Source: a bacterium (GTDB taxonomy: Bacteria > Verrucomicrobiota > Verrucomicrobiia > Verrucomicrobiales > Akkermansiaceae). From it: a stretch of 64,000 nt of DNA. How positions within the stretch are numbered: the first letter of the stretch is position 1; every line of letters begins with the position of its first letter. Both the position numbers and the translations under genes were made by a program. The notes beneath the pieces are model-generated. The model was not told where the DNA came from. It saw only the letters and a list, made by a program, of their open reading frames with translations, and did not search any database. Below, in pieces: positions 1 through 64,000 of this stretch. Location of the stretch: positions 1-64,000 of the forward strand of contig JAAEZT010000018.1 of assembly GCA_018222765.1 (NCBI GenBank). The letters run 5' to 3'.

Positions 1-953
1 TAGCACGACCAGGCTTCGAGAAGTGACTCGTCCGGAAGCCAGAGCCATCGTTTGTCCTGCTTGTAGACGAAGCCTTTCTGCTTCCCCTCGATGATCCGGA
101 GTTCGCCTTCCGCCTCTTGAGGGAGCCGCTTGCGAAGACAGACATCGAGCCAGGGAATGGCAAAGTAGCGTTGGTTTCCACATTCGTGTGCGGTCAGAGG
201 GTCAACGGCGAGGCCGATGTGGGCATCCTGCGACCGGAGGGTATCGATGAAGATTTCATTGGCCGGCCAGACACCAGCGAAGCGTCCGGTCTTCACCGAG
301 TATCCTTCCTTCGTTCCCAAATTGCACATCATAGGCACCCTGAGGACGGCACTGGAAAAAATGTGTGGTTTGATGGATGGCCGTTTGGGATTTGGTATCA
401 GGAGAGGCACTCCGGACCGCAGCCAGGCCCCGACCACGCGATCAGGATGGAGCATCACCATCCCACCGGCCCAGTGACCACCGCCGCTGTGACCCCACAA
501 GGCCCAGGGCACGGTGGCAAGTTCGGGATGACCGGAGAGCTTTCCGAGATCGACAAGGGAACGACGAAATGCGGCATCTGATCCGTTACGGGGATCACAC
601 CACATCTGGCAATCGCCATCTTTGGCTTGTTCATAGGAGGGAGCCATGAGGGCGCAGCTGTGTTTGGCCGCCAGCGCCTGCCAGTGAAGGTCGAAAGCCC
701 CCGTCAGTCCCGACTTGCAAGAACCGACACCGCATCCGTGTTGATGCACCACGACCCCACGAAGGGTTTTCACCTCGGGAGGAATCCAGACAGTGTATTT
801 GACCGGGAAAATTAGCTCGCCTGGTTTGGTCGAAGCCTCATAGCGAACTCTGAAGTATGGCGGTTCGGCGTCAGGAAAGACATCGTAGGGAGACTCCTGA
901 GCTGAGAGAAGTGCCGGAAGGAAGAGAGTGAGGAACAGGATCGAAGATCTCAT
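1..953 (-). CDS. Secreted alpha/beta hydrolase (3' end beyond window)
   Basis: Reading the minus strand from the ATG at 953 gives an open frame of about 317 codons that runs off the left edge, so the C-terminus is missing. The N-terminus is a clear signal peptide ([18 protein letters not shown], then QESP). The body has an alpha/beta-hydrolase look: a beta-strand ending VVVHQHGCG near residue 70 (oxyanion-hole region) and the nucleophile elbow GHSGGG with Ser156. It probably acts as a periplasmic or extracellular esterase or related hydrolase; the substrate cannot be read from the sequence. It diverges from the secreted protein at 1064 across a 110-bp gap. Several Cys residues (74, 79, 100, 115, 119) could form disulfides in the exported protein. 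The fold is fairly sure, the exact activity is not. Confidence 0.8.
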
Positions 954-1063
954 TGAATTATTTCTTCTAGGTCTCTTAACACGTCTCGAATGAAATGAAT
1001 GTAAGAAAAAATGAGGCACGATTGATGTGACAAGAGGCCCCTAATGACTTAAAATTTGGTCCA

Positions 1064-1921
1064 ATGAGCAAGGTGCTTCTCCCCCTCTTCATCGCTACCG
1101 CGCCCCTCTTAACGGCCTCGACCGTGATCTGGACCGCAAGTGGAACGGTGACCTCGGCAAGCGGCGTTTATGCCGCCGATGGAATCACTGCCAATACTCC
1201 GGTGAGTGTGGAGATGAAATACGACGATCAGGCCGGTCGGGATGTCCCCAGAGATCTCAGCGGATTGGGGATTCCAATCAAAGATCTCGACTATCTTAAC
1301 GCAATTAAACTCTCCATCTCCATTACGATAGAAGATGTTCTGTGGCATGGGCAGGTTGAGACTGGATCATCAGGATCTCCGTATACCCTCTTTCTGAAGC
1401 TCAATGGAACTGACGGGGGATCAGAGAGCCTCACGGCCACCGTTCAAGAATCCGACGGTGCGACCCTCGATCTTTTCCCTCTGGAAAGCGGTCCCGAAAA
1501 CAAGCTCATTCAGTTGTTGTTTTCCTCGAGCGACAACAACTTCTTAACTGATGAAATTTCCGCCAGCGCCATCCAAGATGCACTGATTACCGCAGCCTCC
1601 GGCTCCTTTCAAAGCGGACCGTCGAACAAAGTCTTATTCTCCCTCGATCCCACTACGGTGAGCGTTTTTAACGAATCCCTCATTCCGGCAACGCCCGTGA
1701 TTAGCTTGCTCAAGACAAACGACAACCTGGCCCTTTCCTGGGAGTCTGAGCTCGGCGTTCATTACAGACTACAATCATCGCTGACTCTGGAGGAAGATTC
1801 CTGGGCAGATGCCGCGCCGATTATTTTTGGCAATGGTGGAACCAAAACCCAAAACGTAGCCATCGCCCAAGGCTTTGCTGTCTACTACCGCGTTCTCGCT
1901 TTCCCCGCTCCCGAACTTTAA
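1064..1921 (+). CDS. Secreted protein with C-terminal Verrucomicrobia-type module
   Basis: A 285-aa protein with an N-terminal signal peptide (MSKVLLPLFIATAPLLTAS). The first 200 residues look beta-rich (many Thr, Ser and Val strands) and resemble no enzyme I recognise. The last 75 residues have the pattern W-E-S-x(5)-HYRLQSS-x(7)-W-x(8)-GNG-x(16)-YYRV, a small beta module often found at the C-terminus of secreted verrucomicrobial proteins. There is no PEP-CTERM-like tail of a sorting motif plus membrane helix plus basic end. The stop codon overlaps the proB stop on the other strand by four bases. The start is the only ATG that places the signal peptide at the N-terminus. Function is unknown; an extracellular or surface role is inferred. 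Confidence 0.75.
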   Translation: MSKVLLPLFIATAPLLTASTVIWTASGTVTSASGVYAADGITANTPVSVEMKYDDQAGRDVPRDLSGLGIPIKDLDYLNAIKLSISITIEDVLWHGQVETGSSGSPYTLFLKLNGTDGGSESLTATVQESDGATLDLFPLESGPENKLIQLLFSSSDNNFLTDEISASAIQDALITAASGSFQSGPSNKVLFSLDPTTVSVFNESLIPATPVISLLKTNDNLALSWESELGVHYRLQSSLTLEEDSWADAAPIIFGNGGTKTQNVAIAQGFAVYYRVLAFPAPEL

Positions 1922-2661
1922 AGGAACCGCGTGCCACGTCCTTTTCCGGCAACCAAGTCGGAAAGCTGCTCGGGCTTGCGTCCGTTCGCGATGGTCACCT
2001 GCACTCCGCAATTGGTAGCATACCCGACGGCTTTTAACTTCGAAGCCATCCCACCGATCGAGAACTTTCCACTTTCATCACGGGCGAAACCGAGAACCTC
2101 TTCGACGTTCGACACTTCCTCGATAATATCCCCGCCGTCAGGTGGAATCAGACCATCGACGGTGGTGAACAAAATCAGCTGATTCGCCTTAAGCAATTCG
2201 GCAACTCTCGCGGAGAGCATGTCATTGTCGCCGAAACGAAGTTCTTCAATTGCGACTGAATCATTCTCGTTCACGATGGGAACGATCGATCCATGATCAA
2301 GGAGGCGACGCATCGTCGCGGAAACCCGGTCACGGTTTTCTTCGAGATCGGAACTGGTGAGGAGAAGCTGCGCCACATTGAGATCGAACTGCTGGAAGAG
2401 CGTTTCGTATCGATGCATCAGGCGGGCCTGACCAACGGCGGCGGCGGCCTGACGGCTCTCGACATCGTCGGGATAGGACTCCAATCCGAGCGCGGAAACC
2501 CCGGCCCCGACCGCACCGGAAGACACCATGATGCAATGATGACCCTGGGCCTGAAGAGCAGCCACCGAAGTCACCAGACGCACGAGCGAAGAACCATCAA
2601 GGGTCCCGTTTTCACGCGTCAGCACGCCGGTGCCGATTTTGATGACGATAATGTCGCTCAT
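1918..2661 (-). CDS. proB: Glutamate 5-kinase, short form without PUA domain
   Basis: Catalyses ATP-dependent phosphorylation of L-glutamate to glutamyl-5-phosphate, the first step of proline synthesis. The 247-aa product is a single amino-acid-kinase domain: VIKIGTGVLT at residues 5-14 (phosphate loop), SSGAVGAG (substrate region), the NENDSV motif and the FGDNDMLSARVA stretch that is diagnostic for ProB. It ends at the kinase domain, whereas the enterobacterial enzyme is about 367 aa with a C-terminal PUA domain. The gene lies 12 bp downstream of argS and is probably cotranscribed with ptsN and argS. No proA is in the window. The stop overlaps the convergent gene's stop by four bases. Confidence 0.93.
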   Translation of the reverse strand: MSDIIVIKIGTGVLTRENGTLDGSSLVRLVTSVAALQAQGHHCIMVSSGAVGAGVSALGLESYPDDVESRQAAAAVGQARLMHRYETLFQQFDLNVAQLLLTSSDLEENRDRVSATMRRLLDHGSIVPIVNENDSVAIEELRFGDNDMLSARVAELLKANQLILFTTVDGLIPPDGGDIIEEVSNVEEVLGFARDESGKFSIGGMASKLKAVGYATNCGVQVTIANGRKPEQLSDLVAGKGRGTRFL

Positions 2662-2673
2662 GGGAAAGAGAAT

Positions 2674-4437
2674 CTACATCCGCTCGGGGACGTCAATGGC
2701 AAGGAGGTTCAGGCCCTCACGCAAGACCCGTGAAGTCAGATCGCAAATAACGAGACGGCTCTCGCGAGTCTGCCCTTCCGACTTGAGAACGGGACAGGCT
2801 TCGAAAAAGGAATGAAAAGCTCGCGCGATTTCCAGCAAGTAGGTTGCGAGGAGATTCGGGCGATAGTCATCGAGAACCAACCTTACCTGATCGCCATAGC
2901 GGGAAAGCATCCGCACGAGATGAATTTCGGCAGGCTCGGTAAGGGCAAGATTGTCGGCGGACAAATTCTCCGCGACTCCTTCTTCGAGCTTCCGGAAGAT
3001 CGAACGACTCCGCACATAGCTGTAAAAAAGATAGGGCGCGGTATCTCCTTCGAGCGCGACCATTTTCTCCAAATCAAACACGTAGTCCGACATGCGATGG
3101 TGCGAGAGTTCGGTGAACTTCACCGAATTCACTCCAATAAGCTCGGCCAGAGCAGCCTTCTCTTCATCGCTATCAAGACGACTCTTACCATCGACCACGG
3201 CACGAGCCGCTTTCACCGCATCATTGAGGACATCATTCAGCTGGGGCAAATCCCCGGCCCGTGTTTTAAGTGGTTTGCCGTCTTTACCGAGAATGGTTCC
3301 AAAAGCCACGTGCACCAGATTCACCTGGTCGAAACCAAGACGCGTCGAGACATCGAAAAGCTGCTCGAAGTGCCCGCCCTGACGGAAATCAACGACATAC
3401 CAAATCTGATCGGCCTGCCATTCATTGACTCGAAAATCAACGGTGGCAATGTCGGTGGTAGCGTAATTGAAGGCCCCATCAGATTTTTGAATCATCATGG
3501 GATAATCCTGCCACTCGCCATCGCGATTGATCTTAAACGGATCAGCCTTGGGTTTCACCGTTTCACTGGAGAAGACGCACACTGCTCCGTCACTTTCACG
3601 GGCCAGATCGGCCGCTTTCAATTTTTCTACCAAGGGCGCAAGAGCGTTATTGTAGGCACTTTCGCCCATCCAGTGATCAAAGGTGACACCAAGGCGATCA
3701 TACATTGCATCGAGTCCCTTTCGGGAAAGCTCGAGACAACGGGTCCAGATCGCGCTGTTCTCGGGATCGCCTTGCTGAAGCTTCACCAACTCGGAACGGC
3801 ATTCATCTTTGATCGCCTCGTCTTCCTTCGAGGCATCGGAAGCCGAGCGATACAGTCGCAGCAATTCCTGCAACGGAGCTTCTTCGAGTTGGGCTTCATC
3901 AACACCCTTTTTCCAGGCCCAGGTGACCATGCCAAATTGCGTTCCCCAGTCACCGATATGGTTATCCTTGATTACTTTGTGACCGAGAGCGGTCGAGATT
4001 CGTGAAAGGCATTCCCCGATGATGGTCGAGCGAATATGCCCGATATGCATTGGCTTCGCGACGTTGGGTGCGGAGAAATCCAGAACGATCGTTTGCGGGG
4101 CTTCCACCTGCTGAATCAGAAGGTCATCAGACTCCCACTGCGCTTTTGCCAAATCAGCCCAAGCTTCAGGTTTTAAGGTGAAATTTAAAAAACCAGGCCC
4201 GGCGATGGACACCTCACAAAGATCATCGACGGAAAGCTCTCCGGTAATCTCCTCAGCCAGCGCGCGGGGGTTCTTGCCAACGGCCTTCGCCAGGACCATC
4301 GCGGCATTGCTTTGAAAATCCCCGAAACGAAGATCGGCAGCTGTAGCGACCTGAATCCGCGATGAATCGGGAGTCTCGACTCCAAGCGCTTCGAGCGCAG
4401 CCAGAAGTTTACCACTGAGAAGTTTGGGAATGGTCAT
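2674..4437 (-). CDS. argS: Arginyl-tRNA synthetase
   Basis: Class I aminoacyl-tRNA synthetase that charges tRNA-Arg in the cytosol. The 587-aa length is normal. An N-terminal additional domain (about residues 1-110) precedes the Rossmann catalytic core with NVAKPMHIGHIRS, the HIGH signature. The KMSKS position reads ILGKDGKPLKTRAGD, the degenerate form typical of ArgS. The C-terminal DALR anticodon-binding helices end in PERM. The ATG at 4437 follows ptsN by 14 bp, giving the order ptsN-argS-proB on the minus strand. No Shine-Dalgarno is visible before the start. Confidence 0.97.
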   Translation of the reverse strand: MTIPKLLSGKLLAALEALGVETPDSSRIQVATAADLRFGDFQSNAAMVLAKAVGKNPRALAEEITGELSVDDLCEVSIAGPGFLNFTLKPEAWADLAKAQWESDDLLIQQVEAPQTIVLDFSAPNVAKPMHIGHIRSTIIGECLSRISTALGHKVIKDNHIGDWGTQFGMVTWAWKKGVDEAQLEEAPLQELLRLYRSASDASKEDEAIKDECRSELVKLQQGDPENSAIWTRCLELSRKGLDAMYDRLGVTFDHWMGESAYNNALAPLVEKLKAADLARESDGAVCVFSSETVKPKADPFKINRDGEWQDYPMMIQKSDGAFNYATTDIATVDFRVNEWQADQIWYVVDFRQGGHFEQLFDVSTRLGFDQVNLVHVAFGTILGKDGKPLKTRAGDLPQLNDVLNDAVKAARAVVDGKSRLDSDEEKAALAELIGVNSVKFTELSHHRMSDYVFDLEKMVALEGDTAPYLFYSYVRSRSIFRKLEEGVAENLSADNLALTEPAEIHLVRMLSRYGDQVRLVLDDYRPNLLATYLLEIARAFHSFFEACPVLKSEGQTRESRLVICDLTSRVLREGLNLLAIDVPERM

Positions 4438-4451
4438 GACGGTAAAAATGA

Positions 4452-4922
4452 TTAGAGGTCGGCCGCTCCGATACAGAGAAGTTCGGAAATTTCTTCGGCG
4501 CTTTGTGCGGAGCGGATCTTCTTACGGAGATCAGCCTGGGAAAAGACTTTGGCCAACTCACGAAGGATCTTCAAATGATTCGACGCGCCATCTTCGGGAA
4601 CGAGAAGCAAACAAACATGGTGTGCCAGCCCCTGGTCGGGAGATTCAAAATCAACCCCCTCCTCAGAACGTCCGTAGACGGCCACCTCTTCTTTGAGCCC
4701 GGGAACGCGGGCATGCGGAATAGCAATCCCTGCGCCCAACCCGGTCCCGGTTTGCGATTCACGCTCCATCACGGCCTGGCTGTAACGGTAACAATCTTTG
4801 CTCGCGATTTTTCCGATCTCGGCAAGATGCCCGATCATTTCAAGAACGACCTCCTCGTGCTCGGCTTTATCAAGATGAAGGATAATGCACTCGGGCGAGA
4901 TCAAATGACGAAAATTAATCAT
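4452..4922 (-). CDS. ptsN: PTS EIIA-Ntr family protein (PtsN-like)
   Basis: A 156-aa single-domain fructose/nitrogen-type EIIA. The phosphorylatable His is His70 in GAGIAIPHARVPGL, and the fold follows the PtsN pattern from the N-terminal LISPECIIL to the C-terminal helix. Such proteins relay phosphate from NPr/EI-Ntr and regulate nitrogen and potassium systems, but no rpoN, NPr or EI gene is in the window. I chose the ATG at 4922; a TTG at 4931 would add three residues. It is the first gene of a likely ptsN-argS-proB operon and diverges from a lipoprotein gene. Confidence 0.88.
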   Translation of the reverse strand: MINFRHLISPECIILHLDKAEHEEVVLEMIGHLAEIGKIASKDCYRYSQAVMERESQTGTGLGAGIAIPHARVPGLKEEVAVYGRSEEGVDFESPDQGLAHHVCLLLVPEDGASNHLKILRELAKVFSQADLRKKIRSAQSAEEISELLCIGAADL

Positions 4923-5050
4923 AAGAAACAATCAGCACAATTCGGATCGTGCAGGGCAATCCTGCTAGAGTGCCTGCCCGAAAGATACAAGAGTAATCCA
5001 CCCCGCCCTGAAGCTTGACCCGCAGGACACAAAAAGAGAGAAAGCCCGCG

Positions 5051-5560
5051 ATGCTACGCCTTCTTTGCCTCTCTCTCCTCGCACTGGCCCTCTCATCCTG
5101 CTCCTTCATCGGATATGACAGAGGGGAGAACTCCTACCAGCCGGGGAATCTCGGGACAACCCCCTCGCCCTCGGAGCGTAAAGCAAAAATCGCGGCCGAG
5201 GAACGCGGGGACTTTTTCTACGGCAGACGCTACTACGTCGAAAAGACCCGTTTTTGGGGTTATCTCCGCAAACCCGGCCAATCCGCCAAAAAAGCACGTC
5301 TTGTCATCTTCAACGAGGCCATAAAGCGCAATCCTGACCGTCTCCCCGAAGCCGGAGCACCCAAACTCTATGGATTCGACCAGAATTACGAATACAAGAT
5401 CTACGGACGCTATACCGGTCGCACTCTCTACGAGCCCAACAGCAACCAGTTTCTTCCCGAATTCCTCCTCACGAACTACCAGCTCCTGGACCAAAACCCC
5501 GGTTGGCTCTTCTCACCCAACGACTTTTACAGCCCGGTGCGGCTGACACTGCTGCCGTAG
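5051..5560 (+). CDS. Small predicted lipoprotein
   Basis: A 169-aa protein from the ATG at 5051. The first 17 residues (MLRLLCLSLLALALSSC) form a lipoprotein signal with lipobox LSSC, lipidated at Cys17. The mature part is polar and rich in Tyr and Arg (about residues 55-75 and 110-140), with no enzyme motif that I recognise. An upstream TTG at 5015 keeps the frame open but would bury the lipobox, so I rejected it. The gene diverges from ptsN across about 130 bp. The conserved-looking RYYVEKTRFWGYLRKPGQ stretch suggests a real family, of unknown function. Confidence 0.75.
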   Translation: MLRLLCLSLLALALSSCSFIGYDRGENSYQPGNLGTTPSPSERKAKIAAEERGDFFYGRRYYVEKTRFWGYLRKPGQSAKKARLVIFNEAIKRNPDRLPEAGAPKLYGFDQNYEYKIYGRYTGRTLYEPNSNQFLPEFLLTNYQLLDQNPGWLFSPNDFYSPVRLTLLP

Positions 5561-5741
5561 ATTAGCCGAACCCGGTGCTTTTGGTATCCTATCACAGTTT
5601 TCGAAAATACAGAATTGTGGACCAAGGGTGAAACTTTCGGCGACAATCCCGCTCACAATCCCCCTCTTCTCCTCGAAAAGCCTTGAATTCGAGGAGTCCA
5701 TTTCTCAACACGGGCAAAACTGCTCATCCCAGCCATTTCCA

Positions 5742-5767
5742 GACTTTGTGAAAAATTTCACAAAGTC
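5742..5767. promoter_or_regulatory. Perfect 12-bp inverted repeat with a CRP/FNR-like core upstream of nuoD
   Basis: Left arm GACTTTGTGAAA (5742-5753), two A, right arm TTTCACAAAGTC (5756-5767); every base pairs. The core TGTGA-N6-TCACA (5747-5762) matches the binding consensus of the CRP branch of the CRP/FNR family. It ends 44 bp before the nuoD ATG and directly abuts a candidate -35 box. It has no following U-run and lies about 180 bp from the previous gene, so an operator is more likely than a terminator. Which regulator binds is unknown; none is encoded in the window. Confidence 0.65.
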
Positions 5768-5768
5768 C

Positions 5769-5797
5769 TTGCGAGCCCCGACTAACCAGACTTTTAT
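5769..5797 (+). promoter_or_regulatory. Candidate promoter of nuoDEF
   Basis: TTGCGA (5769-5774), 17 bp, then TTTTAT (5792-5797), with an overlapping TATAAG at 5795. A start near 5805 would leave only about 7 nt of leader before the ATG at 5812, so the message would be nearly leaderless. The adjoining palindrome centre would sit near -50. This is inferred from motif spacing only. Confidence 0.3.
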
Positions 5798-5811
5798 AAG
5801 GCAGGCGCACT

Positions 5812-7068
5812 ATGAGCGAAACGACGACTTACGAGGCCCCCGACGCTGCCGCAGTAGCGGCGAAAGCTGTGAACGATTATCAGGCCGAAACCGACGATGT
5901 GCTCGGTGAAAAAATGGTGCTGAACATGGGACCATCCCACCCAGCCACCCACGGCGTCTTGCGCCTCGTTCTCGAGCTGGATGGAGAAATCATTGAGAAA
6001 GCCGAGCCCCACGTCGGCTACCTACATCGTGGTGACGAGAAGATCGCGGAGAACATGCACTACAACCAGTTTGTGCCCTACACCGATCGTCTTGATTACC
6101 TCGCACCGCTTGCGAACAACGTAGCCTACGCCTGCGCCGTGGAGAAACTCATGGGCTGGGAACTCCCGCCCCGTGGACAAGCCCTGCGCGTCCTTTGCTG
6201 CGAATTGGCCCGCATTTCCTCCCACATGCTGGGAGTGGGCGTTTGCGCCATGGACGTCGGCGCGATGACCGTCTTCCTCTACACCTTCGCCGAGCGCGAA
6301 AAAATCTACAACTTCTGTGAGAAAATCACCGGAGCGCGATTCACCACTTCCTACACCCGCATCGGCGGACAAATCCGCGACTTCCCCGAAGGACTCGATC
6401 AGGAAATCCTCAAATTCCTCGACGAATGCGAGGCGACGGTGGGCGAAATTTCCGGACTTCTCGACAAGAACAAGATCTACCTCGAGCGCATGTGTGATGT
6501 CGGAGTGATCAGCAAGGAAGACGCTATCAGCTACGGAATGACCGGGCCAAACCTGCGCGCCTGTGGCGTCGACCGTGACCTTCGCCGGGACAGCCCGTAT
6601 CTCGGTTACGAGAAATACGAGTTCGATGTCCCCATTGCGGAAAACGGTGATTGCTACGATCGCTATCTCGTCCGGATGGAAGAAATCCGCCAATCCATCA
6701 AAATCATCCGTCAGGTGATCGAAACCATGCCCGAAGGCGACATCAACGTCGTCAATTCCAAGTCGACTCTCCCCGAGAAAGAGCGCGTCATGATGAGCAT
6801 GGAGGAACTCATCCACCACTTCATCGTGGCCACCCAGGGCATCGAAGCCCCCGAGGGTGAGGTTTACTTTGCCGCCGAGAACCCCAAGGGGGAACTTGGC
6901 TTCTACATCAATTCCAAGGGCGGCGGCGTGCCGTATCGTCTGAAGATCCGCGCCCCGTCCTTCGTCAATCTCGGCATCTGCGCCGACCTCCTTAAAGGCC
7001 ACATGGTCTCCGATATTCCGGCCATCCTCGGCTCTCTCGACTTTGTCATGGGAGAGTGCGACCGTTAA
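5812..7068 (+). CDS. nuoD: NADH-quinone oxidoreductase subunit D
   Basis: The 49-kDa-type subunit of respiratory complex I, in the peripheral arm next to the quinone site. The 418-aa product has the family hallmarks LNMGPSHPATHGVLRLVLELDG split across residues 37-58, the PHVGYLHRGDEKIAE block, YLAPLANNVAY and the C-terminal GHMVSDIPAILGSLDFVMGECDR region. About 30 extra N-terminal residues (Ala/Glu-rich) precede the core. A weak AAGG lies about 10 nt before the ATG. It is followed by nuoE and nuoF, but nuoA-C are not upstream and nuoG is not downstream, so complex I genes are split between loci here. Confidence 0.97.
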   Translation: MSETTTYEAPDAAAVAAKAVNDYQAETDDVLGEKMVLNMGPSHPATHGVLRLVLELDGEIIEKAEPHVGYLHRGDEKIAENMHYNQFVPYTDRLDYLAPLANNVAYACAVEKLMGWELPPRGQALRVLCCELARISSHMLGVGVCAMDVGAMTVFLYTFAEREKIYNFCEKITGARFTTSYTRIGGQIRDFPEGLDQEILKFLDECEATVGEISGLLDKNKIYLERMCDVGVISKEDAISYGMTGPNLRACGVDRDLRRDSPYLGYEKYEFDVPIAENGDCYDRYLVRMEEIRQSIKIIRQVIETMPEGDINVVNSKSTLPEKERVMMSMEELIHHFIVATQGIEAPEGEVYFAAENPKGELGFYINSKGGGVPYRLKIRAPSFVNLGICADLLKGHMVSDIPAILGSLDFVMGECDR

Positions 7069-7096
7069 TTGTTTTTCAACCGATTCTTTTTTCAAG

Positions 7097-7810
7097 GTGA
7101 GTTCCAATACTGAAGTTCCAGAAGTCCCCGCTGATCAAAACGCGAAGGACTCCACGCAGTCATGCCCTCCAGCCGACGGCACCAACACTCCTCTTCCAGG
7201 TGGAGGATCTTCGACCGCAGCTGGGTCTGAGGAGCGTGCCTTGTCGGTTCTGGAAAAGAACATCCATTCAGCACAGACCCCGGGCGAAAAATTCTTCCCG
7301 AGCTTTGCCGTCACGGAGGGTCTCGAAGAAAAGGCGAACGAACGTATCGCGCAGTATCCAGACGATCAAAAACGCTCCGCCGTCCTTCCCCTTCTTCACG
7401 AAGTTCAACATCGTTTCGGATACATCAGCCCCGAATCGATCGACTGGGTCGCGGGCAAGCTCGATATCGAACCAATCAAGGTCGTCGAGGTCGTCACGTT
7501 CTACCCGGGCTTCCGCCAAAAAGCTCCGGGCAAACTCCACATCCGCGTTTGCCGCACTCTTTCTTGCGCCATGGGAGGCTCCTATGAACTCATGGACAAA
7601 CTCTGCCAGATCGCCCAAATCGATCGCAGTGCCTCCGACACGCACAAGGATCCCATCGCGATTTCCCCTTGCGGAAATTTCTCCGTGGAGTTTGCCGAGT
7701 GCCTCGCTTCCTGCGGCACCGCCCCGGTCTGCCTCGTCAACGATGACTTCCATGAGGGTGTCACCTGCGACAAGGCCGAGGCGCTCCTCAACAGCTATCA
7801 AAACGCCTAA
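7097..7810 (+). CDS. nuoE: NADH-quinone oxidoreductase subunit E (24 kDa)
   Basis: Thioredoxin-fold [2Fe-2S] subunit of the NADH-oxidising module of complex I. The cluster ligands have the standard spacing Cys152-x4-Cys157 (VCRTLSC) and Cys202-x3-Cys206 (ECLASC). The helical part starts around residue 65 (FPSFAVTEGL) and contains LLHEVQHRFGYIS. The first 60 residues are a Ser/Pro/Ala-rich extension that most NuoE lack. The frame is open from an ATG at 7043 inside nuoD; I prefer the GTG at 7097, giving 237 aa, because it starts after the nuoD stop, but the true start could also be a later codon near the core. Start is uncertain, family is certain. Confidence 0.92.
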   Translation: MSSNTEVPEVPADQNAKDSTQSCPPADGTNTPLPGGGSSTAAGSEERALSVLEKNIHSAQTPGEKFFPSFAVTEGLEEKANERIAQYPDDQKRSAVLPLLHEVQHRFGYISPESIDWVAGKLDIEPIKVVEVVTFYPGFRQKAPGKLHIRVCRTLSCAMGGSYELMDKLCQIAQIDRSASDTHKDPIAISPCGNFSVEFAECLASCGTAPVCLVNDDFHEGVTCDKAEALLNSYQNA

Positions 7811-7822
7811 TTGCTAATTCCA

Positions 7823-9217
7823 ATGAGCATTACCTACAAGCCAGGCAAAAAACCTCATCCCAACGAGCACCGGCTCATCTTCAAAAACGTCGATCGCCGT
7901 GGCTGGAACCCTTCCATCAAACGTTACCTCAAAGAAGACGGATACGACACGCTTAAAAAAGCTCTCGAGATGGAGCCCAAAGATGTCATCAACGAGGTGA
8001 AAACTTCCGGCCTTCGTGGTCGCGGAGGCGCGGGATTCCCAACCGGTATCAAGTGGGGTTTCATCCCACCCAACAACACCAAGCCGGTCTACCTCATCTG
8101 CAACTGCGACGAATCCGAACCCGGCACATTCAAAGATCGCTACATCGTTCACCAAGACCCGCACCAGTTGATCGAAGGCATGGTCATCTCCGCGCACGCC
8201 GTCGGTGCGCACACCGCTTACATTTATATTCGCGAAGAATTCCCCGAAGCAGCCATCACCCTCGAAAAAGCGATCCAAGAAGCCAAAGATAACAACTTCC
8301 TCGGCAAAAACATCCTTGGATCCGGGTTCGATCTCGAAATCTACGTTCACCGTGGCGCCGCGGCCTACATTTGCGGTGAAGAAACCGGCCTTATCGAGTC
8401 ACTCGAAGGCAAACGCCCCTACCCGAGAATCAAGCCACCGTATTTCCCGGCCGCCATCGGTCTCTACATGGCACCGACCATCGTCAACAATGTCGAGTCC
8501 CTCTGCCACGTCGTGCATATCATGCGAATGGGCGGCGAGGAATACGTCAAACTTGGCACACCACGCAACTCGGGCACCCGCATCCTCTGCGTATCCGGCG
8601 ACGTCAAGGAACCCGGATATTTTGAAGTCGAAGTCGGCAAGATCACCTTCCGCGAACTCCTCTACGATATGTGTGGCGGACCCAAAGACGGGCGCGAATT
8701 CAAAGCAGTCATTCCTGGTGGCTCCTCTTCCAAGATTCTTCGCTGCAACGAAACTTTCAAAATCGGACGTGGCGACGATGCCAAGGACATGGACTTCTGG
8801 GACATTCCACTCGATTTCGACACCCTCGCGGCAGCCGGTTCAATGGCTGGCTCCGGTGGCGTGATTGTCATGGACGACTCACGACGCATGTCCTGGGTTC
8901 TCAACAACATCACCCACTTCTACGCCCACGAATCCTGCGGACAATGTACGCCATGTCGCGAAGGCTCTACTTGGATGAAGAAAGTTTCCGATCGTATCGA
9001 AGACGGCACTGCCACCCCGACCGACGTCGATACGCTCGAGCAAATTGCCTACCAGATCGACGGCAAGACTGTTTGCGCCTTTGGAGAAGCCTCCGCCTGG
9101 CCGGTCGAAGCGATGATCGACAAATTCCGTGACGAACTCATTGGGGAAACCTCTGAAGATAACGATTTCAAATCGAAGGAAAGGATCGAGCAGGAGAAAT
9201 TCCTCTCCAGTGTCTAA
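7823..9217 (+). CDS. nuoF: NADH-quinone oxidoreductase subunit F (51 kDa)
   Basis: FMN- and NADH-binding subunit of complex I that takes the hydride from NADH. The 464-aa product has the glycine-rich GLRGRGGAGFPTGIKW motif near residue 58, CNCDESEPGTFKDR (FMN site), the GEETGLIESLEGKRPYPR block, and the N3 [4Fe-4S] ligands in ESCGQCTPCREGSTW plus a later Cys in KTVCAFGE. I chose the ATG at 7823 over the in-frame TTG at 7811 immediately after the nuoE stop. The downstream gene begins right after its stop codon, where nuoG would be expected. Confidence 0.96.
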   Translation: MSITYKPGKKPHPNEHRLIFKNVDRRGWNPSIKRYLKEDGYDTLKKALEMEPKDVINEVKTSGLRGRGGAGFPTGIKWGFIPPNNTKPVYLICNCDESEPGTFKDRYIVHQDPHQLIEGMVISAHAVGAHTAYIYIREEFPEAAITLEKAIQEAKDNNFLGKNILGSGFDLEIYVHRGAAAYICGEETGLIESLEGKRPYPRIKPPYFPAAIGLYMAPTIVNNVESLCHVVHIMRMGGEEYVKLGTPRNSGTRILCVSGDVKEPGYFEVEVGKITFRELLYDMCGGPKDGREFKAVIPGGSSSKILRCNETFKIGRGDDAKDMDFWDIPLDFDTLAAAGSMAGSGGVIVMDDSRRMSWVLNNITHFYAHESCGQCTPCREGSTWMKKVSDRIEDGTATPTDVDTLEQIAYQIDGKTVCAFGEASAWPVEAMIDKFRDELIGETSEDNDFKSKERIEQEKFLSSV

Positions 9218-9526
9218 ATGGAACTCTCCGGTATCCTCTCCATCATTGGCTTCGCCTTTCTTGGCGTCTCCTGTGGAGGTGGACCCAACGTCCAGGTCGT
9301 TGACACCTCGGGGAATCCTATCCAGGAAGCCACCATCGTTCCTATGACCCGTTCATACAACAAGCCGGCTAGTCAAACTGACACCCGGGGAGAAGCTCGT
9401 ATCTATCAAGACTTCCCGAAGATCGAATGGCTTACCGTCACCAAGCGCGGCTACCACTCCGCCCACGTCAGCTTTGACCAACCAAAGCCCATGACGGTGA
9501 CCTTGAGACCCGCCACTACGGAGTAA
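9218..9526 (+). CDS. Small secreted or lipoprotein-like protein, carboxypeptidase-regulatory-like fold
   Basis: A 102-aa protein whose ATG directly follows the nuoF TAA, so it is probably translated from the same message. The N-terminus is hydrophobic up to Cys19 (GFAFLGVSC), a weak lipobox because Gly rather than Leu stands at -3. The mature part, VQVVDTSGNPIQEATI through LTVTKRGYHSAHVSF, follows the beta-sandwich pattern of carboxypeptidase-regulatory-like domains. Its presence in a nuo operon is unexpected and may be incidental. It overlaps the convergent trhO by 11 bp. Function is unknown. Confidence 0.7.
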   Translation: MELSGILSIIGFAFLGVSCGGGPNVQVVDTSGNPIQEATIVPMTRSYNKPASQTDTRGEARIYQDFPKIEWLTVTKRGYHSAHVSFDQPKPMTVTLRPATTE

Positions 9527-10427
9527 ACTCCGCCGCCGTCCCCATTCGGTGAACTTCCTTACAGATCGGATCGCAATAGCGTCCCGACTTTTCCTCGCAA
9601 TCCTTGCATACAATAAACTGGGCATTGCATGGCTGCCAAAGACAGTTGCGATAACGAATCGACGGCAATCCACACGAAACACACGTGGAGACCAACTTCG
9701 CTCCCGCCGTCCGATTCACCGGCACGGTTAAGCGTTCATCGAAGACATAGCATTCCCCCTCAAACCCCTCGCCCTTCGCTTCAGGATCTTTCCCGTAAGT
9801 CACGATCCCTCCATCCAGCTGGTAGACATCTTCTAGGCCCTCTTTTAAAAGAAAGCCACTGAATTTCTCGCAGCGAATTCCGCCCGTGCAGTAGGTAAGA
9901 ATCTTTTTGCCCTCCAATTCATCGCGATGGTCACGCACCCACTTGGGCATATCTCGAAAACTCGCCACCGGTGGAAGCATCGCCCCCTCGAATCGCCCTA
10001 CCTCCCACTCGTAATCATTTCGAGCATCGATCAAAACGATATTATCCTCCTTGATCGCTTCCTTCCACTCGGCTGGCTTCAAATGGGTTGCGGTGAGCTC
10101 CTCGGGGCTGAAATCCTCTTCGCCCAGCCCCAAAGTCACCACCTCATCCCGCACTTTGATCGATAGCTTGGGGAAAACATGCCCCTCCGACGGGTCAATT
10201 TTCCAGGCAATCTCTGCGGTGAGAGGATCTTTATCCAGTGTCTCACGGTATTTCTTACAATCCGCCGCCGTACCAGAAACCGTGCCGTTAATCCCCTCCG
10301 CAGCGATGAGAATCCGCCCTTTCAACCCCAACTGGCAGCAAAGTTTTCGATGCTCTTCAGCATAAGCGTCCGGATCGGCGATCCGACAATATTTATAGTA
10401 AAGCAATACCTCGAATGGAGCACTCAT
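9516..10427 (-). CDS. trhO: tRNA uridine(34) hydroxylase, rhodanese domain (UPF0176/TrhO)
   Basis: Members of this family form 5-hydroxyuridine at tRNA position 34. From the ATG at 10427 the product is 303 aa: an N-terminal acylphosphatase-like domain containing GRILIAAEGINGTVSG (residues 37-52), a rhodanese domain (about 120-225) with the active-site Cys180 in YCTGGIRCEKFSGFL, and a C-terminal Cys-rich tail with CxxC pairs that probably binds zinc. The open frame continues upstream, but only the later ATG gives the family N-terminus. It diverges from moxR across a 287-bp gap and overlaps the preceding convergent gene by 11 bp. Confidence 0.93.
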   Translation of the reverse strand: MSAPFEVLLYYKYCRIADPDAYAEEHRKLCCQLGLKGRILIAAEGINGTVSGTAADCKKYRETLDKDPLTAEIAWKIDPSEGHVFPKLSIKVRDEVVTLGLGEEDFSPEELTATHLKPAEWKEAIKEDNIVLIDARNDYEWEVGRFEGAMLPPVASFRDMPKWVRDHRDELEGKKILTYCTGGIRCEKFSGFLLKEGLEDVYQLDGGIVTYGKDPEAKGEGFEGECYVFDERLTVPVNRTAGAKLVSTCVSCGLPSIRYRNCLWQPCNAQFIVCKDCEEKSGRYCDPICKEVHRMGTAAEFTP

Positions 10428-10575
10428 GGGACGAACCTTCTTTGGCAGATTCGCTCCAAAAAATCCAGTGCGGTCTCGCCCAAAATTCCCTGCGCAGGAA
10501 AGACCTCCTATTTCTTGAGAGAAACCCACCAGATCGCTTGCCAAGGTCGGTCGCCCCTGTAGTCTTCCCTCTAGA

Positions 10576-10604
10576 TTGGAAACGAGGAAACTCTCTTCTT
10601 ATTA
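10576..10604 (+). promoter_or_regulatory. Candidate promoter upstream of moxR
   Basis: In the trhO/moxR divergent gap: TTGGAA (10576-10581), 17 bp, TTATTA (10599-10604). This is the best sigma-70-like spacing I find between 10428 and 10714, about 110 bp before the moxR ATG. Weak, motif-only evidence. Confidence 0.22.
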
Positions 10605-10714
10605 GTCGAAGAAAAAAGCGCCCCGGCTCCGTATCCCACAGACAAGTCTCCCCCTCCCATCCGCTCTTAAAGAAATCGTTTCCAAATCCACCGACGACCA
10701 CTCCAATTCTTATC

Positions 10715-11935
10715 ATGCTTGAATCCACTTCTCCCAGCACTTTTCGAAAAGCACCACCGGCCCGCCCCATCGAGCGATCCAAAGTCGAATATCAAATCCC
10801 GATCGAAACTCTCTCCGCTCCCGAAGTGAAGAAACAAGAATCCGCTCCAGAAAAGGAAGCCTCCGACGAATCCACTCCTGCGCCTGCCAAGGAAGCCCCA
10901 GCCGAAAGCACGCCCGCTCCGGCTGCGCCACCGGAAAGCCTCGAGGCCGACGACGTCGCTGCCATTGATCAACTCGGTAAAGTCTATCAAGACCTCAAAA
11001 CCGAACTCGGTAAAACCATTATCGGCCAGGAGAACGTCATCGAGGAACTCGCGATTTGTCTCTTTGCCCGCGGTCACGGACTCCTCATGGGTGTTCCTGG
11101 TCTCGCCAAAACCCTCCTCGTTTCCTCGGTCGCGGAAACCCTCCATCTGAATTTCAACCGAATTCAATTCACGCCCGACCTCATGCCCGCCGACATTTCT
11201 GGAACGGACATTATCCAAGACAACGGCGATGGTGGTAAACGCCAATTCGAATTCGTCAAAGGCCCCGTTTTTTCCAACGTCGTGCTCGCTGATGAGATTA
11301 ACCGGGCACCCGCCAAGACCCAGTCCGCCATGCTGGAGGCGATGCAGGAACGCCACGTCACTGTCCTTGGCCGAACCTACAAACTCGATGCGCCTTTCTT
11401 CGTCCTCGCGACGCAGAACCCCGTCGAGCAAGAGGGAACCTATCCTCTTCCCGAGGCACAGCTTGACCGCTTCATGTTCCTCATCGATGTCGACTACCCA
11501 ACTGCCGCCGAGGAAAAACGTATTGCCCGCGAAACAACCGGAGCTGACAAGGAACCTCTCAAGGCACTCCTTACCGGAGAAGAAGTTCTCAAATACCAAA
11601 GCCTCGTCCGCCGCGTTCCCGTGCCCGATCATATTTACGACTATGCCGTTGAGATTGTCCGGCGGACCCGTCCCGATGGCGAAGATGCCCCGGAGTGGAT
11701 CAAGGAATATGTGGGTTGGGGCGCCGGACCGCGTGCCGTGCAGTATCTCATTCTCGGTTGCAAAGCCCGCGCTGCGCTTCGTGGAACCTACATGGCTTCC
11801 CTCGAAGACATCGAAGCCGTCGCCCAGCCCGTTCTCAGCCACCGTGTTCTCACGAACTTTGCCGCCGAGTCCCAAGGAATGACCTCCAAGAAGATCGTCA
11901 AACGCCTCGTCGAAGAGATGCGGGAGGATTATTAA
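10715..11935 (+). CDS. MoxR-family AAA+ ATPase
   Basis: A 406-aa MoxR ATPase, a chaperone-like AAA+ protein that normally works with VWA-domain partners. The N-terminal 80 residues are a Pro/Ala/Glu-rich disordered extension. The ATPase core has Walker A GVPGLAKT (126-133), Walker B VVLADE (189-194), the INRAPAKTQSAMLEAMQE stretch, sensor region ATQNPVEQEGTYPL (232-245) and the C-terminal lid. The ATG at 10715 was chosen; the frame is open further upstream but that sequence is not family-like. It heads a four-gene operon with DUF58, BatA-like and VWA genes, the classical partners of MoxR. Confidence 0.93.
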   Translation: MLESTSPSTFRKAPPARPIERSKVEYQIPIETLSAPEVKKQESAPEKEASDESTPAPAKEAPAESTPAPAAPPESLEADDVAAIDQLGKVYQDLKTELGKTIIGQENVIEELAICLFARGHGLLMGVPGLAKTLLVSSVAETLHLNFNRIQFTPDLMPADISGTDIIQDNGDGGKRQFEFVKGPVFSNVVLADEINRAPAKTQSAMLEAMQERHVTVLGRTYKLDAPFFVLATQNPVEQEGTYPLPEAQLDRFMFLIDVDYPTAAEEKRIARETTGADKEPLKALLTGEEVLKYQSLVRRVPVPDHIYDYAVEIVRRTRPDGEDAPEWIKEYVGWGAGPRAVQYLILGCKARAALRGTYMASLEDIEAVAQPVLSHRVLTNFAAESQGMTSKKIVKRLVEEMREDY

Positions 11936-11976
11936 GATCCACCCGGAATCCCTCCTGACTTCCCCAGGCTTCCCGT

Positions 11977-12870
11977 ATGAAATACGACTTCCTCGACACT
12001 GACGTCCTCGCCCGACTTGGGGCGATCCCGTTGGAGTCCCGTTTTCCCATGGTGGGAAATGTCGCAGGACGTCACCGTTCTCCGCACCGGGGATCTTCCG
12101 TCGAATTCGCGGAATACCGCAAGTATGTTCCCGGTGACGACACCCGTCGTCTCGACTGGAAAGCCTACGCACGCTCCGACCGATACTACATTAAAGAGTT
12201 CGAGGCCGACACCAACCTGCGGGCCTATTTCGTTGTCGATACTTCCGGGTCGATGGATTTTACCTCAGGAGAAAACCCCTCCAAGATCGACTTCGCCAAG
12301 AAGATTGCCGCCACTCTGGCCTACCTCATCGTCAACCAGGGCGACTCCGCGGGACTCTCGTGTTGCAGCGAAAAGCTTCACCTCGAAATCCCACCGAGCC
12401 GACGCGCCGCCCAACTGCAGCACATTTTCGAAACCCTCAAAGACATCGAGCCTACCGGCGAAACCGGACTCGTTCACGCGCTCCACCAAATCGCCGAGAA
12501 AACCCAACAACGCGCTCTCGTCATTATCCTCTCCGACCTCTTCGTTGAGACCGAGAAGCTGGCCGACGCTCTCCAGCACCTTCGCTTCCGCAAGCACGAC
12601 ATCGCGATGTTCCATCTTCTCGATCCGCAGGAAGTGGATTTCCATTTCGAGCGACCTCATCGCTTTGTCGACCTTGAAGATGGTAGCGTCGTCGTAGCTG
12701 AACCGAACCTTATCGTCGACGAATACCACGAGGCTCTCCGCGAATTCCTCGAGACCGTGGAGACCAAGTGCCACAACGTGCATGCCGATTACCACCTTCT
12801 CCAAACCAACGCGAACTACGAAAAAGTCGTTTCCGATTTCATCACCTCACGCCTGACCAAAAAACGCTAG
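11977..12870 (+). CDS. DUF58 / VWA-like protein
   Basis: A 297-aa cytosolic protein of the DUF58 family. The signature EYRKYVPGDDTRRLDWKAYA lies at residues 46-65, followed by a VWA-like fold with an intact MIDAS-type DTSGSM (88-93). Such proteins are encoded next to MoxR ATPases in many bacteria and are presumed to be their partners. It sits 41 bp after moxR and 9 bp before the batA-like gene on the same strand. No signal peptide or membrane helix is present. Confidence 0.92.
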   Translation: MKYDFLDTDVLARLGAIPLESRFPMVGNVAGRHRSPHRGSSVEFAEYRKYVPGDDTRRLDWKAYARSDRYYIKEFEADTNLRAYFVVDTSGSMDFTSGENPSKIDFAKKIAATLAYLIVNQGDSAGLSCCSEKLHLEIPPSRRAAQLQHIFETLKDIEPTGETGLVHALHQIAEKTQQRALVIILSDLFVETEKLADALQHLRFRKHDIAMFHLLDPQEVDFHFERPHRFVDLEDGSVVVAEPNLIVDEYHEALREFLETVETKCHNVHADYHLLQTNANYEKVVSDFITSRLTKKR

Positions 12871-12879
12871 CCCTCCCAG

Positions 12880-14868
12880 TTGAATTTCCTTGTTCCAGCC
12901 GCCCTTCTTGGGCTTTTTGCCGCCGCTATTCCGGTGATCATTCACCTGCTCAACCGGCGGCGCTTCCGCACCATCAAATGGGCGGCAACAACCTTCTTAT
13001 TGAAAGCTTCCCGGGAGTCACGGGGCAAAAAGCGACTCAAACACATCCTAATTTTAGCCTGCCGGACGCTCGCCATCGCCGCGCTCATTTTTGCGGTTGC
13101 GCGTCCGCTCATCGGCAACTGGCTGGGCTGGGGCGGAGGCTCGGTGGAAACAGTGGTCCTCGTCCTCGACCGATCAGCCAGTATGGAAACCCGCGAGGGT
13201 GACGGCTCACCAAGTAGGCGCGAAGCCGTCGTCAATCGAATTGCCGACGCCATCAAAAACATGGGCTCCCCCCGCCTCGTTATCATCGATAGTGCCTCCG
13301 GAGAGATTCAAGACGTTCCCTCACCTGATGTCCTCCCCGAATTAACTTCAACCCAGGGCACCGACACACAAGCCGACATCCCTGTCTTGATTACTAAGGC
13401 CATCGACTACCTTCAGGAAACCAAGCCCGGGAAATCAGAAATTTGGGTCGCCTCGGATCTACAACGAAGCGATTGGCGTCCCGATGATTCGAGATGGCTC
13501 GCCATTCAAAGCGGCATCAAAGCGCTTCCCACCAAAACCTCGCTTCGTATTCTTGCCTCTGGATCCGAAATTATCCCGAACTACTCACTCGAACTTCTGG
13601 CCTCCCGCCGTATCGAGGACGACCTCCTTCTCGATCTCAAAATTTCCCGCAGCAAAGGCCAGTCCGAGGCCTCTATTCCACTCACTATTTCTCTGATGGG
13701 CGCCCGAAGCACCGATCCTGAACGCGTCACTATCAGCGGTCAGGAGGTTCGTCTACAAAAGCGTATCCCCCTCGGAGAGATTAAAGAAAGCGGATACGGC
13801 TGGGTCGGACTACAAACCGACAACAACCCGCGCGATAACGCCGTCTTTTTTGCCTTTGGCGAAAAAGAACCCGTCTATTCGTGGTTGGTCGCCGAAGATC
13901 CCTCCAGCGAAGTCGCCGGATACCTTCAAAGATCAGCCGCCCCAACCGGATTTGACCGCTTCAGCTGCGAAATCGTCTCCCCAGTTCAAACAACCAAAAT
14001 CAACTGGAGTACCGCGTCCCTCATAATTTGGCAGGCTCCGCTGCCCACCGGTGCCGTCGCCTCACAGATGGCGGAATTCGTAAAATCCGGTGGGTCCGCT
14101 ATTTTTTATCCGCCCGAGGAACCCTCTACAGAAGCAATCTTCGGAATGTCCTGGGGCCCCGTAATCAACGCTCCGGACGACGAGTTTTTCATCAACGGGG
14201 TCTGGACCCGCGACGACGGCCCGTGGCAGGACGGTCAAACCGGCACGCCCCTTCCGGTCAAGGAACTGAGAAGTATCAAACGCCGGAGCATTCAGGGCGA
14301 CGCCGCGACTCTCGCGGAATGGGATGACAAATCACCGCTGCTCCTTCGTCAGATCGATGGTGTTGGCACGGCTATTTTTGTCGGAACTCTTCCCGATGAC
14401 CGGTGGTCCAACATGGAATACACCGCGCTTCATCTCGTCGCAAACCAACGCATGATCCAACTTGGCACCGACCGCCTTCACGCCGGTTACCGCGCCATTG
14501 CTGGGAGCGAAAAGTCGCAAACGCAAGATGACGAAATTCGCTCCCGCCTAGACAACTTCGAAGACTACGAACCATCACTCGGACCTTACCGAAGTGGCGT
14601 CTACCGGCTCGGCGAACGCACCGTGGCCGTCAACCGCCCCAACAGCGAGGGGGATCTCGAACGGGTCAACGAGGAAAGCCTCGACAAACTTCTCGAGGAC
14701 ACGCCTTACTCACTTTTCGAAGACACCAAGACCAAGGACGACCTCATCAGCGAAGCTTGGAAAGCATTTTTGGTTGCCGTTCTTCTCTTCATGCTTGCTG
14801 AGGCAATCCTCTGCTTGCAGCCACGCCCCAGCGCTGCTCCCGTTACCAATCCCTCGCCCGCGTCGTGA
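12880..14868 (+). CDS. BatA-domain membrane protein with VWA domain
   Basis: A 662-aa protein starting at a TTG (12880), which gives the expected BatA start MNFLVPAALLGLFAAAIPVI. Residues 1-77 form the aerotolerance BatA-type domain with two membrane segments (about 5-25 and 57-77) and the basic linker HLLNRRRFRTIKW. A VWA domain follows with the MIDAS DRSAS (97-101). The long C-terminal part is probably periplasmic and ends with a third membrane helix near residue 635 (AFLVAVLLFMLAEAIL). It overlaps the next gene by four bases (GTGA), implying translational coupling. Confidence 0.9.
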   Translation: MNFLVPAALLGLFAAAIPVIIHLLNRRRFRTIKWAATTFLLKASRESRGKKRLKHILILACRTLAIAALIFAVARPLIGNWLGWGGGSVETVVLVLDRSASMETREGDGSPSRREAVVNRIADAIKNMGSPRLVIIDSASGEIQDVPSPDVLPELTSTQGTDTQADIPVLITKAIDYLQETKPGKSEIWVASDLQRSDWRPDDSRWLAIQSGIKALPTKTSLRILASGSEIIPNYSLELLASRRIEDDLLLDLKISRSKGQSEASIPLTISLMGARSTDPERVTISGQEVRLQKRIPLGEIKESGYGWVGLQTDNNPRDNAVFFAFGEKEPVYSWLVAEDPSSEVAGYLQRSAAPTGFDRFSCEIVSPVQTTKINWSTASLIIWQAPLPTGAVASQMAEFVKSGGSAIFYPPEEPSTEAIFGMSWGPVINAPDDEFFINGVWTRDDGPWQDGQTGTPLPVKELRSIKRRSIQGDAATLAEWDDKSPLLLRQIDGVGTAIFVGTLPDDRWSNMEYTALHLVANQRMIQLGTDRLHAGYRAIAGSEKSQTQDDEIRSRLDNFEDYEPSLGPYRSGVYRLGERTVAVNRPNSEGDLERVNEESLDKLLEDTPYSLFEDTKTKDDLISEAWKAFLVAVLLFMLAEAILCLQPRPSAAPVTNPSPAS

Positions 14869-17111
14869 ACAACTTCAACCTAGGACCGCTCCACTTCCAG
14901 ACGAATATTTTCGTTCTGGTATTCGTCGTGATCGTCCTGATCGCAACCGCAGGTCTTTGCGTCACCGCAGTCCGGCGCTCGGCCCGACCCAGGCGAACCG
15001 GAATCTTGGAGGCCATTCGCTTCGTCTGTGTTCTCTTCGTTTCCATTATGCTTCTCGGACCCGAGTGGCGCACCGTTCAAGAATCCGACCTCCAACCGGA
15101 AATCGTCATCGTGACGGACGAATCCCTCTCTATGAGCACGACCGATGCCCGTGTTCCCGAGGCCATGGAAAGTGAAGAACAAGTCATTACCCGCGAGAAG
15201 CTCGTCGACAACCTTCTCGCTTCGGAATTCTGGAAACCCTTCGAGGCAGAAAGTAAAAACCGCGTCACCCTTTCCACCTTCGGCGCCCCGCCTGTAGACA
15301 CCGACCCGGCTCTCCGCGCCATGGCCGGCACGGACATCAATGATGCCTTGCAGAAGATCCTCGAGGCGGGACGCAATCTCCGCGCCGTCGTTATGCTTGG
15401 AGACGGCGACTGGAACATCGGCAAGTCTCCGGTTGCGGCAGCCCAACAATTCCGTCTTAAAGATGTCCCGCTATACGCTTTGGGCACCGGATCCCAGCAA
15501 CGCCTCCCCGACCTTGATCTTGATTCGGTGAACGCTCCCACCTACGGTATTGTCGGTGAGAACGTGCAGATTCCATTCACCATTCAGTCCTCTTTGGGAC
15601 GCGATGTCCGCACCATCGTTCGCATTCGCAGCGACAGCGGAAAAGAACGCACCAAGGACATCACCATTCGCGCCAACTCCACGCATTATGATTCCATCTT
15701 GTGGCGAATTGAAAAAGAAGGCGCTTCCACTCTCAGCCTTAGCATCCCGACAACCAATGGTGAATTGGTGCAAAGCAACAACAGCCGTGATTTTATTATC
15801 AGTGGAAAACCGGAATCGATTAAAGTCCTCGTGGTGGAAACGCTTCCCCGCTGGGAATACCGTTTTATCCGCAACGCCCTCTCCCGTGACCCGGGTGTCG
15901 ATGTCGATTGCCTGCTCCTCCACCCCAACCTCGGCAAAGGTGACGGGCCCGACTATATTCAAGAGTTTCCCGAAAATCTCGAGGATCTCCAAAAATATGA
16001 TGTCGTTTTTGTCGGCGATGTCGGCCTTAGTGAAGACGGCGGATCCGGGCTCACCACCGAGCAGGCCAATCTGATCAAAGGACTCGTCGAAAATCAGGCT
16101 AGCGGTGTGGTTTTCATTCCGGGTGCACAGGGAAACCAATTCATGTTGGAAGAAACCGAACTCTACGACCTGATTCCGGTCATTCTCGACAAGGATAATC
16201 CAACGGGCCTCAGTGACTCCATCGATGCGTCGATGCGACTTACTTCCGAAGGTGAGAGGTCGCTGCTGACGATGCTCGGAGACGACGAAACCGAGAACGA
16301 ATTGATCTGGCAGGATCTTCCCGGATTCTATTGGCAAGCTCCTGTCGTGAAAGCCAAGGCAGGCACCACTGTTCTCGCCGTAAACGCCAATCGAAGCAAT
16401 GCCTCCGGACGTCTTCCCATCCTCGTCACTTCACGCGCCGGGGCCGGTAAGGTTCTCTACATGGCCACCGACTCCGCCTGGAGATGGCGTCGTGGTGTGG
16501 AAGACCTTTACCACTACCGTTTCTGGGGACAGGTCGCTCGTTGGATGTCCTACCAACGAAACATGGCCGCCGGAGAACGCGTTCGCCTTTTCTACACTCC
16601 CGAACGCCCCAAACCCGGCGACCCGGTTTTCCTTTCTGCCAACGCTTTTTCAGAAAACGGCGCTCCACTCACCGAAGGTAATCTTCAGATAGACCTCACC
16701 GCTCCAAACGGCACCAGCCAACGCATCGAACTCGCCCAAGACGACGCCTCCTGGGGTTCCTTCAGCGGACAGTTTAAAATCAGGCAGCCGGGAGCCTGGG
16801 GCGTCAAAGCCTTCATCGCCGGCGATGATTCAGCCTTCATCGAAACCAAAATCATTTCCCAAACCGACGACATCGAAAAAACAGGCCTTCCTGCTCGCTT
16901 CGAAGTCCTCGAAGAAATGACCAAGGTGTCACGCGGTCGACTCGTAACCGCTGCCCAATTGGAGGAATTAGTCAAAGAAATTAACGCCCTTCCCGAACCC
17001 CAGCCTCTTGTTGATTCAATCAAACTCTGGGCCCACTGGCTGGCTCCGACCATTCTCGTCATTCTCTTATCCCTCTTCTGGATGGGACGGAAATTGAACG
17101 GAACATTCTAG
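14865..17111 (+). CDS. Membrane-anchored VWA / glutamine-amidotransferase-like protein
   Basis: A 748-aa protein starting at GTG 14865, overlapping the preceding stop. Two N-terminal membrane helices (about 14-36 and 50-66) precede a VWA domain with TDESLS as the MIDAS (Asp85-x-Ser87-x-Ser89). An Ig-like segment (about 205-310) and a class-I glutamine-amidotransferase-like region (from about 315, IKVLVVETLPRWEYRFIRNA) follow; I see no obvious catalytic Cys triad in it. A C-terminal helix (LAPTILVILLSLFWMG) ends the protein. It completes the MoxR-DUF58-BatA-VWA operon; the set is thought to act on the envelope, but its substrate is unknown. Confidence 0.85.
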   Translation: MNNFNLGPLHFQTNIFVLVFVVIVLIATAGLCVTAVRRSARPRRTGILEAIRFVCVLFVSIMLLGPEWRTVQESDLQPEIVIVTDESLSMSTTDARVPEAMESEEQVITREKLVDNLLASEFWKPFEAESKNRVTLSTFGAPPVDTDPALRAMAGTDINDALQKILEAGRNLRAVVMLGDGDWNIGKSPVAAAQQFRLKDVPLYALGTGSQQRLPDLDLDSVNAPTYGIVGENVQIPFTIQSSLGRDVRTIVRIRSDSGKERTKDITIRANSTHYDSILWRIEKEGASTLSLSIPTTNGELVQSNNSRDFIISGKPESIKVLVVETLPRWEYRFIRNALSRDPGVDVDCLLLHPNLGKGDGPDYIQEFPENLEDLQKYDVVFVGDVGLSEDGGSGLTTEQANLIKGLVENQASGVVFIPGAQGNQFMLEETELYDLIPVILDKDNPTGLSDSIDASMRLTSEGERSLLTMLGDDETENELIWQDLPGFYWQAPVVKAKAGTTVLAVNANRSNASGRLPILVTSRAGAGKVLYMATDSAWRWRRGVEDLYHYRFWGQVARWMSYQRNMAAGERVRLFYTPERPKPGDPVFLSANAFSENGAPLTEGNLQIDLTAPNGTSQRIELAQDDASWGSFSGQFKIRQPGAWGVKAFIAGDDSAFIETKIISQTDDIEKTGLPARFEVLEEMTKVSRGRLVTAAQLEELVKEINALPEPQPLVDSIKLWAHWLAPTILVILLSLFWMGRKLNGTF

Positions 17112-17164
17112 ACCACAAAGGAGTCGCGGAGCCCGCGCCGCTTGTCAACCGAGCGTCACCATTC

Positions 17165-18550
17165 TCACTCTGCAAGTGCTTCAAGCAACTTGGTGTGAAT
17201 CCCACCAAATCCACCATTACTCAACACCGCGATCACATCACCCTCTCGGGCGGTGCCTGAGACATGGGAAACGATCTCATCAACCTCACCAAGATACCAA
17301 GCCTCGGTCCCTTTGGATTTAATCTCCTCCACAAGTTTATCAGGGTCAAGCCGATCATCCTCTGCAAATTTTTCGGGATCTGGGATACTTGGAATGACCA
17401 CAAGATCCGCTTTCTGAAGTGCGTCGGCCAAATCATCCTGAAAAATACTTCGACGCGTGGTATTTGATCGCGGTTCGAACAACACCCACAAACGACGCGA
17501 AGGATACTTCTGACGCAGACCATCGATAGCCAAGCCAATCGCGGTGGGATGATGGGCGAAGTCATCAATCACCATCACACCACGAACCTCTCCACGTTCC
17601 TGCTGGCGGCGAGCAATTCCTTCAAAGCTCATAAAGCCCTCGCAGATCTGATCCGGCGAAAGTCCGGCAAAGCGTGCCGAGCACACCGCCATCGCTGCAT
17701 TTCTTACATTGAACTCACCCACCATGGGCACTTCGTAGCGCTCACCATTAATCGTAAATCGACTCCCGCTCTCGACATAATCCACTTCGATAATTCGAAA
17801 ATCACAATCCTCACCGAATCCCACTTTTTTAACGGGACACGGAGAATCAGCCGCTGCAGTGAGACAGTTTTCATCATCACCATTGATCAGCGCCAAACCA
17901 CTCCGGGGAACGACTCTCAACAAGCGTTGAAAGGTCAAAATAATCTCATCGAGATTATCGTAGATATCGGCGTGATCAAACTCGATGTTGTTCATCACGA
18001 CAAGCTCCGGAAGGTAATGCAAAAACTTGGATCGCTTGTCAAAAAAAGCCGTGTCGTATTCGTCGCCTTCCATCACAACGTAATCCGATTTCGTAAATCG
18101 GGCCCCTTGTCCAAAGTTCGCCGGAATTCCCCCAATCATAAAACTAGGTTCCTCGCCCGCTGATTCAAACAACCAGGCCAGCATCGAACTCGTAGTGGTC
18201 TTCCCATGCGTCCCACTGATGACATAGTTCTTTCGTCCTCGAAGAAAATATTCCTTCAGCACTTCGGGCAGCGACACATACCGCAAGCGCCGATCTAAAA
18301 TCGCTTCGGCCTCTTCGTTTCCACGACTGATGGCATTCCCGATCACCACGGTTGTTGCATCATCGGGAATATTCTCAGCCCGATACCCCTCCATGATCTT
18401 CATGCCTTTCGATGCCAAAAATGTCGACATCGGAGGATAAACCGCCTGATCCGATCCCGTGACAACATAGCCTTGTTCGATCATCCCGGCGGCTACCGAG
18501 CCCATCGCGGTTCCGCAGACCCCGACAAAGTGAAACTGTTCTTTACTCAT
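17165..18550 (-). CDS. mpl: UDP-MurNAc:L-Ala-gamma-D-Glu-meso-DAP ligase
   Basis: Ligates recycled murein tripeptide to UDP-N-acetylmuramic acid in peptidoglycan recycling. The 461-aa product has the Mur ligase architecture: N-terminal Rossmann domain (FVGVCGTAMGSVA, 8-20), ATP loop GTHGKTTT (113-120), the Mpl-specific block EGDEYDTAFFDKRSKF, and C-terminal DDFAHHPTAI and LFEPRSNTTRRS motifs. EGDEYDTAFFD separates Mpl from MurC. It starts 9 bp after the HAD phosphatase stop on the same strand. Convergent with the VWA gene across 53 bp with no clear terminator. Confidence 0.95.
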   Translation of the reverse strand: MSKEQFHFVGVCGTAMGSVAAGMIEQGYVVTGSDQAVYPPMSTFLASKGMKIMEGYRAENIPDDATTVVIGNAISRGNEEAEAILDRRLRYVSLPEVLKEYFLRGRKNYVISGTHGKTTTSSMLAWLFESAGEEPSFMIGGIPANFGQGARFTKSDYVVMEGDEYDTAFFDKRSKFLHYLPELVVMNNIEFDHADIYDNLDEIILTFQRLLRVVPRSGLALINGDDENCLTAAADSPCPVKKVGFGEDCDFRIIEVDYVESGSRFTINGERYEVPMVGEFNVRNAAMAVCSARFAGLSPDQICEGFMSFEGIARRQQERGEVRGVMVIDDFAHHPTAIGLAIDGLRQKYPSRRLWVLFEPRSNTTRRSIFQDDLADALQKADLVVIPSIPDPEKFAEDDRLDPDKLVEEIKSKGTEAWYLGEVDEIVSHVSGTAREGDVIAVLSNGGFGGIHTKLLEALAE

Positions 18551-18559
18551 GAAACTTTC

Positions 18560-19441
18560 TTAAAACCCAGGCGCTGCCACTCGTCCCATCTGGCCTTCCT
18601 CGAGGCGTTCCCTGAGAATACGATCAGCAACCTCCTTCACCATCTCCTCCAAGAGTAATCGCAGGTGACTTCCCTTGCGGTAATCCGCCGGAGCAATGTG
18701 TTGAACCCGCTCGGCATGCGTGCAGAGCTGGAAGCATTTTCGAAAACTCCGTCCGCTTTGATCATTAGGATTATACACCGCGATCGCCTGACCTCCATTT
18801 TTCTTCATCACAGTGAAGCAAGGAACATCCGTCGGGCCATCACCAACATAGACCATATTCTCAAAGGGAACCGGACGGGCATCGCCCGGCATGTGATCAT
18901 TCACATCATCATCGGGATTAAGCAGTCCCTTGTTAATCCGGAAGAGATACTGAGTCTTGGTAGTGTGTGAAATCGTACGCTTGGGAAAACTGATCCGGCC
19001 ATGTTCGTCTTCACCGAACTCACACCCAAAGATCGACTTCACTTTATTCTTGAGCGAGCAACCATCGAGGAGCGCCTTCAGGCCAGACGAAACAATATAG
19101 TGCTCCACCTTAATGCCCGCAGCTTCATGCTCAGGCAGGATATAAAATTCATTGATCTCGTCAAAAAACTCTTCAACTCCCGGATAGTAGTTCAAGCCTC
19201 CTCCTAGTTCCGTTAGATCGGCATTGGAAACATTGTCCATTCCCAGATAATCGAGAAGGCATTTCATGTAAGCCAATTCCCCGTCCCACTTCTGCTCTTT
19301 CACAAGAAGATTGCATTTCTTCCAAAACTGCTCCGGATCGATCCCGAATTTTGGAAACAAGACATCGTCCTGCATATAGCTCGGGCTCAAGGTCTGATCG
19401 TAGTCATAGACCAGGGCGATGGTATTCTGCGGAACGGACAT
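18560..19441 (-). CDS. HAD-superfamily phosphatase
   Basis: A 293-aa protein from the ATG at 19441. The HAD nucleophile motif is DYDQT (Asp13-x-Asp15-x-Thr17), motif II lies around IVSSGLKALLDG, and the acidic motif III/IV reads VGDGPTDVP. The large helical cap between residues 20 and 130 (WKKCNLLVKEQKW) suggests a phosphoserine-phosphatase-like cap type. The substrate is unknown. It probably shares a transcript with mpl, although no functional link is evident. The open frame extends to 19663, but that part overlaps the divergent DJ-1 gene and is not protein-like. Confidence 0.85.
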   Translation of the reverse strand: MSVPQNTIALVYDYDQTLSPSYMQDDVLFPKFGIDPEQFWKKCNLLVKEQKWDGELAYMKCLLDYLGMDNVSNADLTELGGGLNYYPGVEEFFDEINEFYILPEHEAAGIKVEHYIVSSGLKALLDGCSLKNKVKSIFGCEFGEDEHGRISFPKRTISHTTKTQYLFRINKGLLNPDDDVNDHMPGDARPVPFENMVYVGDGPTDVPCFTVMKKNGGQAIAVYNPNDQSGRSFRKCFQLCTHAERVQHIAPADYRKGSHLRLLLEEMVKEVADRILRERLEEGQMGRVAAPGF

Positions 19442-19522
19442 GTCGCGGGGAGACTGGCCTTTTTCTCCCTCTGTGTCAAAATCCGAGATAGACGACCTGA
19501 CAGCATCTCGTAGGCTCACTTC

Positions 19523-20083
19523 ATGACGCCTAAAGCCCTCATTGTCATCGGAGACGCCTCCGAGACTCTCGACACCCTCTATCCATACTATCGCTTGATC
19601 GAAGCCGGGATTGAACCCGTAGTGATTGCTCCGGAAAAGCGTCTCTATCAAATGGTCATGCACGAAGTAAAACCCGGCTGGACCATCACCAAGGAATGGG
19701 AAGGCTACACCCTCAACGCCGATTTGGCGTTTTCCGAAGTAAAGGAAGAAGACTACCTAGGCATTTTCTTCTCCGGTGGTCGCGCCCCGGAATACATCCG
19801 ATACGATGAAGATCTCGTCCGCATCACGAAGTATTTTTTTACGCAAAACAAGCCAATCGCTTCGGTTTGCCACGGCGTGGAAATCCCGGCCTACGCCGAC
19901 TGCGTCAAGGGCCGCCGCATGGCCACCGTCCCGAAATGCCAGTTCGATCTCGAAGTTGCCGGGGGGATTTTTGTCGATGAAGCTTGTGTCATCGACGACA
20001 ATCTCGTCTCCGGACGCACCTTCCACGATAATGGTCATTACCTCGGTGCTTGGATCAAAATGCTGGAGGATGCAAAAGGCTGA
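19523..20083 (+). CDS. DJ-1/PfpI family protein
   Basis: A 186-aa single-domain class-I glutamine-amidotransferase-like protein. The nucleophile elbow is SVCHGVE with Cys116 followed by His117, and the GGRAPE motif (85-90) supplies the conserved acidic and oxyanion-hole positions, as in the PfpI/YhbO group. Relatives are described as deglycases, chaperones or proteases, so the activity is left open. It diverges from the HAD gene and precedes the PSD1 cluster by about 50 bp. Confidence 0.88.
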   Translation: MTPKALIVIGDASETLDTLYPYYRLIEAGIEPVVIAPEKRLYQMVMHEVKPGWTITKEWEGYTLNADLAFSEVKEEDYLGIFFSGGRAPEYIRYDEDLVRITKYFFTQNKPIASVCHGVEIPAYADCVKGRRMATVPKCQFDLEVAGGIFVDEACVIDDNLVSGRTFHDNGHYLGAWIKMLEDAKG

Positions 20084-20134
20084 AAATTCTCCAAATTGGC
20101 CCAAGAATCACCCTACTCCCAACGTATCAAAACA

Positions 20135-23100
20135 ATGCCCCGAAGTGGACAATTACTCCTCGCTCTCCTGGCTCTCATTTGCCCGGCCAATGGCGAACTT
20201 CGCTTCAACCGGGACATTCGTCCCATCCTCGCTGACACTTGCTTTAATTGCCATGGTGTCGATGAAGGTTCTCGAAAAGCCGGCCTCCGGCTCGACACCG
20301 CCGAAGGAGCCTATGAAAACCACGACGGCTTCCGTGCCATCGTCCCGGGCGACCTCAAAGAGAGTGAATTGATCTACCGCATCTTTAATGACGACGAAGA
20401 CGAAGTCATGCCTCCACCCGATCATCCGCATCAACTCAGCGAGACACAAAAAAACACCCTCAAGCAGTGGGTCCTCGAAGGCGGGAAATACGAAGGTCAC
20501 TGGGCCTTCATCCCACCGGAGAAAGCCCAGATTGTCGGTTCCTCAAAATGGGGTGAAAATGCCATCGATAGTTTCATATTTAAAAAAATCACTGAAGCCG
20601 GACTCACACCACAACCCGAAGCATCCCGTGAAACACTCCTCCGACGACTCTCTCTCGATCTCACCGGACTCCCTCCGACACTCGAAGAACAGAAAACCTT
20701 CCTCAACGACAAGTCTCCAGACGCCTACGAGAAACTCGTAGACCGGCTTTTAAGCTCTCCACGCTACGGCGAGCGGATGGCGATGTGGTGGCTCGATGGC
20801 GCACGCTACGCCGACACCCACGGCTTCCAGGCCGACTGGGAACGCTACCAGTGGCCTTGGCGCGACTGGGTCATCAGGGCCTTCAATCAGAACATGCCCT
20901 TCGACCAGTTCACCATCGAACAACTCGCAGGAGACATGCTTCCCAATGCCACAAATTCTCAAATCGTGGCTACCGGATTCAACCGCAATCACCGCATCAA
21001 TACCGAAGGTGGATCACTCGCCGCCGAATGGCATGTCGAGAACGTCATCGACCGCGTCGAAACCACCGGTTCCGTCTGGATGGGGCTCACCTTCAACTGC
21101 TGTCGTTGCCACGACCACAAATACGACCCCATTTCGCAAAAGGAATTCTACCAGTTCTATTCATTTTTCAACAACGTCCCGGAAAAAGGGGTTGAACGAG
21201 GAACCCCCAAGAACTTCGAACCCACCATTAAAGTTGAAGACCCCGAAACCGAAAATCAAGTCATACAGCTGAGAGCGCAAATCGCTGAGATAGAAAAAAC
21301 TCTCTCCGCCGCGAAAGAGAAAGCCGCCGCAAATCTCAACGAAAACATCCTGAGGAAACTCAAAAATCCCTGGACTATCCAAAAGCCTACCAAAATCGCC
21401 TCAAAAGGGAAAACCACCTTTAAGTTACAAGCTGATGGCTCCTATCTTGCTACCGGGGCGAAACCCGACACCGATCTTCGCACCATTATCCTAAAACCAA
21501 GTCTAAAAAACCTCATCTCTTTCCAAATCGAAGCGCTTTCCGATCCCTCATTCCCAAACAAGGGCTACGCGCGTGGGCACAATGGCAATTTCGTCCTCTC
21601 CAGCATCAACGCTCACGTCATCCAAAATGGCAAGAAGGACATCCCTCTCAAAATTGCCAAGGCCCGCGCCAGTTACGAACAGAAAGGCTATCCGATTTCA
21701 AACAGCCTTGACGGCAAAGCCAATACCGGGTGGGCCGTCGACGGAAACACGAAACGGGAACCCCGACAGGCTGTCTTCGATCTCGCAAAACCGATCACCC
21801 TAAAATTGGGCCAGCAGCTGAAGATCACACTCAACTTCGGAGCCTTCCCCAATCACTCCATTGATCGCTTTAGACTGTCCGCAACCGATGTCAAATCCCC
21901 AGCACTCTCCCCAGCCTCCCTTGATCAAACGACAATCCTCGCCATCAAAACACCTCATCAGAAACGCTCAGCCAAACAGCTGAAACTTCTCGCGGCCTAC
22001 CTTAGTCAACACCCTACGCCAAACCTCAGCGAACACCTGACAAAGATCAACCAGCTCAAATCCGAGATCACCAAGCTACAAGGCAGTGCTCCCACAGTCA
22101 TGGTGATGAAGGAACTTCCCAACCCTCGTAAAGCCCACATTCTTGACCGTGGCGAATACGACCAACCCAAGGAAGAAGTCACTGCCGGACTTCCTTCCAT
22201 CTTGCCTCCCATTCCAAAGGGAGAAAAAATGAACCGCCTCGGTTTGGCCCGATGGCTCGTTGATAAAAAACATCCCCTCACCGCCCGCGTGCAAGTCAAT
22301 CGCATCTGGGAGAACCTCTTCGGGACTGGCCTGGTCGAATCGAGCGAAAACTTCGGCACCCAGGCCGACTACCCCAGTCACCCTCAGCTTCTCGATTGGT
22401 TGGCTGTCGATTTCGTGGAAAACAATTGGGATCTCAAAGACCTCATCAAAACCATGGTCATGAGCGCGACGTACCGTCAGAGCAGCAAGCTCGATTCCAT
22501 TCGTCGGGAGAAAGATCCCCAAAATCGCCTGCTCAGTCGCGGCCCCCGCTTCCGCCTCCAAGCAGAAATGATCAGGGATCAAGCCCTCGCCGTTTCCGGA
22601 CTGATCAACGAAAAGATCGGCGGCCCTAGTGTGCGCCCCTACCAACCTGCCGGAATTTGGAGCGAATTTAATTTCTACGGAAACCTGCGCAACTACAAAC
22701 ACGACACCAACGGCAACCAATATCGCCGAAGCCTCTACACGATTTGGAAGCGCACTGCCGCGCCTCCCGCCATGACCTTATTCGACATGGGCTCCCGCGA
22801 GGTTTGCAGCGTCAAACGCGCCAAGACCAACACGCCCCTTCAGGCCCTCGCGCTCATGAACGACGTGACGTATGTCGAATCAGCCAAAGCACTTGCACAG
22901 CAAATGATGTCATCGGGTAAAAACCCCGAAGCTTGGATTCGCGATGGTTTCAAACGAACCGTGACACGGGAAATCACCAAATCCGAACTCTCCGTTCTCC
23001 TCAAGGGCTACCAACGACGCCTCAATCGGTTCAAAAGAGATCCCGAAGCGGCAAAATCGCTTCTTTCCCTCGGTGAAATGAAGGTTGATCCCCAAAAAGA

Positions 23101-23176
23101 TCCTGCACAACTCGCTGCACTCACCACCGTCGCGAGTCTCATTCTCAATCTCGACGAGATCATCACGAAAGGATAA
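20135..23176 (+). CDS. PSD1/planctomycete cytochrome c domain protein (DUF1549-DUF1553), copy A
   Basis: A 1013-aa exported protein. After a signal peptide ([20 protein letters not shown]) comes a cytochrome c-like domain with one heme site, Cys36-x-x-Cys39-His40 (CFNCHG), then DUF1549 (about 145-350), a variable middle of coiled coil plus a beta-sandwich resembling a discoidin/carbohydrate-binding module (about 390-640), and DUF1553 (about 700-960, [17 protein letters not shown]). It is followed 4 bp later by a DUF1501 gene and then a DUF1080 hydrolase. Such sets are linked with extracellular polysaccharide use, but the biochemistry is not established. The frame opens at 20096; the ATG at 20135 gives the signal peptide. 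Confidence 0.92.
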
Positions 23177-23180
23177 TCCC

Positions 23181-24599
23181 ATGAACCCGCTCAGCAACGA
23201 ACTCAACCGGCGAACATTCCTCAAGACCTCCGCTCATGGGTTTGGAGCCCTCGGACTCGGCTCTCTTCTCGCCAAAGACGATGGCATGCTCATTGGAACC
23301 CACCACAAACCGAAGGCCAAACGGGTCATCTACATGTTCCAGTCAGGAGCTCCTTCGCAGATGGATCTCTTCGATCCCAAGCCCAATCTCGGCGAGAGAT
23401 TTTCAGAAGACCTTCCCGACTCCATCCGCATGGGGCAACGGATCACCGGAATGACCTCCGGCCAAAAAACGCTTCCGGTTGCCCCCTCGATTTTCAAGTT
23501 CGCCCAACACGGCCAAAGCGGAGCCTGGCTCAGCGAACTTCTCCCACATACTGCCAAGGTCGCCGACGATCTCTGCATCATCAAATCAATGCACACCGAG
23601 GCCATCAACCATGACCCGGCCATCACCTTCTTTCAAACCGGTCATCAACTAGCCGGCCGGCCCAGTATTGGCTCGTGGATGTCTTACGGACTCGGCAGCT
23701 CCAACAAAGACCTTCCTACTTACGTCGTTCTGACATCCCGTGGCACCGGACGCCCCAACGATCAACCTCTCTACGACCGTCTCTGGGGATCAGGATTCAT
23801 TTCAACCCAACACGCGGGCGTGAAATTCCGAAACACCGGTGACCCCGTACTCTATCTCTCCAATCCAGACGGAGTGGATCGCCCCATGCGCAGAGACATG
23901 CTCGACGACCTCGCTGCGCTCAATGGCGAACGACACCAAATCGTGGGTGACCCAGAAATCGAGGCCCGTATCGCACAATACGAAATGGCCTTCCGCATGC
24001 AGGCCAGCGTCCCCGAGCTCACCGATGTAAAAGGCGAGCCTCAAGAAGTCCTCGACCTCTACGGTCCCGAGGTCAAGAAGCCCGGTTCATACGCCGCTAA
24101 TTGCCTTCTCGCTCGTCGTCTCGCTGAGCGTGACGTGCGCTTCATTCAACTTTTCCACCAGGGATGGGACCATCACGGTGGTCTCCCCAAGGCGCTCAAA
24201 GGTCAGTGCAGCGACACCGATCATCCAACCGCCGGACTCCTCACTGATCTCAAACAACGCGGTATGTTGGAAGATACTCTTCTCGTCTGGGGTGGTGAGT
24301 TTGGGCGAACCACCTACTGTCAGGGAAAATTGACTCGCGAAAATTACGGACGTGATCATCATCCCAAGTGCTTCAGCATGTGGATGGCTGGAGCAGGAAT
24401 CAAAAAAGGAATCACCATCGGAAAAACCGACGACTATTGCTACAACATCCTTGAAGACCCCATCCACGTTCACGACCTTAACGCAACGATCCTTCATCTC
24501 CTCGGCGTCGACCACGAACGCCTCACCTATCGCTTTCAAGGCCGCCAATTCAGACTTACCGACGTCCACGGAAAACTCATCAAGCAAGCACTCTCCTAA
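23181..24599 (+). CDS. DUF1501 Tat-exported protein (sulfatase-like fold), copy A
   Basis: A 472-aa protein starting at ATG 23181 with AAAGGA 8 nt upstream, one of the few Shine-Dalgarno-like signals here. A Tat-type leader has RRTFLK at residues 10-15. The core has the DUF1501 features [30 protein letters not shown], a [10 protein letters not shown] block and VWGGEFGRT, resembling the alkaline-phosphatase/sulfatase superfamily. It is the constant partner of PSD1 proteins. Enzyme activity is unproven. Confidence 0.92.
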
Positions 24600-24618
24600 C
24601 CCCAGAAAACAAAACACT

Positions 24619-25308
24619 ATGAAACGACTCAGCCTACTCACCTTCATCGCCGGAATGACCTTTCTGCATGCCGGACCAAAAGCACCCGAAGGCTTTAAGC
24701 CTCTCTTCAACGAAAAAGACCTCACCGGCTGGTGGGGACTTGGAACCGAGGACCCCGCAAAATGGCAAGCTCTTCCCGCCGATAAACTCGCGGCCAAGAA
24801 AAAGAAAAGCCTCGCTGACATCAACAAGCATTGGAGCGTCGAAGGAAACGAACTTGTGAACGATGGACATGGGCTCTACCTCACCACCGATAAGGACTAC
24901 AAAGACTTCGTCCTCCTTCTGGAGTACAAGACCGTCGCAAAGGCCGACAGCGGCATCTACCTCCGCGCCGTTCCTCAGGTCCAAATCTGGGACTCTACCA
25001 AAGAAGGGGGAAAATGGAAACACGGTGCCGACAAAGGCTCCGGAGGACTTTGGAACAACAAAAAAGGCAGCCCGGGTAAAGACCCCTTGGTTCTCGCCGA
25101 CAAACCCTTCGGCGAGTGGAACAGCATGAAGATCCAAATGGTTGGTGATATCGTCACCGTGCACCTCAATGACAAACTTGTCGTCGATAAAGCGCCACTG
25201 CAGAACTACTTTAACAAAGGTGGTCCACTCCCAGCGGCCGGCCCCATCCAACTGCAAACCCACGGGGGAGCAATCCGCTGGCGCAACATCTTCATCAAAG
25301 AGCTCTAG
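24619..25308 (+). CDS. DUF1080 family protein (3-keto-disaccharide hydrolase domain)
   Basis: A 229-aa exported beta-jelly-roll protein. The leader is MKRLSLLTFIAGMTFLHA. Family motifs are FKPLFNEKDLTGWWGL near residues 26-41, WSVEGNELVNDG, the DFVLLLEYKTVAKADSGIYL region and the C-terminal GPIQLQTHGGAIRWRNIFIK. Relatives hydrolyse 3-ketoglycosides, so a role in sugar breakdown alongside the PSD1-DUF1501 pair is plausible. The gene ends about 80 bp before a strong terminator, which probably closes the three-gene operon. Confidence 0.9.
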   Translation: MKRLSLLTFIAGMTFLHAGPKAPEGFKPLFNEKDLTGWWGLGTEDPAKWQALPADKLAAKKKKSLADINKHWSVEGNELVNDGHGLYLTTDKDYKDFVLLLEYKTVAKADSGIYLRAVPQVQIWDSTKEGGKWKHGADKGSGGLWNNKKGSPGKDPLVLADKPFGEWNSMKIQMVGDIVTVHLNDKLVVDKAPLQNYFNKGGPLPAAGPIQLQTHGGAIRWRNIFIKEL

Positions 25309-25320
25309 GCTCCCGGGCTT

Positions 25321-25362
25321 AGATTCCGGGAACGACACCGCACGACTCGCCGGCCGGAATCT
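25321..25362. repeat. 9-bp inverted repeat after the DUF1080 gene
   Basis: AGATTCCGG (25321-25329) pairs with CCGGAATCT (25354-25362) around a 24-nt GC-rich loop. It begins 13 bp after the DUF1080 stop and precedes the intrinsic terminator. It may protect the mRNA 3' end or be incidental. Confidence 0.4.
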
Positions 25363-25390
25363 ATGACTCGCATCAAAAGACAAAGACCTC

Positions 25391-25425
25391 AGCAGGCTCG
25401 TCCCACCAGATGAGCCTGCTTTTTT
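25391..25425 (+). terminator. Intrinsic terminator of the PSD1-DUF1501-DUF1080 operon
   Basis: AGCAGGCTC (25391-25399) and GAGCCTGCT (25412-25420) form a 9-bp perfect stem with a 12-nt loop, directly followed by T's. It lies about 80 bp past the DUF1080 stop. This is the only textbook rho-independent terminator I found in the window. Confidence 0.88.
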
Positions 25426-25460
25426 GTCAAAAATACTCAAGACCACCGAAGGACATCGAC

Positions 25461-25479
25461 CATTCGCTCAGGGCGAATG
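25461..25479. repeat. 7-bp hairpin upstream of the M50 protease gene
   Basis: CATTCGC (25461-25467), loop TCAGG, GCGAATG (25473-25479). It lies about 100 bp before the protease GTG and after the terminator. It could be a leader hairpin or small operator; there is no further support. Confidence 0.25.
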
Positions 25480-25581
25480 TCTCTGCATCGCGGAATCTGA
25501 CTCCATTATTAAATCCGAGCTTTAAAAATCTTTCCCCTCCCATCACTTGCAGCGCGCAATCTTCAAGGATAGCATCCTCGC

Positions 25582-26223
25582 GTGTTTCAATTCACCATCT
25601 TTCGCATTCCCGTCCGGGTTGAACCCTTCCACTGGGTCATTCTTGCACTTCTTGGAATCCCCCGTGATCTTTCGGATCGGAACGGATTAATTCAAATGCT
25701 CCTCTTCATGCTGGCGGGCTTCTTTTCGATTCTCGTCCATGAACTGGGTCACGCTCTCACTGGAAGAAAATTCGGCGTACGTAATCCTGAAATCGTCCTC
25801 CACGGCATGGGTGGAGTGGCAATTTTCCCGGGGGCAAGGTTCACCCGGAAGGAAAGCTTCCTCACCACCTTCGCTGGCCCCGGAATTCAAATCATCCTTG
25901 GATTGGTCGCCTTGCTCATTTACTCCCAAATTCCTTTTCAACCTGGCATCAGTGAATTCCTGTGGAAGCTATTCTTTATTTCCATTTTTTGGGCTGTCCT
26001 AAATCTCTTCCCCATCATGCCCATGGATGGCGGACAAATGCTCCATGCCGCACTCGGAGACCATCGAATAAAAATCACCTATCAGGTAGGCATTATCACA
26101 GGAGTTCTCCTAGCCATCACCTGCCTCGTTCTAAAGGTTGGCATCTTCGCTCCGATTCTCTTCGGATACCTCGCCTATCAAAACTACCAACGGCTCCTGC
26201 AAATCCAAACTCCCTGGCGTTAA
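25582..26223 (+). CDS. Site-2-protease-like (M50) membrane metalloprotease
   Basis: A 213-aa multi-pass membrane protein starting at GTG. The zinc site HELGH (His53-Glu54-His57) lies in the second helix, and the third ligand is in NLFPIMPMDGG (Asp149). The compact form without PDZ or CBS domains matches the small rhomboid-sized S2P relatives. Likely role is intramembrane cleavage; the substrate is unknown. Its TAA and the TAA of the convergent TauE/SafE gene share the sequence TTAA. Confidence 0.92.
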   Translation: MFQFTIFRIPVRVEPFHWVILALLGIPRDLSDRNGLIQMLLFMLAGFFSILVHELGHALTGRKFGVRNPEIVLHGMGGVAIFPGARFTRKESFLTTFAGPGIQIILGLVALLIYSQIPFQPGISEFLWKLFFISIFWAVLNLFPIMPMDGGQMLHAALGDHRIKITYQVGIITGVLLAITCLVLKVGIFAPILFGYLAYQNYQRLLQIQTPWR

Positions 26224-26957
26224 ACCAAAATCAACCGGAATCCTGCAAGGACCGCAAAGCCCACTACCATCCACTCAAAGATCCTTTGGGAAATGAGCTG
26301 AAGAAGATACTTCCCAAAAAAGACCCCGATTAGGATCAGCGGAATCAACTTGAGATTCAAAAAAAGCGACTCAGGAGTCGTGAAATTCAAGCCGCCCATA
26401 CAGGGAAGTTTGATTAGGTTTACGAGAAGGAAAAATCGCGCTCCAATCCCGATTAACTCCATTTTGGGCACCTTCTTTGACAGAAGATACAGTTGAAACA
26501 CCGGACCAGCGGCATTGGCCACCATTGTTGCGAATCCCGCAAAGGAACCCGCGCTGAGGCCAAAGCCTCTCGAATGCGCCATTCGATCAAAGAGCACTGG
26601 AGCCATTTTCCTCCCCAGCTGGAGCACCACCATCAAAAGAATCATCGAACCAATCACCGGCTTGGCCCATTCTTCCGGCAACCAATCTAGAAGATAGAAT
26701 CCCAAAACCATCCCAACCAAGGTCGGCGGTAACAATAACCAAATCGGTCCCCACGAGGCATGCTTGCGAAACATGGGATAAACGCTGAGATCTGCCACCA
26801 CCAGCATCGGCAAGAGAATCCCAACCGACTGCTTCCCAAAAAGCTCGGCCATAATAAAAACCGCAATCAAGCCCAGTCCCGAAAACCCCGCTTTCCCTAA
26901 GCCCACACACAAAGCGGCCAGGCTCACAAGCAGCCATCCGGTCGAGGAATCAATCAC
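26220..26957 (-). CDS. TauE/SafE-type sulfite exporter family permease
   Basis: About 245 aa with 7-8 hydrophobic segments; the first helix begins WLLVSLAALCVGLGKAGFSG, where the GKAGFSG motif marks the DUF81/TauE-SafE family. A second repeat contains GSFAGFATMVANAAGP, the family's paired motif. It is an inner-membrane exporter, probably of sulfite, sulfoacetate or another anion. The start is uncertain: the frame is open to 27077, which would overlap sufS by 20 bp; I prefer the GTG at 26957, with a TTG at 26975 as alternative. It diverges from sufS. Confidence 0.85.
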   Translation of the reverse strand: MIDSSTGWLLVSLAALCVGLGKAGFSGLGLIAVFIMAELFGKQSVGILLPMLVVADLSVYPMFRKHASWGPIWLLLPPTLVGMVLGFYLLDWLPEEWAKPVIGSMILLMVVLQLGRKMAPVLFDRMAHSRGFGLSAGSFAGFATMVANAAGPVFQLYLLSKKVPKMELIGIGARFFLLVNLIKLPCMGGLNFTTPESLFLNLKLIPLILIGVFFGKYLLQLISQRIFEWMVVGFAVLAGFRLILV

Positions 26958-27056
26958 CCGAGGGTTCTTTTCCAAAACGCCGCGAAACTCAAGCTCCAAG
27001 CAATCACTCGACAGCCATGACTTGCGGGAAGCCCTCCGCGGGTTTACACAATAACT

Positions 27057-28280
27057 GTGAACGCGTTCGACCCACACACTTATCGAGACGATTTCCCCAT
27101 TCTGGGCCAGTCAGTTCACGGCAAACCATTGGTTTATCTGGATAATGCCGCCACCTCTCAAAAACCGCTCCCGGTCCTCAATGCCTCCCGGGATTACTAC
27201 GAAAAGCTTAACTCAAATATCCACCGCGGCGTCCATCATCTCGCCCAAGCCGCCACGGCAGCGCATGAAGCGGCCCGCGAAACAATTGCCCGACACCTGA
27301 ATGCCACTCGGCCCGAAGAAATCATTTTCACCTCCGGCACAACTGATTCAGTCAATCTCGTCGCTTCGTCCCTGGGAAGGTCCGACCATTTCGTTAATGG
27401 AGACGAGATCATCATCTCCGGATTAGAGCATCATTCCAACACCGTTCCTTGGCAGATGCTCTGTGAACGAATGGGAATAACGCTAAAAGTAATCCCTGTC
27501 CGGGACGATGGCACTCTCGACCTCGACGCCTACCAGAACCTCCTCACCGACCGCACCAAGCTAGTCGCGGTGAACCATGTTTCAAACGCCTTCGGCACTG
27601 TGAACAAGGTTATTCAGATTTGTTCACAGGCCAAGAAAGCTGGCGCTCTCACCTTCATCGACGGCGCTCAGTCATTACCTCACATGAGTATTGACTTGAA
27701 GGCTCTTGATTGTGATTTTTACGCTTTTTCCGGACACAAGATTTATGGACCCACCGGCATCGGAATTCTCTACGGAAAACATGATTTACTTTGTGAACTC
27801 CCGCCCTGGCGTGGAGGAGGAGAAATGATTAAGGAAGTCACCTTCGAAAAAACCACCTACAACGACCCTCCCTTCAAATTCGAAGCTGGCACTCCAAATA
27901 TCGAAGGCGGAATCGCCCTCGCCGCCGCCATCGACTATGTGAATAAAGTGGGACTTACTCACATCGCTTCACATGAGTCAGCCCTCATCGAAAAGGCCGC
28001 GGCAATGCTTGCCGAACTCGAAGGAGTCACCATTTACGGCCCTCCCGACCGCACCGGAGCAATCTCGTTCAACTTCGAGGGGGTCCATCACTACGACCTT
28101 GGCACTCTCCTTGACCAAATGGGCCTGGCCCTTCGCACCGGGCACCACTGCTGCCAGCCTCTGATGGCGCGATTCGGTGTTTCGGGCACTCTGCGGGCCT
28201 CCTTTGCCCTCTACAACACAGAACAAGAAATCGATGCTCTGGAAGCCGCACTCAAGAAAGCACTCATGATGCTTCGTTGA
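27057..28280 (+). CDS. sufS: Cysteine desulfurase SufS
   Basis: PLP enzyme that removes sulfur from cysteine for Fe-S cluster assembly. The 407-aa product starts at GTG. PLP Lys228 lies in FSGHKIYGPTGIG, and the persulfide Cys365 lies in TGHHCCQPLMARF, the group II (SufS/CsdA) form with an unusual second Cys at 366. The N-terminal DNAATSQKP and SGTTDSVNLVA motifs are intact. sufE follows 40 bp later, so the pair probably acts together. The sufBCD scaffold genes are not in the window. Confidence 0.95.
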   Translation: MNAFDPHTYRDDFPILGQSVHGKPLVYLDNAATSQKPLPVLNASRDYYEKLNSNIHRGVHHLAQAATAAHEAARETIARHLNATRPEEIIFTSGTTDSVNLVASSLGRSDHFVNGDEIIISGLEHHSNTVPWQMLCERMGITLKVIPVRDDGTLDLDAYQNLLTDRTKLVAVNHVSNAFGTVNKVIQICSQAKKAGALTFIDGAQSLPHMSIDLKALDCDFYAFSGHKIYGPTGIGILYGKHDLLCELPPWRGGGEMIKEVTFEKTTYNDPPFKFEAGTPNIEGGIALAAAIDYVNKVGLTHIASHESALIEKAAAMLAELEGVTIYGPPDRTGAISFNFEGVHHYDLGTLLDQMGLALRTGHHCCQPLMARFGVSGTLRASFALYNTEQEIDALEAALKKALMMLR

Positions 28281-28320
28281 TTCCTTTGCTTTTCTCGGAA
28301 ACCTCGAGTAATTATCGCTC

Positions 28321-28734
28321 GTGACGATCACAGAGAAGCAACAGGAACTCCTCGACGAACTTGACCTCTTTCAGGATTGGACCGAGCGATACGAGTATGT
28401 CATCGGCTTGGGCAAAAAACTCGCTCCCATGGACGAAAGCCTCCATACCGAAGACCGCCTCATCAAAGGCTGTCAGTCCCAGGTCTGGCTGGAATCCACC
28501 ACGGAGGATGGGAAAATGCGCTACCTCGCCGATTCCGACTCCGTCATTACCAAGGGGATGATCGCGCTCTTCGTCCGCATCCTCGACAACGAATCCCCCG
28601 ACGACGTCTTGAGCGCCGATCTTTCTTTCATCGACAAAACCGGCCTCAAGGAGCATCTCGCCCCCACCCGGGCTAACGCGCTCACTCTAATGTCCGCTCA
28701 AATGAAGAAAGGCGCTCTCGAAGCCAGCCAGTAA
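28321..28734 (+). CDS. sufE: SufE sulfur acceptor
   Basis: A 137-aa cytosolic protein that accepts the persulfide from SufS. The acceptor Cys51 lies in LIKGCQSQVWL, the same position as in the enterobacterial protein, and the DWTERYEYVIGLGKKL helix is typical. It starts at GTG, 40 bp downstream of sufS. Confidence 0.95.
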   Translation: MTITEKQQELLDELDLFQDWTERYEYVIGLGKKLAPMDESLHTEDRLIKGCQSQVWLESTTEDGKMRYLADSDSVITKGMIALFVRILDNESPDDVLSADLSFIDKTGLKEHLAPTRANALTLMSAQMKKGALEASQ

Positions 28735-28763
28735 CAGCGACCACCAATCGCCTGCCTAAAAAA

Positions 28764-28840
28764 TGGTAGGGCCGCAGGGACTTGAACCCTGGACAAAGGG
28801 ATTATGAGTCCCCTGCTCTAACCAACTGAGCTACAGCCCC
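28764..28840 (-). tRNA. tRNA-Met (CAU), probably elongator
   Basis: A complete 77-nt cloverleaf on the minus strand including an encoded CCA. The D-arm reads TAGCTCAGTTGGTTAGAGC, the anticodon loop CTCATAA carries CAT (complement of 28804-28806), the anticodon stem is GGGGA/TCCCT, and the T-arm is CAGGG TTCAAGT CCCTG. The acceptor GGGGCTG/CGGCCCT has a G1-U72 wobble and discriminator A73. A CAU anticodon could also be tRNA-Ile2 (lysidine-modified); the 1-72 wobble pair speaks for elongator Met, but sequence alone does not settle it. Six T's follow the CCA and may terminate transcription. Confidence 0.9.
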
Positions 28841-28932
28841 ATTTTTTTCGACGCGCGGACACTCTCATTCCTCCATCCCAAGATCAAGCACAAGGAGTAA
28901 TTATAGCCACTCCACCTTTCTCAGTGATTCGA

Positions 28933-29121
28933 TCAATTCTTGAAAATCTCCTCAATCTGCTGGCCCAGCCGAGCGACCGAACGATTTGCGATTTTACAAC
29001 AGTGATGAAACACTTGGTCGAGCAGGATCCACCAAAAGTTGTCATTCTCCGGTGTCCCCCACTTTCGCTCATTCTCCTCTGACCTCAAAATCAACGAGAT
29101 CCTCCAAACGCCACGCTTCAT
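28933..29121 (-). CDS. Possible small protein, 62 aa
   Basis: ATG at 29121 to a TGA at 28933. The composition is protein-like and Trp-rich, with a hydrophobic-to-amphipathic stretch DNFWWILLDQVFHHCCKIAN followed by RSVARLGQQIEEIF, which would form helices. Codon choice is less C-rich at third positions than in neighbouring genes, so this may be a short or decayed gene. I do not recognise the family. A competing minus frame (28884-29072) looks less protein-like. Confidence 0.35.
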   Translation of the reverse strand: MKRGVWRISLILRSEENERKWGTPENDNFWWILLDQVFHHCCKIANRSVARLGQQIEEIFKN

Positions 29122-29179
29122 TGCTCACTGGCATCCTGATTTAGCTACGCTGCCTTCGGCACCGACCCACAACCCATCA

Positions 29180-29195
29180 ACGCATCGTGATGCGT
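29180..29195. promoter_or_regulatory. Small inverted repeat upstream of metH
   Basis: ACGCATC (29180-29186), two bases, GATGCGT (29189-29195), about 58 bp before the metH ATG. It could be an operator for a dimeric regulator or a small hairpin. Position is the only support. Confidence 0.3.
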
Positions 29196-29253
29196 AGATT
29201 TGTTCTTGCGAAGTTGCCAAATCGGACCAAAACTCTGTCCGCAGCGCAAGTCA

Positions 29254-32200
29254 ATGTCGAACGATCTTACCAACGAACTCAAAGCCGCCCTCGCCGAACG
29301 CATTCTTGTTCTCGACGGAGCGATGGGGACCACTATCCGAACTTACGGCCTGGAAGAAAGCGACGCCCGTGGTAGCCGCTTCGCAGACACGGAAAAAGAT
29401 CTTCTTAACAACGGCGACATCCTCTCTCTTACCAAGCCCGATATCATCTCCGACATCCATAAGCGCTTCTACGATGCAGGATCCGACATCGTCGAAACCA
29501 ACACCTTCTCCGCCACCACCATCGCCCAGTCAGAATTCTTCGTTGAGGACCCTCGTGAAAAAGGCACCGGTCGAAAAGACCCCGAGTTTTATCAGAGTAT
29601 TATCGAAAACCCATTCCTCCGCGAGCTCTCGGATGAGATCAACATCAAATCAGCTCAACTCGCTCGGAAAGTCGCCGACCAAATTGCCAATGAAACCGGC
29701 ATCCCCCGCTATGTTGCCGGTGCCATCGGCCCGATGACCGTCGGCCTCAACAACTCCGCCGTCGACCCTGACGATCCTGGCTTCCGAACGGTCACTTTCG
29801 ACCAGGTCTACCGATCATATAAGGAGCAAATCCTCGCCCTTATCGAAGGCGGATCAGACATCCTTATGGTCGAAACCATTTTCGACGCCCTCAATTCCAA
29901 AGCCGCCCTCGTCGCAATTCAGGACGTCTTCGAAGAAGGAGGCTTTAAGCTCCCCGTCATCATCTCCGCCGCAGTTGGAATGGGTGGTGAAACAATGATC
30001 TCGGCACAAAAAATTGAAGCTCTTTGGAATGCCGTCGCCCATGTCAACCCGCTCGCCGTCGGCCTCAATTGCTCTCTTGGACCAGACCAGATGCGCCCCT
30101 TCATTGAGGAGCTCTCCAGCGTCGCCGAGACCTATGTCTCCTGCTACCCGAACGCCGGTATGCCTGACCCACTTTCCCCGACCGGCTTTCCAAAACTCCC
30201 GGAGGACATGAATGGACACCTCGGCGACTTCGCCCGTTCCGGATTCATCAATTTCGCTGGCGGTTGCTGCGGCAATACTCCAGAGCACATTGCCGAAATT
30301 GCCAAGGGCGTCCGCGACGTGGAGCCTCGTAAAATCCCTACCGTTGATCCACTCCTCCGCCTCTCAGGGACCGAGCACTATAATCACACCGACGACAAAA
30401 ACTTCCTCATGATCGGGGAGCGTACCAACGTCGCCGGATCGCCTCGCTTCCGGAAACTAGTTCAGGAGGGAAAGCTCGAAGACGCTCTCGCCGTAGCTCG
30501 GCAACAAGTCGACAACGGCGCACCGGTGATCGACATCTGCTTCGACGACGGACTAATCGACGGTGTCGACATGATGACCCGTTTTCTCAACCTAGTGCAG
30601 TCCGAACCCGACATCACGAAGGTTCCCATCACTGTCGATTCCTCAAAATGGGAAATCATTCAGGCCGGACTGAAGTGCCTCCAAGGCAAAGGTATTGTAA
30701 ACTCGATCTCTCTCAAAGAAGGGGAAGAAGCCTTCAAGAAAAACGCCCGAACCATCATGAAGTTCGGCGCCGCCGCCGTGGTCATGGCCTTCGACGAAAA
30801 CGGTCAGGCCGCCACCTACGAAGACAAAATTAAAATCTGCGAACGCGCCTATCGCTGCCTCGTCGACGAAGTCGGCTTTCCGCCTCAAGACATTATCTTT
30901 GATCCCAACATCCTCACCGTAGCCACAGGCATCGAGGAGCACAACACATACGCCCTCGATTTCTTTAAAGCCACCAAGTGGATCAAAGACAATCTACCCC
31001 ACGCCAAAGTCTCGGGTGGCGTTTCCAATGTTTCCTTCTCTTTCCGGGGAAACAACAAGGTCCGCGAAGCCATGCACTCCGCTTTTCTCTACCACGCCAG
31101 TCAGGCTGGAATGGACATGGGGATCGTCAACGCAGGGATGCTCGAAGTCTACGACGAAGTCCCTGAGAATCTCCTTAAAGCCGTCGAAGACGTTCTCCTC
31201 AACACCGACGACGGAGCCACCGAGCGTCTCCTTGATCTCGCCGAGGAATTCAAGGGGCAAGGTGGCAAGAAGCAGGAAGAAGACCTTTCCTGGCGTGAAA
31301 CCACCGTCGAAAAACGACTCGAACATGCCCTACTCAAGGGCATCGACAAGTTCATCGACGAAGACACCGAAGAAGCTCTCGAAAAATACAAGAAGCCTCT
31401 CACCGTCATCGAAGGCCCACTCATGGACGGCATGTCCATCGTTGGCGACCTCTTCGGCGCCGGAAAAATGTTCCTTCCGCAGGTTGTCAAATCAGCCCGC
31501 GTCATGAAGAAGTCCGTTGCTTGGCTTGAGCCTCTGATGGAGAAAGAAAAAGAGGAACGTGTCATGGCCAAAGCCCAGGAACTCCAGACCGCTCATTCCG
31601 ACCTCGATGACGCGGCCGCACGAAAAGCCGCCGCCCGCGAATTCTCCGCCGGGAAAATCGTCATGGCCACGGTCAAAGGCGACGTCCACGACATTGGCAA
31701 AAACATCGTTGGCGTAGTCCTCGCCTGCAATGGCTTTGATGTCGTCGACCTCGGCGTAATGGTTCCCTGTGACAAAATTCTCGCCGCCTTTCACGAGCAC
31801 GACGCCGATGTCATTGGACTCTCCGGACTCATCACTCCGTCACTCGATGAAATGATATACGTCGCCAAGGAAGCCGAGAAGGCTGGCCTCGGAAAACGAG
31901 GCGTCCCCATCCTCATCGGAGGAGCCACCACATCCGCGGCCCACACTGCAATCAAGATCGCCGAACACTACTCCGGCCCGCTTGTGCACGTTCTCGATGC
32001 CTCACGCTCCGTCCCAGTGACCACCGCGCTACTCTCAGAAGACCAACGCTCCGGATTCATTTCCGAAAACGACGCCAAGTACGAGAAGCTCCGTAAAAAC
32101 TTCACTGACGGCCCCAAGAAAGAAACCATTTCTCTCGAAGAGGCCCGCAAGAACGCCCCTCCCATCGATTGGTCTAACTACAAGCCACCCGTCCCCGAAT

Positions 32201-33078
32201 TCACCGGAACCCGCGTGATTAAGACGCAATCCCTCCGCGAACTTGTCAACTACATCGACTGGACTCCTTTCTTCCACACCTGGGAACTCCGTGGTGTTTG
32301 GAATTCCGAAACAAAAACCCTCAAAACCAAAAACGAAGAGGGCTCCAAGGTCGCCCAAGAGCTCTATCAGGATGCCCAGGCTCTCCTGGAACGGATCATC
32401 ACCGAAAAGCGCTTTACCGCCACCGGAACTTACGGCTTCTTTCCAGCCCATCGCAGCGGAGACGACATGATACTCCCCGAGCACGACACCACCTTCCACA
32501 CTCTCCGCCAGCAGCAAAAGAAATCCACCGGCAAACCCAACTTTGCCTTATCGGACTATCTTGCTGATGAAAATGACTACCTAGGAGGCTTTATCGTCGG
32601 GATCCACGGAGCGGACGATTGGGCCGCCGAACTTCGTGAGGCACACGACGTTGACGAAGCGATCATGGTGCAGGCCATCGCCGACCGCCTCGCTGAAGCC
32701 TTTGCCGAACTCCTTCACCACCGCGCTCGTGTGGCTTGGGGAATCGAGCGTCCAGGGCAATTCACCCAAACCGAACTCATTCACGAAAAATACCAAGGCA
32801 TCCGTCCTGCTCCCGGCTACCCTTCCCAGCCCGACCACACGGAAAAACCCGCCCTTTTCAAACTCCTCAATGCCGAAGAAAGCATCGGAGTTAAGCTCAC
32901 TGAGTCCTGCGCGATGCATCCCGGATCAGCGGTCTGCGGACTCTACTTCTCCCACCCAGAGTCACACTATTTCCAGATCAACGACCTTCAGAAAGACCAG
33001 GTCGAAGACTACGCTCGACGCAAAAACACCAGTGTCGACGAAACCGAGCGCTGGCTGGGGCCTTGGCTCGGATTTTAA
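29254..33078 (+). CDS. metH: Cobalamin-dependent methionine synthase
   Basis: Transfers a methyl group from methyltetrahydrofolate to homocysteine through methylcobalamin. The 1274-aa product has all four modules: homocysteine-binding barrel (LDGAMGTTI near residue 20; zinc ligands Cys273, Cys338 and Cys339 in GGCCGN), pterin-binding barrel ([10 protein letters not shown]), cobalamin cap and Rossmann domain with Asp810-x-His812-x-x-Gly815 (GDVHDIGKN), and the C-terminal activation domain with [19 protein letters not shown]. The frame opens at 29200; the ATG at 29254 gives the family N-terminus. Its TAA shares TTAA with the convergent bioA stop. Confidence 0.97.
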
Positions 33079-34316
33079 TTCTTCGAGAGAACCTTTTCAA
33101 TCGCTCCCAAGAGATGATCCAACTCATTCTTGGTGACACTGAGGGGAGGCATCAAAACAATCGTGTTTAGAATCGGTCTTGTGAGCACCTGATATTCCTT
33201 CAACGCTTCGCAAAATTCTTTTCCATCTCCCTCGATGTCCATCCCCAAGACAAGCCCCACCCGCCGGATTTCAGTGATCTGGGAAAATTTCGCCAAGCCC
33301 TTTTCCAAATAAGCCCCCTTCTCTTCCACATCTCCCAACACCCCGGTTTCCTCAAACACATCCAAACTTGCCAAGGCCGCTGCGCAACCCAAAGGATTTC
33401 CGGTATAGCTGTGACCATAATAGAAATTCCTCTCAGGTTCACCTTTGAAGCCCTCGTAGATTTCCTTCGTGGTAAGAGTCGCCGCCAAAGGCATTGTGCC
33501 TCCCGTCAACCCCTTCGCGAGGCACAGAAAATCCGGCACCACCTCCTCCTGCTGACAGGCAAACATCGTACCGGTCCTCCCAAAACCCGTCATGACTTCA
33601 TCGAAAATCAAATGAACCTCGTTCGCACCACACCACTCTCGCAACTCTTTCAACATACCTTTCGGCCAAGGCCGCATTTGATTCACCCCCTGAATTAGAG
33701 GTTCAATCACGACTGCCGATGCCGCTTTCACTACAACTTCAGGGAGGGTTTTCAAATCCTCCATCCCCGCGACCCGAAAGGTTGACAAGCCCGACTCTCC
33801 ATACCCTTTGATGAACCTGGACACGCCACCTACCGAAGAAGCCCCCAAAGTGTCTCCATGATAAGCGTGATCAAATGCGATGATCCCCTCTCTCTCCTCA
33901 CGACCATTTTGCTGACACCACTGAAGCGACATTTTCAAAGCAACTTCCAAAGCCGTCGACCCATCATCCGAAAAGAAACACCGTGGCAAAGCCTCATCGG
34001 CGAAAAACCCACAAAGCCGCTCCGCCAATTCACTCGCCTTGTCATTCGCAAACCCAAGATACGAACTATGACACAAGGTGGCTGCTTGTTTCTGAATCAC
34101 CGCAACGATTCGCGGATGGCCGTGCCCGTGAATATTTGTCCAAATACTCGAATTCGCATCCAAATAGCGACGACCTTCGGAATCAATCAGCCAACATCCT
34201 TCTCCCCGAACGATCACCAGGGGATCCGAAGACTCCCACTCCTCCTGATCAGTAAAAGGATGCCATGCATGGGCCCGATCCGCCCGGATCCATTCTTTAC
34301 TGCCTTTCTTCATCAT
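33075..34316 (-). CDS. bioA: Adenosylmethionine-8-amino-7-oxononanoate aminotransferase
   Basis: PLP transaminase that makes 7,8-diaminopelargonate in biotin synthesis. The 413-aa product shows the BioA N-terminus HAWHPFTDQ (residues 16-24), DHAYHGDT, the PLP Asp in [14 protein letters not shown] (Asp239) and PLP Lys268 in [17 protein letters not shown] separates BioA from other class III transaminases. The start is one of two adjacent ATGs (34316 or 34313). Upstream frame to 34451 overlaps a small gene and is not family-like. No bioB, bioD or bioF lies nearby. It overlaps the upstream small gene by about 20 bp. Confidence 0.94.
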
Positions 34317-34554
34317 CGCGACCAAGCATTTTATCGATTTTAGCAATGAGGTTCCACGAGCAACGACCGCGCTGATACTTTCGCCAAAGTACATCTCTAA
34401 GCGCTTCCCAGTCCCCCTTACTCGGCGGATCAAGACAACTCCAATCATCATCCTCTTTCATCCTGGTATAGAGACTCCAGCGCCCACCATGATAATTCGC
34501 CCGCCAGAACCGCGTCTCATCACCGTCCTGTTCGCGCCATTGATGCTTCTGCAT
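34297..34554 (-). CDS. Small Trp-rich conserved-looking protein
   Basis: An 85-aa protein from ATG 34554. It is rich in Trp, Arg and Asp and contains RFWRANYHGGRWSLYTRMK (about residues 15-33), then a W-x5-LRDVLWRKYQRGRCSW helix and a short IDKMLG tail. It has no signal peptide or membrane segment. It overlaps the bioA start by 20 bp and so is probably translationally coupled to bioA, but nothing in it suggests a biotin function. I know no named family. It diverges from the CPBP gene across 85 bp. Confidence 0.7.
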   Translation of the reverse strand: MQKHQWREQDGDETRFWRANYHGGRWSLYTRMKEDDDWSCLDPPSKGDWEALRDVLWRKYQRGRCSWNLIAKIDKMLGRDDEERQ

Positions 34555-34639
34555 GACGCGATCTTTGCGTGAACTAAAAAAAATCCAATTTCCAAATTCA
34601 GTTTCACATCGCATCACTTTTCGTTGTAGCTTCCCCCTC

Positions 34640-35638
34640 ATGCGGAAAAAAGGGCTGGGCGACGTCTTTAGAATACTGATTTATGTCAGTGTTTCCTTTC
34701 TTCTAGCGGCTCTCATTTCCCCTCTCCTCTTCAATGCCGGCAAAAATTTCGCGGAGGTCTTCGCAGACAAAGACACCACCGACACTTTCAGTTGGTTGGG
34801 AAAAAAAGCGGCCAAAGCCGAGTTTGATACTTATTTCAAGAGAGCCCTATTGCTGACAGCTCTACTTGGGCTCTGGCCCCTCATTCGAGCTATCCGACCC
34901 AGACGACCTACCGACGATGACTCTGTTTGGCTTCCTCTGTTCAGAAGGCCTGGAAATTCACTTCTCTCGGGCCCCCGCCAATGCAGTCTCGGATTTTTTA
35001 GCTGCGGTGGAATTTTCCTCATTATGGCTCTCTTGATTCACATTCTAGGTTGGCGAATCTGGGACCCAACCGTATCGACAAATGAAATCCCCAACCTGGC
35101 CCTAAAAAGCCTGCAACCCGCAATCGCCGTCTCTTTTCTGGAAGAAATATTGTTCCGAGGCCTGCTCATGGGAGTCTTCCTGCGATCCTTTCGCCCCGCG
35201 TTCACCATTCTCGCAATTTCACTCTTATTCGCCTTCGTCCATTTTCTCCAACCACCATCTGGCACCAATGTTTCAGACCCTTACGCTCTCACGGCGGGTT
35301 TCGAGATGCTTGCTCTGATCGGACAACGCTTTCTTGAGCCCCAACTCCTCATCTTTTCTTTTTCCAGCCTCTTTCTTACAGGCATTATCCTCGCCATCGC
35401 GCGACAGCGAACCGGTTCAATCTGGCTTCCGATCGGAATGCACGCCGGTTGGATTTTTTCGGTCCAACTTTATCTGAAACTCACCGAACATCATCCAAAT
35501 CATGCCAATGGAGCAGGTATTTATCTGGGAGACTCAATCAGGGAGGGAGTGCTCCCTCTTACCGCCCTGATCATCACCGGCATCATCATCGTGATCTACC
35601 TTCACAAATCCCCCCCTACGGAAACGCCCTCCCCATGA
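34640..35638 (+). CDS. CPBP-family intramembrane metalloprotease
   Basis: A 332-aa polytopic membrane protein. The CPBP (CAAX protease/bacteriocin-processing) motifs are present: EEILFRG with Glu168-Glu169 and Arg173, FAFVHFL with the second His, and GMHAGW. About seven hydrophobic segments are visible, with a polar lumenal stretch after helix 1 (residues 35-70). It probably cleaves a membrane protein or acts as an immunity-type factor; the target is unknown. Its TGA overlaps the ATG of comF. Confidence 0.9.
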   Translation: MRKKGLGDVFRILIYVSVSFLLAALISPLLFNAGKNFAEVFADKDTTDTFSWLGKKAAKAEFDTYFKRALLLTALLGLWPLIRAIRPRRPTDDDSVWLPLFRRPGNSLLSGPRQCSLGFFSCGGIFLIMALLIHILGWRIWDPTVSTNEIPNLALKSLQPAIAVSFLEEILFRGLLMGVFLRSFRPAFTILAISLLFAFVHFLQPPSGTNVSDPYALTAGFEMLALIGQRFLEPQLLIFSFSSLFLTGIILAIARQRTGSIWLPIGMHAGWIFSVQLYLKLTEHHPNHANGAGIYLGDSIREGVLPLTALIITGIIIVIYLHKSPPTETPSP

Positions 35639-36357
35639 TCCGGCGACTCCTCGATTACATCTACCCTGCACTCTGCGAGCTCTGCAACTCCGGGCTTCAG
35701 GACGGCAAAACCCTTTGCTCTCCGTGCCTCGACAAACTCCCGCGTATTCATCAGCCATTCTGCCGAAAATGCGGCGAGCCCTTTGAAGGCAATCTCAACG
35801 AGGAATTCGACTGCCCCAATTGCCACGGAATCACTCACGACTTTAAATTCGCCATTGCTCCGCTCAAAGGCGAAGGCACCGCATTCCATCTCGTTCACGC
35901 CCTCAAATACCAGCGACGATTCTACCTCGCCCGGGACCTCGCAACGATCCTGTGTGAATCCTGGCAACAAGACCCAAGACTGCAGGACCTTCCAAGAGAA
36001 GAAATTATCGTCATTCCCGTCCCTCTGCACTGGCGCCGCAAACAATGGCGGCAAGGCAATCAAGCACACGAACTGGCCCGCGAATTCAGCGCCCAAACCG
36101 GACTCCCGCTGCAGCAATCCCTCCGCCGCATTCGGGCCACTTCCACCCAAACAAAACTCACCCGAAAACAACGCCTCACCAATCTTCGCGGAGCTTTCCG
36201 AATCCGCAAATCAGCACTTGCGGGATTACAGGGTTCTACCATCCTTCTGGTGGACGATGTCTTCACCACCGGCGCGACCGCACACGAATGCACAAAAGTA
36301 CTTTTGAAGGACGGCGGCGTCAACCAAGTCATCATTCTCACTCTCGTCCGGGGTTAA
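35635..36357 (+). CDS. comF: ComF family phosphoribosyltransferase-like protein
   Basis: A 240-aa ComF/GntX protein. The N-terminus has paired CxxC motifs (Cys14/17, Cys28/31, Cys43/46, Cys60/63) for zinc, followed by a PRTase domain with the PRPP loop ILLVDDVFTTGAT near residue 204. The family is needed for DNA uptake in naturally competent bacteria and otherwise resembles a purine-type PRTase. It is coupled to the CPBP gene by a four-base overlap. dprA at 50473 gives a second competence-type gene in the window. Confidence 0.92.
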   Translation: MIRRLLDYIYPALCELCNSGLQDGKTLCSPCLDKLPRIHQPFCRKCGEPFEGNLNEEFDCPNCHGITHDFKFAIAPLKGEGTAFHLVHALKYQRRFYLARDLATILCESWQQDPRLQDLPREEIIVIPVPLHWRRKQWRQGNQAHELAREFSAQTGLPLQQSLRRIRATSTQTKLTRKQRLTNLRGAFRIRKSALAGLQGSTILLVDDVFTTGATAHECTKVLLKDGGVNQVIILTLVRG

Positions 36358-36399
36358 TCTCCGAAAGCCTCCCTCTTCCTAACTCGTAGTTTACTCATC

Positions 36400-37764
36400 A
36401 TGCAACGCCGCACCTTCCTAACCACCACGTCATCCTGCGCCCTCGGATACTTGGGACTTCAAAAATACCTCAGCGCCCAAGAAAGCGATCGCGTCATTTC
36501 TCCTTACGGCGATCTCGTCGAGGATCCCAAAGGCATTCTCGATCTCCCCGAAGGCTTCACCTACCAAGTCATCTCCAAACGCGGCAACACTATGGACGAT
36601 GGCCTTCAAGTGCCCGGCATGCCCGATGGCATGGCTTGCTTCCCTGGCCAAGCCGACACCGTCGTTCTGGTCCGCAACCACGAACTCGGTGCCGACGCAC
36701 AAAAAACCGGACCCTACGGTGGCAGTGGCGTCCCCAATGATTTCGACGAAAGCCTTCCCTACGATCACGGAAAGCGCGGTGAATACCCCCACGTCGGCGG
36801 AACCACCAACCTTGTCTACGACCTCAAACGTGGAGTCGTTCTTCGTGAATTTCTCTCACTGGTTGGCACTGACCGAAACTGCGCCGGCGGAAAAACCCCG
36901 TGGGGAACCTGGGTCACCTGCGAAGAGCCGGCCGACCTCACCAGCCCTCGTGGCAAAAAGCATGGCTACTGCTTCGAAGTCAAAGCCAGCGACGATGGCA
37001 AACTCCAAAAAGCCGTCGCTCTCGAAGGTCTTGGTCGCTATCGCCACGAAGCGATCGCCGTCGATCCTGACACCGGCATCGTCTATCTCACCGAAGACAC
37101 TGGCGACGGCCTCATCTATCGCTTCGTCCCAAAGGTCAAAGAAGATCTCAGCAGAGGAAAACTTCAGGCTCTCGCCATCAAAGACTCACCCTCGGCCGAC
37201 CTCCGTAACAAACGTGGTAGTAGTTCTCCCATCAGAGAGGGCGTTCTCATGGATGTTGAATGGATCAACCTAAAAGACATCGACTCTCCGAGGAACGACC
37301 TCCGTATTCGAGGCTTCGAAGACGGAGCCGCTCGCTTTGCCCGCGGCGAAGGAATCGAATACACCAATGGATCCATCTACATCTGCTGCACCGATGGCGG
37401 CCCTCAAAAACAAGGTCAAATTTACCGCTTCATTCCAAGAAAAGACGGACAACCGTACGATCAACTCGAACTCTTCCTCCAGCCAAGCAAGAGCGACCTC
37501 GTCACCAACGGCGATAATCTTTGCTCCGCCCCTTGGGGTGATCTTATCATCTGCGAAGACCTCATCGCAGAGCACAAATCGAACACCCCGCACCTTCGCG
37601 GGATTACTCCGGACGGAAAAATCTACAACCTCGCCCGTAATGGTATGAACCGCACCGAATTCGCCGGTTCATGCTTCTCACCCGATGGCTCGGTCCTCTT
37701 CGTCAACATGCAAGGTCCCGGACTCACACTCGCCATCCGCGGCCCCTGGAAAGACCGCGCATAA
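36400..37764 (+). CDS. PhoX-like (DUF839) Tat-exported protein
   Basis: A 454-aa protein with a short Tat leader (MQRRTFLTTT) and a beta-propeller of the DUF839/PhoX family. Motifs include VRNHELG, HVGGTTNLVYD, GTWVTCEEP, RHEAIAVDPDTGIVYLTED, FARGEGIEY and GDNLCSAPWGDLIICEDL, which in PhoX coordinate calcium and iron. Likely a periplasmic or extracellular alkaline phosphatase or a related esterase. It lies 42 bp after comF and 11 bp before folC, so it may share their transcript. The leader is short and has a single RR. Confidence 0.88.
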   Translation: MQRRTFLTTTSSCALGYLGLQKYLSAQESDRVISPYGDLVEDPKGILDLPEGFTYQVISKRGNTMDDGLQVPGMPDGMACFPGQADTVVLVRNHELGADAQKTGPYGGSGVPNDFDESLPYDHGKRGEYPHVGGTTNLVYDLKRGVVLREFLSLVGTDRNCAGGKTPWGTWVTCEEPADLTSPRGKKHGYCFEVKASDDGKLQKAVALEGLGRYRHEAIAVDPDTGIVYLTEDTGDGLIYRFVPKVKEDLSRGKLQALAIKDSPSADLRNKRGSSSPIREGVLMDVEWINLKDIDSPRNDLRIRGFEDGAARFARGEGIEYTNGSIYICCTDGGPQKQGQIYRFIPRKDGQPYDQLELFLQPSKSDLVTNGDNLCSAPWGDLIICEDLIAEHKSNTPHLRGITPDGKIYNLARNGMNRTEFAGSCFSPDGSVLFVNMQGPGLTLAIRGPWKDRA

Positions 37765-37775
37765 CCACTACCCCC

Positions 37776-38972
37776 GTGAACTACAAGGAAGCAATCGACT
37801 GGCTCTACTCTACCCAAATGTTTGGGATTAAGTTGGGGCTTGAAAATCCGACCCGCCTTCTGCGGGACTTCCTCGCCTTCCCAAAGCACACCACGAAGGT
37901 CATCCACGTCGCAGGCACCAATGGAAAAGGCTCCACTTGCGCTCTCATCGATTCCCTCTCCCGCGGCATCGCGGTGCGCACCGGCCTTTTCACCTCCCCG
38001 CATCTTATTGACTATCGTGAGCGTGTTCGCGTGGGCGGAATCGATATCACGGAAGAAAAAACTGCCGCCCTCCTCTCCGAACTTCGTGAACTCGTCACTG
38101 ACTGGGAACACCATCCGACCTTTTTTGAGCTCAGCCTCGCTCTTGCCATGCGACACTTCCGTGACTGCGAATGCGAACTCGTCATCCTCGAGACCGGCAT
38201 GGGCGGCCGCCTCGATGCTACTACTGCAGTCCCCGCCGACGTCTGCGTTCTCACGCCTATCGCGCTCGATCACACCAAGTGGCTTGGCTCTACTCTTACC
38301 GAGATCGCCGAAGAGAAAGCCGGCATCGCTGTTCCCAAAAAGCCCCTTCTTTCCGCCGATCAGGAACCCGAAGCGAGACTCGCCATCGAACGAGTGGCCA
38401 ACGAAGCACAAGCACCGCTTACCTTCATTTCCAATCCCCTCCTCGGCTACACCATTAACCTCCCCGGCGAACATCAAAAGCGAAACGCAGCTCTGGCCTG
38501 TGAAGCCATGACCGCATGCGGTTACTCGCTTAATTACGAGATCGTCCACACCGCCCTGGCAAAGGTCCAATGGCCCGGTCGCTTCGAGGCCATCGGAAAA
38601 CACCTCATCCTTGACGCCGCCCACAACCCCCACGCCGCCCAAGCTCTCGTCAACACCTGGAATTTCGAGTTTCCCGGCAAAAAGGCGCAGATCATTTTCG
38701 GCGCGGTCGAAGACAAAGCGGTGGATTCCGTCCTCGAAATCCTCGCCCCAATTGCGGACCACTTCCACTTTGTCCCGGTGAACTCCGTCCGGGGACTTTC
38801 GCCCGATTCTTATGAAGTAGACGCGACATCTACCGTCTACGAAAACCTCGCTGACGCCCTTAAAGTGGTCAATCGCATGGCCTCTCCAGCGATCCTTACC
38901 GGTTCGCTCTTTCTACTCGGAGAAGCCAAGGGGATCATCAACGATCTGGAAACGAGATCGACTTCGCAGTAG
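37776..38972 (+). CDS. folC: Folylpolyglutamate synthase / dihydrofolate synthase
   Basis: Mur-ligase-like enzyme that adds glutamate to folates. The 398-aa product starts at GTG 37776, 11 bp after the PhoX-like stop; a longer frame from 37671 overlaps that gene and is not family-like. The P-loop GTNGKGS (47-53) and the FTSPHLIDYRERVRVGG, ILETGMGGRLDATT and AHNPHAA motifs are intact. Whether it has both activities cannot be told by eye. Confidence 0.93.
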   Translation: MNYKEAIDWLYSTQMFGIKLGLENPTRLLRDFLAFPKHTTKVIHVAGTNGKGSTCALIDSLSRGIAVRTGLFTSPHLIDYRERVRVGGIDITEEKTAALLSELRELVTDWEHHPTFFELSLALAMRHFRDCECELVILETGMGGRLDATTAVPADVCVLTPIALDHTKWLGSTLTEIAEEKAGIAVPKKPLLSADQEPEARLAIERVANEAQAPLTFISNPLLGYTINLPGEHQKRNAALACEAMTACGYSLNYEIVHTALAKVQWPGRFEAIGKHLILDAAHNPHAAQALVNTWNFEFPGKKAQIIFGAVEDKAVDSVLEILAPIADHFHFVPVNSVRGLSPDSYEVDATSTVYENLADALKVVNRMASPAILTGSLFLLGEAKGIINDLETRSTSQ

Positions 38973-39113
38973 ACTGCTGCGGATTAAGAAAACCTCCCGG
39001 GGCTGGAAAACCCAATCCTTCAACAAGCAAGGCAACTCGCATCGCCATCGCGCAGATCACCCTTCCACCGAGGGTCTTCGTAGAAAACACGATAAGACTC
39101 GAAAGGGAAGCGT

Positions 39114-40571
39114 TTAAGCTAAGATATTCTTGAGAACCTTCATCGGTTCAACTCCGGTAAGACGTTGATCCAAGCCTTGATATTTCAAGGTAAAGCGTTC
39201 GTGATCAATCCCGAGACAATGCATCACGGTCGCGTTGATCTCGTTGATGTGCACGGAGTCCTTCACCGGGTTATAGGAATACTCATCGGTTTCACCGAGT
39301 GTGACGCCACCCTTGATTCCTCCGCCCGCCATCCACATACAGAAATTTCGTGGATGGTGATCCCTTCCGTAGCGAGTCTCGGTGAGTGCTCCCTGAGAGT
39401 ATACCGTTCGGCCAAATTCCCCGCCCCAAATAATGAGCGTCTCATCCAACATTCCGCGTTGTTTAAGGTCGGTGAGGAGAGCGGCACAAGCTTGATCGGT
39501 ATCCTTACACTGATTCCCCATCTCCTTGGGAAGGTTCCCGTGCGAGTCCCAACCCCGGTGCATAATCTGCACCATTCGCACGCCACGTTCGACAAGTCGT
39601 CGGGCCAGAAGAGCACTAGAAGTAAACGATCCCGCCCGATGAACATCTTCCCCGTATAAATCCAATGTCGCTTTCGACTCCTTCTTAAAATCTGTCAATT
39701 CAGGGACACTCGCTTGCATTCGATAGGACATTTCATACTGGGAAATTCGCGTCTGAATATCCGGGTCACCAAATTTCTCAAAGCCGCGCTGATTTAGCTC
39801 GCCCAAGGAATCGAGCATCGCCCGGCGGTCATCCCGATTTACTCCGGGAGGGTTCTCCAGATAAAGCACCGGATCATTTCCTGATCTCAAAACCACACCA
39901 CTATGACGCCCCGGCAGAAAACCCGGTCCCCACATCCGACTGAAGAGAGCCTGTGCATTCGAACCATTCGGGAAATTTGGCGTCAACGCAACAAAAGCTG
40001 GAAGGTCACTCGTTTCAGCCCCCAGACCATAAGAAATCCACGATCCCATGCTCGGCTTTCCCGGTACTTCGCTTCCGGTCATGACGAAGGTGCACGCCGG
40101 ATCGTGGTTGATTGCATTGGTATGCACCGTTTTCACAACTGCGATGTCGTCAACAATCTTGGCGGTATGCGGAAGCAACTCACTCACCCAACGCCCACAT
40201 TCCCCGTGCTGGGAAAATTTGAATCGTGATGGCGCGACCGGAAACTTCGCCTGGCCACTGGTCATCGTGGTAATCCGATCTCCAAGAAACTCCTTGGGAA
40301 GGCTCTTCTGATATTCCTTAAGTAGGTTCGGCTTGTAATCCCAGGTATCGAGCTGCGACGGACCACCATTCATGTGGAGGTAAATTACCGCCTTCGCCTT
40401 ACTTGCAAAATGCGGTAGGTCCGGCAAAGCCGGATGAACCTGAGATGGCGCGGCGCTGATTCGCGGGGCCCCCATCAAGGAGGCCATGGCAATTCCACCC
40501 AACCTGATTCCGGTGTCGCCAAAAAACTGACGACGGGTTTGAAGAAGTTGATTTTCTAAAAATGGATTCAC
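39114..40571 (-). CDS. DUF1501 Tat-exported protein, copy B
   Basis: A 485-aa protein starting at GTG 40571, 7 bp after the PSD1 copy B stop. The leader has RRQFF at residues 13-17, a Tat-like motif. The core repeats the features of copy [46 protein letters not shown] and [14 protein letters not shown]. Conservation with the 23181 gene is obvious by eye over the whole length. The upstream 45 codons of open frame overlap PSD1 and are excluded. Confidence 0.92.
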
Positions 40572-40578
40572 AAGGTGG

Positions 40579-43500
40579 TTAGTTGCGAACGATGGCTTCG
40601 TCCATGTTGAGAATAAGATTAGCGACCAAGGTCCATGCCGCCAGTTGCGCAACATCCAAGTCAGCCGGAGCTTTTGACTCGCCAAAACCGATGGCCTTTT
40701 TGGCATCCTCGGGAGTTTTTTGATACCGGGTCAACTGTCGTTGATAGAGCTTGGAAACAATTGCCACCTCATCCGAGAAAGGCGCACGAGACAAAACGCT
40801 CTTGAAGGCAAAATCAATCCTCTCCGCTGACTCCGACGAATCTTTCATCATGCGTGTTGCCAATCCTCGCGCCGCCTCGTAATGCTGCACATCATTTAAG
40901 AGCTGCAAGGCCTGCAGTGGGGTATTACTAGTCTCACGAACCAAGCAAGTTTGCTCACGTGCCGGAGCGTCGAAGTTCGACATTGCTGGATGCGGTGCGG
41001 TTCGCTTGAAGAAGGTGTAAACCGAGCGCCGATAGAGATCCGAGCCCTTACCTTGTTTGTAATATCTCGTATTCGAGCCACCGAAAGCCACCGGTTCCCA
41101 AATATTCGGAGGCTGATAGGGACTTACGCCTTTGCCTCCCATTTTCAGATCGATCAATCCACCCACAAAGAGCGCCTGATCACGCAACTGCTCCGCAGCG
41201 AGACGAATCCTCGGGCCACGGGCCAGCTGTCGATTCATCGGATCCTGTATCCATCGCGGACTGGCTGCACGGCTTTGCTGACGGAAGGTCCTACTCATCA
41301 CCAACTCCTGCATCAGGGCTTTGACATCCCATCCTTTTTCCTGAAAACGCAAGGCGAGGTAATCCAGTAATTCAGGATGACTGGGCAATTCTCCCTGCGT
41401 TCCAAAATCGTGACTCGTCTTAACCAAACCAACGCCAAAGACCTGCTGCCAAAAACGATTCACCGCCACGCGGGCTGTGAGTGGATTCTCAGGAGCCACC
41501 AACCACTTTGCCAAATCGAGTCGATTGGCCCGAGCTCCGTCTTTCTGAAGCGGAGGAAGAACAAGTGGAGTATTCGGCTCCACCCTCTCACCGGGCTTGT
41601 CGTATTCCCCGCGTATCATCACGAAACTTTCACGGGGTTTTGCGAGATCCTTGAAGACAAAGGTTGAGGGAATACTCGCGTCAAAGGCCGCTTTTTCATT
41701 GCGAATCTTTTCCAAATCTTCATTGACCGAGGTAAAGGCATCACGTGTCGAGTGGCAGACATTCTCAAGGTAATATGACCGAATCTGCGCTAACTCTTCG
41801 GGCTTGCGAACCTTCTCCGGGCCTTCCTTCAACCATCCCCGTAGTTTCCCTTTCGCCTCCGGAGTATCCTTCCCTTTCCGCGAGTTTCGCCAGGCCATTA
41901 AAGAAAGATTCGGGTCCGAGGCTGGATCGGTGACACCTTCAACTCCGAAATGATCAAAGTAAGCCGTTCCGCCATGCACGGTGAAAGCAAAGCCCACAAC
42001 TTTTGCACCACTCGAGAGCCCCATCTTTTCTCCCGGGACTTCAAGACGAACCCACTCACCTTTCCTTGGCAGGTCTCCTGCGCGATACCGTTCCGTGGTT
42101 CCTTTCTTTCCAAAGTCAATCACGTCAGCTCCCCACAAAGCCCGGTGACTCCAACTACTGGTATGGAACTGAATCATAACCTCTTCCGGCGGATCTTTTG
42201 GGTCGAGATAAACATCGAAAAAGAACTTCGCATTCGGAGGAACAAACAAAGGAGCGGCTCCTGTCTGATAGTAATCCTGCGCCATCGCCGGGCCGCCTCG
42301 TTTCAACGATTTCTTTCCGCTCTTTACCGGGGAATCCACAAGTGTCAGAGGATGCCCTGACGATCCAACCTTCGCGCCCTTGGGAAAGGCATCCTCAAAC
42401 CAAACCTGCTTCTGGACAACCTTGGGAGGACGTGGCTTTTGCTCGGCTGGATCTCTATAAGTCAGCGAGTTCGCGATCTCGGTCATCTTCTTCGCGAGAA
42501 CACTCTCCCGTTCCGAAAACGCCTTCATCTTTTCGTCGTAGTCCGGGCTCTTCACTTTGATCACCGGCTGCGTGAGCAACTTGTTTCCGTCCATCGCCGG
42601 GTCGGCATTAGAGTTAAAAAAAGCATAAAGCGAATAGAAATCCTTGGAAGTAATCGGATCGTATTTGTGATCATGACACACCGCACAGGCTGCTGTCAGA
42701 CCCAACCAAACCTGCGCCGTGGTGCTTGCCCGATCAACAGCGTAACGAAAGACGAATTCCTTCGCGATACTACCACCTTCACCGGTAGTGACATTACAAC
42801 GGTTGAACCCGGTAGCCACCATTTGCTCCTGGGTCGGATTTGGCATTAAGTCCCCTGCTAGTTGCTGAATTGTAAATTCATCGTAGGGCAAGTTCTTGTT
42901 AAACGATGCGATCACCCAATCCCGGTAAGCCCACATTTGACGCTCATTATCGAGGTGCATTCCATGGGTGTCTCCATAACGTGCCGCATCCAACCAATGC
43001 CGCGCCATTTCCTCACCATAGCGATCTGAAGCGAGGTATTGCTCAACCATTTTCTCGTAAGCATTAGCCGATTGATCATCGAGATAAGTCTCCACCTCCT
43101 CAATAGAAGGCGGCAAACCGGTCAGCGCAAAACTCACTCTCCGAATTAAAGTCGCGCGATCCGCTTCCGGGGAAAAGCCCACTCCTTCTTTTTCCAAACC
43201 AGCCTCTACGAAGCGGTCAATCACCGTTCCTTCTCCCTCTGGAATTCTCCCCTTCACCGGAGCCTCGAAAGCCCAGTGCCTTTGGTATTCCGCTCCTTCA
43301 GTAATCCATCGACGAATGATCGCCTTCTCTTCCGAAGTCAACTGCTTGTGCGAATCCGGCGGAGGCATGACATCATCCTGGTCCTTAGTGATGATGCGCA
43401 GCCACGACTCACTCTCATCCGGCTTCCCAGCAACAATCGCTGGTTTTCCCCGCTTCTTTTTCTTGAATGCACCCTCCGGAATATCGAGCCGCAGCTTGGC

Positions 43501-43644
43501 CTCCCGGGTTTCTTCGTCGAAACCATGACAGGCAAAACACTTGTCCGAAAGAATCGGGCGAATGTCCTTATTGAATGTAAGCGGCGATTTTGCACACGCC
43601 TGCGACGCCAGAATAAGAAAAAGCAGTTTTTGGCGGAAATTCAC
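40579..43644 (-). CDS. PSD1/planctomycete cytochrome c domain protein, copy B
   Basis: A 1021-aa exported protein with the same layout as copy A: signal peptide ([18 protein letters not shown]), heme site Cys36-x-x-Cys39-His40 (CFACHG), DUF1549, a middle segment and DUF1553 ([17 protein letters not shown]). The middle differs from copy A: a jelly-roll-like region (about residues 405-540, [28 protein letters not shown]) instead of the discoidin-like module. The frame opens at GTG 43668; I prefer GTG 43644 for the signal peptide. It is followed by DUF1501 copy B; no DUF1080 gene is attached here. Confidence 0.92.
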
Positions 43645-43681
43645 AATAACATTTAAGCAAAATACCACAGTAGCCGGAAGA

Positions 43682-44455
43682 CTAGAATGCTCCGATATGC
43701 CTTATCAAGGCCTCCCGGCTTTTCTGAAAGAGCTCTGAAGCCTCTCCCAGATCACGTTCACCATGATGACTCACCCAGCTCACCAGACGGGTCGAACTTG
43801 TTAGCCAAATTTCCTCAGCCTCGTTCAGAACCTCTATCGGCCAACATCCTTCTTCGACCTCCCTAATCTCAAGAAATGCTTCACGTATTGTCCCCGGCAG
43901 GCACCCACACTCCAGAGCCGGCGTGCAAATCTTCCCACCCTTCACAAAAAAGACGTTCGACATACTCCCTTCGCAAAGTTCCCCTTTGGTATTCGACAAA
44001 ATCGCTTCATCTGCCCCCGCCTCATTAGCCTTGGCCAGCGACAGCATGTTTTCTGCGTAGGAACACGTCTTGGCATGACACAGCGGGCTCTTTTCGTTGC
44101 GACAAAGATCCACGAGAGTAGTCCGCGCAGATTCACCTCGTTCCGGCAAAGGCACCGCCGTCACCAGTTGATTATCTCCGAGCGTAATTCGAATCCTCGC
44201 CTTTCCTTCGGCCAAATCATTTTCATCAAGAAGCATCCGCATTGCCTCTACCAGCGTGCTTTCCTCCGGCACATCCACTCCCAGAAGATCCGCGGAATTT
44301 CGAAGTCGCTTTAAATGCCGTGGCCAGGAAATAATCCGCCCATTTCTCGCCAAAATGGTTTCAAATACGCCTTCCCCTCGAAGCAGACAGGAATCAAACG
44401 GTGAAATCTTCACCTCGCCCTCGAAAAGTAAACGTCCGTTCCACCATACGATCAT
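43682..44455 (-). CDS. Class IV aminotransferase, aminodeoxychorismate lyase/BCAT-like
   Basis: A 257-aa PLP enzyme of the fold-IV group. PLP Lys129 is in CHAKTCSYAENML and Glu162 in LCEGSMSNVFFV, the conserved pair of the family; the short GEGVFETI block fits PabC-type lyases better than branched-chain aminotransferases. As folC lies 5 kb away, a folate role (PabC) is reasonable, but substrate specificity is not certain. The alternative start is GTG 44461. The next gene downstream, PSD1 copy B, begins 37 bp later. Confidence 0.82.
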   Translation of the reverse strand: MIVWWNGRLLFEGEVKISPFDSCLLRGEGVFETILARNGRIISWPRHLKRLRNSADLLGVDVPEESTLVEAMRMLLDENDLAEGKARIRITLGDNQLVTAVPLPERGESARTTLVDLCRNEKSPLCHAKTCSYAENMLSLAKANEAGADEAILSNTKGELCEGSMSNVFFVKGGKICTPALECGCLPGTIREAFLEIREVEEGCWPIEVLNEAEEIWLTSSTRLVSWVSHHGERDLGEASELFQKSREALIRHIGAF

Positions 44456-44494
44456 GGACACTTCATAAATCAGGTTCTATCCCTACCACAAGCC

Positions 44495-45082
44495 TTGAAC
44501 TTTCTCGCCCACTTTCATCTCGCTAAAAATACCGATGCCTCCCGTGTGGGTGCGCTTCTGGGTGACTTCGTTCGAGGCACTCCGGAAAAACTCAGGACGC
44601 AATTTCCCGACGAGGTCATTGACGGCATCATGCTTCATCGGGCCGTGGATCAATTTACCGATAGTCATGCCTCATTCCTCGACGCCAAAAAATTTCTTTC
44701 ACCCGAACGCCGACGCTTCGCGGGCATCATTATCGACATTTTCTTCGACCACTTTCTCGCACATCATTGGCAGGAGCATTCGGACAGACCACTCAATCTC
44801 TTCATCTCCGAAGTCCATCGCATTCTCGATCGACGCACCGACTGGCTCACCCCCGAACTCGAAGCCCTCGTGCCACGGATGCAATCCGAAAACTGGCTCG
44901 GCAGCTATGGCACAATCGACGGCCTCGCCCTCACCTTCCGCCGCGTCAGCTCACGCCGAGAATTCTTGAGCCCACTCGTCGGAGCCGAAGAAGACCTCAC
45001 TTACCACTACCTCTCTTTCCGTGAGGCCTTCCACATCTTCTACCCACAAGTCATAGAGTTCGCAAAGATTCGACACTCCTAA
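44495..45082 (+). CDS. ACP phosphodiesterase-like protein (AcpH/DUF479)
   Basis: A 195-aa HD-like protein of the AcpH family, described as removing 4'-phosphopantetheine from acyl carrier protein. It starts at TTG (44495), giving the family N-terminus MNFLAHFHLA, with GALLGDFVRG, MLHRAVDQFTDSH and IDIFFDHFLAHHW as further motifs. The metal-binding His/Asp residues are intact. Its stop overlaps the recN stop by four bases (CTAA). Confidence 0.88.
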   Translation: MNFLAHFHLAKNTDASRVGALLGDFVRGTPEKLRTQFPDEVIDGIMLHRAVDQFTDSHASFLDAKKFLSPERRRFAGIIIDIFFDHFLAHHWQEHSDRPLNLFISEVHRILDRRTDWLTPELEALVPRMQSENWLGSYGTIDGLALTFRRVSSRREFLSPLVGAEEDLTYHYLSFREAFHIFYPQVIEFAKIRHS

Positions 45083-46719
45083 CTCAAAAGCGACTTTGCC
45101 ATCTCGCGGACTTCGGTTCCTCCACCTCCAAGCATCCGGACCAACTCATCAACTCGCTCTTCTCCGGCAACTTCGACGAGTGAGGAAATCGAGCGACCTC
45201 CCTCCACTCGCTTCTCGACAAGAAAATGCTGATGCGCCACGGCTGCCACTTGCGGAAAGTGCGTAATCGAAACCACTTGATGCCGCTCACCCAGACTCGC
45301 CATTTTTTCGCCCACCGCCCGAGCAATTTCCCCGCCGACATTGGCATCAATTTCATCAAACACCATCAAAGGCGTGCTATCCTGATCAGCCAGCGCATTT
45401 TTTACCGCCAACATCACTCGCGAAATCTCCCCGCTCGAAGCAACCTGCCGGAGGGGCTTAAGCGGTTCTCCCGGATTCGGACCAAAGAGATATTCGACAT
45501 TTTCCAGGCCATGCGGGCCCGGTTCCTCCCGGACTTCCAGCTGCACTTCAAACTCAGCTTGCTTAAACCCCAAATCAACGAGATGGGATCTCACTTCATT
45601 CGCCAAAGCTGTGGCATGCTTCTTGCGCTTCGTGCTCATCTTCCGAGCCTTTGCTCGGAGAGCCTTCATCGCACCATCCACAAGCTCTTTCAAGCCTTTG
45701 AGATACTCTTCCCGGTTATCCGAACCAGCCAATCGTTGCCGGGCTTCCTCTGCATGCTCGATGACATCCTCCAAGCCAGGTCCGTATTTCCGCTTCAGGC
45801 TCTCCACTAAATTAAAGCGACCCTCCACCTCGCGAACTTCTTCCGGATCCAATTCCAACTCACCTAAATAATCCACGAGTCCACGCTCCAATTCCTGCAT
45901 CTGAATATTTGCGCCTTCCACTTCATCGGAGAGCTCTTTGATCGCGGGATCAATCGATGAAAGCTCCACCACGGTGCGCTGCAATTCCTCCAATCCTGAA
46001 TTCACCGTCGTCGACAGTAACTGAACCGCCTTCCCCGCTAACTCGCCAAGACGGCTTGCATTACTCGTACGACGATAACGCTCTTCCAACTCCTCCTCTT
46101 CGCCGGGCTTTAATTCAGCCGAATCAATTTCCTCCACCTGAAATCTCAAAAGCTCTTTTTCCTGATCACCAATCTCGCGCTGAGCTCGCGCCGTCTCGTA
46201 ATCATCCGCAGCTTGCCGCCAGCTCGCCCACTGCTCACGATAGCTCGACAAATCTTTTACCGCCCCGCTGTAGGCATCCAACATCGCCAGCTGCCGCTCT
46301 GCCGAAAGCAAGGACTGGTGATCGTGCGGCCCGTGAAGATCCACTAGGTGTTGCCCAATTTTCCGCAACACACCAAGGGTCGCCGCTCCGTTATTTACAA
46401 ACTGCTTGTTCGAACTCGTACCCACCACGCGCCGAATGATCAGCTCGTTTTCATCGCAAGGATCAAGCCCGACTTCCTCGAGAATGGCATCGATCGCACT
46501 CGAATCGGACAAATTAAAAATCGCCTCGACCTTACACTGCTCCTCGCCAGTGCGAATCAACCCTTTATCGGCCCGCTCTCCCAATACCAGCTTGAGCGCA
46601 CCAACGATCACCGACTTACCCGCACCAGTCTCACCGGTAACCCCGACCAATCCACTTCCGAGTTCCCATTCCAGTTGATCGACGAGGGCGAGGTTACGAA
46701 TCTTGAGAAGAGTGAGCAT
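45079..46719 (-). CDS. recN: DNA repair protein RecN
   Basis: SMC-like ATPase acting in double-strand break repair. The 546-aa product has Walker A GETGAGKS (29-36), a long central coiled coil (about 160-370) and C-terminal ABC signature SSGEISRVMLAVKNAL with Walker B PLMVFDEIDANVGG. The start is MLTLLKIRNLALVD at 46719; 20 codons of upstream open frame overlap the divergent gene. Only 25 bp separate it from the phnP-like start, so the two promoters must lie within coding DNA. Confidence 0.96.
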   Translation of the reverse strand: MLTLLKIRNLALVDQLEWELGSGLVGVTGETGAGKSVIVGALKLVLGERADKGLIRTGEEQCKVEAIFNLSDSSAIDAILEEVGLDPCDENELIIRRVVGTSSNKQFVNNGAATLGVLRKIGQHLVDLHGPHDHQSLLSAERQLAMLDAYSGAVKDLSSYREQWASWRQAADDYETARAQREIGDQEKELLRFQVEEIDSAELKPGEEEELEERYRRTSNASRLGELAGKAVQLLSTTVNSGLEELQRTVVELSSIDPAIKELSDEVEGANIQMQELERGLVDYLGELELDPEEVREVEGRFNLVESLKRKYGPGLEDVIEHAEEARQRLAGSDNREEYLKGLKELVDGAMKALRAKARKMSTKRKKHATALANEVRSHLVDLGFKQAEFEVQLEVREEPGPHGLENVEYLFGPNPGEPLKPLRQVASSGEISRVMLAVKNALADQDSTPLMVFDEIDANVGGEIARAVGEKMASLGERHQVVSITHFPQVAAVAHQHFLVEKRVEGGRSISSLVEVAGEERVDELVRMLGGGGTEVREMAKSLLS

Positions 46720-46744
46720 TCCGTTTTGCGATGAGGAAGCGATT

Positions 46745-47572
46745 ATGCAAGGCTTTGACCCAGTTGCAACCATGAGCACGTGTTCGGATCAAAGCCGCTT
46801 CCTTTTTCTGGGCACCGCCACCTCGGTCGGGGTTCCGGTCATCGGCTGTTCCTGCCCGACTTGCGCCTCGGATCACCCCCATGACCGCCGTCTCCGCAGC
46901 TCCGCGTTAATCGAAGGCCCCTGGGGGCGTCTCCTCATCGACACCGGCCCCGACCTTCACGAACAGGCGCTCCGCGAGAATATCACCGCCGTCGACGCCG
47001 TCCTTTACACCCACGAGCATGTCGATCACGTCGCTGGCTTCGATGAAATCCGCGCCTTCTGCTGGCATCGAGACGATCCCCTCCCGCTCTACGGATCTCC
47101 CGAAACGCTTGGTGGCCTCGAACGCATGTTCCCTTGGGCCTTTCTCAACAAAGGCGAACAACGTGGCTACGTCCACCCCGACCCACGCCCTTTTGTGGAC
47201 GCCTTCGAATTCAACGGCCTCAAAATCACCCCGATCGAGGTTAAACACGGCTGGGTTCGCACCCACGGCTTTCGCTTCGATTTCCCCGATCACCTTTCCC
47301 TGGCCTACCTCCCCGACGTCAAAACGATCCCTCCCGAGTCTCTCGCCCTTCTTCAGGACCTTGACATCCTCATCATCGACGCCCTTCGCTACGAAGACCA
47401 TCACACCCACATGACCATCCGCGAAGCCCTCGCCACCATCAAGGAGCTCAAACCCCGGCAATCCCACTTCACTCATCTCTCCCACGAAATCAACCGCGAG
47501 GAAGTCTCCGCATCTCTCTCTCCGAATGTTTCGCTGGCATACGACCGCCTCAGCCTTAATCTTATCAAATAA
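46745..47572 (+). CDS. PhnP-like metallo-beta-lactamase-fold hydrolase
   Basis: A 275-aa MBL-fold protein. The metal site HEHVDH is at residues 90-95 and the Cys-rich GCSCPTC motif (34-40) is characteristic of the PhnP/RNase Z-like branch. GAGGAAG six bases upstream supports ATG 46745; ATG 46772 is an alternative. Likely a phosphodiesterase; no phn C-P lyase genes are near. Its stop overlaps the next start by one base, beginning a coupled run to dprA. Confidence 0.9.
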   Translation: MQGFDPVATMSTCSDQSRFLFLGTATSVGVPVIGCSCPTCASDHPHDRRLRSSALIEGPWGRLLIDTGPDLHEQALRENITAVDAVLYTHEHVDHVAGFDEIRAFCWHRDDPLPLYGSPETLGGLERMFPWAFLNKGEQRGYVHPDPRPFVDAFEFNGLKITPIEVKHGWVRTHGFRFDFPDHLSLAYLPDVKTIPPESLALLQDLDILIIDALRYEDHHTHMTIREALATIKELKPRQSHFTHLSHEINREEVSASLSPNVSLAYDRLSLNLIK

Positions 47573-49116
47573 TGCGCCTCTTCCTTTTTCTTGCCCTGTT
47601 CGCTCCGGTCCTCGCCACCCCGGCACCGCTCCAACCCGGACACATCCTTGTCGTCTACAATAGCAACTCGGAAGATTCCAAAGAGTTGGCCGAGTTCTAT
47701 TCGCTGATGCGCAAAATCCCAACCACTCAGATCGTCGGAGTTTCCACCACCGAGAAGGCAACCATCGACCGCGCCACTTACAATAAAACTATCCGCGATC
47801 CCCTCCGCCAAAAGTTCACGGAGTCCAAATGGTGGACTCTTTCCAAAGACGTCAGTGGCACAACTATTCCTTCGCAAAGCCACATCCGCAGCATCGTCCT
47901 CATGCGGGGCATGCCTCTTCGCATCAGCCGAAGTGAAGCAAGCGCAGAAGAGCTGGCCAAAGTAAAACAATTTGGCAAGAACACCGAAGCCTCGATTGAT
48001 TCAGAGCTCGCCCTATTCGGCGTTGATTCCTATCCCATCGCGGGCCTTATCCCCAATCCGTTTTTCAAAAAGGATCTCCCTTTCATTCAATCCAACCTCG
48101 ACCTCATCTATCTCGTCGGTCGCCTCGACGGCCCCACCCAAGATCACTGTAAGCGCATGGTTCTTGATTCACTGGAAATTGAAGAAAAAGGACTCTGGGG
48201 TCGCGCCTACATCGACCACGCACTCAAAGGTGGAGGCTTTGCCATTGGCGATCAATGGATGAGCACCATTGTCACACAAAACCTCGATGCCGGCATTCCA
48301 ACCGTCGTCGACCGACAAAAAAACACCTTCACCAGCCACTATCCCATGACCGATGCCGCTCTATATTTCGGATGGTATACTTATCATCGGAACGGCCCTT
48401 TCTTAAACCCAAGGATGAAATTCAAACAGGGCGCCATTGCGGTTCACCTCCATTCCTTCAGCGCCGAGCAACTCAACAATCCCGCTAAAAATTGGAGTGC
48501 CGCTCTGATCGATCGCGGAGCCGCTGCCACTCTCGGTAACGTCTGGGAACCCTACCTTCAGGCCAGTCACGACTTTGGCATTTTTCACGACCGGCTCCTC
48601 AAAGGATACTCTCTCATCGAGTCAGCCTACATGGCAATGAATGTTATCTCCTGGCAAAGTGTCGTTATTGGCGACCCTCTTTATCGTCCCTACAAAAAGC
48701 TCAACGAGACCCTCTCCGACTTCAAAGAAGATCGTGACTTCAAAGCCATCCGCCTGGCCCAGAATCGATGGGCGGATGCAAAAGAACGTCAGACCAATCT
48801 CACCCAAGCGTCCAAAAAGCTTAAAAGCGGCATCATTCAGGAACATTTTGGCATGCAAGAACTCGAAGAAGAAAATTGGGAAGCTGCCACCGAGTCATTC
48901 ACCAAAGCCAGAGCCCTCTACCAAAACCCCGCCGACAAACTTCGGCAAGACCTCAATCTGGTCGAACTCAACCGCCGCCAGGAGAAACACGGTGAAGCAC
49001 TCATCATTCTCAAAAAAGCCCAAGATACCTATGCATACCTCCCCGAAGTCAAATCAGTCGATGGCCTCATAACAATTCTGGATCCCCCTGCTCCGCCGCC
49101 TGCCAAAAAGAAATGA
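47572..49116 (+). CDS. TIGR03790-family exported protein with C-terminal TPR-like helices
   Basis: A 514-aa protein with signal peptide MRLFLFLALFAPVLA. The core begins ILVVYNSNSEDSKELAEFY and RKIPTTQIV, and later has GAIAVHLHSFSAEQL, LGNVWEPYLQ and SWQSVVIGDPLYRPY, matching the TIGR03790 pattern, which resembles the caspase/gingipain fold. I do not see a convincing catalytic Cys, so peptidase activity is not claimed. Residues 420-500 are helical and TPR-like. It is coupled to the phnP-like gene (1-base overlap) and to DUF2851 (4-base overlap). Confidence 0.82.
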   Translation: MRLFLFLALFAPVLATPAPLQPGHILVVYNSNSEDSKELAEFYSLMRKIPTTQIVGVSTTEKATIDRATYNKTIRDPLRQKFTESKWWTLSKDVSGTTIPSQSHIRSIVLMRGMPLRISRSEASAEELAKVKQFGKNTEASIDSELALFGVDSYPIAGLIPNPFFKKDLPFIQSNLDLIYLVGRLDGPTQDHCKRMVLDSLEIEEKGLWGRAYIDHALKGGGFAIGDQWMSTIVTQNLDAGIPTVVDRQKNTFTSHYPMTDAALYFGWYTYHRNGPFLNPRMKFKQGAIAVHLHSFSAEQLNNPAKNWSAALIDRGAAATLGNVWEPYLQASHDFGIFHDRLLKGYSLIESAYMAMNVISWQSVVIGDPLYRPYKKLNETLSDFKEDRDFKAIRLAQNRWADAKERQTNLTQASKKLKSGIIQEHFGMQELEEENWEAATESFTKARALYQNPADKLRQDLNLVELNRRQEKHGEALIILKKAQDTYAYLPEVKSVDGLITILDPPAPPPAKKK

Positions 49117-50480
49117 CCTACGCGCAGCTCCTCAATGATTGCGCCCCGCCCACCAATCTTGTGGCAGAAAATCTGGCGCGACAAAATTTCGACGAAATTG
49201 AAATCCAATCCCATTGGTTCGCCGGGCATTTCTCCCGTGAGCACACCGCCAACCACGGTCAAAAAATTCGCATTATTTCTCCCGGCGAATGGAATCGCGG
49301 TGCCGGTCCAGATTTCCTCGCCGCCTCCGTCGAGATTGATGGTGAAATTCACTCCGGCCCCATCGAGCTAGATCTTGATTCCCGCAGCTGGGAACTCCAC
49401 GGCCATCGTGAGAGTCCATTCTTCGACGACGTCATTCTCCACATCGTCCTCACCGAATCCGGCCCCACCTTCTTCACCCGCACCAGTAACGACCGAGACG
49501 TCCCCCGCATCGTTCTGGCGCCAAATGAAGTCAACACCGCCCTCGGCCTTCCGCGTCTCACCCAAGCCCTCGCCCGCCCCGGTCGCTGCCTCAGTCCGCT
49601 TGCACAACTCTCGGAAGAAAACGTCACTTCTCTCCTCAGGGCAGCCGCCATCCACCGAGCCCAGAAAAAAGCCTACCGCTTCGAACAAACAGCCTCCCTC
49701 CACGGCTTTTCACAAGCCCTCTGGGAATCCTTTGCCGACGCCATGGGCTTCTCCGCCAACCGTCTTCCCATGCGCCTTCTCGCGCAACGGCTTCCCGTCA
49801 AAAAGCTCAACACTTTCTCGCCCGAAGACCGCGAGGCCATCATCTTTGGCACCGCCGGATTTCTTTCTCCCACCCTCCACGAAACCGCACCCCCAAAATC
49901 CCAGGAATGGCTCGAAGATCTCTGGACTCGTTGGTGGAAGCGCCGCGACCAATTCGAATTCCCCGAAAACCGCACCCCTGCCTGGAGCACCCGCGCGACT
50001 CGGCCCGGAAATCACCCGCACCGCCGCGTCGCTGCTCTTGCCACTGCGGCAGCCCAGTGGAGGTCACTGAGCACCCTCGCCAAGCAGGACCCGCCTTTTA
50101 CCAAATTCACTTCCGCGATGAGTGACCTCAACGACCCCTTCTGGGACCGCCACCACACCCTCAAATCCGCGCAAACCCAAGAAACCATAAAGCTTGTCGG
50201 CAAATCCCGCCTCACCGAGTTTCTCATCAACACACTCTACCCACTCAACATCGAGTATTGGGACGACTTCGCCAAAATCCGCGCCGACACTCCCAATCAA
50301 AAAGTAAAACGCTGCTCCGAGCGCCTCTTCGGCTCACTCGCCCTCGCCAAACCACACCTTAAATTCGCCTGGCAACACCAAGCCCTCCTGCAAATATACC
50401 AGGACTTTTGTCTCGAAGATCTCAGCGACTGCTCCGACTGTCCCTTTCCCGAACAACTCTCTACCTGGACCCATGACTGA
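49113..50480 (+). CDS. DUF2851 protein
   Basis: A 455-aa cytosolic protein of unknown function. The conserved N-terminal part reads GAGPDFLAASVEIDGE, then GPIELDLDSRSWELHGH and FFDDVILHIVL; the GPD...IEL arrangement resembles a PD-(D/E)XK nuclease core, which is my inference. The middle (residues 180-400) is helical and basic and ends with a CSDCPFP motif. It overlaps the preceding gene by four bases and dprA by eight, so a DNA-related role is plausible. Confidence 0.85.
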   Translation: MTYAQLLNDCAPPTNLVAENLARQNFDEIEIQSHWFAGHFSREHTANHGQKIRIISPGEWNRGAGPDFLAASVEIDGEIHSGPIELDLDSRSWELHGHRESPFFDDVILHIVLTESGPTFFTRTSNDRDVPRIVLAPNEVNTALGLPRLTQALARPGRCLSPLAQLSEENVTSLLRAAAIHRAQKKAYRFEQTASLHGFSQALWESFADAMGFSANRLPMRLLAQRLPVKKLNTFSPEDREAIIFGTAGFLSPTLHETAPPKSQEWLEDLWTRWWKRRDQFEFPENRTPAWSTRATRPGNHPHRRVAALATAAAQWRSLSTLAKQDPPFTKFTSAMSDLNDPFWDRHHTLKSAQTQETIKLVGKSRLTEFLINTLYPLNIEYWDDFAKIRADTPNQKVKRCSERLFGSLALAKPHLKFAWQHQALLQIYQDFCLEDLSDCSDCPFPEQLSTWTHD

Positions 50481-51579
50481 AGCCGAAGCACTCATCGCCC
50501 TTAACCAACTCCCCCAAACTGGACCGGTTAAAATCAAACGCCTGATCGAAACCTTCGGTTCCGCCACCAAAGTCCTCTGCGCCGCCGACACCGCTCTCCG
50601 GCAAGTGGAAGGCATCGGGCCTGAATCCGCCAAACTCATCACCGACTGGGAAAACCACACTGACCCCGCCGCCGAGATTTCTCTCGCCAGAGAACGCGAC
50701 ATCACCATCCTCACCCAGGAAGATTCCGACTATCCCGCGGCCCTCCGCGATTCATACGACGCCCCCGTCATTCTCTACATCTGGGGCGAACTCAAAGAAC
50801 GCGACATTCACTCCATCGGTATCGTTGGCTCCCGCAAGCTCACTCACTACGGGCGCGAAACCGCGCGCAAGTTCGCCTACCAACTCGGCGGAGCCGGACT
50901 TACCGTCATTTCCGGCCTCGCCCGTGGAATCGACACCGCTGCACACGAGGGAGCCGTCGCCGCCAAAGGTCGCACCATCGGTGTTCTCGGCTCCGGTTTG
51001 ATGCAACTCTACCCGCCTGAAAACCTGGCCCTCGCCGAAAAGATCGCCGACGGACACGGAGCCATCATTTCTGAATTCCCCCTCCAAACTGCGCCCAACA
51101 AACAAACTTTCCCGCAACGCAACCGTATCGTGGCCCACTGGTCCCGCGCCACCCTCGTTGTCGAATGTCCCAGCCGCTCCGGCTCCCTCATCACCGCAAA
51201 TCTCGCATCCGAAGCCGGACGCCACGTCTACGCCGTCCCCGGCCCCATCGACCGTCCCACCTCCGCCGGCTGCCACGACCTCATCCGCGACGGAGCCACC
51301 CTCGTCACAGACGGTTCTCAAATCCTCGACGACTTCAGCCACCTCAACTTCGACCTCTCCCTCACCGTCGAAAACCAACCCGGCCCCATCGAAACCCACC
51401 TCGACCTCACCGAGGAAGAAAACGCCGTCCTGAAAGCCCTTGGTCACGACGACCGCCTCATCGACGAACTGGTCACCGCCACCTCCCTCCCATCTCATCA
51501 AATCTCCGTCATCCTGATGAAGCTTGAGCTAAGAAACCTAGTCCTCACTCTCCCCGGCCAACGCTACCAAAAAAAATGA
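50473..51579 (+). CDS. dprA: DNA processing protein DprA
   Basis: Loads RecA on incoming single-stranded DNA in transformation. The 368-aa product has the N-terminal SAM-like part (LNQLPQTGPVKIKRLIE), the Rossmann-like core GIVGSRKLTHYGRETA, VISGLARGIDTAAHEGA, and SRSGSLITANLA, and a C-terminal winged-helix-like tail. The family is also common in bacteria not known to be competent. It is the last gene of the run phnP-like, TIGR03790, DUF2851, dprA, overlapping DUF2851 by eight bases. Confidence 0.95.
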   Translation: MTEAEALIALNQLPQTGPVKIKRLIETFGSATKVLCAADTALRQVEGIGPESAKLITDWENHTDPAAEISLARERDITILTQEDSDYPAALRDSYDAPVILYIWGELKERDIHSIGIVGSRKLTHYGRETARKFAYQLGGAGLTVISGLARGIDTAAHEGAVAAKGRTIGVLGSGLMQLYPPENLALAEKIADGHGAIISEFPLQTAPNKQTFPQRNRIVAHWSRATLVVECPSRSGSLITANLASEAGRHVYAVPGPIDRPTSAGCHDLIRDGATLVTDGSQILDDFSHLNFDLSLTVENQPGPIETHLDLTEEENAVLKALGHDDRLIDELVTATSLPSHQISVILMKLELRNLVLTLPGQRYQKK

Positions 51580-51768
51580 GGAGAGTGGCCATCTTGGCCG
51601 CTGACCCCTCAACCAAGTTCATCCACGTTCAAAAAATCAACAAACAACTCCCAGCTGGAACTTCTCGAAGCCATCTCAGGGCTAAAACTCCATTCCAATT
51701 GCAGCGACCAAGAGCACCTAAAAAAAGTCTAATTCCTGATTAATACCTGAATTTCTCTCGTGAGAGTA

Positions 51769-51797
51769 TTGTGAATAACTCCTCTCAATTCTATTTT
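51769..51797 (+). promoter_or_regulatory. Candidate promoter of topB
   Basis: TTGTGA (51769-51774), 17 bp, TATTTT (51792-51797), in an AT-rich stretch of the 290-bp gap between dprA and topB. The start would fall near 51804, giving a leader of about 65 nt. The gap holds no other feature except small hairpins. Motif-only evidence. Confidence 0.38.
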
Positions 51798-51869
51798 TTT
51801 CCTACGGAAAGAAGGCCATCGGAAAGAAATTTCTTCCCATCCGCCCCCTTTCACCCCTAAGTCCGGCCC

Positions 51870-54440
51870 GTGTCCAAGACTCTGATCATCGCTGAAAAGC
51901 CCTCTGTTGCTACAGATCTCTCCAAAGCCCTCTCTAAAAAACTCGGTAAGTTCACCAAGAAGGGAAAGTCACGTGATGCCCAGTATTTCGAGAACGATCA
52001 GGCGATGATCACTTCCGCGGTCGGTCATCTTATCGAGCTCAAAATGCCCACCGGTCCCAACGGAAAGAACCTTCCGTGGAAATTCGACGTTCTTCCGGCC
52101 ATCCCCAACAATTTTTCCCTCCAGCCCATCGAACAGTCCGAAGGACGCCTCCGCCACGTCCTTAAACTCGCAAAGCTCAAGGACGTCACCGAAATCGTGA
52201 ACGCCTGTGATGCCGGTCGCGAGGGAGAACTCATTTTCCAATACATCATAGACTACGGGAAAATCGAGAAGCCCATCAAACGCCTCTGGATGCAATCCAT
52301 GACCACCGGCGCGATCCAGCAAGCCTGGGACGAACTCCGTGACGGTGAGGAAATGTCCGACCTTTCGGACGCCGCGAAGTGCCGCTCCGAATCCGACTGG
52401 CTCGTCGGCCTCAATTCCACCCGCGCCCTGACCTGCTTCCGCTCCCGCCATGGTGGCTTCAACATCACTGCCGCCGGACGCGTCCAAACGCCCACTCTCG
52501 CCATCCTAGCGAAGCGCGAGAAGGAAATCGCCGCTTTCTCCGCGACTCCTTATGCCGAAGTCCACGGACTCTTTGGTGTCGACGCCGGCGAGTATGACGG
52601 CAAGTGGGTCGACCTCGATTTTAAGAAGGACGAAAAAAATCCCCACGGTCGTGCCGAACGTATCTGGGATAAAGAGCGTGCCCGTGTCATCACCGAGCGT
52701 TGCCAGGGGAAGAGCGGCATCGTTACCGAGGACAAAAAGCCCACCAAACAAATCGCACCCCAGCTTTACGACCTCACAACGCTCCAGAGAGAGGCTCCCT
52801 TCACCGCCAAGAACACTCTCGGGCTCGCCCAGACCCTTTATGAGCGGCACAAGATGATCACCTATCCGCGAACCGATTCGCGTTACCTTCCAGAGGACTA
52901 CATGGCCAACGTGAAGGAAATCGTGACCGAGCTCGCCGGCTCCACTTCCGATCTCGCCAATTGGGCCCAGGACGCTCTCGACAACGACCGCCTTCAGTTC
53001 CAAAAGCGTATCTTTAATAATGCGAAGGTCTCCGATCACTTCGCGATCATCCCGACCGGCCGTGTTGTCAAAATCGACGAGCCCGTTTCCAAGCTCTACG
53101 ACATGATCGTCAAGCGCTTCCTCGCCGTCTTCTTCCCGCATGCCGAGTTCGAGGTCACCAAGCGACTCACCACCATCGATCACGGTTCCGAAAAAGACAC
53201 TTTCCGCACCGACGGTAAAATCCTTATCACTCCCGGCTGGCTTTCCGTCTACGGTCGCAAGCCCGGCGTCGCCGCTGGCAAAGACGAGCTCTGCGCCGTC
53301 CAGGAAGGCGAAGACGCCCAAGCCATCGAGATCACGATGGAAGAAAAGGAAACCAATCCTCCCGCTCGCTACACCGAATCGACTCTCCTCTCCGCGATGG
53401 AAGGAGCCGGAAAGCTCATCGACGACGACAAGCTCCGCGAAGCAATGTCCGAACGCGGACTCGGCACCCCCGCCACCCGCGCTGCAACCATCGAAGGTCT
53501 CATTCGCCAAAAATACATCACCCGTGACGGCCGCGAACTCATCGCCACCGGCAAGGGCGTGCGCCTCATTGATCTCCTTCAGGAAATGGACATCAAGCCG
53601 CTTACTTCTCCTTCCATGACCGGAGACTGGGAAGCCAAGCTCCGAAAGATGGAACAAGGCGAACTCGACCGAGCCACCTTCATGAGCGAGATCGCGCGCT
53701 TCACCGAAGACGCCGTCGGCAAAGCCCGCGCGCACTACGACGAAATCATCTCGCGTCCTTTCCCAGACCTCAAATGCACCTGCCCGAACTGCGGTGCCAC
53801 CGAGCTCAAACAAACTGACGCCACCTACGAATGCCGCATTCCAGATTGCGGATTCAGAATTTCCAAATACATCGCCGGTCGCGCAATCAACGAAGAAGAA
53901 GCCAAGACGCTTTTCACCACAAAATTTCTCGAAACCCGTGACGGCTTCGTGTCCCGCTTCAATCGACCTTTTGAAGCGGCCCTCGAACTCAAACAACAAG
54001 TTTCCAAAACCGGTAAGCTGGGCAAGTGGAAGACCAACTTCGTTTTCGACTCCGACCTCGAATCCGTCGAGGACCTCACTGAAGACCAGATGATCAAAGA
54101 GGTCACCCTCACCAACGGTAAGTCGGCCAAACTCTACGAAACGGAAAAGGCCTTCATGGTCCCCGCGCTCACTACTAAGGACAACCCCGACGGCTTCCGC
54201 CTCGGCAAAACGATCCTTCAAAAAGAGCTTACCGCCGCTGACGTCGAGAAAATGCTCACCGAAGGCAAGACAACGCTCCTTTCCGGCTTCATTTCCAAGA
54301 AGACCAAACGCGCCTTCGCCGCTCACCTCACCCTCGACCCCGAAACCGCCAAAATCGGCTTCGAGTTCGCCCCGAGAGCAAAGAAAGCCGCCAAGAGAGC
54401 CACCAAAAAAGCAGCCAAGAACAAAGAAGAGGAATCCTGA
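51870..54440 (+). CDS. topB: Type IA DNA topoisomerase (topoisomerase III-like)
   Basis: Relaxes and decatenates DNA through a transient single-strand break. The 856-aa product starts at GTG. The TOPRIM domain has IIAEKPS (6-12) and [13 protein letters not shown] (111-123), the catalytic tyrosine is Tyr332 in [10 protein letters not shown], and a zinc ribbon follows from about residue 633 (CTCPNCG, CRIPDCG) with a second Phe/Gly-rich motif. It ends in a Lys/Ala-rich tail (residues about 836-856) of low complexity. The layout matches TopB more than TopA; no topA is visible in the window. Confidence 0.93.
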
Positions 54441-54646
54441 GCTCGCCATCAGGGAGTAAGGGCCAAAATCTCTCCTCCGAAGGCTGTCGAACTCCACAGT
54501 CTGTTTCTGAGGGCATCGTGAGCGCTTGACGAAGAACTCAAATGCTCCGGACGAAGCCGGAAGCGCGACGAAATCGATTATCAATCTCTCGACCCTCCTT
54601 CTCCTTCCAACCCCAAAAAGGGCAACCTTAATCTTGAAACCCCATA

Positions 54647-57106
54647 TTAAGCACCGCCTCCCGCTCCGGGGATAAGAACCTCGCGAGGTCTCGCTCCATC
54701 GGCAGGGCCGACCATACCGCGGGTTTCCAAGATATCGATCATACGAGCAGCCCGAGTGTATCCCAGCCTGAGACGACGTTGAAGAAGCGAAGTACTGGCT
54801 TTTCCTTCGACCATCAGAACTTCGACACACTTCTGGATAATTTCTTCATCGGCATCAGAAACCTCTTCTTCACCACCATCATCACCGGAGGCGCCGCTCT
54901 CAATGACGCGCTGGATGCTCTCTTCAAACTTCTGTTCACTTTGAGTGGCACAGAAATTCACGATTGATTCCACCTCTTCATCGGAGACGAAGGCACCTTG
55001 GGCCCGCTCAAGCTTGGCTGAGCCTGGAGGCAGGAAGAGCATGTCACCCTTACCAACCAATTTCTCAGCGCCCTTGGAGTCAAGAATCACGCGGCTATCA
55101 AGCGAAGACGATACCTGGAAAGCAATTCGGCTTGGGATGTTCGCCTTGATCATTCCGGTCACCACATCGGCACGGGGAGTCTGGGTTGCCACGATTAGGT
55201 GAATACCTGCGGCACGAGCCTTCTGAGCAATCCTGGCGATACTTCCTTCAATCTCCGCCGGAGCGGTCTGCATCAGGTCAGCAAGCTCGTCGATGATCAC
55301 CACGATGTATGGGAAACGGTCGGGAATCTCTTCATTTTCTTCCTCCTCTTCTTCCGCAGTGGCCATCGGCCCCAGCTCACCATCCTCGAAGGCCTTGGCC
55401 ATTGATTCAATGGCTTCCTCGTCCACAATCTCGTCGATCTCAGCCTGCTCTTCTTCAGTAACGACCTCAGGTTCAGGACGGGTCCGCCCGTTGAAGCTGT
55501 CGAAGTTACGCACTCCCAGCTTTGCAAAAATCTTGTAGCGGCGTTCCATCTCGTTGACGCACCATTTCAGCGCACCCACCACCCGTTTGGGATCAGTCAC
55601 AACGGGAACAACGAGGTGTGGCAGCTTGGCGTATACCTGCATTTCCACCACTTTGGGATCAACCATAATGAAGCGCAGTTCATCCGGTCCAAAGCGATAA
55701 AGAATACTGGTAATGATTGAGTTAATACACACCGACTTACCCGCTCCGGTGGCACCAGCGACGAGACAGTGTGGCATGGCGGCAAGGTCCCCGACAACGG
55801 TATTGCCGTATACATCCTTACCAAGAGCAAGAGGGATCTTGCGCTTGGAACTCCGGAAGGCCTCATCCTGCAGAAGCTCGCGAAGAGGGACAGCCACCTT
55901 GGCATCGTTGGCGATTTCGATACCGACGGTGTCCTTCCCAGGAATCGGGGCAAGAATATTGATCCGCTCGGCCCTGGTAGCGCGAGCGAGATCAGCTTCG
56001 AGCTGGGTAATACGGCTCACGCGCAAACCGATGCTGGGATAGATTTCGTAACGCGTAATCGTTGGTCCACGGGTAATATCACCCGCCGTCACTTCAACGC
56101 CGAAAGCCTTACAGGTTTCGATAATGATATTCTGCGTGGCGAGTAACTCATCGCTAAAGTCCTCGGGTGGAGGTGCGTCCTCTTCAAAATCAAGAAGATC
56201 AAATCCCGGGAGTTCGTAATCTTCAAAGCCTTCCGTGCTAAGACCGGTATGGGTATTCTTCTTCCGCTCGAAAGGACGGGCGCCCAATTCAGCGATCGGA
56301 GTCTTACGCATTGAAGCGTCAATAATTTGAGGTGCAGGAGTCTCACGAAGCGGCAGAGCGATCTGTCCATCTTCGTCAGCCGGAGGTAGTTCTTTTTCCT
56401 CCTTTGGTGTCTTCTCCGTCTTTTTCTTACGAGCCCGCTTGCGGGGAACCTTGGGATCGGGATCATCGACCTTGGCCTCCCGACGAGCCTCACGGCGCGC
56501 TGCGAGCCACGAGCTCGCTCCGGTCAAGGAAGATCGGGTGAAAGCGATTGGATGCCATCCCGTGAGTAAAATCAGGCTCACCAGATAAATGCTCCCAAGC
56601 AAAATTGCCGAGCCCACTGTTCCAAGGAGATTTTGAAAGACGTAGTGTCCCACTCCTTCTCCAAGAGCTCCGCCGGGCCATCGCCCATGGGACTCGCCAT
56701 CGAATAAACCTAAAACATTAAAGAGAGAAGCACTGGCCAACATCAAGACTCCAAACCCGAGCAAGGTCCTCAGTCCCAAACTGCTCTTGAACCAAGCCAC
56801 GGCAACGCCAAGCCAAATCGCACCAACTGCCACCAGATATGAGGCCGCTCCAAACAAAAAAACAAAAACAAAGCCAATTAGCGCGCCCAAGGGCCCGATC
56901 AAATTCTGAGTCGGACCATCTTCCGCACCTTCCGGGGCAAAGCTGCCGACAACTTTCCAATCGACAAAATCAACCGGTGTGAATTTCAGCAGAGAAACAA
57001 ACAGGAGCAAACCTGCCGCAATGATCCCGATCCCGACCACTTCCTGGCCACCCTCTCGTTCCAGCACCGCGTGCTGTTTCCTCGGCTTTCTTGCGCTCTT
57101 GGCCAT
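54647..57106 (-). CDS. ftsK: DNA translocase FtsK/SpoIIIE
   Basis: Membrane-anchored dsDNA motor for chromosome segregation at division. The 819-aa product has four or five N-terminal helices (about residues 24-183), a basic/acidic linker, the motor with Walker A GATGAGKS (451-458) and Walker B IVVIIDE (601-607), and a C-terminal winged-helix gamma domain (about 745-819) reading KOPS-like sites. A long acidic insertion (541-597) separates alpha/beta motor parts. It is shorter than the E. coli protein because the linker is short. It lies 144 bp downstream of the toroid gene. Confidence 0.95.
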   Translation of the reverse strand: MAKSARKPRKQHAVLEREGGQEVVGIGIIAAGLLLFVSLLKFTPVDFVDWKVVGSFAPEGAEDGPTQNLIGPLGALIGFVFVFLFGAASYLVAVGAIWLGVAVAWFKSSLGLRTLLGFGVLMLASASLFNVLGLFDGESHGRWPGGALGEGVGHYVFQNLLGTVGSAILLGSIYLVSLILLTGWHPIAFTRSSLTGASSWLAARREARREAKVDDPDPKVPRKRARKKKTEKTPKEEKELPPADEDGQIALPLRETPAPQIIDASMRKTPIAELGARPFERKKNTHTGLSTEGFEDYELPGFDLLDFEEDAPPPEDFSDELLATQNIIIETCKAFGVEVTAGDITRGPTITRYEIYPSIGLRVSRITQLEADLARATRAERINILAPIPGKDTVGIEIANDAKVAVPLRELLQDEAFRSSKRKIPLALGKDVYGNTVVGDLAAMPHCLVAGATGAGKSVCINSIITSILYRFGPDELRFIMVDPKVVEMQVYAKLPHLVVPVVTDPKRVVGALKWCVNEMERRYKIFAKLGVRNFDSFNGRTRPEPEVVTEEEQAEIDEIVDEEAIESMAKAFEDGELGPMATAEEEEEENEEIPDRFPYIVVIIDELADLMQTAPAEIEGSIARIAQKARAAGIHLIVATQTPRADVVTGMIKANIPSRIAFQVSSSLDSRVILDSKGAEKLVGKGDMLFLPPGSAKLERAQGAFVSDEEVESIVNFCATQSEQKFEESIQRVIESGASGDDGGEEEVSDADEEIIQKCVEVLMVEGKASTSLLQRRLRLGYTRAARMIDILETRGMVGPADGARPREVLIPGAGGGA
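55316..55486 (-). other. Acidic insertion within the FtsK motor
   Basis: Codons 541-597 of ftsK, between Walker A and Walker B, encode a region with more than twenty Glu/Asp residues including EEEEEE. Other FtsK proteins have a loop here, but this one is longer and far more acidic than those I know. It is in frame and probably surface exposed. Confidence 0.7.
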
Positions 57107-57250
57107 GATTGATGAGGAGGCCTTACCGCCCCTCAGAGGGCTAATTTCTCACGAAACAGGGTCATCAGGCAAGAATGAACTTACGGATCGTTAAATGATT
57201 AAGCGATTTTAAACAAAAACCAGCGAATCCCCACTAATTGGAGACTTTTT

Positions 57251-58300
57251 CTACTCTTCGTCCACGGTTTCGTCCCGCTGGTAGATCGGCAATTGACGAT
57301 ACGGAACGGAAAACGCCAGGGTCATCATCGCGGTTCCATAGATTCGTCCGGCTTCCTTGCTATACCAAGATCCATCCTCTTTCTGCTTGGACAAGTAGGT
57401 CTCGTACATCCAATTCGCGAAGGTTTCCCAATGCTTTCCGCCAATCTGAAACATGGCTTGGGCGTTGTAATAGTTTCCGTAGAATTCGAACTGCCGGCCT
57501 TCGAGGCCACGGAAATTCTGCAAAATATAATCGGCCGATTTAAGAGTGGCCGGCTTTCCGTGCTCGCCGCAAAGCTCCAAACAAAGAAGACCCATTCCAG
57601 TGAGGGATAACTTATGGTTGTTCGGGTCCGAGTAGCCAAAGTGCCCGCCTCTCTCCGAGAAATTTCCATAGAGATACTTGAGCGCACTCTCAATCGCCTG
57701 ATCGGGAACCGGAGCTCCGTTTAGTTTGGCCGAACGAAGAGCCATCAAAGCCCATCCGCTGCATGAAGTATCGGAATCCTTGGAATTGGGATGATAGCGC
57801 CAGCCGCCTTTGTGGCGGTCGGATTTATTTACCGCCTGGGCCCGCAAAATCAATGCGACCGCTTTCGGAAGACTTTCGCCAATTTTCTTTTGGCGTTCGG
57901 GGTCTACCATTCCGGATGCCTCGGACAAAAACAAGGTGGCGATGTTGTGAGCATACATGGGACCACTCCCCGCATGCCCGGCAGTATAGAGACCATCACG
58001 ATTCTGGTGCTCGAGAATATAGTCGATCGACCTATTCAAAGCCTCGGCATACGGCCCCTCGGTGGCAAGGTGTCCCCGTGAGAGGAATGCCATGCCAACG
58101 AGAGCAGGAATTCCACAGGAGGTTCCATAATTTTCCGGAAAACTACCGTCATCCTGCTGAATTCCTGCGAGAAACTGAAGTCCCCGCTCAATCGAAGGGT
58201 CAACCTTCTCCTTCCATTTAGCAAAGAGAGCGTCGGGAGCATCCTGCGCATTTCCAGCAGGAATGATAATCAAAGCGAGAAAGAGAGAGAGAAAACGCAT
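57251..58300 (-). CDS. Secreted alpha/alpha-toroid protein (prenyltransferase/squalene-cyclase-like repeats)
   Basis: A 349-aa exported protein (leader MRFLSLFLALIIIPAGNA). It is built from helical repeats with QDDGSFPENYG, NRDGLYTAGH, GWRYHPNSKD and EDGSWYSKEAG, the Gly-Ser/Trp turns of terpene-cyclase-like toroids. The acidic DxDD catalytic motif of cyclases is not evident, so it may be a non-enzymatic binder. Its ATG overlaps the stop of the DUF4175-like gene by one base, which ties the two functionally. Confidence 0.82.
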   Translation of the reverse strand: MRFLSLFLALIIIPAGNAQDAPDALFAKWKEKVDPSIERGLQFLAGIQQDDGSFPENYGTSCGIPALVGMAFLSRGHLATEGPYAEALNRSIDYILEHQNRDGLYTAGHAGSGPMYAHNIATLFLSEASGMVDPERQKKIGESLPKAVALILRAQAVNKSDRHKGGWRYHPNSKDSDTSCSGWALMALRSAKLNGAPVPDQAIESALKYLYGNFSERGGHFGYSDPNNHKLSLTGMGLLCLELCGEHGKPATLKSADYILQNFRGLEGRQFEFYGNYYNAQAMFQIGGKHWETFANWMYETYLSKQKEDGSWYSKEAGRIYGTAMMTLAFSVPYRQLPIYQRDETVDEE

Positions 58301-61300
58301 TATTGCTCTTTGGATACTTGTTCAAAATATTGCTTCACGAGACCGCGATAGTCTTCCGGAACAACCTCCCCGGCGGCCCCACTGACGTCAGTCTTCAAAG
58401 TTGCACGAATCTTCTCCCAGTCTTTGGTCGTGATTCCGAGTTTTGCCAGTTGCGGCGGGATGCCTTTGTCACCCTGCGCCTGACGATCTCCTTCCTGGGG
58501 GTCGTCACCTTCACCCTCACCCGGCTCTCCTTTCCCTTTTCCTTTTGCGGCCTGACCATCCATCGGCTGACCTGGCTGACCATTTTGGGACATTGCCGAT
58601 CGAGCTTGCTGGGCAGCTTGCGCGAGGGCTTCAGCCGCAGCTTGGGCGCTTTCAGCGGCTTGTTGGGCATCGCCGGCTTGGGCTGCCTCGGCACTTTGTT
58701 CGAAAGCCTCCGCCAATGGTTCGCCGGGTGCAGGAGCCTTGCGATCACTCAGCTCTTGTTGGGCAGCCTGCTCGGCTTGCTGCGCAAAGTTTTCCGCAGC
58801 TTGACTGAGGGCATTTTCAGCTTGCTCCAGATGTTCGGAGGCTTGCTGATTCTGCTGTGAGGCCTGTTGGGAATTCCCGGCTTCATTTGCTTGCGCCGCT
58901 TGTTCGGCGCGCCTTGATGCTTGTTGGGTCTGGCTGCGCGCGTTTGCCAATTGATCACTGCCAGCTTGCGCAAAGTCCTGCACCTCCTCGGCGAGATCGG
59001 CCGCACGGTCCGCCTGCATTTCTTCGAGAGCTGCCAAAGCCTCCCCGGTATCTCCCTCTGCAAGAGCCTCCAGCGCCTCCGCGACTTGTTCCTGACGTTC
59101 CTGTAATTCTTGTTGACTGGCTGACTCACTGGCACCCTTTGCCAATTCCTCGGATGCCTGATTGGCTGCTTCAGCAGCATCGGCAGCTTGATTCTCCTGC
59201 GCGCTTTCCAGAGCGGCTTCAGCTTGTGCCACCGCCTCGGGGAGATCATTGGCACGGGGCTCGCTATTACTGCGGGCATCACTCAACTCTTCCTTCACAT
59301 CTTCGACAATAGCCTCCTGCTCCTTAGCCAAGGCTTCCGCAAGCGCGTCGGAAAAAGCGCTTTCCTGAGCCTCCTCCAAAGCCGCCTTGGCTTCTTCGGT
59401 ATTTCCTTCGGCCAAGGCTTCAAATGCTTCGGCAACCTTTTCTTGTCTCTCCTGAAGGTTTTGCTGACTAGGCGATTCTTCCGCACCTTGAGCTAATTCT
59501 TCAGCTGCATTTTGAGCGGCTTCGGCAGCCTCTTGAAACTCATCACTCTTTGCGCCTTCCAACGCCTCTTCACCCTGAGCGAGTGCTTCCGAAAGATTTT
59601 CAGCACGAGATTCTTCATCGCCCTTAGCTTCTTCGTTACCCTCGGCTTGGTCGTTACCCTGAGCTTCTTCGGTGCCTTGGGCTTCTTCGTTACCCTGAGC
59701 TTCTTCGTTACCCTGGGCTTGGTCGTTACCCTGAGCTTCTTCGTTACCCTGAGCTTCTTCGTTACCCTGAGCTTCTTCGTTACCCTGGGCTTCTTCGTTG
59801 CCCTGGGCTTCCGCCAACTCTTCTTTAATGTCCTGATTAATTTGTTCCTGCGCTTGCGCTAATGCATCGGCAATTTTTTCCTCCGTTGTCGGCTGATCCT
59901 GCGAGGCCAATTCCGCCAGATTTTCCTGCGCTTCTTTTAGGTCTTCAGCCTTCTCGGCAAGATCCTGAGCTTTCTCAGCCTGATTTTCCAGAGCAGCAGA
60001 CTTAGCTTCTGGTGACTGACGAACCTGTTCCCTGATTTCGTTCTCAACCTGCTCTTGTTGCCTCTGCCAATCCTGCTCGGGGGGAGTGTCGGCATTCTCC
60101 GCATTTTCGGCAGCTTGCGAAGCTTCTTGAGCCAATTGATCTTGTTTTTGAGCAAGCTCCTCAAGCTTGGCAAGGTCTTCAATTTTCGGATGATCCTTGT
60201 TCACTTCATTCAAGAGCTCTCTGAGTTCGTCAACTGCCTCTGTGGAATTCCTTATGGCGCTATCGATTTCCTCTTTCCGGGATTCGTCGGTATCTTGCAG
60301 CGGAGCTCTCTCCACTTCCTTGCGAGCTTCAGCAAGCTTATCAATCGTTTCCTCCAACTCATCCCGCCGATGGGCCTGAACGCTGTCTTTCATTCGCTCG
60401 GAAAGATCGGTGAGATCTTTTTCAACCTCAGCAAGCTTGTCGCGAGCTTCATTCATGGCTTCAAGAGCCTGCTCAGGAACCTCTTCCTTCCTAAGTTGGG
60501 CTTTGGCCTGATGCATCTTGGCCTTCGCCTTGTGGACATCAGCGATTGCCTTTTCGATGGTCTTCGTAAGGTCTGAATGCTTCTCATGCAATTCCTGTCT
60601 CACCAAAGAAGCCGCCCCTTTGTTAATCTTAATTTCAATCCATTCGGAATACCCCACTCCCGGCCCCTCCAAATCCGCCGGGCGGTTATCGCTAATGGCG
60701 AGGCGAATTTTAAACTCGCGCGGGTTCTTTATTTTAGGAAGAAGGCTTCCCAAGTAAATCATCGCTTCTCCCTCCCAAAGGTTCGGGCGTAGGTCGGGCT
60801 TTTTCTCAGGAAGAAGTTCGCTTAACGATTCTAGCTTCTTCCCTCCAACTTCAATTTCAATCTCCGCTTTGCTGAGGCCAATCTTCTCGAAAACTTCGTA
60901 ATTTAATACAATTTGATCATCCGGCCGGATTTTCAATTCCCGTTGAAACGGGCTAAGAATTTTTACGGCAGGCGCCTCGTCAATCAGCGACTCAATCGAA
61001 AAACTACCTCCTTGCAGCTCGCGACCCAATTTGTGGGTCACCATCAAAGTCGCATTCCCGAGAGTCTCCGGAACAATTGTTTGGGTCCAGCGAAAGCTGG
61101 ATCCATTGGCCGAGTTTTCGACTTCTACATCGCCAAGCTCCTTGGATTCAAAAAGGAGTTGTCCGCTTTTGATCGGAGAGTCGAAAGTCCCGGTAACGGT
61201 CACCTGTGTTCCAGGAAGGGCCTTAATCCCACCATTGAGAGCCTCGGATCGATCGGACCAACCGGTGTATTCCGGATATTGATAGCGAACGACGCCATCC

Positions 61301-62160
61301 CGCAGAAGAGGAATCGGCCAGACCCTCACTTCAAATTGATCGCTTTCACTCCTGCCGACTCTGGCCGAGTAAAAGAAGCCATTCTTGGCCGAAGGCAAAT
61401 GATATTGGAAGGTGTGCTTTTGTCCTTCGCTTGAGACAGGGCTCAGCGACTCGGATAACACCTCACCATCCTTGGTCACCAAAAAATCAAGATCGCCATT
61501 AAGTTCTCCTTCATAGGTCATTTCGATCATGACCTCGTCACCCTCGAGAACTTCCAAATCCCCAGGATTAATAGTGAAGCGGAATGCGCCGACATTCCCG
61601 AGATCAGAAAATGGTGACACCGCCCGTGAAAGAAGACGTGTCATTTCCCGGGGCCAAATCACCATAAGCGAAATTAAGGCCACAACCATAACCGCAGCCG
61701 GCCAGAGCGATTTTTTGACTCGCTCTGAGCGAACTTCGTCGTTGGGATTCAACTCACCAACATCCTTGGCTGCATCCTTTGAAAGTGCGCGAAGAAGGTC
61801 TCGGGACATTCCTTCGGGATGATCCGACAGCTCCAGGGCGGTGCTGATACGCTCCTGAACTTCCGGGTGGCGTTCCTCAAGCCAACGGGCCAATCGGACT
61901 AAGGAAATTTTTCGGGTCAACGGCCTAAGTAAAAAGCGGAAAACTCCGTATGCGGCGGCCACCATCCAACAAAAGAAAGCCGCCGCGCGAACGCCGGAAG
62001 ACAAGGGAGCCAAAAAATAATCCAGCGCGATCAGTGTCAAGAGACCGCCCAAAACAACGGAAAGAACCCGCAAGAGGCCCCTACCAAGTTGAATTCGCCT
62101 AATCCGCCGCCTGATAGCTCTTAGGCCGGAGGTGATTTCGGGAGGAAAATTCGATGCCAT
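58300..62160 (-). CDS. Giant DUF4175-like membrane protein with coiled coil and repeats
   Basis: A 1286-aa protein. Residues 1-80 have two membrane helices and a third lies near 158-175; a beta-rich exported region (about 190-430) contains Ig-like strands, and from about residue 460 the protein is an Ala/Glu/Gln/Lys-rich coiled coil. An 18-bp, 11-unit repeat encodes residues 785-850, and two 81-residue copies of one unit lie at 852-932 and 969-1049. The C-terminus is Gln/Ala-rich and ends with a small globular segment containing GITTKDWEKIRATLKTDVSG. The alternative ATG is 62169. Such proteins accompany MoxR/VWA operons in Planctomycetes and Verrucomicrobia; function is unknown. Confidence 0.8.
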   Translation of the reverse strand: MASNFPPEITSGLRAIRRRIRRIQLGRGLLRVLSVVLGGLLTLIALDYFLAPLSSGVRAAAFFCWMVAAAYGVFRFLLRPLTRKISLVRLARWLEERHPEVQERISTALELSDHPEGMSRDLLRALSKDAAKDVGELNPNDEVRSERVKKSLWPAAVMVVALISLMVIWPREMTRLLSRAVSPFSDLGNVGAFRFTINPGDLEVLEGDEVMIEMTYEGELNGDLDFLVTKDGEVLSESLSPVSSEGQKHTFQYHLPSAKNGFFYSARVGRSESDQFEVRVWPIPLLRDGVVRYQYPEYTGWSDRSEALNGGIKALPGTQVTVTGTFDSPIKSGQLLFESKELGDVEVENSANGSSFRWTQTIVPETLGNATLMVTHKLGRELQGGSFSIESLIDEAPAVKILSPFQRELKIRPDDQIVLNYEVFEKIGLSKAEIEIEVGGKKLESLSELLPEKKPDLRPNLWEGEAMIYLGSLLPKIKNPREFKIRLAISDNRPADLEGPGVGYSEWIEIKINKGAASLVRQELHEKHSDLTKTIEKAIADVHKAKAKMHQAKAQLRKEEVPEQALEAMNEARDKLAEVEKDLTDLSERMKDSVQAHRRDELEETIDKLAEARKEVERAPLQDTDESRKEEIDSAIRNSTEAVDELRELLNEVNKDHPKIEDLAKLEELAQKQDQLAQEASQAAENAENADTPPEQDWQRQQEQVENEIREQVRQSPEAKSAALENQAEKAQDLAEKAEDLKEAQENLAELASQDQPTTEEKIADALAQAQEQINQDIKEELAEAQGNEEAQGNEEAQGNEEAQGNEEAQGNDQAQGNEEAQGNEEAQGTEEAQGNDQAEGNEEAKGDEESRAENLSEALAQGEEALEGAKSDEFQEAAEAAQNAAEELAQGAEESPSQQNLQERQEKVAEAFEALAEGNTEEAKAALEEAQESAFSDALAEALAKEQEAIVEDVKEELSDARSNSEPRANDLPEAVAQAEAALESAQENQAADAAEAANQASEELAKGASESASQQELQERQEQVAEALEALAEGDTGEALAALEEMQADRAADLAEEVQDFAQAGSDQLANARSQTQQASRRAEQAAQANEAGNSQQASQQNQQASEHLEQAENALSQAAENFAQQAEQAAQQELSDRKAPAPGEPLAEAFEQSAEAAQAGDAQQAAESAQAAAEALAQAAQQARSAMSQNGQPGQPMDGQAAKGKGKGEPGEGEGDDPQEGDRQAQGDKGIPPQLAKLGITTKDWEKIRATLKTDVSGAAGEVVPEDYRGLVKQYFEQVSKEQ
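59014..59256 (-). repeat. 81-codon duplication, copy 2
   Basis: Codons 969-1049 of the DUF4175-like gene align without gaps to codons 852-932 (59365-59607); I count 54 of 81 identical residues. The best-kept part is LQERQEQVAEALEALAEGDT. Confidence 0.8.
59365..59607 (-). repeat. 81-codon duplication, copy 1
   Basis: Codons 852-932 of the DUF4175-like gene, the partner of the copy at 59014-59256. It starts one codon after the hexapeptide repeat ends. Both copies are exactly 243 bp. Confidence 0.8.
59611..59808 (-). repeat. 11 x 18-bp tandem repeat
   Basis: Eleven in-frame copies of an 18-bp unit, on the plus strand TTCTTCGTTACCCTGAGC, encode the hexapeptide E-E-A-Q-G-N with variants D-Q-A-Q-G-N, E-E-A-Q-G-T and A-K-G-D. 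Several adjacent units are identical at DNA level, which suggests recent slippage. Confidence 0.92.
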
Positions 62161-62207
62161 CTTAATCATACGACACAAAAAGAACGGTCTGTCAGCCGTA
62201 ATAGGAA

Positions 62208-62867
62208 TTAGTCAGTTGCCACTTTTCCGTCCTTAATCGTGAAAACACGGTCTCCCAACCCCGAAAGCGAAGAATCGTGGGTCACTACCACCAGTGTGGC
62301 ATTCTGCTCCTCAACTACTTCCATGAGGATTTTCATCACCTCATCGCCATTGGCCGAATCAAGATTACCCGTGGGCTCATCGGCAAAAATGATCGAGGGA
62401 CTGTTCACCAGGGCCCTCGCAATAGCCACTCGTTGCTGTTCACCACCTGACAATTCCGCAGGCAGGTGATCGACCCGTTTGGCAAGCCCCACCCTCGCCA
62501 AGGCCTCCTCGGCCTGTTCCCTATGGGAAGCTCCTCCAATCAAGCCGGGAACCATGACATTTTCGAGTGCAGTCAGCTCAGGCAGGAGAAAGTAATTTTG
62601 AAAGATATAGCCGATCTTTTCATTTCGCAGCCGGGCCTGATGAGACGACGACATATTGTAAAAATCGACATCGCCAATGTAGACCTGCCCCTTTTTTGGA
62701 GATTCCAATCCGGCAAGGGTATACATCAGGGTCGTCTTTCCTGCTCCACTGGGGCCACAGAGAAAGACCTTTTCACCGGCATTGATCTCAAGATCAATAC
62801 CCTTGAGGACTTCAATCTCTTTTTTCCCGAGATGATAAGAGCGGTGAACCTGTTTTGCTCGAATCAT
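62208..62867 (-). CDS. LolD/MacB-type ABC transporter ATP-binding protein
   Basis: A 219-aa ABC ATPase of the LolD/MacB/FtsE group. Walker A GPSGAGKTT (38-46), Q-loop IFQNYFLLPELTALENV, signature LSGGEQQR (139-146) and Walker B IIFADE (159-164) are intact. A partner permease is not in the window; LolD itself works with LolCE in lipoprotein export. Its ATG overlaps the gspF stop by four bases, an unexpected pairing. About 40 bp separate it from the DUF4175-like gene. Confidence 0.9.
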   Translation of the reverse strand: MIRAKQVHRSYHLGKKEIEVLKGIDLEINAGEKVFLCGPSGAGKTTLMYTLAGLESPKKGQVYIGDVDFYNMSSSHQARLRNEKIGYIFQNYFLLPELTALENVMVPGLIGGASHREQAEEALARVGLAKRVDHLPAELSGGEQQRVAIARALVNSPSIIFADEPTGNLDSANGDEVMKILMEVVEEQNATLVVVTHDSSLSGLGDRVFTIKDGKVATD

Positions 62868-64000
62868 TTTCCGCCGATGCTTTGGATGGTTTGGAAAATC
62901 GCGGTAATCATGAGGTAGGCCATCGACCCAATCAAAAGGGCCATCACTAAAAGTACAGCCGGCATAATTAGGGCCATGATTCGCTGAAGGGCATTGTTTA
63001 GCTCCTTATCAAAGCGAACCCCCGCTTTGCGAAGCGCGATATCAATCTTTCCGGTCTGCTCACCCACAGTCACCATATCGATCAAGAGAGGTGAGAAAAC
63101 TCCGCTCCGCATCATCGATGCTGAAAGAGAGCGGCCATCTCCTACCCAATCAACCATCTCGGTGAGATGAGATCGAATGAAGAGATTTTGTGTCGCGTCT
63201 CGGGTCAATTCCAGAGCCCTCAACAGGGGCAGTCCATTACCAACCAGATTCGCCATCGTCTCCAAGAACTGAACATAAAATCGTCGTTCGATTACGGCCC
63301 CAAAAAGCGGAAGTTTTAACTTCATCCGGTCCCAAGTAGGACGGTTGTCTTCGTTGTCTTTCCAGGCTTTAAACAAAATCGCCCCCGCACCAAGCGCAAG
63401 CGCGATGACCAGCCACCATTTCCCAAAAAAATTGGAAGCCCCCATCATGATCTGCGCACCGAGGGGAATCTTACTCCCAGGCGTGCTTTCGAGGAGTCCC
63501 ACCAATTGCGGGATCAACTTTGTTACAAAAACAATTCCCACGCCAATCCCAGCCATAATGAGGAAGGCTGGATAAATCATCGCCAAAATCACCTTCCCCT
63601 GCAGTTCCTGCAAGGTCTTCAAATAGTGAGCCTGTCGGTCGAGAATGGTATCGAGAGCACCACTGGCCTCTCCGGCCGCAGCCAGACTGCAATATAGAGG
63701 ACCGAAGCTGGGACTCACTCGCTTCAGGGAAGAGGAAAAAGAATTACCATCCCGCACCAGCTGACGAATTTTGGTCGAAACCGCCTTGAGACCTCCGAGT
63801 TCCTGACGATTTTCCATCGCCCGAAGAGCAGGCTCCAATTGCAGTCCCGCCGAGAGCATGTCCGAGAGTTCCTCGGTAAAGAGCACGACGTCAGCGCGCT
63901 TAAGCTTCACCGGCCCGTCGGGGATTTCCTCATCGGCGACCACAGGTTTCCCCGGAGCAGCTGGTTTCGCGGCGGCCCCTTTTTTCTTGGGTTCTGCGCC
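62864..64000 (-). CDS. Type II secretion/type IV pilus inner-membrane protein, GspF family (5' end beyond window)
   Basis: The visible 378 codons run off the right edge. They contain the two GspF repeats: LFTEELSDMLSAGLQLEPAL and FYVQFLETMANLVGNGLPLL, each followed by membrane helices (about 130-155, 180-200 and the C-terminal AVLLVMALLIGSMAYLMI). Upstream of the first repeat is an Ala/Pro/Lys-rich linker, so the true start lies outside. GspF is the inner-membrane platform of type II secretion or pilus assembly. No gspE or pilin gene is in the window. Confidence 0.9.
   Translation of the reverse strand, partial: GAEPKKKGAAAKPAAPGKPVVADEEIPDGPVKLKRADVVLFTEELSDMLSAGLQLEPALRAMENRQELGGLKAVSTKIRQLVRDGNSFSSSLKRVSPSFGPLYCSLAAAGEASGALDTILDRQAHYLKTLQELQGKVILAMIYPAFLIMAGIGVGIVFVTKLIPQLVGLLESTPGSKIPLGAQIMMGASNFFGKWWLVIALALGAGAILFKAWKDNEDNRPTWDRMKLKLPLFGAVIERRFYVQFLETMANLVGNGLPLLRALELTRDATQNLFIRSHLTEMVDWVGDGRSLSASMMRSGVFSPLLIDMVTVGEQTGKIDIALRKAGVRFDKELNNALQRIMALIMPAVLLVMALLIGSMAYLMITAIFQTIQSIGGK

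Follow-up and report, generated by a model that had tools for sequence, protein, structure and literature searches.

The general operator of the redox-sensing repressor Rex has been given as TTGTGAANNNNTTCACAA (PMC5317091), and the consensus of the Rex site in Staphylococcus aureus as TTGTGAAW4TTCACAA (PMC2883068). According to the latter paper, binding of this motif by the Rex proteins studied is strengthened by NAD+ and weakened by NADH. A close comparison for the present locus is Streptomyces avermitilis, in which respiratory operons, nuo and atp among them, are reported to be repressed by Rex through this motif, with sites at nuo and atp that cover the -35 region (PMC5355995). Our literature search returned no Rex regulon described in Verrucomicrobiota, a mention in the comparative study of Ravcheev 2012 being possible, and no Rex regulon match for Planctomycetes.

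The locus described here lies in a window of 64,000 nucleotides (the whole stretch of DNA that was analysed) from a genome of the Akkermansiaceae (4.33 Mb, 87 contigs, 97.8% complete). Before the complex I genes nuoDEF it carries the perfect palindrome GACTTTGTGAAAAATTTCACAAAGTC. The first-pass annotation had described 12-base arms pairing completely around AA, a central TGTGA-N6-TCACA and a position adjoining the candidate -35 box of nuoDEF, and these three features were all recovered from the sequence (Table 1). When the window was searched for arms of 12 bases with a loop of 0-6 bases, this was the sole perfect palindrome, and when the window was simulated 40 times with a first-order Markov model, such a palindrome appeared in 1 simulation. 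TGTGA-N6-TCACA likewise has a single exact occurrence in the window. When 2 mismatches were tolerated, 19 occurrences were observed and 19.9 were expected, and therefore only the exact match is informative. The central 18-mer agrees with TTGTGAANNNNTTCACAA at 14 of its 14 fixed positions and fits the S. aureus consensus with 0 mismatches, W4 included.

Table 1. Features of the probable nuoDEF operator and promoter region, in positions of the window
Feature	Position	Strand	Remarks
Perfect 26-bp palindrome	5742-5767	.	GACTTTGTGAAA-AA-TTTCACAAAGTC, 12-base arms around AA
TGTGA-N6-TCACA core	5747-5762		Centre of the palindrome
Predicted Rex operator, 18-mer	5746-5763	.	TTGTGAAAAATTTCACAA
Candidate -35 box	5769-5774	+	TTGCGA, starts 5 bases past the 18-mer
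Candidate -10 region	5792-5799	+	TTTTATAA; TTTTAT, 17-bp spacing; predicted from the sequence and an alignment of 53 distinct nuoD upstream regions
nuoD, 49-kDa complex I subunit	5812-7068	+	First gene past the operator; PF00346, E 7e-116
nuoE	7043-7810	+	Listed open frame, with the real start probably more internal; PF01257, E 1.4e-38
nuoF	7811-9217	+	Open frame as listed; PF01512, E 1.4e-49; PF10589, E 1.1e-30

These observations, together with the genomic data presented below, indicate that the palindrome is very probably an operator of Rex, through which nuoDEF would be repressed. The binding, the direction of control and the response to NADH are here carried over from other bacteria.

The genome contains one rex gene (PF06971, E 5e-18). 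Its product scored 238.5 bits against the equivalog model NF003992 (cut-off 226) and exceeded the cut-off in six of the nine NCBIfam Rex models that it matched. Both the nucleotide-binding fold (PF02629) and the winged helix (PF06971) were found above cut-off. All eight solved chains matching this protein are Rex; seven are so named, and the eighth, 2dt5, titled AT-rich DNA-binding protein, is T-Rex (PMC8376106). The same source describes base contacts by Arg50, Arg51 and Arg62 in S. agalactiae Rex, and the equivalent residues, read by eye from the alignment, are arginine at all three positions. Among 30 Rex sequences of the family (from 48 matched), also inspected by eye, the first and third of these positions were arginine in 30/30, while the second was lysine in 20 and arginine in the other 10. 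In the 11 kb around rex every candidate site had at least 4 mismatches, and thus autoregulation was not seen. Autoregulation of rex is frequent, not universal. A distant member of the phylum (G160), the Rex of which is 35% identical, has a single exact 18-mer at 4001, just before rex; this suggests that rex is autoregulated in that genome, though not in the present one.

TGTGA-N6-TCACA is the core of the enteric CRP site, and the first-pass annotation had assigned the palindrome to a CRP/FNR-family regulator of nuoDEF. The core is present in the Rex operator TTGTGAANNNNTTCACAA too, so that it does not discriminate between the two. Loose matches to the CRP-type helix-turn-helix (HTH; PF13545, E 0.001), mostly partial, were obtained in 44 of 60 genomes of the family, as would suit a CRP-like binder. 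However, the genome itself gave 0 matches to PF13545 at E 0.001 in a search that was positive in 14/14 control genomes, and 0 to the cNMP-binding domain PF00027 at the same threshold (controls positive in 10/14). A CRP gene could therefore be present only in the approximately 2% of the genome that is missing. Above cut-off, PF13545 was found in 7 of the 48 family genomes with sites versus 5 of the 12 without, so the sites do not follow the CRP-type HTH, and the conserved stretch extends beyond the CRP core to TTGTGAA...TTCACAA. Control of nuoDEF by CRP/FNR was consequently rejected, and we regard it as very unlikely. The annotation had itself named the lack of such a protein as evidence against its regulator. 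Its broader proposal, a redox-linked operator over a complex I module, is retained on the sequence evidence with Rex in the place of CRP/FNR.

A scan of the whole genome for the same site, as the annotation had advised, yielded further copies before other respiratory genes. Six exact matches to TTGTGAANNNNTTCACAA were found, while approximately 0.01 would be expected in 4.33 Mb from composition, with the G+C content of the window applied to the whole genome. One further site carries one mismatch, and all seven precede respiratory or prenyl-chain genes. The targets are nuoD, nuoB (followed by nuoC), nuoG (co-oriented with nuoH and nuoJ), a probable alternative complex III with two of the sites, the gene for the ATP synthase a-subunit and a polyprenyl synthase gene. 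As further major genes of respiration also carry this site upstream, much of the chain is probably adjusted by a single sensor. The two sites at the probable alternative complex III are 25 bases apart and lie before a multihaem cytochrome gene (actA-like), which is followed by a gene for a 1139-aa protein with TIGR04519 (TAT-variant molybdopterin-oxidoreductase) and Fer4 domains and by an NrfD-family gene. The assignment is based on this domain content and gene order; as no dedicated alternative complex III model matched above cut-off, the locus could encode a related quinone-reductase complex. For the polyprenyl synthase no specific NCBIfam cut-off was passed. The sites of nuoG, nuoB and the polyprenyl synthase fall just inside the mechanically listed open frames (projected distances -18 to -28), and for this reason a later start codon was taken for these genes. 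nuoA, which forms a separate complex I locus, has no operator (best match with 3 mismatches), and therefore the sites do not extend to the whole of complex I.

With up to 2 mismatches allowed, 26 places were found in the genome and 4 in the reversed control. Nineteen of the 26 carry 2 mismatches. Fourteen of these were dropped from the regulon because they are within mechanically listed open frames of at least 290 aa; the other five are in short open frames or in none, and may or may not be members.

The annotation had named absence of the palindrome upstream of nuoD in close relatives as evidence against its reading. To follow the operator through relatives, the best 80 of 533 NuoD relatives from named genomes were used, all Verrucomicrobiota by name except one labelled Porticoccaceae. 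The exact 18-mer was present within 300 bases upstream of nuoD (less at contig ends) in 55/80, and with one mismatch in 2/80, a result in favour of the site. The cultured species Rubritalea profundi, Roseibacillus persicicus and Luteolibacter pohnpeiensis are among those with the exact 18-mer there. Control stretches of the same length inside nuoD gave no match at up to 2 mismatches in 80/80. In the 23 relatives lacking a site near nuoD, a search that reached as far as 4 kb upstream, or less where the locus was short, detected no displaced site, and several of them keep a half-preserved operator before the same -35 box. The contig labelled Porticoccaceae (NYXU01000077.1) encodes a NuoD 90% identical to the one studied here and carries the same kind of operator; it probably belongs to Verrucomicrobiota and was mislabelled or mis-binned. 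In eight Rex-bearing relatives without a nuoD operator, the same -35 box is preceded by A-rich stretches that resemble one another and in most cases end in GATAA or GACAA; these could be a product of decay or the site of another regulator.

The distribution of the sites was then compared with that of Rex. Among the 60 family genomes, exact sites were found in 48 and the Rex HTH above cut-off in 47. Both occurred together in 47, sites only in 1, Rex only in 0 and neither in 12 (Fisher p ~1e-11). The genome with sites only is 72% complete, and one genome with a Rex match below cut-off was scored as lacking Rex. The reversed pattern gave 0 matches in all 60. A perfect inverted repeat is able to form a hairpin, and the palindrome could in principle be a chance or structural feature, such as a terminator, with no regulator involved. 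No T-run was seen by eye after it, however, and neither the presence of the 18-mer in 48/60 genomes against 0/60 for the reversed control nor its retention before nuoD, with clean in-gene controls, would be expected of such a feature. This explanation is thus extremely improbable, and the reading as a Rex operator is followed below.

Fifty of the 80 named genomes were searched. A nuoD site (up to 1 mismatch) accompanied Rex in 25 and occurred without Rex in 3; Rex without a nuoD site was found in 13 and neither in 9 (p 0.02). The association of the nuoD site itself with Rex is thus loose among these genomes. The 13 genomes with Rex and no nuoD site have 4-8 sites elsewhere at up to 1 mismatch. 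The nine with neither have 0 exact sites genome-wide, although in two of them one or two sites with a single mismatch were found. When the reversed control was run on 25 named genomes, 2 of them gave one match each. Of the three genomes in which a nuoD site was found and Rex was not, two have 3 and 5 exact sites, and their assemblies may be incomplete; in the third the nuoD site, with one mismatch, is the only one, as would fit if Rex had been lost recently. One genus with genomes of 2.2-3.3 Mb (98-100% complete) lacked both Rex and sites in 14/14 sampled members.

The link between Rex and exact sites is not general in the phylum. In a sample of 115 genomes, the Rex HTH was above cut-off in 64 and any exact site was found in 8, namely the present genome (6 sites), a genome of another family in the same order (G170, 8 listed) and six others with one each. 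Two genomes with one exact site each gave no Rex match. In many distant classes each genome has between one and three matches to the Rex-type HTH, and exact 18-mers are almost absent; the operators of these Rex-bearing classes probably differ.

The sites of six further family genomes were assigned to genes when the projected start was -60 to +400 from the site centre. All 34 fetched sites (35 were listed, one at a contig end being omitted) precede energy or prenyl-chain targets: nuoD (6), nuoB (5), nuoG (5), atpB (6), the actA-like cytochrome (7, in 6 genomes), polyprenyl synthase (3) and an NDH-2-like gene (2). The last name is based on a Pyr_redox_2 match with NDH2_C below cut-off, and only a type II NADH dehydrogenase-like protein is meant. 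NADH-linked energy metabolism is thus the common feature of the targets, in the present genome (7/7) as in these six relatives (34/34). In G170, 7 distinct sites stand before nuoD, nuoB, nuoF, nuoG, nuoH, the actA-like gene and atpB; the eighth place listed repeats one locus, which is present on two contig ends that overlap, and nuoG, which lies beyond the distance limit, was assigned separately.

The position of the operator relative to the promoter appears to be of two kinds. At the exact nuoD-linked sites of the relatives, the next TTG begins 5 bases past the 18-mer in 54/55 and 6 bases past it in 1/55, and by eye a similar box follows most nuoB, nuoG and atpB sites (TTTACG at the nuoG site of the present genome). 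At actA, the TTGTGA of the operator is itself a plausible -35 box with TAAAAT 17 bases downstream, so this operator probably overlaps the core promoter, and at the polyprenyl synthase gene the operator is downstream of a TTGCGG-like box. As the operator is above the -35 box at nuoD but at actA and polyprenyl synthase probably lies in the core promoter, the mode of action of Rex may differ between these two promoter groups. Rex could even be an activator or a mixed regulator at nuo and atp, where the sites are wholly upstream of -35, and a repressor at the other two, a reading that the almost invariant spacing at nuoD, the similar boxes at nuoB, nuoG and atpB and the placement at actA and polyprenyl synthase would all accommodate. 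However, the Rex-bound respiratory operons described in PMC2883068 and PMC5355995 are repressed, and a dimer footprint of 27-29 bases, as given in PMC5355995, would still reach the -35 box. Activation at nuo and atp is therefore considered improbable, and repression is kept as the preferred reading.

The candidate promoter persists in relatives where the operator is absent. CCCTTGC was kept in 18 of the 23 relatives without a nuoD operator. In many relatives, even operator-less ones, CCTTGC followed after approximately 17-18 bases by GCTTATT is kept upstream of nuoD, and this promoter-like pattern may exemplify the housekeeping promoters of Verrucomicrobiota.

On repression by Rex, control of nuoDEF could proceed as follows. 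At a low NADH/NAD+ ratio a Rex dimer with NAD+ would bind the 18-mer, just upstream of the nuoDEF -35 box and against it, and would hinder RNA polymerase at this promoter. When NADH accumulates, it would displace NAD+, Rex would be released and nuoDEF could be made. Through the same operator at nuoB-C, nuoG-H, the F1Fo ATP synthase, the polyprenyl synthase and the probable alternative complex III, one sensor would raise or lower these genes jointly, with the separately encoded pieces of complex I included.

A wider interpretation is offered tentatively, as possible and still doubtful. A single NADH sensor would hold most of the chain together as one unit, both in the present family and in one or more neighbouring families; the unit would comprise the pieces of complex I, the probable alternative complex III, the ATP synthase, the polyprenyl synthase (perhaps for the quinone tail) and, in some species, the NDH-2-like enzyme. 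When nuo was broken up, the leading gene of most fragments would have carried or gained its own operator. Loss of Rex, for instance in the genus with genomes of 2.2-3.3 Mb, would have been accompanied by loss of the exact operators.

What seemed a puzzling CRP site is replaced by a defined redox switch, and a testable regulon for Verrucomicrobiota is obtained. The probable alternative complex III target and the separate complex I operators suggest how a cell could keep a scattered chain in step, and a natural experiment is provided by those members of the family in which Rex and the exact sites have been lost jointly.

Compared with the described systems, the site, the protein and the main target classes are those already known for the Rex regulon. 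The differences are the lineage, the probable alternative complex III and the polyprenyl synthase as targets, the separate operators for the complex I fragments and the lack of a rex site. The enteric CRP site has a like TGTGA-N6-TCACA core, whereas the flanks and the co-occurrence found here point to Rex. In S. aureus, whose stricter consensus the nuoD 18-mer fits, the sites described stand before anaerobically induced genes (PMC2883068). S. avermitilis agrees in several respects: the 18-bp motif is the same, complex I and ATP synthase are common targets (nuoA1-N1 and atpIBEFHAGDC in that species), and ndh2, controlled there by Rex (PMC5355995), has a counterpart in the type II NADH dehydrogenase-like target of two relatives. 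With respect to the targets named in that paper, which include one nuo operon, cydA1B1CD and rex-hem, complex I is split here and most of its loci have their own operator, rex is without a site, and the probable alternative complex III and the polyprenyl synthase are added. Finally, the nuo and atp sites cover the -35 region in S. avermitilis (PMC5355995), whereas in the present genome they are located upstream of it.

What the first reader, a model, noticed from the sequence alone, without database searches (positions are those of the whole stretch)
57251..64000. Coupled GspF, LolD-like ATPase, giant coiled-coil and toroid protein operon
GspF and LolD overlap by four bases, and the giant protein and the toroid by one base, so all four are probably translated together. 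A secretion platform, an export ATPase, a membrane coiled-coil scaffold and an exported helical toroid make a candidate undescribed envelope or secretion apparatus.
Basis: partly seen in the sequence, partly recalled or inferred. Interest (0 to 1): 0.55.

Follow-up and report, generated by a model that had tools for sequence, protein, structure and literature searches.

The report
MoxR-linked scaffold and toroid pair
Two of the four neighbouring genes, a giant membrane scaffold and an exported ring-shaped protein, are real partners that belong to a larger ATP-driven envelope machine common in Verrucomicrobiota, while the other two are ordinary genes that lie beside them only in this species and its closest relatives.

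Summary
The four genes and their overlaps are real, but they are not a four-part apparatus. Giant and toroid are adjacent in 73 of 80 loci found by toroid similarity; LolD and GspF precede the giant in only 2 of the 48 loci with enough flank, both close relatives; in 29 of those 48 the gene before the giant is "v809", last of a MoxR-DUF58-BatA-v809 quartet. The window's genome keeps that quartet on another contig, C21. Among 40 family genomes, giant and v809 orthologues occur in the same 17 (one v809 as fragments) and in none of the other 23, though unlinked in at least six. GspF and LolD orthologues ignore this pattern. The giant has three predicted TM helices, Ig-like domains, a long acidic helical body and remote DUF4175 similarity. 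The toroid is a confident squalene-cyclase-type ring without the DxDD motif. Best reading: scaffold and ring of a six-gene MoxR/VWA envelope machine whose operon is split here. I found no description of this architecture in the searched library; its biochemical role is inferred.

The parts
57251..58300 (-). Toroid: 349 aa, N-terminal signal-like segment, squalene-cyclase-type (alpha/alpha) ring, invariant LPIYQRDE tail
   Evidence: Pfam SQHop_cyclase_C E 8e-11; model pLDDT 90.6, pTM 0.88; VIA Z 27.6 to 2sqc; DxDD 0 of 43, LPIYQRDE 43 of 43
58300..62178 (-). Giant: 1292 aa from TTG (1286 aa from the ATG at 62160); three predicted TM helices (about 34-52, 66-84, 157-175), Ig-like domains (about 196-519), helical acidic body, conserved C-terminal motif DW..IR....VPEDYR.LVKQYF
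   Evidence: DUF4175 matched by 33 of 47 aligned N-terminal parts at E <= 0.01, not by the window member
59621..59811 (-). 18-bp tandem array, 10.6 copies, inside the giant, encoding the variable QGNEEA-type hexapeptide repeat
62208..62867 (-). LolD-type ABC ATPase; neighbour, not part of the giant-toroid system
   Evidence: TIGR02211 is the best of 191 families, 252.7 bits (cut-off 307.75); found in 38 of 40 family genomes
62864..64000 (-). GspF-type platform protein (gene continues to contig position 64141; GspE just upstream); neighbour, not part of the system
   Evidence: PF00482 172.7 bits; found in 33 of 40 family genomes
10415..17111 (+). Second, paralogous MoxR-DUF58-BatA-v809 cluster in the same window, without a detected giant or toroid next to it

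Best explanation
Giant and toroid are the two envelope-side end components of a six-gene machine: MoxR AAA+ ATPase, DUF58 VWA protein, BatA VWA/PA14 membrane protein, v809 BatA-like membrane protein, giant, toroid. Shown: the gene order, the complete co-occurrence in the family sample, and the operon split in this genome. Inferred: the cytosolic MoxR ring uses ATP to work on the DUF58 VWA domain and, through BatA and v809 in the inner membrane, on the giant. The giant's Ig and helical body would stand in the periplasm and hold the toroid, which would act as a binding or docking ring for an envelope client during its assembly or remodelling. GspE-GspF (secretion or pilus motor) and LolD (lipoprotein release) are housekeeping-type neighbours that came to lie next to the displaced pair in one small clade.
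For: Giant adjacent to toroid in 73 of 80 loci, stop/start overlap in 51 of those 73; v809 directly before the giant in 29 of 48 loci with flank, LolD and GspF in 2 of 48, neither in 17 of 48. Of 20 regions taken from the phylum-wide search and two own-genome contigs, 7 show v809-giant-toroid in order with the rest of the cluster as far as the region reaches (one with an unmatched stretch before the toroid), 10 have a giant next to or near the toroid. Co-occurrence: giant orthologue (E <= 1e-144) in 17 of 40 family genomes; v809 orthologue (E <= 1e-260) in 16 of those 17, the 17th (G021) holding contig-edge fragments and an intact BatA, and in none of the other 23; unlinked in at least G000, G031, G008, G021, G024, G007. 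Within one genus G024 has both, G011 and G034 neither. Controls: GspF in 33 of 40, LolD in 38 of 40, so in 16 and 21 of the 23 giant-less genomes. Own quartet at C21 with MoxR Walker A and MIDAS-like DxSxS motifs in DUF58 and BatA. MoxR/VWA mechanism: PMC9976466 (passages).
Against: In the window genome the pair is not linked to the quartet; 17 of 48 loci have neither neighbour; 10 of 20 regions show no detectable giant, so toroids also occur alone. Contact between giant and toroid was not modelled. Membrane topology, the client and the chemistry are inference. The 40 genomes are related, so the co-occurrence (nominal 1.1e-11) is overstated by shared ancestry. Bat proteins in Leptospira biflexa gave no phenotype on deletion (PMC3557215, passages).
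Confidence: 0.75

Rival explanations
1. The four genes (with GspE) form one secretion or envelope apparatus.
For: Tight spacing and overlaps, same strand; same order in G031 and in two database contigs. GspF-LolD adjacency also in G008, G021 and, by coordinates, G015.
Against: LolD and GspF before the giant in 2 of 48 loci and 2 of 17 giant-bearing genomes; GspF-LolD adjacent in 5 of 33 genomes holding both; both widespread in genomes lacking the giant.
Confidence: 0.05
2. The toroid is an enzyme (terpene-cyclase-like or acting on envelope glycans) and the giant is its membrane holder; the MoxR quartet only matures it.
For: Many enzymes share the fold: squalene-hopene cyclase Z 27.6, cellobiose 2-epimerase Z 24.6, GH76 mannanase Z 23.8; very strong conservation of the ring.
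Against: DxDD absent from 43 of 43; no Pfam family beyond the SQHop_cyclase domains for the window toroid; no active site identified.
Confidence: 0.15
3. The giant is an AdvA-like (DUF4175) cell-division factor and the toroid its periplasmic partner; the MoxR quartet helps to assemble a divisome-linked complex.
For: DUF4175 matched by 33 of 47 giants; AdvA, with two predicted TM helices, is essential, at midcell, and its depletion causes filaments (PMC7481262, passages). The gene after the toroid here is FtsK.
Against: Similarity is remote and below threshold in the window protein; FtsK follows the toroid in only 2 of 80 loci; 23 of 40 family genomes do without the giant.
Confidence: 0.1

Closest known systems
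MoxR-Bat (Bacteroides aerotolerance) clusters, e.g. Leptospira batABD with moxR
   Same: MoxR ATPase, BatA-type VWA membrane protein, envelope location, gene clustering
   Different: The passages read name no giant Ig/helical membrane protein and no squalene-cyclase-type toroid
MoxR/VWA pairs NorQ-NorD, RavA-ViaA, CbbQ-CbbO
   Same: AAA+ ring plus VWA partner, the likely engine
   Different: Those work on cytosolic or membrane enzyme clients (partly recalled); here the set ends in probably exported components
DUF4175 proteins (AdvA of Acinetobacter baumannii)
   Same: N-terminal TM helices; remote sequence similarity in 33 of 47 giants
   Different: Window protein below threshold; the AdvA paper has no mention of MoxR or DUF58
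Squalene-hopene cyclase (class II terpene cyclase)
   Same: Alpha/alpha toroid fold and QW-like repeats
   Different: 349 aa instead of about 630, signal-like N-terminus, DxDD absent in 43 of 43
Type II secretion / type IV pilus GspE-GspF and LolCDE
   Same: The upstream neighbours belong to these families
   Different: Not linked to giant-toroid outside the closest relatives

Membership tests
MoxR-DUF58-BatA (Bat-type) system | MoxR AAA_3 ATPase, DUF58 and BatA proteins encoded together in the genome | tested here: met
   C21 quartet: AAA_3 204.9 bits, DUF58 135.9, BatA 55.7, all over cut-off
MoxR-DUF58-BatA (Bat-type) system | Giant and toroid linked to that quartet in relatives | tested here: met
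   v809 directly before giant in 29 of 48 loci; 10 of 17 giant-bearing family genomes
MoxR-DUF58-BatA (Bat-type) system | Giant and toroid linked to that quartet in the window genome | tested here: not met
   Quartet on C21, pair on C49
MoxR-DUF58-BatA (Bat-type) system | Giant co-occurs with the quartet's v809 even when unlinked | tested here: met
   17 of 40 genomes have both (one v809 fragmentary), 23 neither
MoxR-DUF58-BatA (Bat-type) system | Physical complex of the products | not testable with these tools
   No interaction data
LolCDE lipoprotein release | ATPase reaches the LolD model cut-off | tested here: inconclusive
   TIGR02211 best but 252.7 against 307.75 bits
LolCDE lipoprotein release | LolC/E permease encoded beside the ATPase | tested here: not met
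   0 of 8 FtsX matches on C49; a LolC/E-type permease on C42 scores 237.4 bits, under its cut-off of 362.45
Type II secretion / type IV pilus | GspF and GspE present and adjacent | tested here: met
   T2SSF and T2SSE over cut-off
Type II secretion / type IV pilus | Secretin and pseudopilin genes | not tested
   No search for them was run
Class II terpene cyclase (squalene-hopene cyclase) | Fold | tested here: met
   2sqc Z 27.6, rmsd 2.6, 278 aligned
Class II terpene cyclase (squalene-hopene cyclase) | DxDD acid motif (recalled as defining) | tested here: not met
   0 of 43 sequences
Alpha-macroglobulin thioester domain | CxEQ thioester motif (recalled) | tested here: not met
   0 of 43 sequences; considered because the L038 toroid hits TED_complement weakly
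DUF4175 (PF13779) | Match over the family cut-off | tested here: inconclusive
   Window giant E 0.55; 33 of 47 aligned N-terminal parts at E <= 0.01, best 5.5e-10

The most novel reading that the evidence does not exclude
A six-component MoxR-driven envelope machine of Verrucomicrobiota, with a cytosolic AAA+ ring and VWA adaptor, VWA membrane proteins, a periplasmic Ig/helical scaffold of 1000 to 3700 residues and a non-catalytic squalene-cyclase-fold ring, has spread into several paralogous versions per genome and handles a still unknown envelope client. It would be the first MoxR system I know of with a dedicated periplasmic scaffold and docking ring.
Probability: 0.45. Interest if true: 0.6.

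Novelty: new variant of a known kind. Interest (0 to 1): 0.38.

Why it matters
It turns a misleading gene neighbourhood into a testable system. MoxR-Bat proteins are widespread and their purpose is unsettled (Leptospira deletion gave no phenotype, PMC3557215, passages). A conserved scaffold and ring at the end of the gene set point to an envelope client and give two baits for finding it. It also warns that overlapping genes in one genome need not be functional partners.

Tried and rejected
Four-part secretion apparatus: rejected on neighbourhood and co-occurrence. LolD as export ATPase for the toroid: rejected, since its orthologues lie away from the giant in 15 of 17 genomes and no FtsX permease is on this contig; the ORFs around four other-genus LolD orthologues were listed but not run against Pfam. 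Toroid as terpene cyclase or macroglobulin thioester domain: motifs absent. Known defence system: no PADLOC match for six proteins. MoxR/vWA conflict systems of PMC7159879: the paper holds no DUF58 or squalene term (passages). Solved-structure sequence search with the giant: nothing. Fold search of the giant N-terminal part gave only generic Ig-like matches, Z about 10 with large rmsd; its TM part was barely tested. Archaeal pilus paper PMC4858521 (passages) notes MoxR/vWA genes near archaeal pili and a squalene cyclase in Thermococci pilus loci; this is the only print hint of a pilus link found, and it concerns other organisms. Literature searches for the combination; none described the six-gene set in the titles, abstract starts or passages seen, but most subscription papers are not held.

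Rows set aside: the co-occurrence count uses orthologue thresholds (giant E <= 1e-144, v809 E <= 1e-260); weaker paralogous matches occur in several giant-less genomes. G020 is not counted as unlinked because its giant contig begins, and its v809 contig ends, at the junction. One search counted 48 of 80 loci for the gene before the giant (2.6 kb or more upstream and a giant piece of 600 aa or more). One search kept 80 of 92 confirmed loci. The toroid fold used 42 of the 59 locus sequences listed plus the window; the giant fold used 46 of the 59 listed there plus the window. The profiles were built from loci and, for MoxR, from earlier loci; some of the loci they were then applied to are the source of the MoxR profile.

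Full report
What is there. The window lies on a contig of a genome whose closest records are Akkermansiaceae/Verrucomicrobiales metagenome assemblies. LolD and giant are separated by 29 nt, or 47 nt from the likelier ATG start. GspE lies 12 nt upstream of GspF outside the window, preceded by an 858-aa TPR protein, a Sir2 protein and MnmE. FtsK follows the toroid on the same strand.

Neighbourhood in relatives. In 40 family genomes the giant has an orthologue (E <= 1e-144) in 17. In all 17 the toroid sits at its C-terminal end; in three of these (G016, G027, G037) the giant is broken by contig ends and its C-terminal piece lies beside the toroid on another contig. Upstream of the giant, v809 comes first in 10 of 17. 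GspF-LolD comes first in 2 of 17: the window genome and G031, whose giant is about 95% identical. In G008, G021, G007 and G024 neither is there, and in G020 the contig ends. GspF orthologues exist in all 17, but away from the giant in 15; in the single-contig G019 genome GspF, LolD and giant lie at 5.41, 5.73 and 0.58 Mb. A separate scan by toroid profile gave 80 loci. Giant is adjacent to toroid in 73; of the 7 others, two begin inside the toroid gene and one has 1.1 kb before it. Of 48 loci with enough flank, v809 precedes the giant in 29, LolD and GspF in 2, neither in 17.

The six-gene set. Pfam names the upstream genes in L038 as MoxR (AAA_3), DUF58, BatA with VWA and PA14, and a fourth protein, here called v809, with a weak MG2 match. 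The window's genome keeps an orthologous quartet on contig C21, with Walker A and DxSxS motifs. Thus the operon is split here and the distal pair lies elsewhere. Paralogous versions with the same order occur: with profiles, MoxR-DUF58-BatA-v809-giant-toroid is seen in L081, L085, L088 (toroid after a short gap), L231, L235, L236 (MoxR cut), L238, L241 and L246 (unmatched stretch before the toroid). Of the 20 regions fetched, 7 carry the set as far as the region reaches, 10 have a giant by the toroid, and 10 show none; toroid matches at E <= 1e-20 occur in 102 of 288 phylum genomes. So the set is widespread in the phylum, but toroids also occur without it.

Co-occurrence without linkage. v809 orthologues (E <= 1e-260) occur in 16 of the 17 giant-bearing genomes; the 17th, G021, has contig-edge fragments and an intact BatA. 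None of the other 23 has one at that level. At least six of the 17 are unlinked. The nominal Fisher probability is 1.1e-11, overstated by relatedness; by genus, six hold both and ten hold neither, and one of the six is itself mixed in concert (G024 both, G011 and G034 neither). The controls behave differently: GspF is in 33 of 40 and LolD in 38 of 40, including 16 and 21 of the 23 giant-less genomes. GspF and LolD are adjacent to each other in 5 of the 33 genomes with both (G000, G031, G008, G021, G015).

The proteins. Giant: three hydrophobic helices; the predicted structure of residues 1-545 has mean pLDDT 86.9 (pTM 0.64), with helices to about 187 and beta domains from 201 to 518 that match tandem Ig domains (titin Ig81-83, Z 10.0, rmsd 9.2, 250 aligned). 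The rest is rich in Glu, Gln and Ala, net charge -89 over residues 761-1292, with an 18-bp tandem array, in a family of 1028 to 1633 aa among 57 compared. The C-terminal end is the best conserved part (mean 0.73 in 1241-1280). DUF4175 is matched by 33 of 47 aligned N-terminal parts but not by the window member. Toroid: a 349-aa model with pLDDT 90.6, nearest to squalene-hopene cyclase, Z 27.6, rmsd 2.6, 278 aligned; DxDD and CxEQ absent from 43 of 43, LPIYQRDE tail in 43 of 43. LolD: best family TIGR02211 but under cut-off, as are its other-genus orthologues in L254 and L256; a LolC/E-type permease lies on C42.

Mechanism. In MoxR/VWA pairs the AAA+ ring works on a VWA adaptor whose MIDAS site contacts the client (PMC9976466, passages). 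By analogy, MoxR and DUF58 would act in the cytosol, BatA and v809 would pass the action across the inner membrane, and giant and toroid would carry it into the periplasm. The gene order and co-occurrence are shown; the topology is predicted; the transmission, the contact of toroid with giant, and the client are inferred. The Leptospira Bat study found no phenotype and leaves the function open (PMC3557215, passages).

Verdict. The finding's four-gene grouping is particular to one small clade; a different and more interesting grouping lies behind half of it. It is a variant of the known MoxR/VWA kind, not a new secretion apparatus.

Noticed in passing
window 10415-17111: A second MoxR-DUF58-BatA-v809 cluster in the same window, paralogous to the C21 quartet (v809 27% identical), with no giant or toroid detected beside it.
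   Followed up: partly
L073, L074, L244, L245 (own contigs C21, C2, C43, C74): The genome holds four toroid-family genes and three giant-like genes; C2 carries BatA-v809-giant-toroid in order up to its contig end.
   Followed up: partly
window 59621-59811: 18-bp tandem array in the giant; giant length varies strongly among relatives (1028 to 1633 aa), which suggests a length-adjustable spacer.
   Followed up: partly
L237:3656-14698: A giant-family ORF of 3680 aa next to a toroid in another family of the phylum.
   Followed up: no
L231:13104-15271 and L088:3-2296: Two toroid genes in tandem at the end of the MoxR cluster.
   Followed up: no
L026:2180-2500: The Sir2 gene upstream is shortened in G031: residues 57 to 192 of the window genome's protein are not matched.
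   Followed up: no
L005:6229-8805: An 858-aa TPR protein precedes GspE in the window genome and in G031; its role and wider conservation were not examined.
   Followed up: no
L232: Toroid directly followed by MoxR-DUF58-BatA, a different order, with no giant detected between.
   Followed up: no
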